From positions 62,001 through 126,000 of the forward strand of contig JAJRSA010000028.1 of NCBI GenBank assembly GCA_024279035.1: DNA of 64,000 bases, given 5' to 3'. The translations under genes and the position numbers were made by a program. Positions 1 through 64,000 of the stretch are shown here, in pieces (position 1 is the stretch's first letter; the number at the start of each line of letters is the position of its first letter). The DNA is from Alphaproteobacteria bacterium. GTDB taxonomy: Bacteria > Pseudomonadota > Alphaproteobacteria > Micavibrionales > Micavibrionaceae. The notes beneath the pieces were generated by a model. That model was not told where the DNA came from, did not search any database, and saw only the letters and a list, made by a program, of their open reading frames with translations.

Positions 1-25
1 AGTCATAGACAATAATTTTGGCGTA

Positions 26-58
26 GAGACACGGCCGTGTCTCCATCCCATATGGGAT
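26..58. repeat. Two adjacent perfect palindromes at the window edge
   Basis: gagacacggccgtgtctc (26-43) and atcccatatgggat (45-58) are perfect self-complementary palindromes one base apart. The block begins near a gtcat motif, as the larger structured repeats in this window do, so it may be part of another intergenic hairpin element. No gene is supported in positions 1-296. Besides this block and the element at 162-274 the stretch is AT-rich with no further signal. Confidence 0.6.
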
Positions 59-161
59 GAATCCTGCGTGGCGTTTGAACGTATATATAAGCTTGTTCGT
101 AAAAAATATTTCATTTTTTCCTCTTTTTTAAATAGATGATTAGAATTAGACCTTCGTTCAT

Positions 162-274
162 CGTCATCCCCGAGGACATGCACCGCATGTCTTAACGTCG
201 GGGATCCATATGTCAGTGGCAAAGCCACTGTCTTTATAATAAAAGACTAGATTCCTGCCTTCGCAGGAATGACG
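162..274. repeat. Three-hairpin dispersed repeat, copy 1
   Basis: The element runs from cgtcat to atgacg and folds into three hairpins. The first has tccccga/tcgggga outer arms around gacatgc-acc-gcatgtc. The second is cagtggc-aaa-gccactg. The third is attcctgc-cttc-gcaggaat. Related copies lie at 20142-20256, 34050-34134 and 36693-36773. It lies downstream of the 3' end of the minus-strand DUF2946-like gene, where it could also end or protect a transcript. It encodes no protein and no transposase is attached. Confidence 0.85.
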
Positions 275-296
275 GAAGGAAGCGTATTGGCGTTAT

Positions 297-728
297 TTAA
301 ACAAAAGAGGGTGGCGCACGCGCACCAAAAGAACGGGAAATATTGCGGAGAAGAATATGGTCTTGTAACGGGGAAAAGATATGCCCCGTACTAAAAAACA
401 AGTCCCCCTGCACATTCATCACATCAAAGAGCCCTACTCCCTGCACATGCGTGGCAAAAGTACATAGTCCATCATTTTGATCTTGCTCGGGGTGATCTTG
501 TGTTTCTCCAAGAAGAGAGGCCAACGCCTTTTCAACCTGCTTTGCTTCGGAAGAGATCTGAGAATCACTCCCCTGACAAATCTCAAGCGTAAAGCCTTGA
601 CCCTCCGAAAAAGCCGGCATCACTCCAAAGGGGAGCAATGATTTTAATACAAAAAGAAATAAAATCGAAATGAGTGTTACATGACGATAGCTAGAGACTC
701 TGCACATAAAAGGATTATAACGGAACAA
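297..728 (-). CDS. DUF2946-like exported protein
   Basis: This 143-residue protein has an N-terminal hydrophobic helix (about residues 18-38, running into an LLPFGVMPAF stretch), single cysteines in EICQG and GLCTF, and a C-terminal RAPP motif. That arrangement resembles the DUF2946 family of small exported proteins, whose function is not settled but which often lie near metal-handling genes. The TTG start at 728 overlaps the SulP stop codon and has a GGAAGGGA ribosome-binding site, which suggests translational coupling. An ATG at 707 is an alternative start that would trim seven residues. The family call rests on pattern recall and is moderate. Confidence 0.55.
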   Translation of the reverse strand: MFRYNPFMCRVSSYRHVTLISILFLFVLKSLLPFGVMPAFSEGQGFTLEICQGSDSQISSEAKQVEKALASLLGETQDHPEQDQNDGLCTFATHVQGVGLFDVMNVQGDLFFSTGHIFSPLQDHILLRNISRSFGARAPPSFV

Positions 729-2334
729 GATTCCCTTCCGCCGCTTCCAGAGCCTCTGGCCTTGTCAAAAAATTATGCTTTTTATCAAAATTTATGTTTG
801 AGCTCAGCCCCTTAAGGGTTGCCAGTACTTTGGGCTTAATCCCAACCGTATAAACGTCTTGTCCTGAATATTGAGCATCAACAATAATACTTTCTAAGGC
901 CTTGGCAGCAGAGACATCAATATAAGGTATAGCTGAAAAATCCAAAACAAGGGCACATGTATGCGCCTTGGCTTTCATCCGCGCACGGTGAACAAGATCA
1001 GCCGCCGCTCCGAAACTTAAAGGACCAGAAAAACTAAAAAAGAGAATACGTCCCTCAGATTTCTCTATCATTTTTTGCTCTGCCTGTGTTAGAGATTCGA
1101 ATTCTGAATTTTCAAAATCTTTCACTTGCTCATCGGCAATTTGCTTAACAAAAGCCAACGCACCAAGAACAACACCAACAATCACCGCCGTAATCAAATC
1201 AACAAAAACCGTCAGAAAAAGCACTAAGGCCATAAGGGCAAGATCCCATCGTGGCCCTTTATGTGCACGTTTTATATACGAGAAATCTATAATATCATAC
1301 CCAACCTTAATCAAAATCCCCGCCAACACGGCATGTGGAATATGTGCTGCATAAGGCCCCAAAATCAATATAACAGCCAAAAGAAAAAGAGCATGAGTCA
1401 TCCCTGATATTTTTGTCCGGCCACCAGCTTCAATATTAACAACCGTGCGCATTGTTGCTCCCGCCCCAGGAATTCCCCCAAAGAGTCCTGCCAGCGCATT
1501 ACCAACCCCTTGGCCAAATAGCTCTTTGTTTGAATTATGGCGCGTTCTGGTCTTATTATCGGCAACAAGAGAGGTCAACAAGCTATCAATGGCGCCTAAA
1601 ACAGCCAAAATAAAAGCCGATTCCAAAACAAGAAGAATCGTGTCGTTCGTAAACCCTGGTACGATAAGTTTAGGAAACCCCGTTGGAATACCACCAAGAA
1701 CCGGAATTTGAGCAGGGAGAAACAAAGCTGTGAGAGTCCCTATAATCAGGGCACCAAGTGCAGCAGGGACAAAACGCGCCAGTTTTTTAGGCCAAATAAA
1801 CACCAAAACAAGCGTTAAAAGAGACACACCAAAGGCATAGAGATTCGGATCACTTAAAGCTTCAGGTACAGCCTTCAACGCATTGATCGTGCCTCCTCCA
1901 TCTGGCTCATGCCCAAACAAACGTGAGAGCTGTAATGCGATAATAATCACACCGATTCCAGTCATAAACCCTGAAATAACGGGATAGGGAACAAGTTTTA
2001 TATACCCCCCTAATCTCATAAAACTAAAGAGAATCTGAAATAAACCAGCCAGCACAACAGAGGCATACACTAATGTTGGGTCTCCAGACATCGAGGCAAA
2101 TAACCCTGCAAAGACCACCACCATCGGGCCTGTCGGGCCTGAAATTTGAGATCCTGTCCCTCCAAACAAAGAGGCAAAAAAACCGAGTATAATAGCACCA
2201 TAGAGACCTGCCACAGGCCCTGCACCAGAGGCTTCCCCGAAGGCCAGAGCAAGAGGAAGAGCCACCACTCCAGCCGTAATCCCTCCTAAAATATCACCAC
2301 GAAAATGTTTAAAATTAAAGAATTTTTTTATCAT
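715..2334 (-). CDS. SulP-family anion transporter with STAS domain (probable bicarbonate or sulfate permease)
   Basis: A SulP/SLC26 permease of about 539 residues. The N-terminal two thirds form a hydrophobic multi-helix core with the family's GPTGPM segment near residue 65 and an NSNKELFGQGVGN stretch after the middle of the core. The C-terminal 110 residues form a cytoplasmic STAS domain (FSGPLSFG, LDFSAIPYID). The ATG at 2334 is preferred because an AAGGA site lies just upstream; a TTG at 2346 would add four residues. The gene sits 26 bases downstream of a beta-carbonic anhydrase on the same strand. That pairing is common for SulP proteins that import bicarbonate, so inorganic carbon uptake is the best inference, but sulfate cannot be excluded. 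Confidence 0.9.
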   Translation of the reverse strand: MIKKFFNFKHFRGDILGGITAGVVALPLALAFGEASGAGPVAGLYGAIILGFFASLFGGTGSQISGPTGPMVVVFAGLFASMSGDPTLVYASVVLAGLFQILFSFMRLGGYIKLVPYPVISGFMTGIGVIIIALQLSRLFGHEPDGGGTINALKAVPEALSDPNLYAFGVSLLTLVLVFIWPKKLARFVPAALGALIIGTLTALFLPAQIPVLGGIPTGFPKLIVPGFTNDTILLVLESAFILAVLGAIDSLLTSLVADNKTRTRHNSNKELFGQGVGNALAGLFGGIPGAGATMRTVVNIEAGGRTKISGMTHALFLLAVILILGPYAAHIPHAVLAGILIKVGYDIIDFSYIKRAHKGPRWDLALMALVLFLTVFVDLITAVIVGVVLGALAFVKQIADEQVKDFENSEFESLTQAEQKMIEKSEGRILFFSFSGPLSFGAAADLVHRARMKAKAHTCALVLDFSAIPYIDVSAAKALESIIVDAQYSGQDVYTVGIKPKVLATLKGLSSNINFDKKHNFLTRPEALEAAEGNLVPL

Positions 2335-2360
2335 ATAGTCCTTCAAATCATCAATTTTGT

Positions 2361-3041
2361 TTATGTATGAGTATTCTTACAAGAGTCTTCTTTAGCTAGG
2401 AGAGCAGCAAGCTCTTTTGCATAGCGGGTTTCCAGAGACTGAAAAGCATTTTCTTGCTCATTATAGGCATCCACAGCCCCTGTTTTAATATTATAAACCC
2501 AACCATGCAATTTCACTCTCCCCATTGCAAGATACGTTGCGACATAGGGATGCGTTTTAAGATGCTGGATCTGTAACAGAACATTTTCATGAACCAACAT
2601 ATTCACTTGATCTTCTTCGGATAAATCTTTTCCTTTTTCCTGTGTTATTTGCACAGCCGCACGAGCATACCCAAGCCATTCATGGACATGGGGCAGAGCC
2701 TTCGTACTTTCTAAATCCATCGCCCCCACCATCGCACCACAACGAGAATGTCCACAGATCACAATATCAGTTACATTTAAGACAGCCACAGCATATTCAA
2801 TAGAGGCCGTCACCCCCCCCGTGTAATGTGAATGTGGGGGAACAATATTTCCAGCATTCCGACAAATAAACAATTCACCAGGATCCGTTTGTGTAATAAG
2901 ACCGGGAGCAATACGACTATCTGAACATGTTATAAAGAGAACAGTCGGTGACTGTCCGCGATCTAATCCTTCGAAAAGCGCCTTCTTTTCCGGAAAGACT
3001 TCATTTTGAAATTTTATAACCCCTGCTACAATATCTGGCAT
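2361..3041 (-). CDS. can: Beta-class carbonic anhydrase
   Basis: This enzyme interconverts CO2 and bicarbonate. The 226-residue protein has the complete beta-class zinc site: Cys39 in CSDSR with the Asp41/Arg43 dyad, and His98 and Cys101 in CGHSRCG. Length and motif spacing are normal for the family and no signal peptide is seen, so it is cytoplasmic. It lies between atpC (63 bases upstream) and the SulP gene, all on the minus strand. It may be reached by readthrough from the ATP synthase operon, and it probably works with the SulP protein to capture bicarbonate. Confidence 0.95.
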   Translation of the reverse strand: MPDIVAGVIKFQNEVFPEKKALFEGLDRGQSPTVLFITCSDSRIAPGLITQTDPGELFICRNAGNIVPPHSHYTGGVTASIEYAVAVLNVTDIVICGHSRCGAMVGAMDLESTKALPHVHEWLGYARAAVQITQEKGKDLSEEDQVNMLVHENVLLQIQHLKTHPYVATYLAMGRVKLHGWVYNIKTGAVDAYNEQENAFQSLETRYAKELAALLAKEDSCKNTHT

Positions 3042-3104
3042 TCTTCGTATCCCCTTTTCCTATAACTTTAAATATCAGAACCAATCCACAACAGACAAAA
3101 AGTC

Positions 3105-3503
3105 TTATGCCCGTAATTTCTCTTGTGCAATATGAAGAGCTTCAAGAGATTTATTGTCTTTTATCTCTTCCATCTTTTCCTTCAGAGACACAATCTCCGC
3201 TTCAATAGCCGTCTTATCCAACTCCGCCACAGGAATGGCTTCTTCAGCTAAAATTGTGGTATTGTCGGCAGAGATATCGGCAAAGCCTCCCGCGACAAAG
3301 ATACGCTCTGGGGTGGCATTTTGATCTTTCAAGATCTCAACAACGCCCGCACGCATCGCCACCACAAAAGAGGCATGTCCTTTCCGCACCCCAAGCGCCC
3401 CCTCTTGCCCTGGCACAACGACTTGAAACGCAGATGTCTCCACCAATTTCTTCGCAGGAGAGACAAGCTCAAAATTAAATGTGTTGTTTTCTGTTTCAGT
3501 CAT
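3105..3503 (-). CDS. atpC: F1 ATP synthase epsilon subunit
   Basis: Epsilon is the regulatory subunit of the F1 central stalk. The N-terminal beta-sandwich is recognisable in FELVSPAKKL and VVVPGQEGALGVRKGHA, followed by FVAGGFADI and a C-terminal helical hairpin (residues about 90-132). I place the start at ATG 3503 because GAGGAAAAA directly precedes it. The longer form from ATG 3518 adds five residues but has a poor ribosome-binding site. It is the last gene of atpHAGDC and is separated from atpD by a small unknown gene instead of following it directly. Confidence 0.95.
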   Translation of the reverse strand: MTETENNTFNFELVSPAKKLVETSAFQVVVPGQEGALGVRKGHASFVVAMRAGVVEILKDQNATPERIFVAGGFADISADNTTILAEEAIPVAELDKTAIEAEIVSLKEKMEEIKDNKSLEALHIAQEKLRA

Positions 3504-3537
3504 TTTTTCCTCTGTCATCCTAATGTAAACAAAACGC

Positions 3538-3741
3538 CTAAAATGGCCTATGGGTAACGTCTACTGTTCTACCCCCATGAAACTCTTCTAACATAAAAAG
3601 CACATCCCTTGCATGGTCTCTTGTAAGAGTCTGTTCTGATGCAGTGAGAGTAAAGTGAATAGACGTAAGTCCATTTTCTTTTTTCTCACTATCAATCCAG
3701 TTCTGTAAGCGTTTCAGAGGGGAAAGTAAGCTATTATACAT
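3538..3741 (-). CDS. Small hypothetical protein between atpD and atpC
   Basis: A 67-residue ORF on the operon strand, preceded by GAAGGAAAA at a workable distance from its ATG. The predicted protein starts with an amphipathic SLLSPLKRLQNWIDSEKK helix, then a SIHFTLTASEQTLTRDHARDV segment, and ends HRPF. It has no signal peptide or membrane helix. It fits between atpD (35 bases upstream) and atpC with short gaps, as expected for a translated operon member. I do not recognise a family. It could be a local accessory protein or a fortuitous ORF. Confidence 0.5.
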   Translation of the reverse strand: MYNSLLSPLKRLQNWIDSEKKENGLTSIHFTLTASEQTLTRDHARDVLFMLEEFHGGRTVDVTHRPF

Positions 3742-3776
3742 GTATCATTTTCCTTCAAAAATTCATTTGTCTCTAA

Positions 3777-5243
<1,467 letters not shown>

Positions 5244-5245
5244 TT

Positions 5246-5460
5246 AACCACCAAGGCACAAAGTCACCAAGGTTTTTATTCTTTTCTTATCTGTGTTCAT
5301 CCGTGGTGAATTATTTTTTTACCACGGATGAACACAGATTAACACGGATGTTAAGGGGAGCTTTATTACTTACGTTCACTTTAAACTCTTTTTGTTTTTA
5401 ACTCCTGTCATTCAATATTTTTTTCTTATCCGTGTTTATCTGTGTTCATCCGTGGTGAAA
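5246..5460. repeat. Repeat block in the atpG-atpD spacer, including a 19-base perfect palindrome
   Basis: The block starts with an AACCACCAAGGCAC-type half site (5246-5272). A perfect hairpin follows, with arms atctgtgttcatccgtggt at 5289-5307 and its exact complement at 5321-5339 around a 13-base loop. The same 19-mer occurs again at 5438-5456, next to the GxxExxY stop codon. A degenerate direct copy lies at the other end of that gene (5825-5856). No coding capacity is supported in this block. Confidence 0.9.
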
Positions 5461-5468
5461 TTTCTTTT

Positions 5469-5861
5469 TCAAAGAACCACTCTTTTCCATTCCAGTTTTG
5501 AGTGTTTAAAATTCAAGATTATCCCAAGCGTTAAGCCACTGGCACGCAAATAATTTAAAACCTGCCCTTTTTCATTGTTACCAATGATCTCTATGGTTTT
5601 TAGCTCAACAATCACTTTATTTTCAACCACGAAATCAGGAATAAATGTTCCAACATTTTCCCCTTCAAACATAATCGGAAATGGGTGTTGTTGAGAAAAC
5701 TGTATGTTTTTATTCTTAAAGGCGACAGCCAATGCATTCTCATATATTTTTTCATTAAACCCATGACCAACCCCATTCAACACATCCATCGCACATCCAT
5801 TAACCTTAAATGTAAGCTCATCTAATCCGTGTGTATCCATGTTCATTTGTGGTAAAGCCAT
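5469..5861 (-). CDS. GxxExxY-family protein (PD-(D/E)XK nuclease fold), copy 1
   Basis: A 130-residue protein with the family signature at Gly34, Glu37 and Tyr40 (GFNEKIYENAL). A nuclease-like core follows, with Asp76, Glu86 and Lys88 in a D-x9-E-x-K pattern (DFVVENKVIVELK). The biochemical role of this widespread family is not established; the fold suggests nucleic-acid cleavage. It lies in the same direction between atpG and atpD, so it is cotranscribed with an essential operon. Its first residues (MNMDTHGLDE) are encoded by a degenerate copy of the repeat that also borders its stop codon. This means the gene and the repeats form one unit. It shares the family motifs with copy 2 but is otherwise divergent. 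Confidence 0.85.
   Translation of the reverse strand: MALPQMNMDTHGLDELTFKVNGCAMDVLNGVGHGFNEKIYENALAVAFKNKNIQFSQQHPFPIMFEGENVGTFIPDFVVENKVIVELKTIEIIGNNEKGQVLNYLRASGLTLGIILNFKHSKLEWKRVVL
5825..5856. repeat. Degenerate repeat at the 5' end of GxxExxY gene 1
   Basis: This stretch matches the copy at 5428-5460 in the same orientation with a handful of mismatches. Together they form direct repeats flanking the GxxExxY gene. It overlaps the coding start. Confidence 0.7.
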
Positions 5862-5862
5862 T

Positions 5863-6756
5863 TTAAACCGCCTCCGCCCCTGAAATAATTTCGATCAATT
5901 CTTTTGTGATGTAGGCCTGACGGGCGCGGTTATATTGGAGGGAGAGGTCGTCAATTTTGTCTCCCGCGTTGCGTGTTGCACTGTCCATGGCCGTCATACG
6001 CGCCGCTTGCTCGCCTGCCGAGCTATCGAGCAAGGCCGCAAAAATTTGTATGCCTATATTTTTGGGGAGAAGCTGTCCTAAGATCATTTCTTCTTCAGGC
6101 TCAAAATCATAGGGAGAGCTTATCGCAGGAGTCTGTGTCTCATTATCATTGCTGATCTCTGAGAGAGCAAAGGGGATCAATTGTTGTGTCTTTGGACGTT
6201 GGGTCAAAACAGAATGAAACTCATTATAGACAATCGTACACACATCGAATTGATCCGTATCGAATTGCGTGAGAACAAACTCCGCGACAGTATCTGCGCT
6301 TGCATACTCTGTGATTTTTTGTCCTGTCATGCCGAGTAAGCTCTCTAGAATATAAGATCTGTGGGACCGTCTTAAGAAATCACGCGCTTTACGACCAACA
6401 CACAGGATTTTGACGGTTTTTTCTTCTGCTTCAAGACGATTGATCTCCGCCACAACCAAGCGCAAGAGATTACTATTAAATCCTCCACACAATCCACGAT
6501 CAGAGCTCACCACCACAAGAAGATGCGCTTGATCCGCGCCCGTGCCTGCCAAAAGCTTAGGTCCAGATCCTTGCTGTACGCCTGAGGCCACACGAGAAAG
6601 CATTCCCGCCATAGCTTTCGCATAAGGCTTGCTCGCTTCCGCTTGCTCTTGCGCCTTTTTAAGCTTCGCCGCCGCCACCATCTTCATCGCCGAGGTAATC
6701 TTGCGCGTCGATTTCACGGAGGCAATACGGTCTCTATAATCTCTTAAACTTGTCAT
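5863..6756 (-). CDS. atpG: F1 ATP synthase gamma subunit
   Basis: The rotor shaft of F1, 297 residues. The N-terminal helix (LRDYRDRIASVKSTRKITSAMKMVAAAKLKKA) and the C-terminal helix (AARMTAMDSATRNAGDKIDDLSLQYNRARQAYITKELIEI) are both conserved; they form the coiled coil inside the alpha-beta ring. The stop codon is next to the start of GxxExxY gene 1. Upstream, a repeat arm ends 25 bases before the ATG and there is no clear Shine-Dalgarno sequence, so the normal leader has probably been disturbed by the inserted unit at 6782-7371. Confidence 0.97.
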   Translation of the reverse strand: MTSLRDYRDRIASVKSTRKITSAMKMVAAAKLKKAQEQAEASKPYAKAMAGMLSRVASGVQQGSGPKLLAGTGADQAHLLVVVSSDRGLCGGFNSNLLRLVVAEINRLEAEEKTVKILCVGRKARDFLRRSHRSYILESLLGMTGQKITEYASADTVAEFVLTQFDTDQFDVCTIVYNEFHSVLTQRPKTQQLIPFALSEISNDNETQTPAISSPYDFEPEEEMILGQLLPKNIGIQIFAALLDSSAGEQAARMTAMDSATRNAGDKIDDLSLQYNRARQAYITKELIEIISGAEAV

Positions 6757-6781
6757 TTTTTATAACCATTTTTACTTTTTT

Positions 6782-6934
6782 AACCACGAAGACACCAAGT
6801 CACGAAGTTATTTTAATGAAGCTAACCTCTTTTTTTGTATAAATCCTACTCTCTCTTCTTTCTGAAAAACTAAATGTACTAACCATAAAACACCTCTCTC
6901 TATACTTTCGTGTCTTTGTGACTTCGTGATCCAC
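6782..6934. repeat. Inverted AACCACGAAGACAC-type repeats upstream of atpG
   Basis: The arm aaccacgaagacaccaagt at 6782-6800 (continuing to 6807) and a near-complement at 6905-6934 (tttcgtgtctttgtgacttc) form an imperfect inverted repeat about 100 bases apart. The second arm ends just before the stop codon of GxxExxY gene 2 and is repeated in direct orientation at 7344-7371, beyond the start of that gene. Confidence 0.85.
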
Positions 6935-6937
6935 ACT

Positions 6938-7339
6938 TTATAATACCAACCTTTGAATTCCATCTTTTATCAAAGGAACATTAAAATTCATCAAAAATCC
7001 CAACTGAACGTCTGTGAGATGCATATAAGATAATAGTTGAGCTTTATGAATGGGCAATAATCGTTCAACCGCCTTTAATTCAATAATAATTTTATCTTCT
7101 ATAATGAGATCAATACGATGCTCTAATTTCAATTTATGGTTTTTGTAAACAAGCGGTATCCTTTTTTGTTTTTCAAAATGAAGACCTCGATCTTGTAATT
7201 CAAAAGCAAAGCATTCCTCATAAACACTTTCTAAAAGCCCCGCTCTCATGGTCGTATGTACCTGAAAAGCACAATCAACCACTTGCTTAGCAAGAACTTC
7301 TATTTCTGCATCTAAATTTGTTACAACTTTTAAACTCAT
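6938..7339 (-). CDS. GxxExxY-family protein (PD-(D/E)XK nuclease fold), copy 2
   Basis: A 133-residue protein with the signature at Gly34, Glu37 and Tyr40 (GLLESVYEECF) and a nuclease-like D77-x9-E87-x-K89 core. It lies between atpA and atpG in the operon direction. Outside the motifs it is clearly different from copy 1, so the two are not a recent duplication. It is bracketed by direct copies of a CGTGTCTTTGTGACTTCG-type repeat instead of the ATCTGTGTTCATCC type found at copy 1. Function is unproven. It is either an independent insertion tolerated in the operon or a mobile accessory unit. Confidence 0.85.
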   Translation of the reverse strand: MSLKVVTNLDAEIEVLAKQVVDCAFQVHTTMRAGLLESVYEECFAFELQDRGLHFEKQKRIPLVYKNHKLKLEHRIDLIIEDKIIIELKAVERLLPIHKAQLLSYMHLTDVQLGFLMNFNVPLIKDGIQRLVL

Positions 7340-7343
7340 TATA

Positions 7344-7371
7344 TTCTTCGTGCCTTTGTGTCTTCGTGGTT
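7344..7371. repeat. Repeat at the 5' side of GxxExxY gene 2
   Basis: A direct copy of the repeat at 6905-6930 (cttcgtgcctttgtgtcttc core). It lies between the GxxExxY start codon and the atpA stop codon and completes the direct-repeat flanks of the gene. Confidence 0.8.
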
Positions 7372-7379
7372 CAACATCA

Positions 7380-8930
7380 CTAAGCTGCCTGCGCCACTGT
7401 TTTTACAAATTGCGCTGTAAACTTCTCCAAGAACCCTTGAATCTTCTTTTCAAGTGTATCATCAAGTTTCTTCTGATCGCGGAGAGAGTCCAAAATTTCC
7501 ACACCATTCAGACGCAACTCATCGAGCATACGGGCTTCGTATTCATTGACGCTATCCACTGGAACATCATCCAAATAGCCTTGTGTGCCTGCATAGAGAG
7601 AAACAACCTGTTCTTCCACAGGCACAGGCGTATATTGCGGTTGCTTTAAAAGCTGTGTCAAACGTGCGCCACGAGCAAGAAGTTTCTGTGTGGAGGCATC
7701 TAAGTCTGAGGCAAACTGTGCAAAAGCTTCCATCTCACGATATTGTGCCAACTCCAATTTAATAGAGCCCGCGACCTGTTTCATCGCTTTAATCTGGGCG
7801 GCTGAGCCTACACGAGACACAGACAATCCCACAGAAATCGCAGGGCGAATCCCTTTATAGAACAAGCCTGTCTCCAAGAAGATCTGACCATCTGTAATCG
7901 AAATCACGTTCGTTGGGATATAGGCTGATACATCACCCGCTTGCGTTTCAATGATGGGGAGCGCCGTCAAAGAGCCTGCGCCCTTATCATCACTCATTTT
8001 CGCCGCACGTTCCAACAAACGAGAGTGAATATAAAACACATCTCCTGGATACGCTTCACGACCAGGAGGGCGACGCAAGAGCAAAGACATTTGACGATAC
8101 GCAACGGCTTGCTTTGATAAGTCATCATACACAATCAATGCATGTAATCCATTGTCACGGAAATATTCCCCCATTGCACACCCTGTATACGGCGCAAGAT
8201 ATTGCATCGGAGCTGGGTCAGAGGCTGTTGCTGCGACAATAATAGAATATTCCATTGCGCCTTTTTCTTCCAACTCTTTAACCAGTTGCGCGACCGTTGA
8301 TCTTTTTTGACCAATCGCGACATAGATACAATAAAGATGTTCTTTTTCGTCTTTGGCGGTATTCACGTTTTTCTGGTTGATGATGGTGTCAACAGCAACC
8401 GCTGTTTTTCCTGTTTGACGATCTCCAATGATGAGTTCTCTTTGTCCCCGCCCAATAGGCACAAGCGCATCAATCGCCTTCACACCAGACTGCATAGGCT
8501 CATGCACAGATTTACGCGCCATAATCCCCGGGGCTTTGACCTCAACACGACTAAATGTTTTCGTTTTAATAGGACCTTTGCCATCAATTGGATTACCAAG
8601 ACCATCGACAACACGTCCCAAAAGAGCCTTCCCTGTAGGGACTTGTACAATTTCTCCTGTCCGTTTTACCGTGTCACCTTCTTTAATATCACGGTCATCT
8701 CCAAAGATCACAACGCCGACATTATCAACTTCAAGATTAAGCGCCATCCCTTTAATCCCACACGAGAATTCAATCATTTCCCCTGCTTGTACATTGTCCA
8801 ACCCATGTACACGGGCAACGCCATCTCCTACAGAGAGGACTTGCCCCACTTCTGCGACATCAATATCAGCATTAAAATTAGCGATATTATCTTTGAGTAT
8901 TTGTGAAATTTCTGCGGCTTGAATTTGCAT
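7380..8930 (-). CDS. atpA: F1 ATP synthase alpha subunit
   Basis: The non-catalytic nucleotide-binding subunit of the F1 head, 516 residues, full length. The P-loop GDRQTGKT is at 169-176, with the conserved [23 protein letters not shown] segment and the [20 protein letters not shown] signature near residues 365-385. It follows atpH with a 32-base gap, as in a normal operon. The break in the operon comes only after its stop codon, where the GxxExxY unit is inserted. Confidence 0.98.
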
Positions 8931-8962
8931 CTATTATGTCCTTTTTTTAACTTACTTGGCTT

Positions 8963-9541
8963 TTAACTTGCTTGTTGTGCTTTCATGGCACGGGTCAAAC
9001 GCTCTAATTTTCCCTTCACAGAATCATCAATCATGAGTGATCCTACGGTAATAACTGTGCCTCCCAATAGACTCTTATCAATCATTGGGGTAATTTTTGT
9101 GTTTGTCTTCAGCGCCTTATCTAGCTCTGCCTTGATCTTTTTCTCTTGAGAGGTCTTTAATGGAAAAGGCGTTATGACACTCACATGTGTATTCCCCTCA
9201 CGCGTATCCAACGCCACCTGATAGGCCCGTAACATCTCAGTAAGCTGTCCCAAGCGCTTATTTTTAGCCAAAAGCTTTAAAAAATTTGCCGTGAGATTAT
9301 GGAACTTCGCTTTCTTGGAGAGAGCATCAAGCACATTCATCTGATCTTCACGGGAAAAAACTGCATTCTGTATAAAGCTTGAAAAAGAAGACTCGTCTTG
9401 CATCATTGCCTTAAGATCCTCTATGTCAGAAGAGACGGCTTTTCCTGCTTTATTTTCGAGGACAACATCAAGAAAAGACGTGGCATATCGATTAGCCACA
9501 GGGCTGATAATGGGACTAATACTGGGTGTCATGGATGGCAC
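8963..9541 (-). CDS. atpH: F1 ATP synthase delta subunit
   Basis: The stator subunit that joins F1 to the b subunits, 192 residues. It has the family N-terminal helical domain (VANRYATSFLDVV) and the C-terminal MIDKSLLGGTVITVGSLMIDDSVKGKLERL segment. It is the first gene of the operon. The start given is GTG 9541, which has an AGGA site; ATG 9532 would remove three residues and has no better site. F0 genes are not in the window, as expected for alphaproteobacteria, where they sit in a separate cluster. Confidence 0.95.
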   Translation of the reverse strand: MPSMTPSISPIISPVANRYATSFLDVVLENKAGKAVSSDIEDLKAMMQDESSFSSFIQNAVFSREDQMNVLDALSKKAKFHNLTANFLKLLAKNKRLGQLTEMLRAYQVALDTREGNTHVSVITPFPLKTSQEKKIKAELDKALKTNTKITPMIDKSLLGGTVITVGSLMIDDSVKGKLERLTRAMKAQQAS

Positions 9542-9653
9542 GAATTATTGGTTCCTATAATATAAAGTTCTTATTGTCTTTGAGGGGATGATTTAACACA
9601 GGAAAAATGATCCTGCAAGGCTTATTCGTACAAGTTTTCATGTTTTTGAGTCA

Positions 9654-10442
9654 TCAGTAAAACAACATCAAATGGAACCATTGAAAATTCTCCATATCCA
9701 TTGAGACCGCGATCAATTTAAAAACAATCAAATGAACCACATATATTTCAAGCGTATAACGTCCTAAAAAGGAGAGTACAGAGCTTTTAAAGGTAAAAAC
9801 TTTGGGCTTAAAGCCTATATAAAGTGCTCCAATCACACCGCCTGCCCCGCCCACCAAAAACATAAATGTTGGTTCCGAGAACGGCACTCCAGAAAAAATT
9901 TGTGACACCCCAAAAAAGACTGTAATGGCACTCAGCCATATAATCACCTTCTGTTGATCAAAGCCTAATATTTCTTTATGGCGCACCATATACCCCACAA
10001 ATGCGAGAGCAACCGCAGACGTCCCATACTCCATGACATAAGAAGATGGAAGACACACTGTCAAAAGCACAAGCGCACCCATAAATGTATCAAACTGGCT
10101 TTTCAACATTTTCTGGATACACACATCCAACACCAAGCGCACGAAAAGAATCGTAAATAAAATATTCAATGGGAAAACAGGCAACCCCACAACAGGATTC
10201 ATCACCACAAGAAGAGTACCTCCTATCCACAAAACAGGCGACATATCTCGAGAGCGCGCATACCCCACTAAAAAAAACCACATCGGCACACATATCCGCC
10301 CAATCAAGCGCAACCAGATTTCTTCAGGGAAAAAATAGAACCCCACATGATCAACAATCATAATAAGAACAGCCAACGCCTTGAGAAGATCATAAGACGT
10401 TAAGCTTTGGGGGAGGTTTTTACGGTTGGAGAGATAAGTCAT
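9654..10442 (-). CDS. TraX-family integral membrane protein
   Basis: A 262-residue polytopic protein, named for the F-plasmid pilin acetylase TraX. Features seen: the N-terminal SYDLLKALAVLIMIVDHVGFYFFPEEIWLRLIGRICVPMWFFLVGYA segment, in which the DHVG and RLIGR motifs are characteristic, about eight hydrophobic helices, and a C-terminal LEIYVVHLIVFK helix. Chromosomal members are thought to acylate surface molecules, but the substrate is unknown here. The neighbouring sulfotransferase genes make modification of a surface glycan or lipid a reasonable guess. No conjugation genes are nearby. Confidence 0.8.
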   Translation of the reverse strand: MTYLSNRKNLPQSLTSYDLLKALAVLIMIVDHVGFYFFPEEIWLRLIGRICVPMWFFLVGYARSRDMSPVLWIGGTLLVVMNPVVGLPVFPLNILFTILFVRLVLDVCIQKMLKSQFDTFMGALVLLTVCLPSSYVMEYGTSAVALAFVGYMVRHKEILGFDQQKVIIWLSAITVFFGVSQIFSGVPFSEPTFMFLVGGAGGVIGALYIGFKPKVFTFKSSVLSFLGRYTLEIYVVHLIVFKLIAVSMDMENFQWFHLMLFY

Positions 10443-10490
10443 TATGGTATTTCATCATAAAAAAGAGAATGGGTCGACACCTATTTAGAG

Positions 10491-11558
10491 TTACCCTTCC
10501 CAAAGCAATGCTTTAACTGGGTCTGTAATCTCTCTAATTTTCAAAAGATCATCATCTAAAAATTGCGGTACATAATAGTCAGGAGCAGACAGTTTTTCCT
10601 CCCATTTTTGACTCCACTCTGAATCTAAGTCACAAAAAAGGCTTATTTTTTCAAGTGTTTCTGATGAGTTCTCACATAAATCGTCATAGCGCACAATATG
10701 CACACTCTCTTTGAGATCTGGGTCAGAAAGGATATCTGTTATGATAAATTCGTGGATACTCCTCCAGTAATGAGCATAGGCCAGCGTGTACTCGCCCTTT
10801 TGCCAATGATCCATGATAAGGGATAAAGCTTGTGTGTCTCCAACATTAATAGGACGAAAATCATGGCCGAACTCATAATGGTGTGTCCGCTGTACATAGC
10901 GTCGTTCTCTCTGGCCTGCGTCCAAGAACAAGGTGTGCTGTTTCACAAGGGAGGCGATATGTGCCTCGGGAGATCTCACGGGGATTAAAAACCGCGCCTC
11001 TGGGAATATTTTTTTGAGATACTTTAAGCGCGTGAGGGCATAGTTATTTTTGCTCGCAAAACGCTGTGTTTTATGCATATAAAGAGTCTTCTTAATATTG
11101 TTCTTATAGAAGACTTCAAAATCCGTGTGATTAATTTCTGCACCTAGAATATTGATCTTATCTGTTTTGTGAAGCTCGTCAAAAAAAGATGTCCAGAGTA
11201 TCTCATCAAAAGCCTCGGGACTATGGGCATTGACCATCAGCCCATCTTGATGGGGGCGCTCACTCTTTTTTGACGAGGAGGGAATTAAGTATCGAAGACA
11301 TCTCCAAAAATAATGCACATGCACAAACGGGTAATCTCTGTATTGATGGGTACTGACGTCAGGATGAGACGCTAGGATTTCTAACAAGATTGTACTGCCT
11401 GAGCGTGCAAGACCAGACACAAAGATGGGCTTATCTATGGCATCAGGCGTAAGATCAAAGGATAAAAGTTTTGTTTCTAAATTACCCAGACGAATGAGCT
11501 CTTTTTTGTATGTGAGCGCCTTCCCCAAAAAATCAATATAAAACGGGACTGTGCTCAA
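10491..11558 (-). CDS. PAPS-dependent sulfotransferase family protein
   Basis: A 355-residue protein with the sulfotransferase 5'-phosphosulfate-binding loop SGLARSGST at residues 48-56. Downstream there is an arginine/serine-containing RFLIPVRSPEAHIASL segment that fits the 3'-phosphate-binding region. The family transfers sulfate from PAPS to hydroxyl or amino groups of glycans or small molecules; the acceptor here is unknown. The start is TTG 11558 with an AGAAGGATC ribosome-binding site and no closer ATG. It diverges from an arylsulfotransferase-like gene 109 bases away, so both may share a regulatory region. Confidence 0.8.
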   Translation of the reverse strand: MSTVPFYIDFLGKALTYKKELIRLGNLETKLLSFDLTPDAIDKPIFVSGLARSGSTILLEILASHPDVSTHQYRDYPFVHVHYFWRCLRYLIPSSSKKSERPHQDGLMVNAHSPEAFDEILWTSFFDELHKTDKINILGAEINHTDFEVFYKNNIKKTLYMHKTQRFASKNNYALTRLKYLKKIFPEARFLIPVRSPEAHIASLVKQHTLFLDAGQRERRYVQRTHHYEFGHDFRPINVGDTQALSLIMDHWQKGEYTLAYAHYWRSIHEFIITDILSDPDLKESVHIVRYDDLCENSSETLEKISLFCDLDSEWSQKWEEKLSAPDYYVPQFLDDDLLKIREITDPVKALLWEG

Positions 11559-11667
11559 GATTTAGATCCTTCTTCATTTCAGATTTAAAATATGTTTTAC
11601 TCTCTTCGAATATGTATTTTTACAGTTTTCATCTTTTTATTAAAGGTCATTTTTTGAAGGTATTTTT

Positions 11668-12957
11668 ATGGGAGACCTCATACTCAAAATTATTATAGGG
11701 AGTCTCCTTGCTTTTTGCTTGCTCTTTTATGGAGGCGTCTCAATGGAGCTAGGGATATTCCCCTCTCAATACATAAAAAAACCTGTGGAAACAGCGGGTG
11801 CTGTGAGAAAATTGTTTGAAATTGACAATTACAATGACCTCACACGATGGGTTGGACATGTTCCAAAAGACACAGGACTTATCAGGAACACCCAGACACA
11901 AGACACCTACACCCTTTACACTTCAACACATGACACAATTGCACGCCTATTAGATCACAACGGAGAAGTGATTCATAACTGGACTTTGAAATTTAATGAG
12001 GCGTGGACAGATACCTCTCATATTATCTCTTTATTTAAACTCACTGATTTTTACTTTTATCTGCGAGATTTTCACCTCTACGACAACGGAGACATTGTCC
12101 TCATGGTCTCTGCTGCAGGTATAACGCCATGGGGCGCAGGTCTTGTAAAGCTTGATAAGTATTCCAATGTCTTGTGGACGTATTCTGGGTACGTCAATAA
12201 TGACTTTGATGTGGGTACGGATGGTACACTTTATACCATTGAACATAGACTCCGTGAGACGGGATTCAAAGCCGTCCCAGATCAGCCTCTGCCCTTTCTT
12301 GAGGACAATATTGTTCTGTTGAATAAATCTGGAGAAAAAATAAAAATGATTTCTCTGATTGATGCCCTAGAAAACTCCTCTTATTCAACGGTTTTAGAGC
12401 GCATTAATGACAATATTTGTACCGATCCCACCCATTCCAATTCCATTAAATATATAAAAGAAACAAATCCTTCTATCCCATGGATGAAAGAGGGTTATCT
12501 CCTAATCTCTGTGAGAAACCTCAATACAATGGTCGTCCTTGACCCACACAGTGAAGAGATTGTGTATGCAATGGGACTCCCGAGCCGTATGCAACATGAT
12601 ATAGACTTAACATCACAAGGAACCCTCATGCTCTTTGACAATCAAGGAGACACCGCAGGCGAAGAACACACGCGCATTATTGAATTCGACCCCGAGACAC
12701 AAAAAATACTTTGGACATGGGACAAAGACGCTCAGGGAGATGAGCTCCTGTCTAACTTTTGGGGCGCGCAAGAGCGCTATGAGAACGGACATACCTTTAT
12801 CCTCAACCCTGAAAAAGGCCAGTTTTTTGAACTCGATAATAATAACAATGTCATTTGGGCGTACACCACTCCTCTTTACAGAATCATTAAGGAGGAAGCG
12901 CGCATTCCTTCTATTACAAGCGCCAAACGCTTCCCCTCTTCCCAGCTTAATTTTTAG
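11668..12957 (+). CDS. Arylsulfotransferase (ASST)-like beta-propeller protein
   Basis: A 429-residue protein with one N-terminal membrane helix (residues 4-24). A repeated beta-propeller pattern follows: DHNGEVIHNWTL, LDKYSNVLWTYSGYVNNDFDV, MQHDIDLTSQGTLMLFDN, FDPETQKILWTW and LDNNNNVIWAY. This matches the ASST-type family, which in characterised members transfers sulfate between phenolic compounds in the periplasm without PAPS. A GAAGG site lies six bases before the ATG. The catalytic histidine cannot be assigned by eye, so enzymatic activity is inferred. It is followed by a small membrane protein on the same strand. Confidence 0.75.
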   Translation: MGDLILKIIIGSLLAFCLLFYGGVSMELGIFPSQYIKKPVETAGAVRKLFEIDNYNDLTRWVGHVPKDTGLIRNTQTQDTYTLYTSTHDTIARLLDHNGEVIHNWTLKFNEAWTDTSHIISLFKLTDFYFYLRDFHLYDNGDIVLMVSAAGITPWGAGLVKLDKYSNVLWTYSGYVNNDFDVGTDGTLYTIEHRLRETGFKAVPDQPLPFLEDNIVLLNKSGEKIKMISLIDALENSSYSTVLERINDNICTDPTHSNSIKYIKETNPSIPWMKEGYLLISVRNLNTMVVLDPHSEEIVYAMGLPSRMQHDIDLTSQGTLMLFDNQGDTAGEEHTRIIEFDPETQKILWTWDKDAQGDELLSNFWGAQERYENGHTFILNPEKGQFFELDNNNNVIWAYTTPLYRIIKEEARIPSITSAKRFPSSQLNF

Positions 12958-12969
12958 GAAAAAACACCT

Positions 12970-13176
12970 ATGAAACTCTTTATTTTTTGTCTCACTCTTC
13001 TCCTCCCTCTCACCGCCCATGCTTACATAGGTCCTGGTCTTGGCGTGGCCTTAGCATGGACATTGCTCGGCCCTATTGCAGCCTTTATCACAGCGATTGC
13101 TCTCATCGCGTACTTTCCCATGCGCTACTACTACAAAAAATGGAAAGCAAAGAAAAATAAAAGCCCCCTCCTTTAG
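12970..13176 (+). CDS. Small membrane protein with AYIGPGLG motif
   Basis: A 68-residue protein with a signal-like first helix ending in AHA, the motif YIGPGLG seen in many short exported proteins near polysaccharide and sulfotransferase genes, one further membrane helix (residues 28-53) and a lysine-rich cytoplasmic tail. AGGA nine bases before the ATG supports translation. It starts 13 bases after the arylsulfotransferase-like gene, so the two form an operon. No function is known to me. Confidence 0.7.
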   Translation: MKLFIFCLTLLLPLTAHAYIGPGLGVALAWTLLGPIAAFITAIALIAYFPMRYYYKKWKAKKNKSPLL

Positions 13177-13184
13177 GCAGAAGA

Positions 13185-15374
13185 TTACAAAAAGCTCTGC
13201 GGATCAATGTCTATTTGAATCTTAATATGGGACGGGCATTTTATAGATTTTATCCATGTTTTCACCACCTCTTGAACATTCACCTCTTTATCCGCATGGA
13301 CAAGGAATCGCGTGCGATAGAACCCTCGGATACGGTAAATCGGGGCAGGCGCAGGGCCATAGGTTTTAACGCGCTCATGATGGGGCGCTGTTTTGGCCAA
13401 TGTTTGCGCGAATTCTTGCATTTTTTCTTCCTCCAAGCTTTTAACAATCACGGCCACCAAACGACTGTAAGGAGGCATATGAGCTGCTTGACGCTCTTGA
13501 GCTTCTATTTCTAAGAAATACTCTCTATCACCCGAAGACAAGGCTTCAATCACACGGCTTTCGGGATGGTAGGATTGAAGATAAACACTGCCTTGATTGC
13601 CTTTTTCACGCCCTGCTCGTCCTGCGACTTGATGGAGCAATTGATAGGAGCGTTCTGCGGCTCTTAAATCTCCCCCATGTAATCCTAAATCCGCATCCAC
13701 CACGCCCACACAGGAGAGGTGAGGAAAATGATGCCCCTTGGCTAAAATTTGCGTGCCAATGATAATATCGCACTCATGATGGACAATATCATCCAACGCT
13801 TTGCACAAAGCCTCATGGTCTTGCGCTGTATCACTTGAGAGCACCATTAAACGCGCCTCAGGAAAATGAAGGGCAATTTCCTCATGAATACGCTCCACGC
13901 CTGGGCCACACGGTGCAAGAGAATCTACATCTTCGCACTCTGGGCATTTTTCAGGGAGGGGCAGCATATATCCACAATGGTGACAATGAAGCTTACAATT
14001 TCGCCGATGCTCCACCAGCCATGCCGTACAGCGCGGACACTCAAAGCGATGCCCACAGGTACGACACACCGTCAAAGGCGCATAACCTCGACGATTGAGA
14101 AACAAAAGAGCTTGCGTCTTATTCTCCAAAGCCGTGCGCACAGCCTCAATCAAAACAGGAGAGAGAAAAGCTTGACGCTCAGGTTTATCTTTTTTGAGAT
14201 CAATCACATGAATGTCAGGCAACACAGCTCCTCCAAACCGAGACGGCAAAACAAGGCGCTGATACCGCCCTTCATTCACATTATGAATTGTTTCAAGAGA
14301 CGGCGTTGCCGAAACAAGCACAATCGGGAATCCCCCCAAATGAGCGCGCACAACTGCCATGTCACGCGCATGATAGATCACGCCTTCTTCTTGCTTATAC
14401 GACCCATCATGCTCCTCATCCACAACAATGAGACCTAGATCTTTAAAGGGCAGAAATAATGCCGAGCGTGCCCCCACAACAACCTTACAAGCCCCCAAAG
14501 CCACACCGCGCCATGTCACGCGCCTTTTTGCAGGACTGACCCCTGAATGCCACAGCGCAGGCAAACAGCCAAAGTGGGCTTTAAAACGCTCTATAAACGC
14601 ATTGGAGAGCGCTATTTCTGGCAAAAGGATAAGCACCTGCTTATCTTGGCGCAAAGCCTCCGCCACAGCTTCAAAATAGACTTCCGTCTTTCCCGAGCCT
14701 GTCACCCCATCAAGTAGAAACGGTTGAAAGTCTGCGTTCTTTACCGCCTCAACGATTTGTGTTCCAGCCTCTCTTTGCGCCTCAAATAACTCTATCTCTC
14801 CATAATCTGGATCAGGGTTTTGACACGGCGGAGCCTCATAAATCTCGACAGTTTTCAAAACACCATTTTTGGCCAGCGTTTTAATCACCCCACTTGTTAC
14901 CCCTGCCTCTTGTGCCAAATCAGATGCGCGCCGAGGCACTCCATCTTTAGCAATATCCAGCACTTGCTTTTGTTTAATCGATATTTTGTCAGGGATATTG
15001 TGTTCAAGCACATATCCCGTCATCGATTTGGGAGGCTCAAACGCCGCAGGAACAGACAACGCCATCTTCAATACAGACCCCAGCGCACTACAGCTATACT
15101 GCGCCACCCACTCTATAAAACGACGATGCGCTTTGGGCATGGACGGAAGCGCATACACATTTTGCACAGATTTGATCTTAGACGAGTCCAAATCACCGTC
15201 TCCCACGCCCCAAACAACCCCATAAGAACTCCTGTTCCCCAAAGGCACACACACATAATCCCCTTCCTCCACATTTAAATCCTCAGGAACCGCATAGTCG
15301 TACGCCTTGTCAATCGGAAAAGGCACAAGAATTTTTTGACGATTGAGAGGTTTCTCTTGAAAAAGATCTGACAT
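13185..15374 (-). CDS. priA: Primosomal protein N' (replication restart helicase PriA)
   Basis: PriA is a 3'-5' helicase that reloads the replisome at stalled forks. From ATG 15374 the protein has 729 residues. It has an N-terminal DNA-binding domain, Walker A GVTGSGKT (223-230), the DEEH box (319-322), and the zinc-binding block beginning CRTCGHRFECPRC with eight cysteines. A longer ORF to 15464 would run over the start of the divergent fsa gene; the extra 30 residues do not look like PriA, so I chose MSDLFQEKPL. The convergent gene at 12970-13176 ends eight bases from the priA stop. Confidence 0.96.
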   Translation of the reverse strand: MSDLFQEKPLNRQKILVPFPIDKAYDYAVPEDLNVEEGDYVCVPLGNRSSYGVVWGVGDGDLDSSKIKSVQNVYALPSMPKAHRRFIEWVAQYSCSALGSVLKMALSVPAAFEPPKSMTGYVLEHNIPDKISIKQKQVLDIAKDGVPRRASDLAQEAGVTSGVIKTLAKNGVLKTVEIYEAPPCQNPDPDYGEIELFEAQREAGTQIVEAVKNADFQPFLLDGVTGSGKTEVYFEAVAEALRQDKQVLILLPEIALSNAFIERFKAHFGCLPALWHSGVSPAKRRVTWRGVALGACKVVVGARSALFLPFKDLGLIVVDEEHDGSYKQEEGVIYHARDMAVVRAHLGGFPIVLVSATPSLETIHNVNEGRYQRLVLPSRFGGAVLPDIHVIDLKKDKPERQAFLSPVLIEAVRTALENKTQALLFLNRRGYAPLTVCRTCGHRFECPRCTAWLVEHRRNCKLHCHHCGYMLPLPEKCPECEDVDSLAPCGPGVERIHEEIALHFPEARLMVLSSDTAQDHEALCKALDDIVHHECDIIIGTQILAKGHHFPHLSCVGVVDADLGLHGGDLRAAERSYQLLHQVAGRAGREKGNQGSVYLQSYHPESRVIEALSSGDREYFLEIEAQERQAAHMPPYSRLVAVIVKSLEEEKMQEFAQTLAKTAPHHERVKTYGPAPAPIYRIRGFYRTRFLVHADKEVNVQEVVKTWIKSIKCPSHIKIQIDIDPQSFL

Positions 15375-15426
15375 TTGATAAGTGTTAGCACATGAAATGA
15401 GAAAGCCAAACTTAAAGGACACCCCC

Positions 15427-16080
15427 ATGAAATTTTTTGCTGATACTGCTGATACTGTCGCCATTCAAGACTTAGAAGACACAGGTCTTTTGGATGGGGT
15501 CACAACCAATCCTTCCATCATTGCGAAAAGTGGGGCAAACTTCCTAGAGCGCATTGCTGAAATTTCTAAAATCTGTAAAGGCCCAGTGTCTGCTGAAGTC
15601 GCGGCCACTGACTATGACACCATGGTCAAAGAAGCCGATAAGCTGGCGAGTATTGCCGATAACATCGCTGTCAAAGTCCCCCTCACAGAGGCAGGTTTAA
15701 AAGTCTGCAAAGGATTGAGAGACAACGGCACAATGGTGAATGTTACCCTTTGTTTTTCAGCAGGACAAGCCCTTCTTGCCGCCAAAGCAGGAGCGAGTTT
15801 TATTTCCCCCTTTGTCGGACGATTAGATGATATTTCTCAAGATGGCTTGGGCTTAATCGAAGATATAGTAACCATCTACGACAACTATAATTTCAAGACA
15901 GAAGTACTTGTCGCCTCTGTCCGTCACCCTATGCATATCATCGACAGCGCTAAAATTGGAGCCCATGTCATGACCTGTCCTCCCTCTGTCATCAAACAAC
16001 TCTATAAACACCCTCTGACAGATAAAGGCCTCGCCGCGTTTGTTAAAGATTGGGACGCGACAGGGCAGAGTATTTTATAA
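15427..16080 (+). CDS. fsa: Fructose-6-phosphate aldolase / transaldolase-like protein
   Basis: A TalC/FSA-type class I aldolase of 217 residues, the usual length of the short transaldolase family. The Schiff-base lysine is Lys83 in AVKVPLT, and the DGVTTNPS motif near residue 23 is intact. It acts on sugar phosphates in the cytoplasm. Sequence alone does not separate fructose-6-phosphate aldolase from true transaldolase activity. The in-frame ORF begins at 15382, but [10 protein letters not shown] is the conserved N-terminus. It is divergent from priA and followed by DUF484 and xerC, an order common in alphaproteobacteria. Confidence 0.93.
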
Positions 16081-16131
16081 TCCTCGCACTTCGATAAAGA
16101 CTTCCCTTTTATCCTGTGATACTCTTATGTA

Positions 16132-16842
16132 ATGAAGGACACAGCCCCAAAAGACATGAGCACAGCCCCCCTCTCCCCCGACGATATTCTCCGTTATTTG
16201 CAAGAACATCCTGATTTTTTGCAAAAAAACCCTGAGGCGTGTGATTTTTTAACGCCTCCGAAAACACATAACGGCAAAAAGATTTCTGACTTTCAATCCT
16301 ATATGATTGAACGGTTAAAATCGGATAAGCATGAAGCGCTTGAGACCACAAAAGATGTTGTCACCACTGTGCGTAACAATATGAATAACCAAGCCCGCGT
16401 ACATAGAGCAATTTTACGTCTTCTGGAGGCCAACTCCTTTGAAAATTTTGTCCATGTAATCACCATTGATCTTATTTCCATTTTAGATGTGGATATTACA
16501 GTCCTTTTGGTGGAATCCGATGGTAAAGACATCCCTCATATTCAAGCCAATGGTGTGCGGGTTATTCCTCAAGGGACGATTGACCATTGGCTCGGCAAAA
16601 AAACCTCTTTGCTTGAGGCAGACATTCAAGGGGTCGAGGCCCTTTACGGCGGAGGGGCAACACTTGTCCGCTCACAAGCCCTTGTGCGCGTTGATATTTC
16701 AATGGACACCCCCCCTGCCCTTTTAGCCTTCGGAAGCCGAGATTCACAGCTTTTTCAAGAGGGTCAGAGCACCGAACAAATCGCCTTCCTCGCCCGTGTT
16801 GTAGAAAGATTGTTTCGCCTATGGCTCAACATTCCCGCCTAG
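16132..16842 (+). CDS. DUF484 family protein
   Basis: A 236-residue protein with the DUF484 N-terminal segment (ILRYLQEHPDFLQKNPEACDFL), a helical linker and a GAF-like C-terminal half (residues about 85-235). It overlaps the start of xerC by 22 bases, and this DUF484-xerC pairing is conserved in proteobacteria. The overlap implies coupled translation. The family has no proven biochemical role; proximity suggests a link to chromosome-dimer resolution or cell division. Confidence 0.9.
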   Translation: MKDTAPKDMSTAPLSPDDILRYLQEHPDFLQKNPEACDFLTPPKTHNGKKISDFQSYMIERLKSDKHEALETTKDVVTTVRNNMNNQARVHRAILRLLEANSFENFVHVITIDLISILDVDITVLLVESDGKDIPHIQANGVRVIPQGTIDHWLGKKTSLLEADIQGVEALYGGGATLVRSQALVRVDISMDTPPALLAFGSRDSQLFQEGQSTEQIAFLARVVERLFRLWLNIPA

Positions 16843-17771
16843 ATCCCGAGACACTCTGCCTGTGTGAAGCTGATTTTCAAAAACGGCTTGAAGAATGGCA
16901 AGATCACCTTGAATTTGAAAAACAAGTCTCACCCCATACATTTAGAGCTTATATAAGCGATACGAAACTTTTTGTATCTTTTATGTCTGGGCATTTAGGG
17001 CAAGAAATCAGCCTCAATGCCCTCTCTGAAATTAATCTGAAAGATTTTAGAGCATGGCTGGCGCGCCGTACTATTGATGGAAAAAGCGCCACCACACGCG
17101 CACGCAATCTCTCTGGCGTTAAGAACCTTCTCAGATGGCTAGACAAGGAAGGGGTTATGCATAATGGGTCTGTGGGAAGTGTCCGCGCCCCGAAACTTCC
17201 CCGTACAAACCCAAAACCCCTCTATTTCAAGCAAATAGAAGGGCTGTTAGATCAATTACTTGAAACTCAAGAACATTGGGTACAATCGAGAGACCACGCC
17301 CTTTTTATCCTTCTCTATGGCTGTGGCTTACGGATTGATGAAGCGCTCTCCCTTGATATCCGAGACATGCCTAAAGACGGATTTATACGAGTCATGGGAA
17401 AAGGGGCTAAAGAACGAGATGTGCCCGTCCTTGAAATCGTAGAGCTTTCCCTGCACCGTTATATAGATCAACGTGTTGACGGCATAACGCCAGACAGCCC
17501 CCTGTTTATTGGAGTCCGTGGGAAGCGCCTCAGACAACAAATCGCCCAAAAAGCCTTGAGAGACCTTCGATTTACATTAGAGCTTCCTGAAACCGCCACT
17601 CCTCATGCGCTTCGGCACAGTTTCGCTACACATCTCCTTGAAAATGGGGCCAACTTACGGCAGATTCAAGAACTGTTAGGACATGCCTCCCTCAGCTCCA
17701 CCCAGCGCTATACAGAAATAAACTCTACAGAGCTTATCCGCATCCACAAATCTGCCCATCCGAGAGGGTAA
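16821..17771 (+). CDS. xerC: Tyrosine recombinase XerC
   Basis: With XerD, XerC resolves chromosome dimers at dif. The 316-residue protein has the N-terminal SAM-like core-binding domain (about 20-115) and a complete catalytic set: Arg171, Lys194, His262, Arg265, His288 and nucleophile Tyr297 (HALRHSFATHLLENGAN, LLGHASLSSTQRYT). The start overlaps DUF484. It is a housekeeping recombinase by context, not a phage or integron integrase, and no att repeats were seen nearby. Confidence 0.92.
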   Translation: MAQHSRLDPETLCLCEADFQKRLEEWQDHLEFEKQVSPHTFRAYISDTKLFVSFMSGHLGQEISLNALSEINLKDFRAWLARRTIDGKSATTRARNLSGVKNLLRWLDKEGVMHNGSVGSVRAPKLPRTNPKPLYFKQIEGLLDQLLETQEHWVQSRDHALFILLYGCGLRIDEALSLDIRDMPKDGFIRVMGKGAKERDVPVLEIVELSLHRYIDQRVDGITPDSPLFIGVRGKRLRQQIAQKALRDLRFTLELPETATPHALRHSFATHLLENGANLRQIQELLGHASLSSTQRYTEINSTELIRIHKSAHPRG

Positions 17772-17774
17772 CAC

Positions 17775-18176
17775 CTAGCCTCGTACCAAAAGCCTCAGCT
17801 TCTTCTCAAAATCTCCTGCGGAGAAAGGCTTTCCGAGATAAGCACTTACCCCTAGTTTTTGTGCTTCAAAGACGGAATCCATATCTTTACGGCCTGTGAC
17901 CATAAGAAAGGGCATATCTGGCCTCAAAAAACGAAGCTCTTTTAAAACCTCTGTGCCACTTTTTTTGGGAATATTCCAATCACACACGACCAAATCAATA
18001 TGACCTAAAGATGTATTGATATACCGAATGGCATGATCCCCATCTTCGACAGCAAAGACACGGGACAGCCCGAGGTCTTTGAGCATTGTAACCATCATTT
18101 CTCGCATGTCTTCCTGATCTTCTACAATCAGGATTTTGGTGTCTTCAAAAGATTGTGTGTGTGCTGTGACGCTCAT
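17775..18176 (-). CDS. Stand-alone response-regulator receiver protein (CheY-like)
   Basis: 133 residues forming a single receiver domain with no output domain. Acidic pocket Glu19/Asp20, phosphoacceptor Asp66 (VVCDWNIP), Thr94 and Lys116 (LGKPF) are all present, so phosphorylation is expected. It would act by protein interaction, as CheY or DivK do. No histidine kinase lies nearby, so its partner cannot be named. It converges on xerC with a three-base gap. Confidence 0.9.
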   Translation of the reverse strand: MSVTAHTQSFEDTKILIVEDQEDMREMMVTMLKDLGLSRVFAVEDGDHAIRYINTSLGHIDLVVCDWNIPKKSGTEVLKELRFLRPDMPFLMVTGRKDMDSVFEAQKLGVSAYLGKPFSAGDFEKKLRLLVRG

Positions 18177-18253
18177 TTTTTTATCATGTATAAACTGTTG
18201 AAACCACAGGCCATCCTCTTTCCTCTTTTTGAGAAAACAGCCATGTTTACTCC

Positions 18254-20116
18254 ATGCTACGCGTTCAATGGTTGATCACAATCTGTGCACTCTTATGTGT
18301 GTATATACCCTATGGGGTCTATGCCGACACACAGCTAAGCACTATTCCTACAGCCCGTATGAATCCGCAAGGCACACTTAGCTTTAAATTAGAAACACTT
18401 GATCCCTTTATACATACGAGCATTGGGGCTCAATTGATGGATTCCCTCTATGTCCAAATCCGTCAAAGCGCCGAGATCTCAAGCCTCCGAGACAGCGCCG
18501 AGCAACTCACTCCAGGTCTTGATTTCAAACTCCGCCTTCAAAAAGAAGGAGATCTACGCCCTGAAATTGCCCTAGGCATGAATAGCGCCCTTGGGCATAG
18601 CCATTTGGCAAGTGAGTATCTAACCTTTTCTAAACGCTACAAATCCTTTGATTTTACAGGCGGGATGGCGTGGGGAAAGCTCGGCGGTGCAGGGCATGTT
18701 AAAAACCCCTTGGGGAAATTCTTTTCTCATTTTAAAAAAGAGCGCCCTCTAAACGATCAAGATGATAACAGCCCTGATCACTGGTTCACGGGCGATGAGA
18801 TCGGATTTTTCGGAGGGCTTTCCTACCAGACTCCATGGACACCCTTCTCTTTAAATCTCGATTGGAGCGCCGACCGCTATGCCATCGAACAAAATCTCGT
18901 CAGCGACTTTAACACGCCCAACCCATGGAGCATCGGTGCAACGCTTCAAGTCATGGACAATGCCTCTTTTCATGGCGCCGTCGTGGGGGGAGAAAAGATT
19001 ATGGGACGCCTTGTTTTTGATCAAAACCTTGCAAAGAGTGAGACCAAAAAAACCACCGAAAGCCTCCCTCACCGTATCCGCAAGGGGGACAAAAAGAATT
19101 ATGTATCTAAATATAGGGGGCTCACAGGCAAACAGATTCTTCTCCCCGAGCGCGCCCTTTACGCCACCCGTAACAGCCCTGCTGAAATGTGGCATGATTT
19201 AGAAACAAAAACCCCTCCGCCTCCCTCCTATTTCAAAACAAACACGCTCTTTAAACCTCTTCAATACAGAGTGAAATTCGAAGAAAAACTCAGCCTCTCT
19301 GAGGAAGACACGACCGTCCTTTTTCGGAGCGCCCTTCTTTTTGACACCGTTACCGAAACCGCCCTAGGCACGCTTGCAGGCTTTGGTCTACGCCTCAATC
19401 TCGATGATAATCTCGACCTCGACACCCCCACACCAAGCACAACGCTCCTGACGCGCAATGATGAGCGCCTCTTTGCCCAAAAACGCTTTGCTGTAGATCG
19501 TGCCTCCCTGTCAAAGAATTATAGCTTCAAAGATGTCCACACAAGTCTGTCAATCGGCTATCTAGAAGAAATGTTTGCAGGGCTGGGCGGAGAAATTCTC
19601 TATCGCCCTTACAAAAAGACCTATGCGCTCGGCCTTGAGGGCTGGCATGTCCATCGCCGTGACCCCACTAGTAATTTCAATCTTAAGCTCTTGGACAACA
19701 GCGATCGGTGGACAGGGCATATCAACACTTACTATGAGCTCCCCAACAAGAATACAACCCTCCACGCCAAAGTCGGGCGCTATCTCGGAGAAGATTTTGG
19801 AGGGACTCTGGCTCTCTCCCATATCTTTCTCAACGGCATTAACCTCACAGGCTCTGTCACAGCCACCAACAAAGACAATCAAGATGTCTTCGGTGGCACA
19901 GATAATGCCCTCTGGGGACTACGCGCCACAATCCCCCTCAAACACAAACGCCTCCCCAAATATCTAAAAAAAGCCTGCTGTGACATAGATTTCAACATCA
20001 CCCCCCTAGCCCGAGACACAGGTCAAACCTTGAAGACACCCTTCCCTCTCTATCAAACAAGTGAGTCTCTGTCGTACCGTCACTTGATACAGAATTGGGA
20101 TGATATTCGAGAGTAG
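18254..20116 (+). CDS. YjbH-domain outer-membrane protein
   Basis: A 620-residue exported protein with a signal peptide ending near residue 24 (YGVYA) and the YjbH N-terminal motif IPTARMNPQGTLSF. A long beta-rich body follows, with many alternating strands (DLRPEIALGMNSALGHSH, GLEGWHVHRRDP, TTLHAKVGRYLGEDFGGTLALSHIFLNGINLTG). YjbH proteins are outer-membrane beta-barrels linked to exopolysaccharide production or export. No other yjb genes are adjacent; the sulfotransferase, gmd and fcl genes in the window show that the cell makes surface glycans. Confidence 0.75.
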   Translation: MLRVQWLITICALLCVYIPYGVYADTQLSTIPTARMNPQGTLSFKLETLDPFIHTSIGAQLMDSLYVQIRQSAEISSLRDSAEQLTPGLDFKLRLQKEGDLRPEIALGMNSALGHSHLASEYLTFSKRYKSFDFTGGMAWGKLGGAGHVKNPLGKFFSHFKKERPLNDQDDNSPDHWFTGDEIGFFGGLSYQTPWTPFSLNLDWSADRYAIEQNLVSDFNTPNPWSIGATLQVMDNASFHGAVVGGEKIMGRLVFDQNLAKSETKKTTESLPHRIRKGDKKNYVSKYRGLTGKQILLPERALYATRNSPAEMWHDLETKTPPPPSYFKTNTLFKPLQYRVKFEEKLSLSEEDTTVLFRSALLFDTVTETALGTLAGFGLRLNLDDNLDLDTPTPSTTLLTRNDERLFAQKRFAVDRASLSKNYSFKDVHTSLSIGYLEEMFAGLGGEILYRPYKKTYALGLEGWHVHRRDPTSNFNLKLLDNSDRWTGHINTYYELPNKNTTLHAKVGRYLGEDFGGTLALSHIFLNGINLTGSVTATNKDNQDVFGGTDNALWGLRATIPLKHKRLPKYLKKACCDIDFNITPLARDTGQTLKTPFPLYQTSESLSYRHLIQNWDDIRE

Positions 20117-20141
20117 AAGTGGAGGTCATAAACCCACCATT

Positions 20142-20256
20142 GTCATCCCCGAGGGCATGCGAAGCATGTCTATCATCGGGGATCTGGTTATGTCAGTCGC
20201 CCTGCGACTGTCTTTATAAATGACGTAGACTGGATACCCGCCTTCGCGGGTATGAC
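20142..20256. repeat. Three-hairpin dispersed repeat, copy 2 (covariant)
   Basis: Same architecture as 162-274, but the stems differ by paired changes: hairpin 2 is cagtcgc-cct-gcgactg and hairpin 3 is atacccgc-cttc-gcgggtat. The stems remain perfectly paired despite three changed base pairs. It lies between the YjbH gene and the next plus-strand gene. Confidence 0.85.
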
Positions 20257-20335
20257 AAAGAGGGTGGAAAGATGTTTCATTCTTTATAATAACCATCATA
20301 CCCTCCTCCCTCAAAAAAATATGTGAAATTTTATC

Positions 20336-21322
20336 TTGCGCATCCTATCAATTATGGTATTAATTTTTCTTCAACAACAAACAAAGGCTTTTCTAATGAT
20401 GGATTTTGGAGCATATACAATTACTCGAAAAAATACAGATGAAGGCACCACAAAATGGACATTTTCGCCTTCTTCTGATTCCGAAATTGATATCACAAAC
20501 ACTATGCAGGCAGCGAAAAGAGAACGGCTCATCCTTCCTCTTTTGAAAAAACATCAGAATGAACTCTCTTTTTCACCCCCTACATTTAAAACCCGTACAA
20601 TACACATAACAGTTAAACCTACAGATCCTTTAGTAACCATTACAACAACAAAAATTCTAGACTCTGCCTATCAAATGAAGATTGTACAAAACCTTGCTTT
20701 TCCAGCAGATGTCGTTGCCATGCAAGATAAATTTACCTCTGTCCACATGGGGAAGGTTTTATCCGAACTTCATACTTTAGAGTTATCAGACACAGAAAAA
20801 GAGACCCTCACCTACACTCCACTGGATGAAAAAAAAGCACAGCTTGAACGCGCCAAAACACATATATTTCAATATATTGAGTCAGATGGTCTTAAAAATA
20901 GCCTCTCTCAAACATTTGAAAATGTGGCCTCACTGCTTGATCATATGGACGGTAAAAAAGTCTTCGTCCATAGTCATTTTGATCCTCGCTCTTTCTCCGT
21001 TGATCAGAATTATGGTTCACCCATCACGCATGTCTTTGGATTTGATCATGCAGGATTGGGAGTCAAAGAGCTCGATTTCCCTGACTTTGTCTTCCGAAAT
21101 GGAAAAAATACACAAGGCTTTTTCACAAGCTATCAAAACAAGGGAGAGGCTCCCAGTCTTCAAAATATGCGGATTATGCACGTTTTCCAAAAATGTGTGA
21201 ACATCCATAAAGATCTCTTTGATCTTGGCTATGATGATCAACAAAAAATGGCAGAGCTCTCTGAAAGACAAGGCTGTATTGATACAGAAATTCAAGAGAT
21301 CAAAAAAGAATACAGCATATAA
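20336..21322 (+). CDS. Hypothetical exported protein
   Basis: A 328-residue protein with a short hydrophobic N-terminus (MRILSIMVLIFLQQQTKA) and no recognised domain. Seen: a long middle helix rich in Lys/Glu, then KKVFVHSHFDPRSFSVDQNYG and THVFGFDHAGLGVKELDFPDF, a histidine/aspartate-containing region that could hold a fold core, and one cysteine near the C-terminus. The start is TTG 20336; an ATG at 20354 would shorten the signal. I do not recognise the family. Confidence 0.6.
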   Translation: MRILSIMVLIFLQQQTKAFLMMDFGAYTITRKNTDEGTTKWTFSPSSDSEIDITNTMQAAKRERLILPLLKKHQNELSFSPPTFKTRTIHITVKPTDPLVTITTTKILDSAYQMKIVQNLAFPADVVAMQDKFTSVHMGKVLSELHTLELSDTEKETLTYTPLDEKKAQLERAKTHIFQYIESDGLKNSLSQTFENVASLLDHMDGKKVFVHSHFDPRSFSVDQNYGSPITHVFGFDHAGLGVKELDFPDFVFRNGKNTQGFFTSYQNKGEAPSLQNMRIMHVFQKCVNIHKDLFDLGYDDQQKMAELSERQGCIDTEIQEIKKEYSI

Positions 21323-21374
21323 ACGGAAAGCTTTGCCTTTTAATGAATATACATAAAATACAACAAAAAAGTAA

Positions 21375-21403
21375 GTGACCTTTAACCTGTATGTTTATAT
21401 ACT
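21375..21403 (+). promoter_or_regulatory. Probable sigma70-type promoter for the pilus-domain/TPR genes
   Basis: GTGACC at 21375-21380 and TATACT at 21398-21403 are separated by 17 bases. The ATG of the downstream gene is at 21451, leaving a leader of about 40 bases. The -35 box matches the consensus at four of six positions and the -10 at five. Confidence 0.5.
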
Positions 21404-21450
21404 GAATGTGTTAGTATGTTCACTATCGACTTATTCTTTGGGATCACATC

Positions 21451-22029
21451 ATGACATATATCTTTAGACTTACCCTCTCCCTGCTTTGCCTCCATTTATC
21501 TTTCCTCGGTATAGCACAGGCTCAAGACCTTATGCCTCCTAAATCCCCTGAAAGCGGAGAGCTAAAGCCCGCCCCTGCAGGAACATTCCCAGATCTACAC
21601 CTAACCCCTGATAAACCAGAGATTTTAAATCTTGAGCGCGATGTCGCCAATATCATTGTCGGGAATACAGACCACCTCACAGTAACCCCCGACAGCGCGC
21701 GTCGCCTTGTCTTGATCCCTCGTCGACCAGGCACTACATTTATGCGCATCTTGGATGAATCTGGTGCCCCCATCATGGAACGCCATGTCATTATTGGCGC
21801 GCCAAAGAAAAAAGATAATTACGTCCGTATTCGACGCTCTTGCATCAACGGAGAAGAAGGCTGTCAGGAATATAGCATGTATTATTGCCCCGATATGTGC
21901 CATAAATTAGGGCTTGTGGAGGAAGATACTCCTGCCCCACAACACGCCACTGAGATTACTTCTTCAGGAGACCCTCAAGCCATTCCCATTGGCTCCGCAG
22001 ACCCCTCCGCCACTCTCACTGTTCAATAA
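21451..22029 (+). CDS. Pilus-assembly N-terminal domain protein (secretin N0-like, exported)
   Basis: 192 residues: a signal peptide ending AQAQ (about 25), then the domain found at the N-terminus of CpaC/RcpA-type pilus secretins (residues 50-118: LNLERDVANIIVGNTDHLTVTPDSARRLVLIPRRPGTTFMRILDESG). The C-terminal 75 residues hold four cysteines (CINGEEGC, YYCPDMC) that could form two disulfides. There is no secretin pore domain, so this is a stand-alone periplasmic protein. It is followed after 12 bases by a TPR lipoprotein, and both resemble accessory genes of tad pilus loci, but no other tad genes are here. Confidence 0.75.
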   Translation: MTYIFRLTLSLLCLHLSFLGIAQAQDLMPPKSPESGELKPAPAGTFPDLHLTPDKPEILNLERDVANIIVGNTDHLTVTPDSARRLVLIPRRPGTTFMRILDESGAPIMERHVIIGAPKKKDNYVRIRRSCINGEEGCQEYSMYYCPDMCHKLGLVEEDTPAPQHATEITSSGDPQAIPIGSADPSATLTVQ

Positions 22030-22041
22030 TAAGGACCTATC

Positions 22042-22737
22042 ATGACCCTTTCTAAAGTTATTCTTCTTGGTGTAAGCTCCTCCCTCCTTGCGCTCTCTGC
22101 CTGTCAAACCGCCAAAAGCCCCGCTGACATGTCAGATCGACAAAGTAAAATTGATCGTGCTTTAGAGCGCGCTGCCAAATCTGCCATGAATGCAGGGCAA
22201 ACAGAGCAAGCCCTGTCTATCCTCGAGAAATCCTATCAGAAAAACCCTCACAACGCAGGAACAGCCACACTCTATGCGCAGGCCTTAAGAAAAAATGAGC
22301 AAAGTGCTCAAGCCGATCTCGTCTTACAATCCTTTGCGAATAAACCCGATGCCTCGCTCGAAACGATTCAAGAATATGCCTCCATCCAATTAGAGACAGG
22401 GACATATGATGTCGCTGAAAAATTTTCTCGTAAAATCATAGACAAAGATACTACATTATCCGAAGCTCACCATACCCTCGCTATCGCGCTCGATGCCCAA
22501 GGCAAGCACGAAGAGGCCGAAAAAAGCTTCCGCACAGCCCTTAATATGTGGGAAGGTGACCCTGTCCCTATCATGAACAATCTTGCCCTCAACCTCGCCT
22601 CCCAAGAACACATCCAAGAAGCCGTCGATATCCTCAAAAAAGCAAAATCAATTGCGCCCAACCGCATTGAGATAGAACGCAACCTACGGATCATTTCCAC
22701 ACTCAACGAAGATCCAAAATCTTTCTATGGGGAGTGA
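22042..22737 (+). CDS. TPR-repeat lipoprotein (TadD-like)
   Basis: 231 residues with a lipobox LSAC (Cys20) giving a lipidated N-terminus, followed by tandem tetratricopeptide repeats (residues about 35-215, for example EALSILEKSYQKNP-type, AEKFSRKIIDKDTTLSEAHHTLAIAL, AEKSFRTALNMWEGDPVPIMNNLA). AAGGA precedes the ATG. TadD-type TPR lipoproteins support assembly of Flp/Tad pilus machines. The upstream pilus-domain gene favours that role, although the full tad cluster is absent and a more general scaffold function is possible. Confidence 0.78.
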   Translation: MTLSKVILLGVSSSLLALSACQTAKSPADMSDRQSKIDRALERAAKSAMNAGQTEQALSILEKSYQKNPHNAGTATLYAQALRKNEQSAQADLVLQSFANKPDASLETIQEYASIQLETGTYDVAEKFSRKIIDKDTTLSEAHHTLAIALDAQGKHEEAEKSFRTALNMWEGDPVPIMNNLALNLASQEHIQEAVDILKKAKSIAPNRIEIERNLRIISTLNEDPKSFYGE

Positions 22738-22793
22738 GACCTTTTCTGACAACCCCTACTGGACTACATAAAAATAAAGGCTGATCAAAAATA

Positions 22794-22961
22794 ATGTCTT
22801 ATTTGGGAATTCTCCTCTTCTTTGCTTTTTTTTGCGCTTTTATACGGCTGTTTTTGAAAGTTAAAATCTATTCTTCTTGGGGTCATGCTTGGCTTCTTCA
22901 GACACATGCTCTGATTGAAAAATATCTCTTAAAGCAGGAAAAGAACAGAGACGAAACATGA
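22794..22961 (+). CDS. Small membrane protein (55 aa) overlapping the diguanylate cyclase start
   Basis: A short ORF with one membrane helix (YLGILLFFAFFCAFIRLFL), followed by a basic and aromatic tail (WGHAWLLQTHALIEKYLLKQEKNRDET). Its TGA stop overlaps the ATG of the GGDEF gene as ATGA, a typical translational-coupling arrangement. It may be a partner or leader of the cyclase. No strong Shine-Dalgarno sequence is seen, and the family is unknown. Confidence 0.5.
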   Translation: MSYLGILLFFAFFCAFIRLFLKVKIYSSWGHAWLLQTHALIEKYLLKQEKNRDET

Positions 22962-24025
22962 AAAAAAATATCTTCAAAGATCTCTTTAAGCTAGACAATA
23001 AATCTCTAGAAATAGAACTTATGCGTTTATGGGCTGTACAGATATATGTGTTATTAAACATGATTATTATCCATTTTTATACAGATACAACTCTGCTGGG
23101 TGTAAGAGGCCTTATTTTAATTCTTAGCTTAAATATTCCTATTATCTTTCTCCCTCAGAAAACAAAGGAAAACCGTGTTGTATTCATTTACGCCTCCCTC
23201 ATTATTCTGACATTATCATGTCTGTGGTATATATTTGGTAATAATGGGCTCTCTTCTCCAATGGCCTCTTTTATGCTTGCTGTCCCCGGAATAGCCCTCT
23301 ATTTTCTTGGTAAAAAACATGCCTTTATTTGGTTAGGTATTATCATTTTTCTTTACATCTTTATAACATTTGGTGGGCAAATTTTAGTGAACAACACGTT
23401 TACTTTCCCAGAGGTACGTAGAGACCTAGAATCCATAGAAGAATTAATGATAAGCTTTCTCATGCTTTTTGTGACGTGTTATATATTTTATACAATCAAA
23501 GATATCAAACAAAAGCTCTCTAATATAGCACTCCATGATCAACTCACGGGTATTTTAAACCGCAATGGTATTCGAGCTTTTGTCGATTACGAACAAAGAA
23601 AATTCAAACGTAATAAAAAACCCTTTTCAGTGATGATCCTCGACATAGATTATTTCAAAAAAATAAATGATACTTACGGTCATGATGTGGGAGATATTGT
23701 GATTGCCAAAGTAGGGCAAATTTTAAAAGACAGTCTTCGAGACTCCGATAGTACCGCACGATGGGGGGGAGAAGAATTTTTAATCTTATTACCAGAAACA
23801 AATCTAGAATTTGCAATTGAGCGTGCAGAAAAAGTCCGCAAATCCATAGAATCTTTTCGTTTTAATGCAAAAAACATGGATAAAAACTTTAACATCACCG
23901 TTAGCATTGGTGTATCTGGTCTTGATGGACATGAAGATGACCTTAATTTTGATGAACTCCTTAGCCAAGCAGATAAAGGACTTTACAAGGCTAAAAATAG
24001 CGGGCGAAATCAGGTTTGTGGATGA
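22958..24025 (+). CDS. Membrane-bound diguanylate cyclase (GGDEF)
   Basis: This enzyme makes cyclic di-GMP from two GTP. The 355-residue protein has six predicted membrane helices between residues 25 and 181, then a GGDEF domain from about 190. The active-site loop is GGEEF (270-274), the inhibitory I-site RxxD is Arg261-Asp264, and the LDIDYFKKINDTYGHDVGD metal-binding region is intact, so it should be active and feedback-inhibited. The membrane part does not match a sensor family I can name. Its start is coupled to the 55-residue ORF upstream. It converges on sucA. Confidence 0.92.
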   Translation: MKKNIFKDLFKLDNKSLEIELMRLWAVQIYVLLNMIIIHFYTDTTLLGVRGLILILSLNIPIIFLPQKTKENRVVFIYASLIILTLSCLWYIFGNNGLSSPMASFMLAVPGIALYFLGKKHAFIWLGIIIFLYIFITFGGQILVNNTFTFPEVRRDLESIEELMISFLMLFVTCYIFYTIKDIKQKLSNIALHDQLTGILNRNGIRAFVDYEQRKFKRNKKPFSVMILDIDYFKKINDTYGHDVGDIVIAKVGQILKDSLRDSDSTARWGGEEFLILLPETNLEFAIERAEKVRKSIESFRFNAKNMDKNFNITVSIGVSGLDGHEDDLNFDELLSQADKGLYKAKNSGRNQVCG

Positions 24026-24065
24026 AAGCAATAAGAATGCAGGGTTCTTTATTTTAAGGTCACCT

Positions 24066-26963
24066 CTAACTCAACGCCTCATCCACTAATGCCTTTTGTT
24101 CCATTTGGTGTGTTTTCATCAAGCCTGTAGCAGGGGCAGCAGCAGGGAGTCTGCCAACATAGCGCATACGGGTATTTTTGAGTTTGGCGGCGTTTAGGAC
24201 ATCTTCTACGAGAGGATCAACAAAGCTCCAATAGCCTTGGTTTTTAGGTTCTTCCTGACACCAGATAAAGTCTGCATTTGTGTAGGATTTTAGATCCTCA
24301 ACCAAGCTGTTATGTGGGAAAGGGTAGAGCTGTTCCAAACGGAAAATCTCAATGTCTTTCAGTCCACGCTTCTCACGTTCTTCATAAAGATCATAATATA
24401 CTTTTCCAGAGCAGAGAATCACGCGCTTAATCTTGGATGGGGCTTTTAAATCTTCTTTGGCGTCATCCCAGAGCACACGATGAAACGTGCTTTTTCCTGT
24501 CAAATCACTGACCAAAGATACAGCCAATTTATGACGCAAGAGAGATTTGGGCGTCATAATGATCAATGGCTTTCTAAAATCTCTGTGCATTTGACGACGA
24601 AGAGCATGGAAATAACTCGCGGGAGTGGTGAGATTACACACCTGCATATTATCCTCCGCACACATCTGAAGAAAGCGTTCTGGACGCGCCGAGGAATGCT
24701 CTGGCCCCTGCCCTTCCATCCCATGGGGAAGGAGCATCACAAGCCCTGACATCCGCAACCATTTGGTCTCGGAGGAGGCAATAAACTGATCAATGATCAC
24801 TTGCGCTCCATTCACAAAATCTCCAAATTGCGCCTCCCACACTGTGAGTGTCTTCGGATCAGCCATACTATACCCATACTCAAAGCCCAAAACAGCAAAT
24901 TCAGAGAGCGGGCTATCATGTGCCACAAATTGAGGTTGATTGTCTCGGATATTCTTCAAAGGTGTATAGCGTTCTCCTGTCACTTGATCATACAACGAGG
25001 CATGACGGTGAGAGAATGTTCCTCGCCCCACATCTTGCCCCGATAAGCGTATAGGAAAGCCTTCATCAATCAGCGTTCCAAAGGCCAAAGCCTCGCCTGT
25101 TCCCCAATCAATGCCTTCTCCTGTTGCCAGCATTTTTTGCTTCGCTTTCATCTGACGAACAATCTTTGAGTTCAGATTAAAACTCTCGGGAACAGAGGTG
25201 ATGGCCTTTCCAACCCGTTGTAAATCTTTATCTTTAACATATGTTTCCCCTCGACGGGCTTCTCCATGCGCCACACGCAACCCTGACCATGCGCCTTCTA
25301 AAAAGTCGGCTTTGTTCGGCTTATAGGTTTTTGTGGCCTCAAAGGCCTCTTCCAGATAGCGCGTGAAATCAGCTTTCATGGCCTCTGACTCCTCGGGAGT
25401 AATCACACTTTCAGAAATCAATTGCTGTGCATATTGAGATCGTGTTGTCTCATGTGTTTTGATCTTTTTATACATCAAAGGCTGTGTGAAGGAGGGTTCA
25501 TCGCCTTCATTGTGCCCATGACGGCGGTAACAGAACATATCAATCACAACATCTTTTTTGAATTTTTGACGAAATTCTGTGGCAATACGCGCCACATGCA
25601 CAACGGCTTCGGGATCATCTCCATTGACATGAAAAATAGGGGCGGCTAACATTTTTGCCACATCTGTACAATAGGGCCCTGAGCGCCCATATTGAGGCAT
25701 GGTTGTAAATCCGATTTGGTTGTTAATGACAATGTGAATGGTTCCACCGACGCGATAGCCATGAAGCTCCGAGATCATCAAGGTCTCAGGGACAACGCCT
25801 TGCCCTGCAAAGGCCGCATCCCCATGCAATAAAAGAGGCATCACCTGCTCGGAGGTATAATCCTTCCGTTGTTCTTGCTTCGCTCGCACTTTCCCCACCA
25901 CGACAGGATTAACACACTCCAGATGAGAGGGATTAGAGGTCAATGATAAATGAATCACATTCCCATCAAAATCCCGATCACTCGACGTTCCAATATGATA
26001 TTTAACATCTCCCGAGCCTTGCACATCTTGAGGATTAGAGGGATTGCCTTGAAATTCAGAAAATAGAGACGTAAAGGATTTCCCCATTATATTGGTCAAC
26101 ACATTCAATCGCCCCCTATGCGCCATGCCTAAAACGATCTCTTGCAGGCCTAATTGACCTCCCCGTTTCATAATTTGCTCAATCGCAGGAATAAGAGATT
26201 CCCCTCCATCTAAACCGAAACGCTTCGTTCCGACGTATTTTGTGTGCAGAAAATTCTCTGAGGTCTCTGCCGCCGTCAAGCGCTGAAGAATTGCGCGCTT
26301 CCCCGCATCTGTGAACTCTGTATGATTATGAGGTGCTTCAATTCGTCCTTGAATCCATGATTTTTCTTCAGGATCTGTGAGATGCATAAACTCAACCCCA
26401 ATATGTCCACAATAAGTCCGTTGCAACACCACTATAATGTCTCTTAAAAGAGGCGTATCCAACCCCAAAGCCCCATCAACAAAAATAGGCCGATCATAAT
26501 CAGACTCTGAAAACCCGTAATGCTCTGGGGAAAGGTCAGCGTAACGCGCCTTCTCTTTGAGCACCAAAGGATCAAGATCAGCCATTAAATGCCCCCGCAC
26601 CCGATACGCACGGATCATTCTGAGAGCCTGAATAGAGTCTTTGGCCATACGGCGCATAGCCTCGTCACTGAACTCTCCATGAGAGGTTTGAGAGACCTGA
26701 GAGGAGGGGGAAGACTCTCTCTTTGGCGCAGAAGACACCTGCCCAAAGCCACGACGTGCTTTTTGATTCTCATTAGGCGTCCAACTCGCGCCATTCATCT
26801 CTTTCAAAAGAGACGCCTCGTCATCTTGCAAATCTTCAAAAAAGCCCTGCCAGCTCGCATCTACTGTCGTGGAATTCACACAATATTGAGCATAAAGATG
26901 GGCCACATATTCGGCATTAATCCCTGAGAGAAAAGAATATTTTTGGTCAAGAGGCGCAGTCAT
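24066..26963 (-). CDS. sucA: 2-oxoglutarate dehydrogenase E1 component
   Basis: The thiamine-diphosphate-dependent decarboxylase of the TCA cycle, 965 residues, full length. Seen: the N-terminal SFLSGINAEYVAHLYAQYCVN segment that binds E2, the active-site HGDAAFAGQGVVPETLMISELHGYRVGGTIHIVINNQIGFTT region with the GD...NN thiamine motif, and the C-terminal transketolase-like domain. AAGGAG precedes the ATG. It follows sucC, sucD and two unknown paralogues. Unusually, the E2 gene sucB does not follow; the next gene is a convergent diguanylate cyclase. Confidence 0.97.
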   Translation of the reverse strand: MTAPLDQKYSFLSGINAEYVAHLYAQYCVNSTTVDASWQGFFEDLQDDEASLLKEMNGASWTPNENQKARRGFGQVSSAPKRESSPSSQVSQTSHGEFSDEAMRRMAKDSIQALRMIRAYRVRGHLMADLDPLVLKEKARYADLSPEHYGFSESDYDRPIFVDGALGLDTPLLRDIIVVLQRTYCGHIGVEFMHLTDPEEKSWIQGRIEAPHNHTEFTDAGKRAILQRLTAAETSENFLHTKYVGTKRFGLDGGESLIPAIEQIMKRGGQLGLQEIVLGMAHRGRLNVLTNIMGKSFTSLFSEFQGNPSNPQDVQGSGDVKYHIGTSSDRDFDGNVIHLSLTSNPSHLECVNPVVVGKVRAKQEQRKDYTSEQVMPLLLHGDAAFAGQGVVPETLMISELHGYRVGGTIHIVINNQIGFTTMPQYGRSGPYCTDVAKMLAAPIFHVNGDDPEAVVHVARIATEFRQKFKKDVVIDMFCYRRHGHNEGDEPSFTQPLMYKKIKTHETTRSQYAQQLISESVITPEESEAMKADFTRYLEEAFEATKTYKPNKADFLEGAWSGLRVAHGEARRGETYVKDKDLQRVGKAITSVPESFNLNSKIVRQMKAKQKMLATGEGIDWGTGEALAFGTLIDEGFPIRLSGQDVGRGTFSHRHASLYDQVTGERYTPLKNIRDNQPQFVAHDSPLSEFAVLGFEYGYSMADPKTLTVWEAQFGDFVNGAQVIIDQFIASSETKWLRMSGLVMLLPHGMEGQGPEHSSARPERFLQMCAEDNMQVCNLTTPASYFHALRRQMHRDFRKPLIIMTPKSLLRHKLAVSLVSDLTGKSTFHRVLWDDAKEDLKAPSKIKRVILCSGKVYYDLYEEREKRGLKDIEIFRLEQLYPFPHNSLVEDLKSYTNADFIWCQEEPKNQGYWSFVDPLVEDVLNAAKLKNTRMRYVGRLPAAAPATGLMKTHQMEQKALVDEALS

Positions 26964-27078
26964 AGGGGCTCCTTTTTCTTAGTGAACCTTATGGGGTTTA
27001 TCGACGGGTAAAAAATAGTGGTAGAAAAAGGGGACACACACAGAAAATAGAAGAAAAACAACAAATGAATAATTCATC

Positions 27079-27615
27079 TCACTTTTTGGAAACAACGCGC
27101 AATGCGTCAAACAATTCTATGAGCGCCGTATCCTCTGTCGGAGAAATATTTTGAGCGTCATGCATGCCCTTATTTCTTATCTTGAGAAGCACATTTTTTA
27201 TTTTTGAAGAGAATGTTTGAGCAGACTCATCCTCTCCTTCTCTGAAAGCAGTGGCAACACTCCGCCCCGTCTCTTGGAGCGCCATTCTATAGGCTTTTAA
27301 ATCCTCAATCCCCATCTGTGCTTTAATCATTTCCGCCCCTTTAACAGCATGCGCGACAGCCTCTTCTGAGTCTCCCATCCACCGCGCATGGTTACTTGTT
27401 TGGCGTCCTGCTTCTGCGGTTAACTGAGAGATCAAAGGTGTGGTTTTATACTTTTTAGAGAGGCGGTCAAAGACACGCATTAAAACTTTTTCTTCTTCAG
27501 AATCTGCATTGTCTTCTCCATCGTCATCAATATGACTAATCCAGACACCTACTTTATAAAACACACCCACAAGAAAATCCCTATCTTCTGGGACAAATGT
27601 AGAGAGATTACCCAT
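27079..27615 (-). CDS. Hypothetical protein, tandem paralogue B (between sucD and sucA)
   Basis: About 178 residues from ATG 27615; longer in-frame starts would lie inside the upstream gene. The N-terminal part (EDRDFLVGVFYKVGVWISHIDDDGED) and middle part (GRSVATAFREGEDE) match the neighbouring gene at 27608-28264 (EKEMIIRLPYRVGLWVSESDDIGGEE; GQSVAMAYREFDDE), so the two are diverged tandem duplicates. The shared motif is Y-[KR]-V-G-[VL]-W-[VI]-S followed by acidic residues. It is helical, soluble and has no signal peptide. The start overlaps the upstream stop by eight bases (ATGGGTAA), so the pair is translationally coupled. I do not recognise the family. Confidence 0.7.
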   Translation of the reverse strand: MGNLSTFVPEDRDFLVGVFYKVGVWISHIDDDGEDNADSEEEKVLMRVFDRLSKKYKTTPLISQLTAEAGRQTSNHARWMGDSEEAVAHAVKGAEMIKAQMGIEDLKAYRMALQETGRSVATAFREGEDESAQTFSSKIKNVLLKIRNKGMHDAQNISPTEDTALIELFDALRVVSKK

Positions 27616-28264
27616 TTTGATCTTCCTCTTCGTTATCGTTATCGTTATCTTCTTCCCCATTTTGATCTATAACACCCTCATCTTCTGGGACATTTTCTTC
27701 AAGCACAGAAGAAAATGATTTGACTAGAGCATCTAATGCATCTTGCTCTCGCACAGAAATATTCAAAAGTTCATCTTGAGACACAAGTGCCTCCCCTTTC
27801 AAAAAAGCCCGCAATCGCGCACTCCAAAGCTTTAAATAGATCTGAATACGCTCTCCAAGGGGATTTTCATCATCAAATTCTCGATACGCCATTGCAACGC
27901 TCTGTCCAATTTCTATCAAATTATCTTGAAAAGACGTTAGTTCTTTAGACGGTATTTTCCCCGAGAGAAAAGACATAACCTGTTTGCATTCTTGCGGAAC
28001 AGAGGGAATATCATCGCCCCATGTTTCCCAGTCCTTTTTCTGTGCAACGGTTTGCTCCATCACACGTTGGACAAATTCAGATTTACAAAAATCTTCCACA
28101 TACGAGATTAAGACAATCTTCAATGTCTGCAATTCTCGGAGGTCTGATTCTTCTCCTCCAATATCATCACTTTCGGACACCCATAATCCCACACGATACG
28201 GAAGACGAATAATCATCTCTTTTTCAGGGGCAGGAATGGTCGAAAAATCAATCATGGCACTCAC
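27608..28264 (-). CDS. Hypothetical protein, tandem paralogue A (between sucD and sucA)
   Basis: 218 residues (GTG 28264; ATG 28255 is also possible). It carries the same YRVGLWVSESDD N-terminal motif and central GQSVAMAYREFDDEN motif as paralogue B, plus a C-terminal tail of almost pure Asp, Glu, Asn and Gln (about 25 residues) that is absent from B. It lies 16 bases after the sucD stop, so it belongs to the sucCD transcript. Function is unknown; a role linked to the 2-oxoglutarate dehydrogenase step is suggested only by position. Confidence 0.7.
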   Translation of the reverse strand: MSAMIDFSTIPAPEKEMIIRLPYRVGLWVSESDDIGGEESDLRELQTLKIVLISYVEDFCKSEFVQRVMEQTVAQKKDWETWGDDIPSVPQECKQVMSFLSGKIPSKELTSFQDNLIEIGQSVAMAYREFDDENPLGERIQIYLKLWSARLRAFLKGEALVSQDELLNISVREQDALDALVKSFSSVLEENVPEDEGVIDQNGEEDNDNDNEEEDQNG

Positions 28265-28280
28265 TATATCAGCCTAAGTT

Positions 28281-29156
28281 TTACGCCGCAAGAGCCTTCA
28301 CGACAGCTTCCCCGAGTCCCGCAGGAGAGTCAGAGACCACAAACCCACATGAGCGCATTTTCTCCATCTTTGCCGCCGCCGTATCATCTTCTCCAGAAAT
28401 AATGGCTCCCGCATGACCCATCCGCTTTCCAGCAGGTGCGGTTACCCCTGCAATAAAGCCTGCGATGGGTTTCTTGGTTTTAAGAGATTGATAGTATTCA
28501 GCTGCTTCAATTTCAGCCGTTCCTCCAATTTCTCCAATCATGAGAATGACTTCTGTCTCGTCGTCGTCCATAAAAAGCTCTAAACAATCAATAAAGCTTG
28601 TCCCATTCACAGGATCTCCGCCAATCCCGATGCAGGTAGATTGCCCCAACTTCACAGCGCCCGTTTGCGCCACAGCCTCATACGTCAATGTTCCAGAACG
28701 GGACACAATCCCTACTTTCCCTCGTGTATGAATATGCCCCGGCATAATTCCGATTTTACACTCATCTGGTGTAATCACCCCTGGGCAATTCGGGCCAATC
28801 AAGCGTGAAGTTGAGCCTTGCAGAGCACGACGCACACGCACCATATCATTCACAGGAATCCCTTCCGTAATACACACAATCAGCTCAATCTTGGCATCCA
28901 CAGCCTCTAAAATTGCATCCGCTGCAAACGGAGGTGGCACATAAATCACAGACGCATTACAGCCCGTCTTCGCTTTCGCCTCATCGACCGTATTAAACAC
29001 AGGCAATCCCAAATGCTCCTGCCCGCCTTTATTCGGCGTCACGCCTCCCACCATATTTGTGCCATACGCTACGGCTTGCTCACTATGAAACGTCCCTTGA
29101 GATCCTGTAAATCCCTGACAGATGAGTTTTGTATTTTTATTAACGAGTACTGACAT
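28281..29156 (-). CDS. sucD: Succinyl-CoA synthetase alpha subunit
   Basis: The alpha subunit catalyses substrate-level phosphorylation with SucC. The 291-residue protein has the CoA-binding N-terminal domain ([12 protein letters not shown]) and phosphohistidine His248 in [10 protein letters not shown], close to the position in the E. coli enzyme. It starts 128 bases after the sucC stop, and that gap contains a repeat palindrome (29184-29271) where most relatives have sucC and sucD nearly joined. Confidence 0.98.
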
Positions 29157-29183
29157 TTATTTTTCCTTTTATTTTAGTGTTTT

Positions 29184-29271
29184 AACCGCAGAGGCGCAGA
29201 GTGCGCAGAGGTTTTCTAAAGAGATAATCCTTTATTCTTCCTTCTCTCGTGTCCTCTGCGTCTCTGCGGTT
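29184..29271. repeat. AACCGCAGAGGCGC-type palindromic repeat between sucC and sucD
   Basis: Arms aaccgcagaggcgcagag (29184-29201) and its near-complement (29253-29271, one mismatch) with an AT-rich centre of about 50 bases. It has the same layout as the repeats around the GxxExxY genes but no gene between the arms. It separates two genes of one operon and could fold in their mRNA. Confidence 0.8.
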
Positions 29272-29284
29272 CAGAAAACTTCCC

Positions 29285-30487
29285 TTAAGCCGCTTTTGCT
29301 TGTTTCGTGGCTGCAACCACCTTCTCAGCTGCATCACCAAGATCACTGGCTGGAATAATCGGAAGGCCTGAGCTTGAAAGAATCTCTTTGCCTTTTTCTA
29401 CATTTGTGCCTGCCAAGCGGACAACCAACGGGACACTCAACGACACTTCTTTCGCGGCAGCTACAATCCCTTCGGCGATGATGTCACACTTCATAATGCC
29501 TCCGAAGATATTCACGAGCACGCCTTCGACTTTTGGATCTGAAAGAATAAGTTTAAAAGCCGCGGTGACTTTTTCCTTGTCTGCGCCCCCCCCAACATCC
29601 AAGAAATTCGCAGGATCTCCGCCAAAGAGCTTAATAATATCCATGGTTGCCATCGCCAAGCCTGCGCCATTGACCATGCACCCAATATTACCATCCAAAG
29701 AGACATAAGAGAGATCATATTTATGCGCCTCTAATTCTTTGGCATCTTCTTCCGTTTCATCGCGCATCTTTTCTATGTTTGGCTGACGATACAGCGCATT
29801 ATCATCAAAACTCAACTTTGCATCCAGCGCCATCACTTCATTCTTATCTGTGACAATCATTGGGTTAATTTCAATCGCTTCCGCATCGAGATCATTATAG
29901 GCCTTGTATAGTGCCATAAAAAATTGCCCCGCACTGCGCAAAGACTCTTTTTTAAGCCCCAAGCCAAATGCCAATTCACGCGCATGAAATGGTTGCATCC
30001 CTGTGGCAGGATCAATAGAAACTTTAAGCAATTTTTCAGGCGTGTTTTCTGCTACCTCCTCAATATCCATCCCGCCTTCTGTCGAGACAATAAACGTCAA
30101 GTAAGACGTCGCGCGATCCAACAAAATGGAACAATAATATTCTTTCTCAATATCAACACCATCCGTCACATAGAGTCTGTGGACTTCTTTGCCCTCAGCT
30201 CCTGTTTGTTTGGTCACAAGAACCTGCCCCAGCATGGCTTCGGCGGCCTCTTTCACCTCATCGAGCGTATGACACAAGCGCACGCCACCTTTGCCCTCTG
30301 GATTATTCTTAAAATGTCCGGCGCCTCGCCCCCCTGCATGGATTTGTGCTTTGATAACATATAAAGGTCCTGGTAACTGCTCCGCCGCTTTCACCGCCTC
30401 CTCCACACTAAACGCAACAATCCCATCTGGCACAGAAACGCCATAGGCTTTTAAGAGGTCTTTTCCTTGATATTCATGCACATTCAT
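29285..30487 (-). CDS. sucC: Succinyl-CoA synthetase beta subunit (ADP/GDP-forming)
   Basis: 400 residues. An ATP-grasp domain begins [17 protein letters not shown] and contains [17 protein letters not shown]-terminal CoA-ligase domain follows, with [17 protein letters not shown]. Length and motifs are standard. AAAAGGATG precedes the start. It is the first gene of the sucC-sucD-unknown-unknown-sucA series on the minus strand; malate dehydrogenase, often upstream in alphaproteobacteria, is not here. Confidence 0.98.
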
Positions 30488-30622
30488 CGCGTTATCATCC
30501 TTTTGATTCTTAATTTAAGCCCTTATTTTTAGCATGCCTAAGAACAAGGAAAAAGGGGGAGAAGACAAGAAAACATAAAATTCAGCTAACATACTGATAC
30601 AACACACAAGACCTTCTCTATT

Positions 30623-30651
30623 TTGCAACCTCTCGGAGGAGACGCTATAGT
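30623..30651 (+). promoter_or_regulatory. Sigma70-type promoter for orphan gene 1
   Basis: TTGCAA (30623-30628), a 17-base spacer and TATAGT (30646-30651). It lies 25 bases upstream of the ATG at 30677, with AAAGGAAAA between them. Confidence 0.65.
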
Positions 30652-30676
30652 ACGCTGAAACAGAAAGGAAAAACCA

Positions 30677-30955
30677 ATGGCGCGTCCTGCCCATAAATAT
30701 TATGACGATTTCAGCAAACGCTATTTTAAAATGCTCAACCCTTTTAGCACCAAATCAGGACGCAGAGGAGGGCACAACAACGAAAACAGAACTCTTGTCG
30801 CCCTCTCCAGCACAGCTGACACCCCTCTAAAAGCAGCGTTTTTTACTGCAAGTACACAGCCCTCAACATTCTTCATTGCCTTCGCTAAAACCGTCAAAAA
30901 CTTCTTTTTTTCAAAACCATCAATTAGCTATAACCATCTGACATATAACAGATAA
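30677..30955 (+). CDS. Hypothetical protein, orphan 1
   Basis: A 92-residue basic protein starting MARPAHKYYDDFSKRYFKML. It is rich in Ser, Thr, Lys and Phe, with a hydrophobic FFIAFAKTVKNFFFS segment near the C-terminus. The promoter at 30623-30651 and the AAAGGAAAA ribosome-binding site support expression. No family is recognised. It is the first of three consecutive plus-strand unknown genes. Confidence 0.55.
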   Translation: MARPAHKYYDDFSKRYFKMLNPFSTKSGRRGGHNNENRTLVALSSTADTPLKAAFFTASTQPSTFFIAFAKTVKNFFFSKPSISYNHLTYNR

Positions 30956-30966
30956 GTACGTATACA

Positions 30967-30995
30967 TTGTCCTCCCCATACAAATTCACTATACT
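30967..30995 (+). promoter_or_regulatory. Sigma70-type promoter for orphan gene 2
   Basis: TTGTCC (30967-30972), 17 bases, TATACT (30990-30995). It ends 29 bases before the ATG at 31024, with AAAGGAAAA in the leader. Confidence 0.65.
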
Positions 30996-31023
30996 ACGAG
31001 AAGATAAAGGAAAAATTTAACCA

Positions 31024-31776
31024 ATGAGTTACGCAACAGCACAAGATCTATATACTGGACAAAAAAGCCTCTTTGGGGGGATATCTCCCATCAGTCATGA
31101 AATGGCGAGTGTGACAACTCGCGGGCCTGCAAACGACCCCAACCATAGTGATTTCTCAGGATCTGCTTTGTTCATGATTGGAAATGGACAAAAACATGGG
31201 CATAAAGCATACAAAAACACATCAGGCTATGCGGGAGCAGGCGGCGCAGAGCAAGACGATTTTTTAGCGTGCAATAGCAGCCTTCACAGACAAGAACTCA
31301 TACGCACTATTTTCAATGGAACTGGATATGCCAATAAACTCCTTGATAATTTAACAAACAACAAAGCATGGAAAGGCGCATTCTCTAATGCATTAGCCTC
31401 CGTGGGAGTCCGCTCTGTGAACCAAAATAAAGTTCTTTCTTCCCTGTCAGCCATGGCCAAAGAAAACAGCCTTGATCTCTCCACTGTCTCGGCAAATGAT
31501 ACACCAGAAATAGCAGCCAAGAAACTTGCCGTGGCCAACCCACAGATGTTTGCGATGAACCCCCTCTCAGGAGAGCCCTTAAGAGCCAACGAACTCGCCG
31601 AAGAGTGTTCTAGCCCCGCTGATATTGCCACCATGTGTAATAATCAAGGCCTCTCACAAGATCATGCTATTTTGATGGTCACAGGATTAAGTCTTGAGCA
31701 ATATCTTGACTTTACGCCACACCTTGCCCAAAAAATAAATGCGCCCATTTTCTCAGGGCTTGCCTATACGCATTAA
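31024..31776 (+). CDS. Hypothetical protein, orphan 2
   Basis: A 250-residue protein with no signal peptide or membrane helix. The first 80 residues are rich in Gly, Ser, His and Asn (low-complexity, possibly disordered). The rest is helical and Ala/Asn/Leu-rich. Cysteines are few (ACNSS, EECSS, MCNNQ). The promoter is good but the ribosome-binding site is slightly distant. I do not recognise it. A secreted effector or structural protein is possible, but nothing in the sequence shows this directly. Confidence 0.6.
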   Translation: MSYATAQDLYTGQKSLFGGISPISHEMASVTTRGPANDPNHSDFSGSALFMIGNGQKHGHKAYKNTSGYAGAGGAEQDDFLACNSSLHRQELIRTIFNGTGYANKLLDNLTNNKAWKGAFSNALASVGVRSVNQNKVLSSLSAMAKENSLDLSTVSANDTPEIAAKKLAVANPQMFAMNPLSGEPLRANELAEECSSPADIATMCNNQGLSQDHAILMVTGLSLEQYLDFTPHLAQKINAPIFSGLAYTH

Positions 31777-31861
31777 TAAATAAACCCTCTTTTTCTCTTA
31801 TAAATCAATTCACTACAAACAAGTTAACATTATATTAATCATTGTAATTTATGCTTAATGA

Positions 31862-32590
31862 ATGGCACACACACTTACCCATCCAATAGATTCTCCAGAT
31901 GAAATGACAAGCTTGATCGAAGTACATGAGCATAAGTGCTATCATAAAACATCTGGATTTAATTCTTTTGATGCCAACTGCAACACACATAATATGAACA
32001 AAGCAGGGATCACAGGGAATAAAGTCGATACAGATAGTGACTATGAAGACTGCGTCTCACATAAAGGCTGTAGCTCGCATTTTCATGGTGCCGTTGCTGG
32101 ATATGGACATTTTGGACCTGCTCATGCTATTGGCGAGCATAATCATTACGAACAGACATACACACAAAACTATGTTCTCGCTGACCTTGATGAGCAGATA
32201 CAGGATCATGATATTGATGACCTTGACCTTGAGGGACTAAACCCAGAGGAAGCATACGACGCTATCGAGAATTTTCATAAGGGAGGAGATGTTCTTGAAG
32301 AAGCAAGCGATCTTGCTGCCAAATCACCAGAAGCAGCTCAACAAATTGCAGACGCGCTCAAAGTCGCAAAAGATCCAGACGGGAAAACAATTCTTACAAA
32401 AGAAGATGAGGCAAAGAATCAAGAAGAGAATCTTGAATGTACCGTCTCAGTGGAAGAAATCGTAGAGGAAATCAAGGATGACCCCACAGTCAAAGCTGAA
32501 ATAAAAGAGGCCACTCAAGCCCCAGCAGATAGCACACCAATAATAACGCAAGAACTCGACACGCCAGCACCAGCAACGGCACCAATGTAA
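31862..32590 (+). CDS. Hypothetical protein, orphan 3 (His/Cys-rich N-terminus, acidic C-terminus)
   Basis: A 242-residue protein of two parts. Residues 1-105 hold about a dozen histidines and five cysteines (VHEHKCYHKTSG, ANCNTHN, DCVSHKGCSSHFHG, GEHNHYEQ), which could bind metal. Residues 110-242 are strongly acidic, Glu/Asp/Ala/Pro-rich and probably partly disordered. No Shine-Dalgarno sequence or promoter is obvious upstream. It converges on the acyl-CoA dehydrogenase gene with one base between stops. No family is recognised. Confidence 0.6.
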   Translation: MAHTLTHPIDSPDEMTSLIEVHEHKCYHKTSGFNSFDANCNTHNMNKAGITGNKVDTDSDYEDCVSHKGCSSHFHGAVAGYGHFGPAHAIGEHNHYEQTYTQNYVLADLDEQIQDHDIDDLDLEGLNPEEAYDAIENFHKGGDVLEEASDLAAKSPEAAQQIADALKVAKDPDGKTILTKEDEAKNQEENLECTVSVEEIVEEIKDDPTVKAEIKEATQAPADSTPIITQELDTPAPATAPM

Positions 32591-32591
32591 C

Positions 32592-33788
32592 CTACCCCCC
32601 AAACGCCTGAATATCAGTTTGCGCCCGTCCTAGAATCAAAGCATGGATATCGTGCGTCCCCTCATAAGTATTCACCGCTTCTAAATTCATCATATGACGA
32701 ATGACATGATACTCGTCAGAAATTCCATTCCCTCCAAGCATATCTCGGGCGGTACGGGCAATATCAAGCGCCTTTCCACAATTATTGCGCTTCATAAGAG
32801 AAATAGCCTCTGGCGCCGCGTGCCCGTCATCCATCAACCGCCCTAATCTTAACACGGCATGAAGCCCCAATGTAATCTCTGTTTGCATATCCGCCAGTTT
32901 CTTTTGAATAAGCTGATTGGCGGCCAAAGGACGATCAAACACCCGACGCTCTAATACATAGTCTCGCGCAATATGCCAGCACGATTCGGCAGCACCCAGC
33001 GCCCCCCACGCAATCCCGTAACGCGCCTTATTCAAACAGCTAAATGGCCCAGTTAATCCTGTCACATGAGGCAAAAGATTATCTTCAGGGACAAAGATTT
33101 CATCCATCTCAATCCCTCCCGTCACAGAAGCCCGTAAAGAGAATTTTCCTTCAATTTTAGAGGCACTCAGCCCTTTCATCCCCTTTTCGAGGAGAAGTCC
33201 AATGATTTGCCCTTCATCATTCTTAGCCCAAACAATAAACACATCTGCAATCGGGGAATTGGTAATCCATTGCTTTGCGCCACTGAGGCTATAGCCTCCC
33301 TTAACGGTCTTTGCTCGCGTCTTCATCGACGATGGATCTGAGCCTCCATCAGGCTCCGTCAATCCAAAACACCCAATCATCTCGCCCGTGGCCAATTTTG
33401 GAAGGTACTTTTCTTTCTGTGCCTCTGTTCCAAATGTATAAATGGGGTACATCACAAGAGAGGATTGTACCGACAAACATGAACGATAACTCGAATCAAT
33501 ACGCTCCACTTCTCGGGCGATCAATCCATAAGACACATCCGACACGCCTGCACACCCATAGCCCTTCAACGTTGAGCCCAAAAACCCCAAAGCCCCCATC
33601 TTTGTCATGATTTCACGATCAAATTTTTCATGACGATTAGCATCAACAATCCCAGGTAAAAGCTTATCATGCGCAAAATCCCGCGCTGTTTTTTGAATCA
33701 TACGCTCTTCATCCGAGAGTTCACTCTCAAAGAGCAGGGGGTCTTCCCAGTTAAACTTTTCCCATTTTAAATTTTCTTTTTTACTCAT
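32592..33788 (-). CDS. gcdH: Glutaryl-CoA dehydrogenase (acyl-CoA dehydrogenase family)
   Basis: An FAD enzyme that oxidises and decarboxylates glutaryl-CoA to crotonyl-CoA in lysine/tryptophan breakdown. The 398-residue protein has the acyl-CoA dehydrogenase folds, with [21 protein letters not shown] as the FAD/substrate signature. The catalytic base is Glu376 in [20 protein letters not shown]. The YEGTHDIH context and the [14 protein letters not shown] segment favour glutaryl-CoA over other acyl-CoA substrates. No other lysine-degradation gene is adjacent. Confidence 0.88.
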
Positions 33789-33832
33789 GATCTCTTTTAT
33801 CCTGTATAAAGGTATGGTTTTATCATACTACT

Positions 33833-34033
33833 ATGTCTGAAAACATCCTGAAAGATCGAAACGTTATTTTTGAGTTCCACACCATAGGCGCTTATACCAA
33901 AGTCACCGCCATGGACACACACTCCCTCACAGAAATCTCCATCCAAGGCCCCGCCCAAACCCCAGAAACCACCCTCAAACGCAACGCCTTGCGCCGCCTT
34001 CAATACGTCCTTGAGAAGAAGGGGATTCTATAG
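33833..34033 (+). CDS. Small conserved alphaproteobacterial protein (DUF6898-like)
   Basis: A 66-residue protein (VIFEFHTIGAYTKVTAMDTHSLTEISIQGPAQTPETTLKRNALRRLQYVL) with the pattern of a short alphaproteobacterial family recalled as DUF6898: an F-x-F-x-x-x-G start, a V-x-A-x-D motif and a G-P-A motif before a C-terminal helix. It is soluble and of unknown function. It diverges from gcdH. Confidence 0.6.
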   Translation: MSENILKDRNVIFEFHTIGAYTKVTAMDTHSLTEISIQGPAQTPETTLKRNALRRLQYVLEKKGIL

Positions 34034-34049
34034 ATCCCAGCCCCTTTAT

Positions 34050-34134
34050 CGTCACCCCCGACGATAGACATGTCAGTGGCAAAGCCACTGTCTTTATAGA
34101 GAAAAGGCAGATTCCTGCCTTCGCAGGAATGACG
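34050..34134. repeat. Three-hairpin dispersed repeat, copy 3 (first hairpin shortened)
   Basis: Hairpins 2 (cagtggc-aaa-gccactg) and 3 (attcctgc-cttc-gcaggaat) are complete and identical to copy 1. The first hairpin is reduced to a short cgtc...gacg remnant. Confidence 0.8.
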
Positions 34135-34170
34135 GATTTGGGCAGAAATAATCTCTCGTTCTTATTAAAA

Positions 34171-34251
34171 ACCACAGATAAACACGGATATGCACTGATA
34201 TTTATTCATCAAGAAGACTCTTATCCGCGTTCATCCGTGTTTATCTGTGGT
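34171..34251. repeat. ACCACAGATAAACAC-type perfect palindrome without a gene
   Basis: The arms accacagataaacacggat (34171-34189) and atccgtgtttatctgtggt (34233-34251) are perfect 19-base complements around 43 bases. The sequence belongs to the same family as the palindrome beside GxxExxY gene 1 (5289-5339), but here it is gene-free. Confidence 0.85.
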
Positions 34252-34560
34252 AAATAAAAAAAAATCCCTACATTCTTCACCCAAAGAAAACAAAAACCTT
34301 GACAAAAAAGGATTTATTTCCTATGGTAATCCTATGACCTCTCAAACAACACATCCCACACACACCGCCATAAGAACACTTTCTTCCACCTCCCCTCTCC
34401 CTCTTTTTTCTCAAAAAATTGGGAACGAACTGAATAACCACGAAAAACAAAGCAATTACAATAGGGTAAAGGGAGCAAAATGCCACAAAAATGGGGTATT
34501 TAATAGTCATATTGCAAATATATCTCATTTATAGTAAAAAAAACCTCCAAAACAGGTCCC

Positions 34561-34589
34561 TTGTAAAGAAAATATTGAAATCATATAAT
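34561..34589 (+). promoter_or_regulatory. Sigma70-type promoter for infA-maf-rng
   Basis: TTGTAA (34561-34566), a 17-base spacer and a perfect TATAAT (34584-34589). Expected transcription start is about 34596, with a leader of roughly 36 bases before the infA ATG. Confidence 0.75.
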
Positions 34590-34631
34590 AAATCCCTATA
34601 GTACAGCCTCAACATGAAGAAAGAGACAATA

Positions 34632-34850
34632 ATGGCAAAAGAAGATTTAATGGAATTCACAGGCATCGTGACGGAGATCCTTCCGAACGCAATGTTCCGT
34701 GTGACCCTTGAAAATGACCATATTATTCTCTGTCATACCGCGGGTAAAATGCGTAAAAACCGTATCCGTGTGCTCCAAGGCGATACTGTTATTGTTGAGA
34801 TGACTCCCTATGATCTGACAAAAGGTCGTATTATCTTCCGTGAAAAATAG
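34632..34850 (+). CDS. infA: Translation initiation factor IF-1
   Basis: A 72-residue protein, exactly the family length from ATG 34632: [24 protein letters not shown], then the S1-like OB-fold motifs [10 protein letters not shown] and [19 protein letters not shown] start at 34614 would add six residues and is less likely. It overlaps maf by 11 bases and is driven by the strong promoter just upstream. Confidence 0.97.
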
Positions 34851-35454
34851 CCCCCAAAAGCATGCCCCCCTTATTCTTGCGTCAGCCTCTCCTCGACGCG
34901 TAGAGCTTTTAGCGCGTATTGGGATTACACCCACTCACATTATTCCTGCTGAGCTTGATGAAAGCGAACGCCCTAAAGAGCTCCCCAGAGATGTAGCCCT
35001 GCGCCTTGCCCAAGACAAAGCCCTTAAGATTCGTGAAACCCACACAGACTCCTTCATCTTAGCCGCCGACTCTGTCGTGGCCTGTGGACGAAGAACCCTC
35101 CCAAAGGGAGAAACCGAGCAAGATGCTCATCACTGCCTGACCCTCCTCAGCGGTCGCTCTCATCGTATTTATGGAGGCATTTGCGTGATTACGCCTGAGG
35201 GGGTGCTGAGAACACGGTGCATTGAAACCCGCGTCAAATTCAAACGTCTCTCTATCCAAGAGATAGAGCATTACGTTGCAAGCGGGGAATGGACAGGAAA
35301 AGCAGGCGCATATGGAGTCCAAGGCTACGCCGAAGCATTCATCAAATCCATCCATGGCTCACACTCAAATATTGTAGGTCTGTCTCTCTATGATACAATG
35401 AACCTCCTCAACGGACTTGGGTTTTTTACCCCAACCTCAAAAGAAAAGAGTTAA
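34840..35454 (+). CDS. maf: Maf-family nucleotide pyrophosphatase
   Basis: 204 residues. Maf proteins hydrolyse non-canonical nucleoside triphosphates and have been linked to septation. The N-terminal [17 protein letters not shown] motif, the AADSVV aspartate and the [32 protein letters not shown]-terminal motif are intact. It starts at GTG 34840 inside the end of infA and is followed by an RNase E/G gene after two bases. Confidence 0.93.
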
Positions 35455-35456
35455 GC

Positions 35457-36680
35457 GTGGATATTCTGATTGAAGAACTGGATGGTGGCCTGTGGGTTGC
35501 CGCCCTTGAAAGCAATAAACTAGAGGGCTTGGAAGTTGATCCTGAAATGGAAGAAGTACGTGCAGGCTCTGTCTATTGGGCGCGCGTTATTCGGGTGGAC
35601 ACCACATTGGATGCTGCTTTTCTCTCTCTGGATGGAGACAATATCGGGTTTTTGAATAGCGGAGATCTGCGTATTGAGAAAAAAGGAAAGATCTATAAAG
35701 GGGGCGATGAACCCATCTCCAAACTCCTCTCCGCAGGAGACAGGATCCTTGTTCAAGCCAAAGAAGGTAAAATTGAGCCCACAGACGGTGATCTCGAACA
35801 AAAATCTCCGCGTGTAAGCATGAATATCACGCTCCCGGGACGCTATCTTATTCACACGCCTTTTGAGAAAGACAACAAGATTTCTCAACGTATTCGCGAC
35901 AAAACAGTGCGTAAAAACCTCACAAAAATGCACGGCGATATGAAAGAACAAACCTCATGCATTTTACGTGCCGCCGCAGCCAACACCCAAACAGAAATGT
36001 TGGTACGAGAACATAAGATCCTTAGTGAAATGTGGGAACAGCTGGACACTCATATTCAAGACAATACAGGCGATGAGCCACAATTGGTCATGCTCGGCCC
36101 TGACGCCCTCCAACGCATCTTAAGTGACAGCGCCGATCGTCAAATTGATAAAATCGAAGTCATTGTCATGGATCATCTCCAAGAAGCTGAAAATTGGTGC
36201 GAGCTTTACGCCCCCGACCTCATGACCAAGATTGAGCCTCTTGAGATCGAGAACCCCTATGATAATCTCGCCCTCTTTGAGCATAGAGACATTCTCGATC
36301 AAATTGAGACGCTGTTTCAGCCCTATACCATCCTGAATGGGGGATCAACACTTATCCTACAAGAAACAGCGGCGCTCCTTGCCATTGATGTCAATCGTGC
36401 CACTGATACCGATAGCACTCTGAACATTAACAAAAAAGCGGGACAAGAAATTGCACGACAACTCCGCCTGCGCAATATGGGGGGGATCATCATCATTGAT
36501 GCCCTCAAAATGAAATCAGACAAAGACCGTAAGGATTTTCTCAAGAGCCTTGATGAGTCCTTTCAAAAAGACCCCTGCACGGTTCAAATCCACGGCCTCA
36601 CAAATCTCGGCCTTGTCGAAATCACCCGCGCACGGCGCACCCCAACCCTGCAAAAAAGATGTGAAGGGTTGGTATTGTAG
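35457..36680 (+). CDS. rng: Short ribonuclease E/G family protein
   Basis: An endoribonuclease of RNA maturation and decay, 407 residues from GTG 35457. An S1 domain occupies residues about 37-125. The catalytic aspartates are Asp311 (AIDVNRATD) and Asp348 (IIIDALKM). The protein ends soon after the DNase-I-like core (RRTPTLQKRC) and lacks the CPxCxG zinc-link and C-terminal domain of E. coli RNase G and E, as in the short alphaproteobacterial type. The yacG gene that often follows in relatives is absent; a three-hairpin repeat follows instead. Confidence 0.88.
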   Translation: MDILIEELDGGLWVAALESNKLEGLEVDPEMEEVRAGSVYWARVIRVDTTLDAAFLSLDGDNIGFLNSGDLRIEKKGKIYKGGDEPISKLLSAGDRILVQAKEGKIEPTDGDLEQKSPRVSMNITLPGRYLIHTPFEKDNKISQRIRDKTVRKNLTKMHGDMKEQTSCILRAAAANTQTEMLVREHKILSEMWEQLDTHIQDNTGDEPQLVMLGPDALQRILSDSADRQIDKIEVIVMDHLQEAENWCELYAPDLMTKIEPLEIENPYDNLALFEHRDILDQIETLFQPYTILNGGSTLILQETAALLAIDVNRATDTDSTLNINKKAGQEIARQLRLRNMGGIIIIDALKMKSDKDRKDFLKSLDESFQKDPCTVQIHGLTNLGLVEITRARRTPTLQKRCEGLVL

Positions 36681-36692
36681 AAGACACCACAC

Positions 36693-36773
36693 CGTCATCC
36701 CCGAGGACATGTCAGTGGCAAAGCCACTGTCTTTATAGAGAAAGACTGGAGTCCTGCCTCCGCAGGAATGACG
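36693..36773. repeat. Three-hairpin dispersed repeat, copy 4
   Basis: Hairpin 2 is identical to copies 1 and 3. Hairpin 3 (gtcctgcctccgcaggaat) has one mispair, and the first hairpin is shortened. It sits in the 102-base gap between convergent genes, 12 bases after rng and nine before the next stop codon, where its stems could serve as a two-way transcript end. Confidence 0.8.
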
Positions 36774-36782
36774 TGAGACACG

Positions 36783-37475
36783 TTAATCTTCTGCCTCTTC
36801 CTCAGCAGACGTTTCTTCATCCTTTTTGTTTGATTTTTTAGGCTTACACAGCTTTTGATCCTCTGCCGTCGGACGCAAGACATCACACTCTTTTAAGATC
36901 TTTTTAATCATCTTTTCGACACTCTCTGGATCCGTCAATGGGTCTGCTGTTTCCAAGCGGTAATAGGCTTCCTTATCGTCAAAAATAAAGATCGCCTCTT
37001 TGCCCGTTAAGTTCATAATACGATGAAGCGCTTGATAGCGTCTTTCATCCATAAAAGAAGACATGATATCGTTATCTTGTGTATGAAAGACAATATTTCC
37101 ATTCCAACCTTTAAACTCAGGCTTATGCCCCTCTTCAATACGCAACCCTTCTACAAAAGGACGGCGTCCCGCAGACGCAATAGCCCCTCCCGTTGGAAAC
37201 CCTTCTTGAAACGCTATCACAAGCACAGTTCTAAATTGACGTCGCGCAGAATCTTGTGTGGCTTGTTCTTCAGAATAGAGTGTGATGTGATACTTATTAT
37301 ACAACCCATCCACGACAGGAGACGCAAGAAAGGCTTGCTCCTGATAGCTAAGATTTAAGGATTTTGCGAGTTTTTTCCATGCTTTCTTCTGCTTAAATAA
37401 AACCTGCATCGACCAAAATGAAATTCCCAATACAAAGACGGCCACGACAGCCCATATAAAAATCCAAATATTCAA
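36783..37475 (-). CDS. Hypothetical membrane-anchored protein
   Basis: 230 residues: one N-terminal membrane helix (residues 4-27), a soluble alpha/beta body (DGLYNKYHITLYSEEQA, FRTVLVIAFQEGFPTGG, NIVFHTQDNDIMSSFMDERRY, AIFIFDDKEAYYRLET) and a Lys/Glu-rich tail ending EEEAED. The helix and lysine distribution suggest the body faces the cytoplasm. No family is recognised. Confidence 0.65.
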   Translation of the reverse strand: MNIWIFIWAVVAVFVLGISFWSMQVLFKQKKAWKKLAKSLNLSYQEQAFLASPVVDGLYNKYHITLYSEEQATQDSARRQFRTVLVIAFQEGFPTGGAIASAGRRPFVEGLRIEEGHKPEFKGWNGNIVFHTQDNDIMSSFMDERRYQALHRIMNLTGKEAIFIFDDKEAYYRLETADPLTDPESVEKMIKKILKECDVLRPTAEDQKLCKPKKSNKKDEETSAEEEAED

Positions 37476-37515
37476 GATGGTACTCCTTTTTTAAAACCAC
37501 TCCTTTAAGTGTATC

Positions 37516-37551
37516 AAAAAAAGAAAAGCCCAACAACTCACGTTGGACTTT
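37516..37551 (-). terminator. Rho-independent terminator of the 37580-37948 gene
   Basis: On the minus strand aaagtccaac...gttgggcttt forms a ten-base stem with one G-T pair and a seven-base loop. A tttctttttttg run follows. It begins 29 bases after the stop codon. Confidence 0.75.
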
Positions 37552-37579
37552 CCCAAAAATTTAACCAAAGGAACAATGA

Positions 37580-37948
37580 TTAGTTGTTATATCTCCGCTG
37601 GCCGCTACTCTGTCGATGATCTCGACGATCTTCCCGTTTATCACGGACATCCTCTCTTTTATCACGATGATCCTCACGGCGATCTTTGATATTTTCTCTC
37701 TTGTCTTTATGAGCATCTTTGTGATTCTCTATTTTCTCTTTGCGCATCTCTTTTCTTTTTTGGATACGATCTTTACGTGCGTCTACTCTCTCTTTATGTG
37801 CTTCTTTCTTATCCTGAATACGCTCTTTATGCGCTTGCCTTTTCTCCGCAAATTTCCCCTGCCCTTCTGCCATCGCCACAGTAGAGAATGAAAGAATTGC
37901 TGCTGTTGTTGAGAGTAAAACGAGTTTTGAAATATTAAATTTTATCAT
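37580..37948 (-). CDS. Exported, highly charged repeat protein
   Basis: 122 residues with a signal peptide (cleavage near AMA-EG, residue 27). The rest is almost entirely Lys, Arg, Glu, Asp and His in a loose heptad-like repeat (AHKERIQDKKE, AHKERVDARKD, AHKDKRENIKD, REDHRDKREDV), expected to form one long charged helix. The C-terminal RRDHRQSSGQRRYNN is basic. It has its own terminator. Function is unknown; a periplasmic spacer or polyanion-binding helix is possible. Confidence 0.65.
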   Translation of the reverse strand: MIKFNISKLVLLSTTAAILSFSTVAMAEGQGKFAEKRQAHKERIQDKKEAHKERVDARKDRIQKRKEMRKEKIENHKDAHKDKRENIKDRREDHRDKREDVRDKREDRRDHRQSSGQRRYNN

Positions 37949-38029
37949 GATGTTTCCCTTGTTATAGTGTTGCCGAATTGATTAAGTGTATAAGTATAAT
38001 ACGCACAAAAAGTTAAAACCCTTCGCATT

Positions 38030-40054
38030 TTATTTTAATCCCAACTCCTGCGCCTGCATTCTCTTAATCTCGTCGCGTAGCTTGGCCGCTTCTTCGAACT
38101 CTAGATTACCAGCCGCCTCATGCATTTGTTTGTCGAGGGCTTTGAGGCGTTTCTTGATTTGCTCAGGGGACATTAAAAATGTCTCTTGGCCTTGATCAGC
38201 AAGAGCATGAACTTTCTGCCCACGGTCTCTTTGGTCAAAGATCCCCTCGAGCCCTGTTGTGAGACTTTTCTTGATGGTTGTTGGCGTAATGCCATGCTTG
38301 GTATTATAGGCTTCTTGCTTGGCACGACGCCGATCTGTTTCGTCCATTGCGCCGCGCATTGAGTCTGTAATCTTATCACCATAGAGAATGACTTTGCTTT
38401 CTGCATTTCTGGCCGCACGCCCAATCGTTTGGATCAAAGAGGTTTTAGAGCGTAAAAACCCTTCTTTATCCGCATCTAAAATGGCCATGAGCATACATTC
38501 AGGGATATCCAGCCCTTCTCGAAGCAAGTTAATACCCACCAGAATATCAATCACCCCTGCTCTCAATTCTTGAATGATTTCAATACGCTCCAACGTTTCA
38601 ATGTCCGAGTGCATATATTTAACTTTAAGGCCATGCTCATTCAAATAGTCTGTCAGATCTTCTGCCATTTTCTTGGTGAGCGTGGTCACCATAATGCGCC
38701 CGCCTTTGGCAATAATGGCATGCGCCTCAGTCATTAAATCATCAATTTGGTATTGAGTAGGACGCACGTCTACGGGCGGATCTATCAGCCCCGTTGGGCG
38801 TACGATCTGTTCTGCAAATACACCCCCTGCCCGCTCAAGCTCTGTGGCACGAGGCGTGGCAGAGACATAGATTGTCTGGGGGCGCAAAGCATCCCACTCT
38901 TCAAACTTTAAAGGCCGGTTGTCCAGCGCCACAGGCAAACGAAAGCCATATTCAACCAAAGTTGTCTTCCGAGACCTATCTCCATTGTACATCCCGCCAA
39001 TCTGAGGGAGCATCACATGGCTTTCATCCAAAAACATCAACGCATCCTCAGGGAGATATTCAATCAAGGTCGGAGGCGCTTGTCCAATGTCTCGGCCTGT
39101 GAGATAGCGGGAGTAATTTTCAATCCCTTGACACATCCCCGTAGCTTGAAGCATCTCAATGTCAAAGCGTGTCCGTTGTTCTAGGCGTTGGGCTTCTAAG
39201 AGTTTGTTCTCGGCTTCCAGTTCTTTAAGACGCACTTTCAAGTCTCGTTTTATAAAGATAATCGCTTGCGTGATGGTTGCTCCAGAGGTTATATAATGCG
39301 AATTCGCAAAAATACGCACGCGCGGAAGGTCACTGAATTTTTCCCCTGTGAGCGGGTCAAATTCCGTAATTTTCTCCAGCTCATCTCCAAACAAAGAAAA
39401 ACGCCACGCCCTGTCTTCAAAATGGACAGGGAAGAGCTCTACCGTATCGCCTCTTACCCGAAACGCCCCTCGCTCAAACGCTAAATCATTGCGCTTATAT
39501 TGGAGAGCCACAAGTTGTTTAATCAAGTCTTGGCGATCAATACGCTGCCCTTGCTTAATTTCGATGGTCATCGCCTGATAATCTTCTTTCGAGCCAATCC
39601 CATAGATACACGACACTGATGCCACAATAATTAGATCTCTACGCTCAAATAATGCCCGTGTCGCCGCATGACGCATGCGATCAATCTGCTCATTAATATC
39701 GCTTTCTTTCTCGATAAAAGTATCCGTTCGCGGGACATAGGCTTCGGGTTGATAGTAATCATAGTAAGAGACAAAATACTCCACCGCATTCTCAGGAAAG
39801 AAAGTCTTCATCTCTCCATAAAGCTGTGCCGCCAATGTTTTGTTCGGTGCCAAAATAAGCGCAGGACGCTGAGTCTCCTGAATCACATGCGCCATCGTAA
39901 ACGTCTTCCCCGTCCCCGTTGCGCCAAGGAGAACTTGATCTGTGAGACCATTGTGAATGCCCTCAACAAGTTGCTTGATCGCCGTGGGCTGATCCCCCGC
40001 AGGCTGAAAGTCGGAATGGAGTTTGAACGGGGGAGAGTCTGGTATTTCTGGCAT
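38030..40054 (-). CDS. uvrB: Excinuclease ABC subunit B
   Basis: The damage-verifying helicase-like subunit of nucleotide excision repair, 674 residues. Walker A is GATGTGKT (44-51), and the damage-probing beta-hairpin is [12 protein letters not shown] (near 97-108). [11 protein letters not shown] box, the IGRAARN helicase motif and a C-terminal UVR domain ([35 protein letters not shown]) are all present. Full length and intact. Confidence 0.97.
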
Positions 40055-40097
40055 GCCTCATATATAGTTTTAAATAGATCAAAGACCAAGGAAAAAC

Positions 40098-40667
40098 ATG
40101 TCAACAGCCCTCCTCAAGCACTTCCTTACACGACGCTCAGTCTCTGTTCGTCACATGAATGAGCCTACCCCCTCTGAAACAGAGCTCAAAACAATTCTCA
40201 AAATTGGAGCGCGCGTTCCTGATCATGGAAAGCTTGTGCCGTGGCGGTTTATTGTGTTTCAGGGGACAGCGCGTGAAGAGATTGCGCCTCTCCTAAGAGA
40301 CTCTTACGTGCTTGAAGATCCTTATGCTACAGAGGCCAAGCTTGATTTGGAATCCCAGCGCTTTATGCGTGCGCCATTGGTGATTGGGGTTATTTCATCT
40401 CCTCGAGAGAGCAAACATCCTCTCTGGGAGCAACAACTCTCTGCAGGCGCTGTGTGTATGAATATCTGCCACGCCACCCATGTCCTCGGATACGGCGCTA
40501 ACTGGCTCACGGAATGGTACAGCTATAATGATCATTTTAAAGAAGGCTTGGGCTTAGAAGACCAAGAAGCGATTGCAGGCTTTATCTATATCGGCACACC
40601 CTCCTGCACCAACGAAGAGCGAGAACGCCCCTCTCTCTCCGAGATTGTGGAGTATGGGGGACTCTAA
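40098..40667 (+). CDS. Nitroreductase family protein (YdjA-like)
   Basis: A 189-residue FMN-dependent oxidoreductase fold with the N-terminal TRRSVSVRHM flavin-binding motif and the GARVPDHGKLVPWRFIVFQG segment typical of the short YdjA/RutE-like group. AAGGAAAA precedes the ATG. The substrate is unknown. It diverges from uvrB with a 43-base gap. Confidence 0.85.
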   Translation: MSTALLKHFLTRRSVSVRHMNEPTPSETELKTILKIGARVPDHGKLVPWRFIVFQGTAREEIAPLLRDSYVLEDPYATEAKLDLESQRFMRAPLVIGVISSPRESKHPLWEQQLSAGAVCMNICHATHVLGYGANWLTEWYSYNDHFKEGLGLEDQEAIAGFIYIGTPSCTNEERERPSLSEIVEYGGL

Positions 40668-40734
40668 CACCACACATTGACATAGCAGTTTATTTTCTAT
40701 AACGTTCCATCCATAGCAGAAAATAAGATAGTCC

Positions 40735-41196
40735 TTAAAAAGACTTCAAGACCTTCACGCCTTCTGGGATATCCGAGGCATCAGAGGAAGAAATCACGCC
40801 AAAAGCACCTTCTTTTCGTCTCACTTGACGGAGGAGGATACTCACGGACTGGACTTCTCGTGGACCTGTGAGGCCTGATTTTGATTTTGCAGAGGCCCAA
40901 TAGCTATCTAGCTCGGCTTGATTCATCCCCAAGACATTTATTAAAAAAGCATTTTGTTCAGGGCTATGGGTTGCACGACCGAAAGGAATAGCCTCTACAC
41001 CGCTTGACCATTTTGTCTGTTTCTTCAGATAAATATTTCTAAGCTCATTATCATCTGCTGTTATCTGGCTATCTGCATTTACGATAATGGCATATTCATC
41101 GGCTTGTGCGCTCGTCGTGTTCACAAGAAAGGGAGAAGAAATAAGTGCTGAGAAGAAAGCTAAACTGAGTATTCTTTTAAAATTTATGATCTGCAT
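40735..41196 (-). CDS. Small PstS-like periplasmic phosphate-binding domain protein
   Basis: 153 residues with a signal peptide (cleavage near TSAQA, residue 31), then a single substrate-binding-like domain (ADEYAIIVNADSQITADDNELRNIYLKKQTKWSSGVEAIPFGRA, SYWASAKSKSGLTGPREV, VRRKEGAFGVIS). It matches the short PstS-like family often paired with porins. It follows the porin gene by 14 bases on the same strand. It is half the size of PstS and no ABC transporter is adjacent, so a role with the porin is more likely than ABC transport. Confidence 0.75.
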   Translation of the reverse strand: MQIINFKRILSLAFFSALISSPFLVNTTSAQADEYAIIVNADSQITADDNELRNIYLKKQTKWSSGVEAIPFGRATHSPEQNAFLINVLGMNQAELDSYWASAKSKSGLTGPREVQSVSILLRQVRRKEGAFGVISSSDASDIPEGVKVLKSF

Positions 41197-41210
41197 GATA
41201 CATCCTCGCC

Positions 41211-42584
41211 TTAAAAACTATATGTTGTTGAAAATTGAAGAATATCTGCATCGGCCTCATCAAAGACGCTCGTCGAGTCGTAATGTCGCCTTGTCCCTGT
41301 GAGACGTAACCGCACATTAGGGAGAGGCAGGTAATTAAGACCCACCATATGCTCTGTGACATCTCCCGCATTATCAGGCACAGCCGCTGATGCATTCGAT
41401 CCGTCATCAAGGAAATCATAGCGATAAAATCCTATCCATTGATCATTAAAGCGATAGGCAGGTTGCGTGTAAAACCCTAAACGCCCTGATGCCCCATCTT
41501 CATCCGTTGAAAAAATTTCGTTTTTCCACAAGATAGAACCTTTATCAATGAGAAGGTCCGCCCCGAGAAGCGTATACTCATTATCCAGTGCCTCTGAGCG
41601 TGTCCCCGTTGCGGCATTGACTCCTACGGTTACACCTTTATCTCGAAACTCATAGGCAAGGCGTGCTCCATAGATAGGCTCTTCAATCGCCCCTTGTGCA
41701 GAAGCAATATAAGTATTGTAGCTAAGCGTATCGCCTCCTACAAAAAACTGTCCGTGGACTTGCCCTCCTGTTGTAAAATTTGGAAAGATTGTTTGTCCTC
41801 CAAAAGGACGTAAAAAGAGCGGTTGCTCTTGATCTAACAGAGTGGCAGGAAAATGCTCTATATTGATAATCCCATGCGGAGTAATCATTCGCCCCAACTT
41901 AACATTAAACGCATCATTATGTTTATAATTCGTCCACGCAATGATTTGTGGATTTCGTGTGCCACCAGGGACACCGCTTTCAATTGCAAAATCAGGATTA
42001 CGGCGCTCTCCAGATTCATTGAGAACCCCATCATTATCATCATCAAATCCAACATTCCCTTCTCTTAAGAAACCGCCTGCGAAAAAGGCAGACCATTGCT
42101 CATTTAAATCCGCCCGAATGAGAAGCTCAAAATTTTGCCTGTTCCATCCAAAAGCACTTCCATCTTCTCCATCCACATGGGTAAAGGCCGTATTAATAAA
42201 GCCCCCAATATCCAGATTATTGGCATCAAAGGCATTGGCCAGTGTCTCACTCCCGACCCTATCATCAAGCTCAAAGATCTGTTCTTCAAGCTCAAAGACT
42301 CGTTCTTCTAAATGTGTCGTATCCGCAGCAGAAGGCTGAATTTTTGAAAGCTCTGTTGCCTGCGTTGTTGTCTCTGATTTCAACGCATTCAATTCCCCTT
42401 GGAGTGTGTTCATGTGCTGTGATTGCGCCTCAATCATCTGCATTGCTTTTTGAAGTTGCTCTTGCAAAGCATGCATATCCAGCGTTTCCTCCGCCTGTGC
42501 GCCCGCTCCGCCAAGACACATAAGCGCCGTGCCTGTCAGCAATATGGTTCTTAATGAGTGTCTCATAAAATTCATCCATTCCAT
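41211..42584 (-). CDS. Outer-membrane porin with N-terminal coiled coil (OprO/P-like)
   Basis: 457 residues: signal peptide (to AQAEE), a coiled-coil segment (LQEQLQKAMQMIEAQSQHMNTLQGELNALKSETT), then a beta-barrel of alternating strands ending in the outer-membrane C-terminal signature TTYSF. The layout matches phosphate-selective porins, but selectivity cannot be read by eye. Starts at 42584, 42575 and 42566 are possible; MRHSLRTILL (42566) gives the most standard signal peptide. Partnered with the PstS-like gene downstream. Confidence 0.8.
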   Translation of the reverse strand: MEWMNFMRHSLRTILLTGTALMCLGGAGAQAEETLDMHALQEQLQKAMQMIEAQSQHMNTLQGELNALKSETTTQATELSKIQPSAADTTHLEERVFELEEQIFELDDRVGSETLANAFDANNLDIGGFINTAFTHVDGEDGSAFGWNRQNFELLIRADLNEQWSAFFAGGFLREGNVGFDDDNDGVLNESGERRNPDFAIESGVPGGTRNPQIIAWTNYKHNDAFNVKLGRMITPHGIINIEHFPATLLDQEQPLFLRPFGGQTIFPNFTTGGQVHGQFFVGGDTLSYNTYIASAQGAIEEPIYGARLAYEFRDKGVTVGVNAATGTRSEALDNEYTLLGADLLIDKGSILWKNEIFSTDEDGASGRLGFYTQPAYRFNDQWIGFYRYDFLDDGSNASAAVPDNAGDVTEHMVGLNYLPLPNVRLRLTGTRRHYDSTSVFDEADADILQFSTTYSF

Positions 42585-42668
42585 TCAATTAGAGTGCTTA
42601 TCTCTTGTGCATCCTTGCATGATTGAAATTCTGTGCACATTACGACATAAGGATGTATGTATTTTTGG

Positions 42669-42694
42669 ACTAGGCAGGAGACCTGTTGCCTAGT
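42669..42694. promoter_or_regulatory. Palindrome in the porin-lepA divergent region
   Basis: actaggca (42669-42676) and tgcctagt (42687-42694) are perfect arms with a further cagg-aga-cctg inner pairing. It lies between divergent genes, so it may be an operator or a hairpin in the lepA leader. No Pho box was found nearby. Confidence 0.4.
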
Positions 42695-42732
42695 ATAAGC
42701 GAGAGACTTAAAAATTAAATGAACAGAGAAAC

Positions 42733-44556
42733 ATGAGCCCTGCCCAAAACACACACCCTTTAGAGCACATTCGAAATTTTGCCATTATTGCCCATATTGA
42801 TCATGGAAAATCAACCTTGGCGGATCGCTTGATCCAAACCTGTGGCGGATTAGAAGAACGGGAAATGAGCGAGCAAGTGCTCGATAACATGGACATCGAG
42901 CGCGAGCGCGGGATTACCATTAAAGCGCAAACCGTGCGTCTGCTCTATACAGCTAAAGACGGTATTGAGTACCAGCTCAATCTCATGGACACCCCCGGGC
43001 ATGTTGATTTTTCCTATGAAGTGTCTCGTTCTCTGGCCTCGTGTGAAGGCTCATTGCTGATTGTCGATGCCTCACAAGGAGTAGAAGCGCAAACGCTGGC
43101 GAATGTGTATATGGCGATGGAAAATGACCATGAGATTGTACCTGTCATCAATAAAATAGACTTGCCTGCCGCTGATATTGACAGCGCCAAAGAGGCCATT
43201 GAAAATGTAATCGGCCTTCCTGCCGATGAGGCTCTGCCTGTGTCTGGAAAAACGGGGGAAGAGATAGACGATTTGCTGGAAGCGATTGTAAAGCGCCTCC
43301 CCTGCCCTACATCTCAAGACCTTACCGCGCCCACCAAAGCTCTTCTTGTGGACAGTTGGTATGATTCCTATTTGGGCGTGGTCATCCTTGTGCGCGTCAT
43401 CGACGGATATCTAGCCAAAGGACAAAAAATCCGCTTTATGGGGACAAAGGCCACCCGAGATATTGATCGCGTGGGGATCTTCACCCCTAAAAAAGTTATG
43501 CTTGATCAATTAGGCCCCGGAGAAATGGGCTTTATTACTGCAGGGATCAAAGACATCTCAGACACCAAAGTCGGCGACACCCTCACCGATGAAAAAAACA
43601 TGTGTGATACGCCTTTAGAGGGATTTAAGCCCTCTATTCCCATGGTGTTTTGCTCCCTCTTTCCCATTGATAATGGAGAATATGAGAAGCTTAGAGATTC
43701 TCTGGCACGCTTAGCCTTGAATGACTCCTCTCTCATTTATGAGAATGAAAACTCTCAAGCGCTCGGCATGGGGTTTCGCTGTGGCTTTTTGGGTTTGCTC
43801 CATATGGAGATCATCCAAGAGCGCTTAGAGCGCGAATTTGATCTTGATTTGATCCCTACAGCCCCAAGTGTTGTCTACCATATCCACATGAATAATGGGA
43901 CAATGATTGAGCTTTATAACCCCGTGGATATGCCCGATGTCGTGATGATCAATGAAATTCATGAGCCATGGATCAAAGCCACCATCCTGACTCCCGATGA
44001 GTATCTCGGCGGTCTGTTACAATTGTGCCAAGAGCGTCGCGGCGAACAACTCAATCTTACCTATGTCGGAGATCGTGCAATGCTGGAATATCGCTTGCCC
44101 CTCAATGAAGTGGTCTTTGACTTCTATGATCGCTTAAAATCAATCTCTCGAGGCTATGCCTCTTTTGACTATCACGTGGATGACTATAAAACAGAGGATC
44201 TCGTGCGTCTAAGCATTCTCGTCAACGGAGAAAGCATTGATGCCTTGGCCATGATCGTCCACCGCTCTCAAGCCGAGCGCAGAGGTCGACAGCTGTGTGA
44301 ACGCCTCAAAGATCTCATCCCGCGTCAAATGTTCAAAATCGCTATTCAAGCGGCCATTGGAGGTAAAATCATCGCCCGAGAAAGCCTCTCCGCCATGCGC
44401 AAAGACGTCACCGCCAAATGCTATGGAGGCGATATCTCTCGTAAAAAGAAACTCCTCGACAAACAGAAAAAAGGGAAAGCCAAAATGCGCCAGTATGGAA
44501 ATGTAGATATCCCTCAGAGTGCGTTTATCGCGGCATTGAGGATGGGGGATGAGTGA
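42733..44556 (+). CDS. lepA: Elongation factor 4
   Basis: A ribosome-associated GTPase that back-translocates stalled ribosomes, 607 residues. The G1 motif AHIDHGKST (20-28), [14 protein letters not shown], the EF-G-like domains and the LepA-specific C-terminal domain ([44 protein letters not shown]) are all complete. Confidence 0.97.
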
Positions 44557-44608
44557 TAACACACTCAAGGCTTGTTCTTTTATGAGAGACCTCATTCCCT
44601 AAAAAGCC

Positions 44609-45838
44609 CTAATCCCTATATTTTTTCACAAGCATTCCAATCGTCAAGCCTTGCACAAGAATTGAAAACATCACAATACAATACGTTACGAGGAGTAAAT
44701 AGTCGCGCATCTCCCCTGTCGGGAGAGAGAGGACGAGTGCCACAGAGATCCCTCCTCTTAATCCTCCCCATGTGAGAATGTTGACCGCTCCAGGGCTAAA
44801 CACACGGATTCTTTTTAAGAGTGTGACGGGCAAGAGCACAGAAATATAGCGAATAAGAAGAAGGCTTGGAATGAAGATCAATCCTGCTATGAGTGCAGAA
44901 GAATTGAAAGGAATGACAAGGAGTTCAAATCCAATCAACAGAAATAAAACAGCGTTGAGGAACTCGTCAATCAATTCCCAGAAATCATCTAAATCTTGCT
45001 TTGTCTTTTCTGACATTGCGAGGGAGCGTCCAATATTTCCCATCAGCAACCCAGCAACAACCATCGCAATGGGTCCCGACATATGGAGAGCAGTAGCCAG
45101 CTCATAGCCTCCCATGACCAGCGCGAGTGTTAGAAAAATTTCAACTTGATAATTATCAACGCTCCGGAGCATTAAAAAAGCAATATACCCCAAAACACCG
45201 CCTAAAATCGCGCCTCCAATCGCCTCTTCAACAAACAACAAAGCAATATGAGATATATCCGTATTCCCGTGTGTCGTCATGCCTAAGAGAGCCACAAATA
45301 AAACAACTGCAATCCCGTCATTAAACAAGGATTCTCCAACCACTTTTGTTTCCAAGCTTTTAGGGACACCTGCTTTCTTAAGAATAGCCATGACAGCAAT
45401 TGGATCTGTCGGTGAGATTAAAGCCCCAAATAAAAGCGCTTGAATAAAGGAAATATCAAAGCCTAAAAGCGGGAAAAGGCGATAGCTTAACACCCCGACA
45501 AGAACCGTTGAGAAGATCGTGCCAAAAAAGGCCATTATGGAGACAATATATTTTTGCTGTTTTAAATCATTTAAATTAACGTGCAGAGCGCCTGCAAAGA
45601 GAAGAAAACTCAACATCCCATGAAGAAGCGCCTCGGAAAAATCTATGTTATCTAATATCTCATGTGCATACGGTAAAACATCTATACCAAGGAAAGGAAG
45701 AAAAAGCATGAGGGCTGAGAGAATTAAAGCAATCACCATAATCCCTATTGTCGTCGGCAATTTAATAAAACGGTAATTAATATAAGAAAATAACGCACAG
45801 AACGTGACAAGGATGCTTGAAATTGTAATAATGCTCAT
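44609..45838 (-). CDS. CPA1-family sodium/proton antiporter
   Basis: 409 residues with about 12 membrane helices. The CPA1 ion-binding signatures are present: GALISPTDPIAVMAILKKAG and VVGESLFNDGIAVVLFVALLG (Asp and Asn-Asp residues), then ILTWGGLRGGISVALVLSLP. There is no long cytoplasmic tail. It exchanges Na+ or K+ for protons at the inner membrane. It lies between lepA (convergent) and the bufferin operon (divergent). Confidence 0.9.
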   Translation of the reverse strand: MSIITISSILVTFCALFSYINYRFIKLPTTIGIMVIALILSALMLFLPFLGIDVLPYAHEILDNIDFSEALLHGMLSFLLFAGALHVNLNDLKQQKYIVSIMAFFGTIFSTVLVGVLSYRLFPLLGFDISFIQALLFGALISPTDPIAVMAILKKAGVPKSLETKVVGESLFNDGIAVVLFVALLGMTTHGNTDISHIALLFVEEAIGGAILGGVLGYIAFLMLRSVDNYQVEIFLTLALVMGGYELATALHMSGPIAMVVAGLLMGNIGRSLAMSEKTKQDLDDFWELIDEFLNAVLFLLIGFELLVIPFNSSALIAGLIFIPSLLLIRYISVLLPVTLLKRIRVFSPGAVNILTWGGLRGGISVALVLSLPTGEMRDYLLLVTYCIVMFSILVQGLTIGMLVKKYRD

Positions 45839-45862
45839 AATCTATATTTCTCTTGTTTGTAT

Positions 45863-45888
45863 GTAACCCCTCATCGGGAATATACGAA
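45863..45888 (+). promoter_or_regulatory. Sigma-F-type ECF promoter of the bufferin operon
   Basis: GTAACC (45863-45868), exactly 16 bases, then CGAA (45885-45888). This matches the consensus GTAACC-N16-CGAA that I recall for Caulobacter ECF sigma-F, whose regulon includes bufferin genes and responds to metal stress. It lies about 55 bases before the precursor ATG. A sigma-F gene is not in the window. Confidence 0.7.
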
Positions 45889-45942
45889 TGAGAGAGTATC
45901 GTGAATTTAATACGAAAACAATTATTAAAGGAGACCTTTCCC

Positions 45943-46314
45943 ATGACTATTTCTAAAAAAGCACTGAATACACTTATCACAACCGCTGTTGTCGCGACGA
46001 TGGCAACAGCAACACTCTCTACCTCTGCTCATGCTGCCAAAGAAAAATGCTATGGCGTTGTAAAAGCAGGACAAAATGCGTGCGGATCTGCCGATGGAAA
46101 ACATAGCTGTCAAGCACAGGCGACCGTAAACGGAAGCGGGCAAGAATTTATTGCTCTTCCTGAAGGAGTCTGTGACAAGCTTGTTGACGGATCAACAACA
46201 CCTTACGAAAACGCTGATGCAGCCTCTGCCGTCGAAGAAAAAATGATGGATAAGTCTATGGGCAAGGCTATGGACAAGGCTGACGATAAAATGAAAGACA
46301 TGATGGATAAATAA
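45943..46314 (+). CDS. bufA1: Bufferin precursor (DUF2282 family, BufA1-like)
   Basis: A 123-residue RiPP precursor. It has a signal peptide (cleavage near AHA-AK, residue 31) and a core with four cysteines (Cys36, Cys47, Cys56, Cys77) in the bufferin pattern KCYGVVKAGQNAC...HSC...GVC. In characterised bufferins two core cysteines become thiooxazoles and the product binds copper in the periplasm. Residues 98-123 form an unusual Met/Lys/Asp tail (EKMMDKSMGKAMDKADDKMKD) with seven methionines. ATG 45943 is chosen over 45901 because AAAGGAG precedes it and it gives a clean signal peptide. Confidence 0.9.
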   Translation: MTISKKALNTLITTAVVATMATATLSTSAHAAKEKCYGVVKAGQNACGSADGKHSCQAQATVNGSGQEFIALPEGVCDKLVDGSTTPYENADAASAVEEKMMDKSMGKAMDKADDKMKDMMDK

Positions 46315-46319
46315 CCCCT

Positions 46320-47186
46320 ATGTCTCATCCCTCAAACCAGCCTTGTTCTCTTCCTCATACTTTGGCTGGTTTGGGGTTACGTTTTCCGTATCATCAAGAG
46401 ATTCTCGACACAAAGCCCGATATTGGATGGTTAGAGATTCATCCCGAGAACTATTTTGGAGGCGGAGAACCTCTTTTTTTTCTGGAAAAAATAAGAGAAC
46501 ATTACCCCCTCAGCTTTCATGCCGTAGGGCTATCTCTCGGCTCAACAGAGCCCGTTGATTTAGATCATATTCGTCAACTCAAGGCCCTCATTGATCGTTT
46601 CGACCCGTTTCAGTTTTCTGACCATGCCAGTTGGAGTGCCAGTGGCAATGCGCACCTCAATGATCTCCTGCCCTTGCCCTACACTCAAGAGTCTCTCACC
46701 ACACTTTCTTGTAATATTGAACAAGTCCAAGACGCTTTTGGGCAAACGATTCTGATTGAAAACCCATCGACAAGCCTCGCTTTTCAAGAAGATGAGATGT
46801 CTGAACCTGCCTTTTTAAACGCGCTAACCCAACGCACAGGATGCGATCTTCTTCTGGACGTGAATAATATCTATGTACAATCTGTGAATCATCATTTTGA
46901 TCCCAAGCACTATATTGACGAAATCACGACACAGACCATCAAAGAAATTCATCTTGCAGGACATACTGTTGAAAAAGAAGCAGGACACACTCTTCTGATT
47001 GACACCCATAGCGCTGTCGTCTGTGACAAGGTTTGGGAGCTTTATGACTATACCCTTCGCATCCATGGTTCTCACCATACATTGATTGAATGGGATCAGG
47101 ACTACCCCCCTCTCTCTGTCCTTCTGGAGGAAACTTCCCACGTTAAAAACGCACTGGACAAGGCCAAACATCATGTCGCTACATAA
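46320..47186 (+). CDS. bufB: MNIO-family (DUF692) bufferin-modifying enzyme
   Basis: 288 residues, a TIM-barrel multinuclear non-haem iron enzyme that modifies precursor cysteines. Conserved metal-ligand motifs are seen in order: WLEIHPENY, FHAVGLSLG, FSDHASW, ILIENPST, LDVNNIYV, IHLAGH, DTHS and LIEWD. It starts six bases after the precursor stop and overlaps bufC by 14 bases. Length and motifs are standard for the BufB group. Confidence 0.93.
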   Translation: MSHPSNQPCSLPHTLAGLGLRFPYHQEILDTKPDIGWLEIHPENYFGGGEPLFFLEKIREHYPLSFHAVGLSLGSTEPVDLDHIRQLKALIDRFDPFQFSDHASWSASGNAHLNDLLPLPYTQESLTTLSCNIEQVQDAFGQTILIENPSTSLAFQEDEMSEPAFLNALTQRTGCDLLLDVNNIYVQSVNHHFDPKHYIDEITTQTIKEIHLAGHTVEKEAGHTLLIDTHSAVVCDKVWELYDYTLRIHGSHHTLIEWDQDYPPLSVLLEETSHVKNALDKAKHHVAT

Positions 47187-47925
47187 GACACAAACAGCCT
47201 TCAAAGAGATGATCCTCACAGGAAATATGGACACGCCGGAACAAATCTTTCGAACAGGAGGCGCCTCCCTTAATAAGCGTCTTTCTACCTACAAAAATAA
47301 TTATAGGGCAGGATTGAGTAGTGTACTCTCCGAGACGTATCAAACCATTACGGCTCTTGTCGGCGAAAAATTCATGTATGAAATGAGCAAAGCCTACGCC
47401 CTTACACATCCTCCTCAAAAAGCCTGTCTCCATACCTACGGAGAAGATTTCCCGTCTTTTATTGCAGATTTTGAACCCGCATGCGCCTTACCGTATCTCT
47501 CCGATAGTGCTCGCTTGGACTGGGCAGCCAATCGCGCCTATCACGCCCCCGATAGAGAGGCTCTTTCCTTTAAAACCCTTGACCATATAAACTTAGAAGA
47601 CGAAAACCTAACACTCAAACTCCATCCAAGCGTCTCCCTCCTCCACGCCCCATTTCCCATCGCAGACATTCGCCATTATGTCCGTAATGAAGAGCAACAA
47701 GAACAAAAAAACTTTAAGATGAACAAGAAAGAAACCTATCTCCTCATCTCTCGACAAGATTATAGTGTTTATATCCAAGATTTAACGCCTGCGGACTATC
47801 ATTTTCTTAGCCATACTCTTCCCCTTATGGAGAGCTTAGAAGCAACACTTGAGGCCTTCCCTCATTTTGACTTTCAAACCTGTTTACAAAAAACACTTGC
47901 CTGTGAAACTTTTTTAGCAAGATAA
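47173..47925 (+). CDS. bufC: DUF2063 family bufferin partner protein
   Basis: 250 residues from ATG 47173, inside the end of bufB; the in-frame ORF begins earlier, but the conserved DUF2063 N-terminus starts here (FKEMILTGNMDTPEQIFRTGGASLNKRLSTYKNNYRAGLSSVLSETYQTITALVGEKFM). DUF2063 proteins bind the precursor and act with the DUF692 enzyme. The 14-base overlap implies coupled translation. Confidence 0.92.
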   Translation: MSLHKTQTAFKEMILTGNMDTPEQIFRTGGASLNKRLSTYKNNYRAGLSSVLSETYQTITALVGEKFMYEMSKAYALTHPPQKACLHTYGEDFPSFIADFEPACALPYLSDSARLDWAANRAYHAPDREALSFKTLDHINLEDENLTLKLHPSVSLLHAPFPIADIRHYVRNEEQQEQKNFKMNKKETYLLISRQDYSVYIQDLTPADYHFLSHTLPLMESLEATLEAFPHFDFQTCLQKTLACETFLAR

Positions 47926-47970
47926 TCTGAAGTATTTTCTGGACAAGAAATTGTCACGATTCTATATGTA

Positions 47971-48011
47971 GCAGTTTAGAATAAGAACAAGGCATTCTTA
48001 TTCTAAACTGC
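47971..48011. repeat. Perfect 17-base hairpin after bufC
   Basis: gcagtttagaataagaa (47971-47987) and its exact complement (47995-48011) flank a seven-base loop. No U-tract follows on the plus strand, so it is not a classic terminator. It may stabilise the bufABC mRNA 3' end or be an inserted small palindromic element. Confidence 0.75.
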
Positions 48012-48102
48012 GTTCAAGCCACGCAGGCTTTCGAATGAAAATGACCATAACTTATAAAACTCCTTAACTTATGTAGAAAAGTTGGGGAGTAGCTTCATAG
48101 GA

Positions 48103-48549
48103 CTAATTTACTATAAGTCCTATTGTTTTTTCTGTATTAATACCTTGATTCTTCAGAAAGGTGTCATTAATGATACATAGTTTCATTATTTCTGTTATAA
48201 GAGGTGCGCTACTTGTTGAAGGCATCCCTTGACAGGCTTGATAAAAAGATGTGCGTGAAATCCTCTTAGGAGGATCTATACATAGTTTATGCATAGATGG
48301 GCTACTCGCTTGCGGTCGATTAGCAAGCACACCAAAACAATATCTATTAAAAGCTGTAGAGCTTATTACGTCTACCTTAGGGTTATCCAAATCATATTGA
48401 ATTTGAGCTATAGTTGAAATATCTTTATATATAGCGACAGACATAAGGGTGAAAGCTAACCCCACAGCCGTGTTGGAGACCCATGATTTTGAAAAAGCAT
48501 CTTCTGATACAGTTTTCAATTGTTCGTTTTTTTTAAATGAATTACTCAT
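48103..48549 (-). CDS. AT-rich hypothetical protein between bufC and doxX
   Basis: A 148-residue protein from ATG 48549, supported by AAAGGATAATAAT just upstream; a longer ORF to 48639 lacks such a site. It has one hydrophobic segment (residues about 25-45), two Cys pairs spread through the C-terminal part (YCFGV, LCIDPP, ACQGM, LCIIND) and no recognised domain. It lies on the opposite strand to the buf genes, is markedly AT-rich and is surrounded by AT-rich spacers, which fits recent acquisition. Confidence 0.55.
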   Translation of the reverse strand: MSNSFKKNEQLKTVSEDAFSKSWVSNTAVGLAFTLMSVAIYKDISTIAQIQYDLDNPKVDVISSTAFNRYCFGVLANRPQASSPSMHKLCIDPPKRISRTSFYQACQGMPSTSSAPLITEIMKLCIINDTFLKNQGINTEKTIGLIVN

Positions 48550-48899
48550 ATTATTATCCTTTAACGTAACCTTAGGGTTTATACATAATTTACAGAACAA
48601 AAGCAAGTAAAACATTACCCGTAATAATGTTTCGTGCAAACTCCCTAACTTTTGGGTAAAAGTTAACCCGTTTAAGTTTAGCTCTAAACCTATACTATCT
48701 CTATCTTACACAGTATATTTATGCTTAAAGATAAAAAGCTCTTCAATTCATCTTATTAAGTTATAGCCTTATAATTATAAAACTTAATGATACAGTGAAT
48801 GTTTATTGCAAAATACAGGTGATAAAACGCACTCATATGAAACTTTTTTAAGGGAGTCTCCGAATACCCTTTCAGACACGTAAAAAGGATACCGCCACC
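48550..48899. other. AT-rich spacer between the orphan gene and doxX
   Basis: No gene. Small inverted repeats are visible: aaacatta/taatgttt, attaagtt/aacttaat around ttataattataa, and several TATA-like boxes. A ribosome-binding AAGGA for doxX lies at its end. A GTAACC is followed after 16 bases by ATTT, not CGAA, so no second sigma-F-type promoter is claimed. Confidence 0.6.
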
Positions 48900-49370
48900 A
48901 TGAAATCTCTTGCTCTAAAAATAAATTCTCTGATCTCACCACTCCGCAAATTCTCTGACTGTCTTCTCTCTCCTCTCTTTGATCTCGGGGTTCGTCTTTT
49001 TATGGCCAATATTTTCTTTCACTCTGGGTGGTTGAAGTTTGAAAACTATCTCAATGATGATTGGGAGAGTACTCTCTTCCTGTTTGAAGAGATCCACCCT
49101 TTGCCCATCCTTCCTCCCAGTTGCGCGGCTGTCCTTGGAACATCTGCGGAGTTGCTCCTGCCTATCCTCCTTGCCTTTGGACTCTTTGGACGTGTTGGTG
49201 CTGTGGGGCTTCTCATCATGACCGCCGCCATTCAATTTGCTGTCCCTGCTGAATATGGCGTTCAAAACCCCGATCATTATTTCTGGATGTTTCTTCTCGG
49301 CATGATCTTTCTCAAAGGGCCTGGGAAATTGTCGTTGGATCATCTCATTACAAAATGGATGCAGAAATAA
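48900..49370 (+). CDS. DoxX-family membrane protein (bufferin-associated)
   Basis: 156 residues with four membrane helices (about residues 22-45, 70-95, 98-118, 125-145) and the DoxX pattern RLFMANIFFHSGWLKFENY and LLPILLAFGLFGRVGAVGLLIMTAAIQF. DoxX proteins commonly accompany buf operons, where they are thought to take part in electron transfer or metal handling at the membrane. Here it is separated from bufABC by about 970 bases and an opposed AT-rich gene, an unusual split. Confidence 0.85.
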   Translation: MKSLALKINSLISPLRKFSDCLLSPLFDLGVRLFMANIFFHSGWLKFENYLNDDWESTLFLFEEIHPLPILPPSCAAVLGTSAELLLPILLAFGLFGRVGAVGLLIMTAAIQFAVPAEYGVQNPDHYFWMFLLGMIFLKGPGKLSLDHLITKWMQK

Positions 49371-49416
49371 GTTTTTTAACTTCTCTTCCTTGTTGTTTTT
49401 GTGCTAAAAACGCACC

Positions 49417-49947
49417 ATGAAATATATTGTGCCCCCCTTCTTGATTGTTTTAACTTTCCTCCTTGATCAAGCCTCAAAATGGTGGATTGTAGAGCGCATT
49501 TTTCAAGACAATGAGACAGCCTTCCTCAATTGGCTCGTGATCTTTGATCAAGAGCGTTTGGGATATATATCCGCGCCTGTTACCTCTTTCTTCAATCTAA
49601 CGATGGTGTGGAATACGGGAATTAGCTTTGGATTATTTAGCAATAATGCACAGATGGGTGTCTATGTGCTCTCTGGGGTATCTCTTGTGATCAGCCTTTT
49701 TTTCTTGATCTGGATTTTTAGGACGCCATATAAGATAATACAAAGCGCAGGAATCATTGTGATTGCTGGGGCGCTTGGGAATGTATGGGATCGCCTCCGC
49801 TTTGGAGGCGTGATTGATTTTCTCGATTTTTACATTGGAGACTGGCACTATCCTGCCTTTAATGTTGCTGATAGTTGTATTGTGGTCGGGGTTGGACTAA
49901 TACTTATTCATGGAGTTTGGATGGAGCCCAAAGATGAAAAAAACTAG
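49417..49947 (+). CDS. lspA: Lipoprotein signal peptidase (signal peptidase II)
   Basis: 176 residues with four membrane helices. The catalytic aspartates sit in GVIDFLDF (Asp134) and FNVADS (Asp152). It cleaves prolipoprotein signal peptides; two plausible substrates in this window are the TPR lipoprotein and the downstream BamF-like lipoprotein. It overlaps that gene by 14 bases. Confidence 0.95.
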   Translation: MKYIVPPFLIVLTFLLDQASKWWIVERIFQDNETAFLNWLVIFDQERLGYISAPVTSFFNLTMVWNTGISFGLFSNNAQMGVYVLSGVSLVISLFFLIWIFRTPYKIIQSAGIIVIAGALGNVWDRLRFGGVIDFLDFYIGDWHYPAFNVADSCIVVGVGLILIHGVWMEPKDEKN

Positions 49948-50434
49948 TATTATAATATTGAGTATTTATCTCTTGTCTGGATGCTCTAACGCGAAAGAAA
50001 CGTTAGGGCTTGGAAGAAACTCACCTGATGAGTTTGCGGTGATGAAACGCGCGCCTCTTGAGATTCCCTCTAATCTCCGTACGCTACCCGTACCTCAAAA
50101 AGGGGTCGCGCGCCCTCAAGAAGACACGACGGACAAAATAGCTAAAAAAGCTTTGTTTGGAGAAGAAAAGACACAGGAGACGCCCTCACACGATGGTCAA
50201 GCTGAACAGGCCCTTTTACAAAAAGTTGGAGCAGAAAACTCTCCTGCCGATATTCGAACTCTGATTGATAAAGAGGCGAAAGAGTTTGCAGACAGTGAGC
50301 AACCCGTCATTGATAAACTCCTCAAACGAAAAAAGACTGTCCCTGGGTCAATTTTGGATGCCCGAGAAGAGCTAGAAAACCTCAAGAAAAAGAATATTCC
50401 GACCCCTAACGTGCCTCCCGTCCCTGCAAAATGA
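49934..50434 (+). CDS. DUF3035 lipoprotein (BamF-like)
   Basis: 166 residues from ATG 49934. The signal peptide has lipobox LLSGC (Cys17). The conserved start LGLGRNSPDEFAVMKRAPLEIPSNLRTLPVP follows, and then a Lys/Glu-rich region. The DUF3035 family is restricted to alphaproteobacteria and, as I recall, includes BamF of the outer-membrane beta-barrel assembly complex in Caulobacter. Translation is coupled to lspA, and the M16 peptidase gene begins inside its 3' end. Confidence 0.82.
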   Translation: MKKTSIIILSIYLLSGCSNAKETLGLGRNSPDEFAVMKRAPLEIPSNLRTLPVPQKGVARPQEDTTDKIAKKALFGEEKTQETPSHDGQAEQALLQKVGAENSPADIRTLIDKEAKEFADSEQPVIDKLLKRKKTVPGSILDAREELENLKKKNIPTPNVPPVPAK

Positions 50435-51786
50435 GACTCATCCTAACATATTTTCTTTGCCTCTTCTCTTTTCCTGCCCATGCGGGCCTTTTCAACGCCC
50501 AAAGCACAACGCTTGATAACGGTATAGAGGTGGTGATTATCCCTAACCACCGTGCGCCTATCGTCCATCATATGCTCTGGTACAAGGCAGGGTCTGCACA
50601 AGAAATCAATGGACATTCAGGCGTGGCTCACTTTCTAGAACATCTCCTGTTTAAAGGCACAAACCATCCCGATCGTCCCCTAGAGGCAGGAGAATTTTCT
50701 AAACGCATTCGCACAATGGGAGGGAAAGACAACGCCTTTACCTCAAAAGACTATACCGCCTTCTATCAAACCACGTCCAAAGAGCATTTAAACACACTCA
50801 TGCAAATGGAAGCAGATCGTATCCGTCACGCTATGCCTCCCGAGACTCATGTCCTCTCCGAGCGAGATGTTGTCATTGAAGAGCGCAACCAGCGTACCGA
50901 GAATAACCCTCAAGCGCGCTTTTACGAGCAAATGCAAGCCACGCTCTTTCCTAATCATCCCTATGGACGTCCTGTCATTGGATGGCGTGAAGAAATTCGT
51001 GTCATGAGCCATATAGATACAAAATCCTTTTATGATCGTTTTTATCACCCTAACAATGCCCTTCTTATCATCAGTGGAGATATTACCCTTGAAAATATTC
51101 TCCCCGATATTAAGCGTATTTATGGGGCAATTCCTGCAGGAGAAATTTTCCCACGTCATTTCCCAACACTGCCTGCTTTTGAAGGAGAAACACGGATCAC
51201 GCACTCTGAACAGCAGGTAAAACAACCTCTTTGGATGAGAGGCTATCGAGTCCCGTCCTTGCGTCAAAATAAAGAGCACGCCCTCGCCCTCCAAGTTTTA
51301 GAAAGTATTCTTGATGGAGGCCCCACAACACGTCTGTATAAAAAGCTTGTTGTGGAGGATAAGAAAGCCATTGAAATCTCTCTGTCTTACCGCTCTGATA
51401 GCTATGACACCTCTTCTCTTTGGATGTCTGCCGTTCCTGCGGAGGGTATAGCTCTCCCAGACTTAGAAACAGACATTGATATGCTCCTCACACAACTCAT
51501 TAAAAAGGGCATCACAGACCAAGAGCTCCTCGATGCGAAAACACGCCTTAAAAATGCCGCTATCTTTGCTCGAGATTCTCTTTCTACTCCCGCCCATATC
51601 ATTGGACGCGCCCTGACGACAGGAAGTACATTACAAGATGTAGAGACATGGGATCTACACATTGACGCGGTCACAAAAGATCAAATTCAATCCGTTTCGG
51701 AATTATATTTAAATCCTAAAAATAGATCGACTTTCAATTATATAACGGGGTTTCTTCTGCCTGAGAAAGAGGAAAGAAATGAATAG
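50431..51786 (+). CDS. M16 zinc metallopeptidase, catalytic subunit (exported)
   Basis: 451 residues with a signal peptide (to AHAGL). The inverted zinc motif HFLEH is at 67-71, with the downstream glutamate near residue 150 (DVVIEERNQR). A second M16 C-terminal domain follows. It works in the periplasm, probably as a heterodimer with the next gene. It overlaps its neighbours by four and eight bases in a tight operon with lspA and DUF3035. Confidence 0.92.
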   Translation: MRLILTYFLCLFSFPAHAGLFNAQSTTLDNGIEVVIIPNHRAPIVHHMLWYKAGSAQEINGHSGVAHFLEHLLFKGTNHPDRPLEAGEFSKRIRTMGGKDNAFTSKDYTAFYQTTSKEHLNTLMQMEADRIRHAMPPETHVLSERDVVIEERNQRTENNPQARFYEQMQATLFPNHPYGRPVIGWREEIRVMSHIDTKSFYDRFYHPNNALLIISGDITLENILPDIKRIYGAIPAGEIFPRHFPTLPAFEGETRITHSEQQVKQPLWMRGYRVPSLRQNKEHALALQVLESILDGGPTTRLYKKLVVEDKKAIEISLSYRSDSYDTSSLWMSAVPAEGIALPDLETDIDMLLTQLIKKGITDQELLDAKTRLKNAAIFARDSLSTPAHIIGRALTTGSTLQDVETWDLHIDAVTKDQIQSVSELYLNPKNRSTFNYITGFLLPEKEERNE

Positions 51787-53158
51787 GCTATCATACAAGG
51801 TCTCAGCTTTCTCTGGGATAACATTTGTCGTTTTTCTTTGTCTCTTTTCTTCTGCCCACGCCAAAGAGCGCTTTCTTGATATTCAAGAGCTCACAACCCC
51901 CTCAGGACTTTCTGTCTGGCTTGTTGAAGATCACACAGTTCCTGTGATTTCCCTCAAGTTCTCCTTTAAGGATGCAGGGTCATTTGTAGAAAAACCTCAC
52001 CAACAAGGGCTTGTTCAACTTCTCTCTAATATGATGGATGAAGGCGCAGGGGAGTTAGACTCTCAGGCCTTTCAAAAAGAACTCTCAGACCATTCTATTT
52101 CTCTCTCTTTTTCTGGAGGCCGAGATCAGTTTGGGGGATCTCTTAAAACACTCACCACACATAAAGACAAAGCTTTTGACCTTCTCACACAGGCACTCAC
52201 ACAGCCTCGTTTCGATGAAGAGCCTCTAGAGCGTATGAAGCAGGCCAATCTCAGCCGTATCAAAAACAGCATGACTCAGCCCAATTGGATCGCCGCACGC
52301 CTCATGAATGATATTGCGTTTGCAGGACATCCTTACGCTCAAAATAGTGGAGGGACTCTCTCGACTTTACCCACTCTTACTGCAAAAAACCTTCATGATT
52401 TTGTGACAAATGAACTGACAGGGGATCGTCTGATCATTGCCCTATCTGGAGATATCACTCCTGAACAGGCCATAACACATATAGAAAAAATATTTTCATC
52501 CTTCCCACATATCATACGTGACGATATAACGCGTCCTGTCAAATTACAAAACCAAAACACGCTCTCCGTATTCAAGAAAGACATTCCTCAAAGCATACTC
52601 CGTATTACCCTCCCTGGGATTCGCCCCAGCGACCAAGACTATTATGCAGCCAAACTCATGAATCATATTTTCGGAGGGGGAGGCTTTGGCTCTCGCCTTA
52701 TGGAGAGAATCCGTGAGAAAGAAGGTCTTACATATGGTATTTATAGTGGGCTCTCACACATGGAGATGACAGAGACTCTCTCCATTTCAACCTCTACCAA
52801 GAACGAGACCGTTGCGCCTCTCCTCTCTCTTATAAAGAGTGAAGCAAAGACCCTGAAAACAACGCCCATCACCACCCAAGAGCTCCAAGACGCCAAGGAT
52901 TATATTTTAGGAAGCATGCCTCTCGCCCTCACCTCAACGGATGCGCTCTCTTCCATCATGCTCTCTTTACAATCCGATAGGCGTCCAGCAACCTATCTTG
53001 ATACACTTGATGATCACATCAATGCCGTGACCATTGAAGATGTTCAAAAAACAGCCCAACGCTTGTTAGACTTTAATAGAGCCGTCATCGTTCTTGTGGG
53101 ACAGCCTCAGAACATAGAACAAACGAATATTATATCAACCCTCCCAAACGTGGAATAA
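51779..53158 (+). CDS. M16 peptidase-like protein, non-catalytic partner
   Basis: 459 residues, signal peptide to HAKE, and two M16 domains. The zinc motif is lost: the position of HFLEH reads VQLLSN ([15 protein letters not shown]). This is the usual arrangement in which an inactive M16 subunit pairs with the active one, as in mitochondrial processing peptidase and its bacterial relatives. The [27 protein letters not shown] substrate-binding region is intact. Confidence 0.92.
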
Positions 53159-53162
53159 ACAT

Positions 53163-54641
53163 ATGACTTCTCTTACACAACGTCCCGAATGGAAATCTCT
53201 TAAATCCCATAAAGAAACACTCCCTCCCCTCAAAGAGTTGAACAATCGTTTGACCTTGAGTAATCAAGGCGTGATGCTGGATTATTCCAAGAATAGTGTG
53301 ACCGAAGAGACTCTTACAAAGCTCATTGCCCTCGCCAAAGCCTGTGACCTCGAAGACTGGCGTGATAAAATGTTTTCTGGAGACAAAATAAACAATACAG
53401 AAGAGAGAGCCGTTCTTCATACAGCCTTACGGGCTTCCCATGGCCTTACACCTTCTGTCGATGACACCCTCGCGCGCATGAAAGATATTTCTGCCAAAAT
53501 CCGTGCAGAAGGTAAAATTACAGATGTCGTCAATATAGGGATTGGAGGCTCAGATCTTGGGCCTCACATGGTCTGCGAATCCTTAAAACATTTAGAAAAC
53601 ACGCCTCGTGTCCATTTTGTATCCAATGTGGATGGAGCGCATATCACGCAGACTCTCAAATATTTAGATCCAAAGACAACGCTCTTTCTCATTGCCTCCA
53701 AAACCTTCACCACCCAAGAAACCATGACCAACGCGCACACAGCGCGCACATGGTTCTTAAATACCTGTTCAGAGAAAGACATTCCAGAACATTTCCTCGC
53801 CCTCTCGACAAATAAAGACGCGGTTATAACCTTCGGCATTCCTGAAGAGAATATGTTCCCGTTCAAGGACTGGGTTGGAGGGCGTTATAGTCTGTGGTCA
53901 TCCATAGGTCTCTCTATTTGCCTCTCTGTTGGCTTTGATAATTTCAGATCTCTTTTAGACGGCGCTTCTGCCATGGATCAGCATTTCAAAACAGCACCCT
54001 TAGATCAAAACATGCCCGTTATTCTAGGGCTTCTAGGCGTGTGGTATCGCAATTTTTGGGCGGCAGAGAGTGTTGCTCTTCTTCCCTATGCCCAAGGGCT
54101 TCACCGTTTTCCTGCCTTCTTGCAACAGATGGACATGGAGTCCAACGGAAAATCTGTGACCCGAGATGGACAATCTGTCAATTATGCCACAGGGCCGATT
54201 ATTTTCGGAGAAGCAGGCACTAATGGGCAACATGCCTTCTATCAACTCATTCACCAAGGGACGTCCCTTATTCCCTGTGATTTTATTTTGATCAAAAAAC
54301 CGTATAACGGCAACGCCGATCACCATAAAAAGCTCCTCGCCAATGGGTTGGCACAAGCCGATGCCCTCATGAACGGACAAACACTGGAAGAGGCTGGCAG
54401 TGATCCTCACCGTGTGTTTGAAGGTAACCGCCCGTCGAACACAATTGTCCTTGATGAACTCTCCCCTTTCCATCTCGGACAACTCATTGCCCTGTATGAA
54501 CATAAAGTCTTTGTCCAAGGCATTATCTGGGGTTTAAATAGTTTTGATCAACCTGGCGTTGAGCTCGGGAAAATCCTTGCGAATAATATCTTGAAAAATG
54601 GAGCGACAACGCCCTTGCATAGATATGTTTTAGAAAACTAA
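53163..54641 (+). CDS. pgi: Glucose-6-phosphate isomerase
   Basis: Interconverts glucose-6-phosphate and fructose-6-phosphate. 492 residues, shorter than the E. coli enzyme, as in many alphaproteobacteria. Signatures [31 protein letters not shown] and [24 protein letters not shown] are complete. It starts four bases after the M16 pair, so it may be in the same transcript. Its product feeds the sugar-nucleotide genes at 59010-62112. Confidence 0.97.
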
Positions 54642-54664
54642 AATCATTTCAATTCTCTCTTCTT

Positions 54665-54747
54665 GTCATTGCCTGAATTGCCTCAGGCAATTCTAGGGGA
54701 ATCCATTTGGATCGCCCTAGAATGTGTAAACACATTCAGGCGATGAC
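54665..54747. repeat. Nested palindromic element between pgi and the pentapeptide gene
   Basis: The outer arms gtcattgcctgaa (54665-54677) and ttcaggcgatgac (54735-54747) pair with one mismatch. Inside lie further hairpins: ttgcctcaggcaa, tctaggg...ccctaga and aatgtgtaaacacatt. Like the three-hairpin repeat it begins gtcat and ends atgac. The rest of the 290-base gap is AT-rich, with no gene. Confidence 0.75.
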
Positions 54748-54931
54748 CTTAAATTTTGTTGACTTTTCATATCATATATAACTATACATAGCCATATGAA
54801 TGCTGTTATTGAACAAATATTCCCTGAAATAACCTCCTCTCCCAAACTCTCCTCTCTAGCCATCCATCTCTTTTTAAGATAGACTCACAGCTGTTAATCT
54901 TTTCTCAATTCAGCTATGACATACTGTTCCC

Positions 54932-56215
54932 ATGACCATTCTTCACTATGACAGAATTACGCAAAGCCAACTTGATGCCATCATTAAGAAACATCATATG
55001 TTTCAGATTGGAAAACGAGGGGGAGCGCGTGCCTTTTTAAAATTTAAAGATCTCTCTGGGCTTGATTTTAAAGAGGCAGACATGACAGGAGCTGACTTTA
55101 CGGGCTCTATTCTTAAAAATGCCAATCTAACCGCAGGAAAATTCTCGGGGGCTACTTTTTTTGCTAGTGATCTAAGAGAAGCCAATCTTCAAAATGCAGA
55201 CTTTTCTCGTGCTGATTTCCGAGGGGCTTATGTGGCAGGTGCAAATCTCAAAGGGGCGGATCTTGACTCTGCGGATCTGCGAGAGGGACGCATTATGGAG
55301 AAAGGCAAAGATGGGACAATGGAGGCGATGAATCTGGGAGAGAACAGAAAAGGAGGAACCTCCTTTTCTGGCGCACGCATGACAGAAACAAACCTCTCTG
55401 GCACCAAAGCCACACATGCTGACTTCTCAGAAGCAGATTTAACGGGCGTAATTATTCACGAAGCCGATCTGAGAGATGTCAATTTTGAAGGCGCTAATCT
55501 GACAAATACAGACTTTACAGGGTGTGATCTCCGAGATGCAAACATGGAAGACTCGATCATGGAAGGCACCGTTTTGATAGAAGCGGAACTGGGGGGACTT
55601 AAAACAACAGACACCGTTACACAACTTGTTCAAATTAGTGATGTTTTGGAGAAACAAGGCAAAACCCTCCACGATATTCTAGAAGAACATGCACTTTGGG
55701 TGAAAAGCAAAGGGGTGGAAGGGCAACAGATGGATATCAGTAATATGGACCTGCGCTCTCTTCTTAATCTCAAAACATATCCTATTACAGCTATTCGCGC
55801 GATTGGTGCTAGCTTTGTGGGGCTTAATCTTTCAAACGCGCATATGCAATTTTCAAATTTTGATAAATCTGATTTTAGAGATTGCAAACTCGTCGATACA
55901 GACTTAAGAGGCTCAAAATTTATAGAGGCCAAGTTCAATCGTGCTGATTTATCGGGAGCAAACATGACCGCTCTCAAATTCAAAAATCCAGATGGGAGTG
56001 AGCGTCTCGAGCGTGTCAATTTGAGTGGGGCTGATTTTCGCTATGCCAAACTCAAAAAGATTGACCTCCGCTACGCTATTCTCATGGGCGCGGATCTCTC
56101 CCACGCCGACTTCACAGGCGCAGACCTAAGAAATGTTGATTTCACAGGTGCCAAAATCAACAACACCAAATTCAAAGATGCGCAAGTTGAAGGCACTATT
56201 TTTGAGACTGGATAA
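54932..56215 (+). CDS. Pentapeptide-repeat protein
   Basis: 427 residues. Two blocks of A(D/N)LXX pentapeptide repeats (about 40-220 and 300-425; for example LREANLQNADFSRADFRGA) should form two right-handed beta-helices. A helical linker (residues 230-300) lies between them. The N-terminus (LDAIIKKHHMFQIGKRGG) and the linker (LHDILEEHALWVKSKGVEG) resemble each other, so the protein looks like an internal duplication. There is no signal peptide. Function is unknown; some families bind DNA gyrase, but nothing here shows that. Confidence 0.88.
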   Translation: MTILHYDRITQSQLDAIIKKHHMFQIGKRGGARAFLKFKDLSGLDFKEADMTGADFTGSILKNANLTAGKFSGATFFASDLREANLQNADFSRADFRGAYVAGANLKGADLDSADLREGRIMEKGKDGTMEAMNLGENRKGGTSFSGARMTETNLSGTKATHADFSEADLTGVIIHEADLRDVNFEGANLTNTDFTGCDLRDANMEDSIMEGTVLIEAELGGLKTTDTVTQLVQISDVLEKQGKTLHDILEEHALWVKSKGVEGQQMDISNMDLRSLLNLKTYPITAIRAIGASFVGLNLSNAHMQFSNFDKSDFRDCKLVDTDLRGSKFIEAKFNRADLSGANMTALKFKNPDGSERLERVNLSGADFRYAKLKKIDLRYAILMGADLSHADFTGADLRNVDFTGAKINNTKFKDAQVEGTIFETG

Positions 56216-56260
56216 AAAATAAACTTGGCGACATCTTCACTTATCGCTACAACTTAAAAT

Positions 56261-58345
56261 ATGTCTCGCCCCTTTATTCTTGATCCGCTTTTTCGGAGTC
56301 TGAAAACACTTTCAGGGGTAGGAGATCGTACGCGCACACATTTTGAGCGTCTCATTGGCGGAGAGCGCATTTTTGATCTCCTCGCCCACACGCCGATTGA
56401 TATTATAGATCGGAGTTACATGCCCTCCATTATTGATGCGGAAGCAGGGCGCTTGGCAACATTAACCGTTCAAATTGTGAAACACACGCCTCCCACACGA
56501 CGTAATCTGCCCTATCGCGTGCACGCCAAGGATGGCACAGGCACAATTGATCTCGTGTTTTTTCGTGCCTATCCAGACTATATGCTCAAAACATATCCCA
56601 TTGGGGCAGAATTAATCATCAGCGGAAAAATTGATATCTATCGCGAGCACCCTCAGATTGTACATCCTGATGTGATGGGAGGGAGTGAGTCCAAAGACAT
56701 CCCCCCCATTGAACCTATTTATCCTCTCACTCAAGGGATTAATCATAAAGCACTTCTTAAAGCCATGCACAGTGCCCTTGGCTTTTGTCCAAAACTGCCT
56801 GAGTGGCTTGACCCAGCCTATCAAAAGAAGATGAAATGGGGGGAGTGGCATAAAGCCATTGCTCTGCTCCATAGCCCTCAATCCGCACAAGATTTTGATC
56901 CGAATACAAAAACAAGAGAGCGCCTTGCCTATGATGAAGCGCTCGCCAATCAACTCACCCTTGCCCTCATGCGTCATCGCCACAAAAAGAAAAATGGCAT
57001 TTCTTATGAGACAAACGGAGCTTTGCGCCAACAGCTCACACAGAACTTGCCCTTTACATTAACGGGTGCACAGCTTAAATCTCTGGAAGAGATTGACCGC
57101 GATATGGGGCAAAAAATCCGTATGATGCGTCTGTTGCAGGGCGATGTGGGCAGTGGGAAAACAATTGTGGCAGCGCTTTCCATGATGAATGCGTTGGACA
57201 GTCACATGCAAGCCGCCTTCATGGCCCCCACAGAAATCCTCGCCCGTCAACATTACGAGGGACTGCGTCCCCTTCTCACTCCCCTTGGTATTCGACTTGT
57301 GTGCTTGACAGGACGCAATAAAGGCAAAGAACGGGATGTCCTCACACAGCAAATACAAAATGGCGCAGCGCAAATTGTCATCGGGACACATGCCCTCTTT
57401 CAAGACTCCATAGAGTTTCAAAATCTGGGGCTAGCAATCATAGATGAACAACATCGCTTTGGCGTCGATCAACGCCTAAAACTCTCCAACAAAGGCAAAG
57501 GCGTGGATGTCCTCGTGATGACGGCCACCCCCATCCCTCGGACTTTGAGCCTCACAGCCTATGGAGATCTAGATGTCTCAAAACTGGATGAAAAACCACC
57601 AGGCCGCCAACCGATTGACACACTTCTTTTCTCAACAGATAAAATTCAAGAGATGATTGAAGGTCTCCAGCGCCAAGTTCAAAAAAATGCCCGAGTCTAT
57701 TGGGTCTGTCCTCTGGTCGAAGAGTCAGAGATCCTTGATGTCACCGCCGCAGAAGAACGTTTTCAAATCTTAGAGAGCGTCTTTAGAGATAAAGTCGGCC
57801 TTATCCACGGACGGATGAAAGCGGACGAGAAAGACACTGTCATGAAAAAATTTGTAGCGGGCGATTTATCAATCCTCGTGGCGACCACCGTCATAGAGGT
57901 CGGTGTCAACGTCCCAGAGGCCACCATCATGGTCATTGAATCCGCAGAACGCTTTGGATTGGCCCAACTCCACCAGCTCCGAGGCCGTGTAGGACGGGGT
58001 GCAGACAAATCCTATTGCTTCCTCCTCTATAAAGCCCCCCTCTCCCAAACCGCGCGTGAACGTTTGTCCATTATGCGCGACACAGAAGATGGGTTTTTGA
58101 TTTCAGAAAAAGATCTAGAACTGCGAGGAAGTGGCGATGTCCTCGGCACCAAACAAAGCGGTCTCCCCGATTTCAAATTCATCGACCTTGCCGCCCACGG
58201 AGAACTCCTCTCCACAGCAAGAGATGACGCCAAGCTCATCATTCAAAAAGATTCTGAGCTCAAAACAAAAAGAGGCGACGCCCTCCGCACCCTCCTCTAC
58301 CTCTTCGAGTGTGATCAAGCAATTGGGTATTTGCAGGGGGGGTAA
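56261..58345 (+). CDS. recG: ATP-dependent DNA helicase RecG
   Basis: A fork-reversal helicase, 694 residues. It has an N-terminal wedge/OB domain (residues about 60-135), Walker A GDVGSGKT (294-301), an IIDEQHRFGV box, a RGRVGRG helicase motif and the RecG C-terminal KDLELRGSGDVLGTKQSGLPDF segment. Complete. Its stop is one base from the convergent DUF502 gene. Confidence 0.96.
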   Translation: MSRPFILDPLFRSLKTLSGVGDRTRTHFERLIGGERIFDLLAHTPIDIIDRSYMPSIIDAEAGRLATLTVQIVKHTPPTRRNLPYRVHAKDGTGTIDLVFFRAYPDYMLKTYPIGAELIISGKIDIYREHPQIVHPDVMGGSESKDIPPIEPIYPLTQGINHKALLKAMHSALGFCPKLPEWLDPAYQKKMKWGEWHKAIALLHSPQSAQDFDPNTKTRERLAYDEALANQLTLALMRHRHKKKNGISYETNGALRQQLTQNLPFTLTGAQLKSLEEIDRDMGQKIRMMRLLQGDVGSGKTIVAALSMMNALDSHMQAAFMAPTEILARQHYEGLRPLLTPLGIRLVCLTGRNKGKERDVLTQQIQNGAAQIVIGTHALFQDSIEFQNLGLAIIDEQHRFGVDQRLKLSNKGKGVDVLVMTATPIPRTLSLTAYGDLDVSKLDEKPPGRQPIDTLLFSTDKIQEMIEGLQRQVQKNARVYWVCPLVEESEILDVTAAEERFQILESVFRDKVGLIHGRMKADEKDTVMKKFVAGDLSILVATTVIEVGVNVPEATIMVIESAERFGLAQLHQLRGRVGRGADKSYCFLLYKAPLSQTARERLSIMRDTEDGFLISEKDLELRGSGDVLGTKQSGLPDFKFIDLAAHGELLSTARDDAKLIIQKDSELKTKRGDALRTLLYLFECDQAIGYLQGG

Positions 58346-58346
58346 G

Positions 58347-58988
58347 CTACCCCTTCTCCTCAGGCACTATGATCCCTGCTGATACAACCAGCTTTATCCC
58401 TTCTTCTACGCTCAGAGAGAGATATTTAAGTTCTTTCTTGGGAACGAAAAGCAAATAACCAGAGGTTGGATTGGGGGTTGTCGGCACAAAGACATTCATA
58501 GTTTCTTGCTTTGTATTTTCCTGTATTTGGCCTTGAGTAACCCCTGTCACAAAGCCGATCGACCACACGCCTTTTCGAGGATATTCAAGCATCACAACAT
58601 CACGGAAGGCTTGGGATTTACTGGCCATGACCGTTTCCAAGATTTGCTTGATTGCCCCATACAAAGAACTAATCACAGGTAAGCGATGCACAACATACTC
58701 AGACATACGAATAATCAAACGCCCTAAGAAATTGCGGGCAAACCACCCAACAATCACAAAGAAAACGATCGCCACAAGAATTCCAATCCCAGGAAGAGCA
58801 ATCTCTTGGTATTCTATAGGCACAAATTGTTCAAAGGGAATAATACGACGAACTTTACTGTCAATCATGCTCAGGAAGGAATAGGTCAGATAAATAGTAA
58901 TCGCAATAGGCGCGGTCACCAACACTCCCGCCAGAAAGTAGTTTCTCAAACGCCCGATAAGACCTTTACTATGTTTTTCATCACTCAT
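58347..58988 (-). CDS. DUF502 family membrane protein
   Basis: 213 residues with two membrane helices (about 14-37 and 66-90) and the family motif RLPVISSLYGAIKQILETV. A soluble C-terminal domain follows (VVMLEYPRKGVWSIGFVTG, MNVFVPTTPNPTSGYLLFVPKKELKYLSLSVEEGIKLVVSAGII). The family is found across bacteria and has no firm function. It lies 21 bases after fcl on the same strand and may be cotranscribed. Confidence 0.88.
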   Translation of the reverse strand: MSDEKHSKGLIGRLRNYFLAGVLVTAPIAITIYLTYSFLSMIDSKVRRIIPFEQFVPIEYQEIALPGIGILVAIVFFVIVGWFARNFLGRLIIRMSEYVVHRLPVISSLYGAIKQILETVMASKSQAFRDVVMLEYPRKGVWSIGFVTGVTQGQIQENTKQETMNVFVPTTPNPTSGYLLFVPKKELKYLSLSVEEGIKLVVSAGIIVPEEKG

Positions 58989-59009
58989 ACTTATTGTCTT
59001 ACCCTGATC

Positions 59010-59993
59010 CTATGCAACAGACAAGATTGATTTATACTCTTTTCGTGTTTCATCTAACTTAGTCTCTTGGTTGACACAATAATCTTCATACGCCGTCACA
59101 AGGCCTTTTTTAAAATCTATCTGAGGAGACCATCCCATCGCTTTTATTTTGGAAGAGTCCATCAATTTTTGCATTACGCCATCAGGCTTTTTTGTATTAA
59201 AGGAAAGCCTGCCTTGATAGCCGATAACATCACACAGTTTCTCCGCAAGTTCCTTAATCGATATATCATGTCCAACACCAACATTCACATGAGAATTATC
59301 CGAATATTTTTGCAGGAGAAAAACAAGGGCATCCGCCAAATCATCTACATTCATAAACTCACGCCGAGGGGTGCCACTGCCCCATATTTCTACAGACGGG
59401 GATTTTTTCTCTTTGGCTGTATGAATTTTCATGAGAAGAGAGGGAATAACGTGTGCATTGTCTAAATGATACCGATCTCCAACTCCATACAAATTACACG
59501 GCATCGCTGAAATAAAGTCACAGCCATATTGACGGCGGTAGGATTCACACAGCTTAATTCCTGCAATCTTGGCAATGGCGTAAGGTTCATTGGTTGGCTC
59601 AAGAGCGCCTGTTAGAAGCTGGTCTTCTGTAATTGGGTTGTCTGCATATTTGGGGTAGATACATGATGAGCCCAAAAAGAGGAGCTTTTTGACACTCGCT
59701 TTATAACTCCCCTCAATAACATTTTGAGCAATGGCAATATTCTTATAGATAAACTCTGCGGGATAAATGTTATTGGCATGAATGCCTCCAACATGTGCGG
59801 CGGCAAGGATCACGCCATCGGGTTTATACTTAGAAATCCAATCTTCCGTCTCTGTTTGACGGGTCAGATCAAGGTCTTTATGGGAGACGGTCAGAACTTC
59901 ACATTCTTCTGTTTCTAAACGCCGGCAGAGTGCAGAACCAACAAGCCCTGTATGACCCGCTATCCAAATCTTTTTATATCGTAGATCAAACAT
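59010..59993 (-). CDS. fcl: GDP-L-fucose synthase
   Basis: Converts GDP-4-keto-6-deoxymannose to GDP-L-fucose (epimerase/reductase). 327 residues. Rossmann motif GHTGLVG (13-19), Ser109/110, Tyr138 and Lys142 (EPYAIAKIAG) form the SDR catalytic set, and the NPITEDQLLTGALEPTNEPYA stretch is typical. It overlaps the end of gmd by 34 bases and completes the two-step fucose pathway. Confidence 0.94.
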   Translation of the reverse strand: MFDLRYKKIWIAGHTGLVGSALCRRLETEECEVLTVSHKDLDLTRQTETEDWISKYKPDGVILAAAHVGGIHANNIYPAEFIYKNIAIAQNVIEGSYKASVKKLLFLGSSCIYPKYADNPITEDQLLTGALEPTNEPYAIAKIAGIKLCESYRRQYGCDFISAMPCNLYGVGDRYHLDNAHVIPSLLMKIHTAKEKKSPSVEIWGSGTPRREFMNVDDLADALVFLLQKYSDNSHVNVGVGHDISIKELAEKLCDVIGYQGRLSFNTKKPDGVMQKLMDSSKIKAMGWSPQIDFKKGLVTAYEDYCVNQETKLDETRKEYKSILSVA

Positions 59994-60994
59994 GACTGAT
60001 CAGCTTTTACCATTTCTGTAATTGTCTCTTTAAAGGATGTTTTTCTTCTCCACCCCAGTTTTTCCTGAGCCTTGGTGGGATCACCCCGTAAATTTTCAAC
60101 ATCAAGAGGGCGAAATAATTTTTGATCCACACGCACTCTCACCTGTTTAGAGAGTCGATCTATACCTTTTTCCTCTTCTCCCTCTCCGATCCATGTAAGA
60201 GAAACACCAATACAAGAAAAGGCCACATCGCATAACTCTCTCACCGAGCGCCCTTCTCCTGTTGCGAGAATATAATCATCAGCTTGCTCTTGTTGCAACA
60301 TCAACCACATGCCCTCCACATAATCTGCAGCATGCCCCCAATCTCGAATAGCATTAAGATTTCCTAGGTCTACACACTCTTTTTGCCCCACGCCAATAGA
60401 GGCCACCGCACGGGTAACTTTACGGGTCACAAAATCATAGCCGCGCTTGGGACTTTCATGATTGAAGAGAATCCCGTTTGAAGCATGAAACCCATACGCT
60501 TCTCTATAGTTTTTCACCAGATGATACGCATAGAGTTTCGCAGAGGCATAGGGACTTCGTGGATTAAACAAAGAGTGTTCAGTTTGAGGAGGAGGTGTGT
60601 CTCCAAAAATCTCGGAGGTAGACGCTTGATAAAACCGTGTTGTGTTTTCAAGTTTTAAAGCACGAAGGGACTCTAAGAGCCTCAAGGTGCCCAGCGCATT
60701 CACATTCGTTGTATATTCAGGCACATCGAAACTCATCCCCACATGGCTTTGTGCGCCTAAATTATAAATTTCATCAGGCTTAATCTCATTGAGGATTCGT
60801 GTGATAGCGCCTCCATCGCACAGATCACACCGATGAAGCGTAATTTGATCTAAAAAAGGCGCAAGTGTGTGTGTATCATCATAAACAAGGGGCTGTACAA
60901 GGCCATGCAACTCATATCCTTTTCCTAAAAGAAGCGCAGAGAGGTAATATCCATCCTGCCCTGTAATCCCTGTAATTAACGCTATTTTACCCAT
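59960..60994 (-). CDS. gmd: GDP-mannose 4,6-dehydratase
   Basis: The first step to GDP-L-fucose. About 344 residues from ATG 60994, where MGKIALITGITGQDG matches the family N-terminus. ATG 61003 and TTG 61039 are longer options with no better ribosome-binding site. The GxxGxxG at 9-15, Thr126/Ser127/Glu128, Tyr149 and Lys153 are intact. Diverges from the epimerase gene at 61102. Confidence 0.93.
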   Translation of the reverse strand: MGKIALITGITGQDGYYLSALLLGKGYELHGLVQPLVYDDTHTLAPFLDQITLHRCDLCDGGAITRILNEIKPDEIYNLGAQSHVGMSFDVPEYTTNVNALGTLRLLESLRALKLENTTRFYQASTSEIFGDTPPPQTEHSLFNPRSPYASAKLYAYHLVKNYREAYGFHASNGILFNHESPKRGYDFVTRKVTRAVASIGVGQKECVDLGNLNAIRDWGHAADYVEGMWLMLQQEQADDYILATGEGRSVRELCDVAFSCIGVSLTWIGEGEEEKGIDRLSKQVRVRVDQKLFRPLDVENLRGDPTKAQEKLGWRRKTSFKETITEMVKADQSCLIYDIKRFG

Positions 60995-61101
60995 CAAGGA
61001 CATGAAACCATGAAATACGATAGTATTGCAAGAGCTCAATTGTTAAAAAGAGAAAGAAAAGAAAACTTGCCTCACAGAGGATATATTCTATAAATAACAG
61101 G

Positions 61102-62112
61102 ATGAAAAACATACTTGTCACAGGCGCTGCAGGGTTTGTTGGGTTTCACCTGTCAGACCATCTTTGTAAAAGCGGATATACCGTATATGGCATTGATAAT
61201 ATCAATGATTATTATGATCCACAGCTTAAACATGATCGCTTAAAAAAGCTAAAACACCATAAAAACTTCACTTTTCAAAAGCTCGACCTCTATAATCGTG
61301 AAGGCATGAAGTCTCTCTTTAAAGTGGTTAACCCTGACATTGTCATCCATCTTGCCGCGCAAGCGGGTGTCAGATACTCCATCGAAAATCCTTATAGCTA
61401 TATCGATAGCAACTTAAATGGATTTATCAATATCTTAGAGGGATGCCGTCATAATAATGTTGAGCACCTTCTCTTTGCCTCTTCTTCCTCTGTCTATGGA
61501 GCCAACACCAAAGTCCCCTTTGATGAAAATGATAGTGCTGATCACCCTGTGAGTCTCTATGCGGCCACCAAAAAATCTAATGAGCTCATGGCACATAGCT
61601 ACGCGCATCTTTATAATATTCCGTGCACAGGTCTCCGCTTTTTTACCGTGTATGGCCCATGGGGGCGTCCTGATATGGCGTATTTTTCTTTTACAAAGAA
61701 AATCTATGCGGGGGAGGCTATTGATGTCTTTAACAATGGAGACATGATGAGAGATTTTACGTATATTGATGATATTGTTGAGGGGATAGAACGTCTCATT
61801 GGAAAACCTTCCACGCCTGATTTAGAGTGGTCTGGAGAAAACCCAACAGCATCAACAAGCTCCGATCCGTATCGAATATATAATATAGGGAACAATTCTC
61901 CCGAAAAACTGATGGATTTCATTAAATGCCTTGAACAGGAAACAGGTATTCCCGTTCAAATGAATATGAAGCCTATGCAAGATGGGGACGTCTATGCCAC
62001 CTATGCTGATACGGATAAACTCAATGCCATAACGGGCTTTAAGCCTTATACACCTCTTAAAGAGGGCATACACAAATTCGTAACATGGTACAAAGAGTAC
62101 TATAAAATATAA
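61102..62112 (+). CDS. UDP-glucuronate 4-epimerase (CapI/LspL-like)
   Basis: 336 residues. An NAD-dependent SDR epimerase with GAAGFVG (8-14), DNINDYYDPQLKHDRL, the SSSSVYG motif (127-133) and Tyr153/Lys157 (YAATKKSNE). The NDYYD segment and length favour UDP-glucuronate 4-epimerase, which supplies UDP-galacturonate for capsule or lipopolysaccharide, over UDP-glucose epimerase. It ends in a clear terminator. Confidence 0.87.
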   Translation: MKNILVTGAAGFVGFHLSDHLCKSGYTVYGIDNINDYYDPQLKHDRLKKLKHHKNFTFQKLDLYNREGMKSLFKVVNPDIVIHLAAQAGVRYSIENPYSYIDSNLNGFINILEGCRHNNVEHLLFASSSSVYGANTKVPFDENDSADHPVSLYAATKKSNELMAHSYAHLYNIPCTGLRFFTVYGPWGRPDMAYFSFTKKIYAGEAIDVFNNGDMMRDFTYIDDIVEGIERLIGKPSTPDLEWSGENPTASTSSDPYRIYNIGNNSPEKLMDFIKCLEQETGIPVQMNMKPMQDGDVYATYADTDKLNAITGFKPYTPLKEGIHKFVTWYKEYYKI

Positions 62113-62113
62113 A

Positions 62114-62141
62114 AAAAGCCCTCTACATCAGGGCTTTTCTT
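62114..62141 (+). terminator. Rho-independent terminator of the epimerase gene
   Basis: Stem aaaagccct/agggctttt with a seven-base loop, followed by a T-rich run, one base after the stop codon. The A-rich upstream arm makes it potentially two-way, serving the convergent 62165-62845 gene as well. Confidence 0.85.
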
Positions 62142-62164
62142 CTCTTTCTTACGATTCTTTCTTC

Positions 62165-62845
62165 TTAAAATGAAGCATTTATCAGTTTATCACAGCTCAT
62201 ACCTGCTAGATTGATATCTCCATTTTTCTTTTTAAGAGACATGACACAATTTGCCACAGAATAATTTACCTTGTGCTCATATCTATGCCCATATGGGGAC
62301 CATGAATAATGGACACCATATTCTTGTAGCTTGATATCCACAGTAGCAGAAGATGTCACCACAGGCCGTCTCACATTTAAAATAGTCATTGATTGCATAT
62401 AGCGCGGAATAGAATTTTTCTTATACGAAAACTCTTTCATCCATTCCGTTTTACCCATAGCATAATGGTTTTCTGGGTGTGCATATGGACTATAGGCATG
62501 AGAATAGTAATCATGGGGTGAGTGATACCCGCTCTCTTTCCAGACTGTATCTACATAATGTGGGTTTGATTTCCCTCTTCCAAGTATATCATAAAAAGAG
62601 GCATTCGCCGTCGTGTAGTAATGGTTCATTCTTGCACCATTCAACGTCTGATAGAAAGAGGCGTTCGTATCCACACTTCTCATCAAAAATGCTCGTCCAA
62701 TAGATGGATTAGGGTTATTAACAGCGCTTGTCATCTTAGAGACAAAAGAATTGATCTCATAAAGAGTCATATGGTTCCTTGCATGCGCACTATTTATAAC
62801 ACCACACATCAAAAGCGCTACTCCCGTTAATAATAATTTATTCAT
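62165..62845 (-). CDS. Hypothetical exported protein
   Basis: 226 residues with a signal peptide ending NSAHA (residue 22). Two similar stretches occur, VDTNASFYQTLNG and TTANASFYDILGRG. A Tyr/His-rich centre follows (YHSPHDYYSHAYSPYAHPENHYAMG), and two cysteines near the C-terminus (ANCVMSL, MSCDKL) could form a disulfide. No family is recognised. Confidence 0.6.
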   Translation of the reverse strand: MNKLLLTGVALLMCGVINSAHARNHMTLYEINSFVSKMTSAVNNPNPSIGRAFLMRSVDTNASFYQTLNGARMNHYYTTANASFYDILGRGKSNPHYVDTVWKESGYHSPHDYYSHAYSPYAHPENHYAMGKTEWMKEFSYKKNSIPRYMQSMTILNVRRPVVTSSATVDIKLQEYGVHYSWSPYGHRYEHKVNYSVANCVMSLKKKNGDINLAGMSCDKLINASF

Positions 62846-62961
62846 AATTGTCTCCTATTTAATTTGTATTTGAACTTAACGACCCTCTTTCCTATTAGAC
62901 CCCAATCTTATTAAAATATTGTTAACGTAATTATATTCCAATTCAAAAACAACGATCCCCC

Positions 62962-62991
62962 TTGTCTTGTCCCTCCTTTTTCCGCTATAAG
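62962..62991 (+). promoter_or_regulatory. Promoter placed for a near-leaderless DAHP synthase transcript
   Basis: TTGTCT (62962-62967), 18 bases, TATAAG (62986-62991). The ATG at 62999 is only seven bases beyond the -10 box, and no Shine-Dalgarno sequence is present. Confidence 0.45.
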
Positions 62992-62998
62992 AACTGTC

Positions 62999-64000
62999 AT
63001 GACACATACAGCCCCCAAGACGAAACAAGACAATTGGTCTCCTGAGAGTTGGCGAACAAAACCCGCTCTCCAACTCCCCTCCTACAAAGATGCGGAAGCT
63101 TTAAAGCGTGCAGAGCAAACACTTTTGAAAATGCCTCCTCTTGTGTTTGCAGGAGAAGCCCGAAAATTAAAGAAACAATTGGCCAGTGTGGCTGAGGGAA
63201 AAGGGTTTATTCTTCAAGGAGGAGATTGCGCGGAAAGTTTTTCTGAGTTTTCAGCCAGCAAAATAAAAAATACCTTTAAAATACTCCTTCAAATGTCTGT
63301 TATTATGACATTTTCAGGTCGCATGCCCGTCATTAAGATGGGGCGTATGGCGGGTCAATTTGCCAAACCACGCTCTAGTGATACAGAGACCATTGAGGGC
63401 GTTGAACTCCCGAGTTACAGAGGCGATATTATCAATGGCTTGGAGTTTACCGCCGACGCGCGTGAACCTGACCCCGATCGGATGGTGCAGGCCTATCATC
63501 AAGCGGCCTCAACCTTAAATCTTCTCCGCGCTTTTGCCCAAGGGGGATTTGCGGATCTGCGCAAAGTCCACAAATGGACGCTTGATTTTGTAGGGGAGAC
63601 TCCTCTCACAAGACGCTATGAAACATTGGCCAACGAGATAGAAAATGCATTGGGCTTTATGGAAGCGTGCGGCCTCACAGGAGAGCATGCCCCAGACGTC
63701 ATGACACAAACAGACTTCTTCACTTGCCATGAAGCCCTTCTTCTTCCGTATGAGGAAGCCCTTGTCCGCACGGATAGTTTGACAGGAGAGTATTATGACA
63801 CGTCCGCCCATTTTCTCTGGGTTGGCGCCCGTACACATCAAGAAGAAAATGCACAAATTGAATTTGTACGGGGCATTAAAAACCCTTTAGGCCTGAAATG
63901 TTCTCCCGATATGAACCCCGATCAACTTATTCGCTTAATTGACGTCCTCAACCCTGAAAATGAAGCAGGACGGTTAACGCTTATCTCTCGCATGGGCGCA
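62999..64000 (+). CDS. 3-deoxy-7-phosphoheptulonate synthase, class II (partial, 3' end outside the window)
   Basis: The first enzyme of the shikimate pathway; it joins phosphoenolpyruvate and erythrose-4-phosphate. 334 codons are open to the window edge, out of the usual 450 or so. Class II signatures are seen: [17 protein letters not shown] at the start, [53 protein letters not shown], and [16 protein letters not shown]. It lacks a Shine-Dalgarno sequence and may be translated from a leaderless mRNA. Confidence 0.95.

Follow-up and report, generated by a model that had tools for sequence, protein, structure and literature searches.

Genes of the GxxExxY family are common in bacterial and archaeal genomes, where they are annotated as "hypothetical" and often lie within housekeeping operons. 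In the window analyzed here (the whole 64,000-nucleotide stretch of DNA), two such genes are found in an atp operon, with the minus-strand order atpA, gene 2, atpG, gene 1, atpD, all in the same direction, and both are accompanied by short repeats. The question raised by this locus is whether each gene and its repeats form one unit and, if so, what moves it. An earlier note on this DNA proposed that gene 1 and its repeats are a single transposable or homing unit; the unit is supported here by pairs of terminal inverted repeats (TIRs), by the match of repeat type to protein clade, and by gene-less (solo) copies, whereas homing is not, given the many unrelated junctions occupied. The features of the window are as follows.

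5469 to 5861, minus strand: GxxExxY gene 1, 130 aa, predicted PD-(D/E)XK protein of the CRCNNAT-type clade, in the atpG/atpD spacer and co-directional with the operon.
5825 to 5856, minus strand: left TIR of element 1, overlapping the gene 1 start and encoding MNMDTHG; CRCNNAT triple-unit match at C34:67825-67851.
5428 to 5460, minus strand: direct copy of the element 1 left TIR, immediately 3' of the gene 1 stop, also serving as left arm in a solo-like palindrome 144 bp long.
5317 to 5349, plus strand: right TIR of element 1, inverted partner to 5825-5856 and to 5428-5460.
5289 to 5310, plus strand: extra repeat copy, forming the hairpin 5289-5339 together with 5318-5339.
5248 to 5271, plus strand: one half of a solo, a lone triple unit of CACNNAG type with the sequence CCACCAAGGCACAAAGTCACCAAG (C34:67248-67271).
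6938 to 7339, minus strand: GxxExxY gene 2, 133 aa, CACNNAG-type clade, in the atpA/atpG spacer and co-directional with the operon.
7346 to 7374, minus strand: left TIR of element 2 (AACCACGAAGACACAAAGGCACGAAG), stopping 6 nt before the annotated gene 2 start codon.
6900 to 6932, minus strand: direct copy of the element 2 left TIR, 3' of the gene 2 stop.
6779 to 6807, plus strand: right TIR of element 2, 90% complementary to the left TIR.
34171 to 34251, no strand assigned: gene-less MITE-like palindrome with CRCNNAT-type TIRs, of the same repeat family as element 1.

Both window proteins belong to the GxxExxY family, with TIGR04256 scores of 130.5 bits for gene 1 (which also matches PF13366, PDDEXK_3, at 123.6 bits) and 144.2 bits for gene 2 (Pfam family PDDEXK_3) against a cut-off of 35, and with an invariant G34 E37 Y40 motif. 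The 19-mer ATCTGTGTTCATCCGTGGT, previously noticed beside the gene 1 stop and in the hairpin 5289-5339, is present at 5289-5307 (+), 5321-5339 (-), and 5438-5456 (+), far above chance (6 matches with at most 3 mismatches in the window vs 0.01 expected), and has 6 exact copies across the 1.82 Mb genome; the arms of the hairpin (5289-5310 and 5318-5339) are 95% complementary. The degenerate direct copy said to cover the gene 1 start is also there, reading ACCACAAATGAACATGGATACACACGGAT in gene sense, and gene 1 begins inside it. Among the N-terminal residues MNMDTHGLDE that had been ascribed to the repeat, MNMDTHG (in gene sense ATGAACATGGATACACACGGAT) is repeat-encoded and LDE lies just beyond. 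The repeats do bracket gene 1, as claimed, but the stop-side copy and the start copy point the same way, and the inverted partner is 5317-5349, which is 94% complementary to the stop-side copy across a gap of 78 nt and pairs with the start copy at score 20. Gene 2 follows the plan of gene 1 with a different unit: AACCACGAAGACACAAAGGCACGAAG, gene, direct copy, CTTCGTGACTTGGTGTCTTCGTGGTT. A third GxxExxY gene of this genome (G000:C35:3310-3660, L357) has long, irregular TIRs, CACCACAGTGAACACAGGGGAAGCACAGGGGCG, at score 34. In Micavibrionaceae relatives, apart from GxxExxY elements, the atpA/atpG and atpG/atpD spacers often contain 250-1000 bp of unrelated DNA, some with small ORFs (L041, L043, L055).

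GxxExxY loci were pooled from genomes related to that of the window, 84,980 scanned species genomes, extra copies in 15 of the latter, plasmid records, and Bacteroidaceae; the species-genome scan contributed its best 80 loci by likeness to the query profile, and some pooled loci are orthologous. For each locus, the 260 nt before the domain were compared with the reverse complement of the 260 nt after the stop, and a score of 18 or more was taken as a match. With the species-scan part limited to those best 80 loci, a TIR pair was detected in 115 of 153 non-redundant loci from many phyla and Archaea, against control rates of 4.1% with ends swapped between genomes and 8.1% with ends swapped between elements within one genome, and in within-genome comparisons an element's own ends scored above swapped ones 46 times out of 48. 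The check suggested in the earlier note, how often a gene lies between two repeat copies, is answered by the 75% of genes across the family that are inside their own TIR pair, and the insertion-sequence trait of terminal inverted repeats around a gene is met; no pair was detectable in about 25% of the 153 loci at this threshold. The TIRs start with AACC or ACC, followed by a unit, CRCNNAT(NNA) or CACNNAG, that is repeated in tandem about three times at 8-10 bp spacing; the unit is specific to each element and common to its two ends (CAGAG, CGAAG, CTAAG, CAGAT, CGAAT, and others), and the outer boundary is TTTAA|CCRC at both sides. No direct-repeat excess indicative of target-site duplication was found at the element ends (84 loci, with no strain-level empty site among them). 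The treatment of TIR-gene-TIR together with the solos as one unit is well supported.

The type of unit was compared with a maximum-likelihood tree of the GxxExxY proteins, the contrast being read across one split. Of the 42 CRCNNAT elements, 38 fall on one side of this split, as does 1 of the 51 CACNNAG elements; support for the exact split is low (56), but a somewhat less inclusive clade, with an SH-aLRT of 95, gives the same contrast on the same data. In the five genomes with both TIR types, the TIR agrees with the clade of its own protein in 11/11 elements. As far as can be judged from sequences, unit type follows the protein clade and not the host; host is not the explanation, because the clade members come from many phyla and Archaea and the mixed-type genomes sort without exception. 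Across 57 related genomes, a GxxExxY gene is found in 17 of 24 with the repeats and in 2 of 33 without (Fisher p=3e-7), so that the independent distribution of repeats and genes that would have refuted the unit is not seen.

Solo copies point in the same direction. The window genome (G000) has 25 CRCNNAT triple-unit matches, most of them as solo palindromes, and about 12 gene-less copies; the characteristic shape consists of ~29-bp arms around 16-146 nt (L310, L313, L314, L316, L319, and window 34171-34251). L324 and L326 in genome G003 are solos built on the rare CTAAG unit, and their TIRs are near-identical to the TIRs of the resident CTAAG gene element L327, meeting the MITE trait of gene-less TIR pairs with a gene-bearing partner in the same genome. 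Across 14 genomes, 67 of 124 solo matches share the unit of a resident gene vs 24.8 expected (permutation p=4e-4), and the remaining 57 do not; the REPIN trait, inverted-doublet repeats of a type tied to an enzyme gene, is met as well. Genome G012 has 16 CRCNNAT triple-unit matches and solo palindromes (L334-L337) with no GxxExxY gene detected, which leaves either loss of the gene or mobilization by other means. A duplicate pair of solos (L311/L320, 95-97% identical) begins at one TIR and extends beyond the other, and was dropped as clean evidence of mobility since the copy passes the second TIR. Other palindromic repeat families (CGTCATCCTGAACTTG..., GTCATTCC...) occur in or beside solos (L317, L318, L328, L329, L342, L349) as nested intergenic repeats.

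Between distant hosts, element homology stops at the TIRs: an archaeal element of Methanosarcinales (L080) and one of Brocadiaceae (L085) are 76% identical in DNA from TIR to TIR, as are those of NC10 (L081) and Acetobacteraceae (L084) at 71%, and in both pairs the neighbors are non-homologous. Both empty and filled sites, the comparison that the earlier note called for, exist among relatives, although no exact strain-level pair was found among the compared genomes. The atp spacers of a congener measure 13 and 15 bp vs 623 and 640 bp in the window genome; many Bacteroidaceae genomes have an empty junction of 1-32 bp 3' of radA, which is 473-521 bp long where filled; and Sphingomonas parapaucimobilis has a GxxExxY element in the fabD/fabG spacer, where the match in a relative is ~460 bp shorter. 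The filled radA junctions, nine of those found, carry several TIR types and are scattered on the radA tree, implying at least 4 changes; differing TIRs at orthologous junctions may also reflect turnover in place instead of new insertion. In other Bacteroidaceae (L233, L234, L237, L239, L246), the radA junction holds a different insert of ~695 bp with the ORF CVDCGTQNCKFK.... Copy number is usually one per TIR type per genome; no near-identical gene-bearing copies at two sites of one genome were present among the loci compared, and neither a movement event nor an excised form was seen in the sequences compared. GxxExxY had no match in phages and none in an IMG/VR scan, and at this sensitivity nothing indicates that phages carry the gene. 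The loci L192, L199, and L200 lie on PLSDB "plasmids" of Bacteroides, Parabacteroides, and Phocaeicola, which bear radA along with other housekeeping genes and look like mislabeled chromosome fragments.

The explanation that we favor, and regard as fairly probable, is that a GxxExxY gene and its flanking inverted repeats constitute a miniature mobile element, with the nuclease driving the movement of both the element and the solos. Such an element would comprise one gene and its repeats, about 450-600 bp in all; its single Cas4/RecB-like nuclease would most likely recognize the tandem units of its own TIRs, cut at or near the element ends, and mobilize its own element along with gene-less, MITE-like solos with the same TIRs, host repair finishing the move. 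Survivors would mostly lie between the genes of conserved operons and be oriented with transcription, where the read-through RNA is expected to pair both TIRs and, with the start codon in or beside the stem, nuclease expression should stay low. TIR binding, DNA cutting, movement, and control by the RNA stem are all inferred; transposition itself has not been demonstrated, nor has the nuclease as its agent, and the nuclease as mover is the most economical inference.

The operon setting bears on a different role. The orientation of the gene is that of its co-directional neighbors in 64 of 70 cases (64:6), the left TIR is fully open in the frame of the gene in 43 of 95 loci vs 37 of 190 for other frames, and the unit of CRCNNAT elements contains an ATG (cagATGaac) that can be used as the start codon, yielding N-termini such as MNTDE, MNANE, and MNMDTHG. 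The predicted read-through RNA of element 2 is closed by the TIR stem (z -2.25), which leads us to infer that the stem could limit translation, as such stems are known to do in some IS elements. Strict selection for pairing of the TIR stems is unsupported: in the close orthologues L192 and L222, the left arm has changed and the right arm has not. S23 genes (TIGR02436, four-helix bundle), known from rRNA intervening sequences (IVSs), share the plan: TIRs at a score of 15 or more were detected in 22 of 26 S23 loci (cross control 4.3%) and consist of tandem heptamers, each element having its own (GTATAGC, GCGAATG, ATCAGGT, and others; L358-L369, L372-L376, L150-L159). The 23S rRNA IVS of Coxiella has a 28-bp terminal stem and heptamers and is excised by RNase III, its origin being called unclear (PMC4990558). 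The shared plan, the Coxiella precedent, the orientation bias, and the predicted stem would all fit an RNA-level element in which RNase III excises the TIR stem from the operon mRNA so that the insert does no harm, while spread of the DNA is passive and the protein has no part as a mobility enzyme. We consider this unlikely: an RNA-only role predicts neither the covariation of TIR type and protein clade across hosts nor gene-less copies that track the resident gene, and the elements are not all between co-directional genes (19/83). The IVS traits of rRNA location and S23p are also not met by the window elements, which lie between atp genes and encode GxxExxY.

If the element moves as DNA, the protein has to be weighed as its mover. 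The AlphaFold model for gene 1 (pLDDT 94) has a PD-(D/E)XK core and two N-terminal helices; its best structural match is the Cas4 protein SSO0001 (Z 9.7), and the next ones, restriction enzymes, exonucleases (lambda exonuclease), and Hjc, are near the common-fold level. G34, E37, Y40, E41, Q58, D76, E86, K88, Q100, Y104, N117, and F118 are invariant or nearly so; the superfamily test of a restriction-endonuclease-like core with D...ExK is met, with D76, E86, and K88 conserved, and the motif order E...D...ExK...QxxxY is that of Cas4/RecB nucleases. A sequence search of the PDB yielded no relative. The nuclease fold suspected in the earlier note is borne out at the level of prediction, and GxxExxY is predicted to be a Cas4/RecB-like PD-(D/E)XK nuclease, DNA cutting being inferred from the model and motifs. 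The only domains in the window proteins are PF13366/TIGR04256, and the REP/RAYT trait of a Y1 tyrosine (HUH) transposase is not met. The lack of a classical transposase domain and the solos of genomes without a gene leave room for TIRs moved by some other host or IS enzyme, with GxxExxY as cargo. This seems decidedly improbable, however, given that the protein clade predicts TIR type both across phyla and within genomes, that gene and repeats co-occur, and that no other gene is found with them between the TIRs.

Recurrent junctions could instead suggest a homing endonuclease that cuts the empty allele at a fixed site (the 3' end of atpG, radA, or carA), with repair copying the element in. The radA|FAD gene junction recurs in several separate Bacteroidaceae lineages, and carA|carB is occupied in alpha- and gammaproteobacteria, with carA also in Verrucomicrobia, yet one protein clade occupies many unrelated junctions, survivorship, too, would lead to recurrence where conserved operons hold dozens of loci, and both the TIR/protein covariation and the solos are left unexplained, so that homing is very doubtful. 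As coincidence is expected, the recurrence at carA, radA, and atpG was not counted as evidence of targeting. The elements just after carA (mostly carA|carB; L088, L102, L087, L090, L109, L012, L026, L024, L070, L071) belong to different protein clades, and targeting vs survivorship is unresolved for them. Finally, the order TIR>gene TIR>spacer<TIR is seen at nine loci, among them those of both window genes. Of the 24 loci whose right TIR is distant, 9 have a direct TIR copy immediately behind the stop, which in most cases is closest to the TIR of its own element. The arrangement looks as if a TIR-gene had been placed beside a pre-existing solo with duplication of one TIR; in the other direction, the direct TIRs could recombine with each other, and the product would be exactly a solo. 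These loci are a minority beside the plain TIR-gene-TIR plan, and invasion of solos by the gene is barely credible.

If gene and TIRs are one mobile unit, a single account would cover many orphan genes and the widespread "CCACAGATGAACACAGAT" or "CACGAAGACACGAAG" palindromes, many annotated proteins would prove to have N-termini made of repeat DNA, and a very small nuclease whose DNA ends are element-specific would become a testable mobility enzyme; the old question of how S23-bearing rRNA IVSs moved is reopened as well. No description of the gene-repeat unit or of a role for GxxExxY was found in the literature searched (subscription papers were outside the search), and a small mobile element of GxxExxY and TIRs seems not to have been described previously. 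More tentatively, and as a possibility that we would not yet bank on, these may be a new class of autonomous mobile elements of ~500 bp, with a Cas4-like PD-(D/E)XK nuclease as sole protein and element-specific, end-matched tandem-unit TIRs, S23/IVS being a second, unrelated protein on the same chassis and tandem-unit TIRs defining a general kind of mini-element.

Among known systems, insertion sequences with their MITEs likewise have one ORF between TIRs and non-autonomous derivatives with the same TIRs, but GxxExxY elements lack a DDE or HUH transposase and a target-site duplication signal, and their TIR sequence varies between elements while both ends still match. With Cas4/RecB-like nucleases (SSO0001), the protein shares the predicted fold and motif order, but it is a stand-alone protein of 130 aa inside TIR elements, and there are no cysteines among its conserved residues, hence nothing that would indicate a Cas4-type Fe-S cluster. 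The 23S rRNA IVS with the S23p ORF is similar in size (~450 bp), in its one small ORF, ~28 bp terminal stem, and short tandem repeats, and in being collinear with transcription (PMC4990558); it differs in that the S23 four-helix fold is unrelated to the nuclease fold and that IVSs lie in rRNA with heptamers, whereas GxxExxY elements lie in mRNA operons with family-specific TIR units of 8-10 bp. In REP/RAYT systems, a genome has a single enzyme gene for each repeat type, and the repeats form inverted doublets (PMC3116915). The likeness to REPs and RAYTs drawn in the earlier note holds as one of logic, not homology, with one gene per repeat type and inverted-doublet repeats: each enzyme gene has its own repeat and lies beside its repeats, and the gene-less doublets form hairpins in intergenic DNA. 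In contrast, RAYT is a Y1 tyrosine (HUH) transposase and GxxExxY a protein of predicted PD-(D/E)XK nuclease fold; the GxxExxY gene is inside the repeat pair, with its start sometimes repeat-encoded; and the units are tandem 8-10-mers that differ from element to element. By analogy, the best reading is that the element would work like REPIN/RAYT with an unrelated enzyme.
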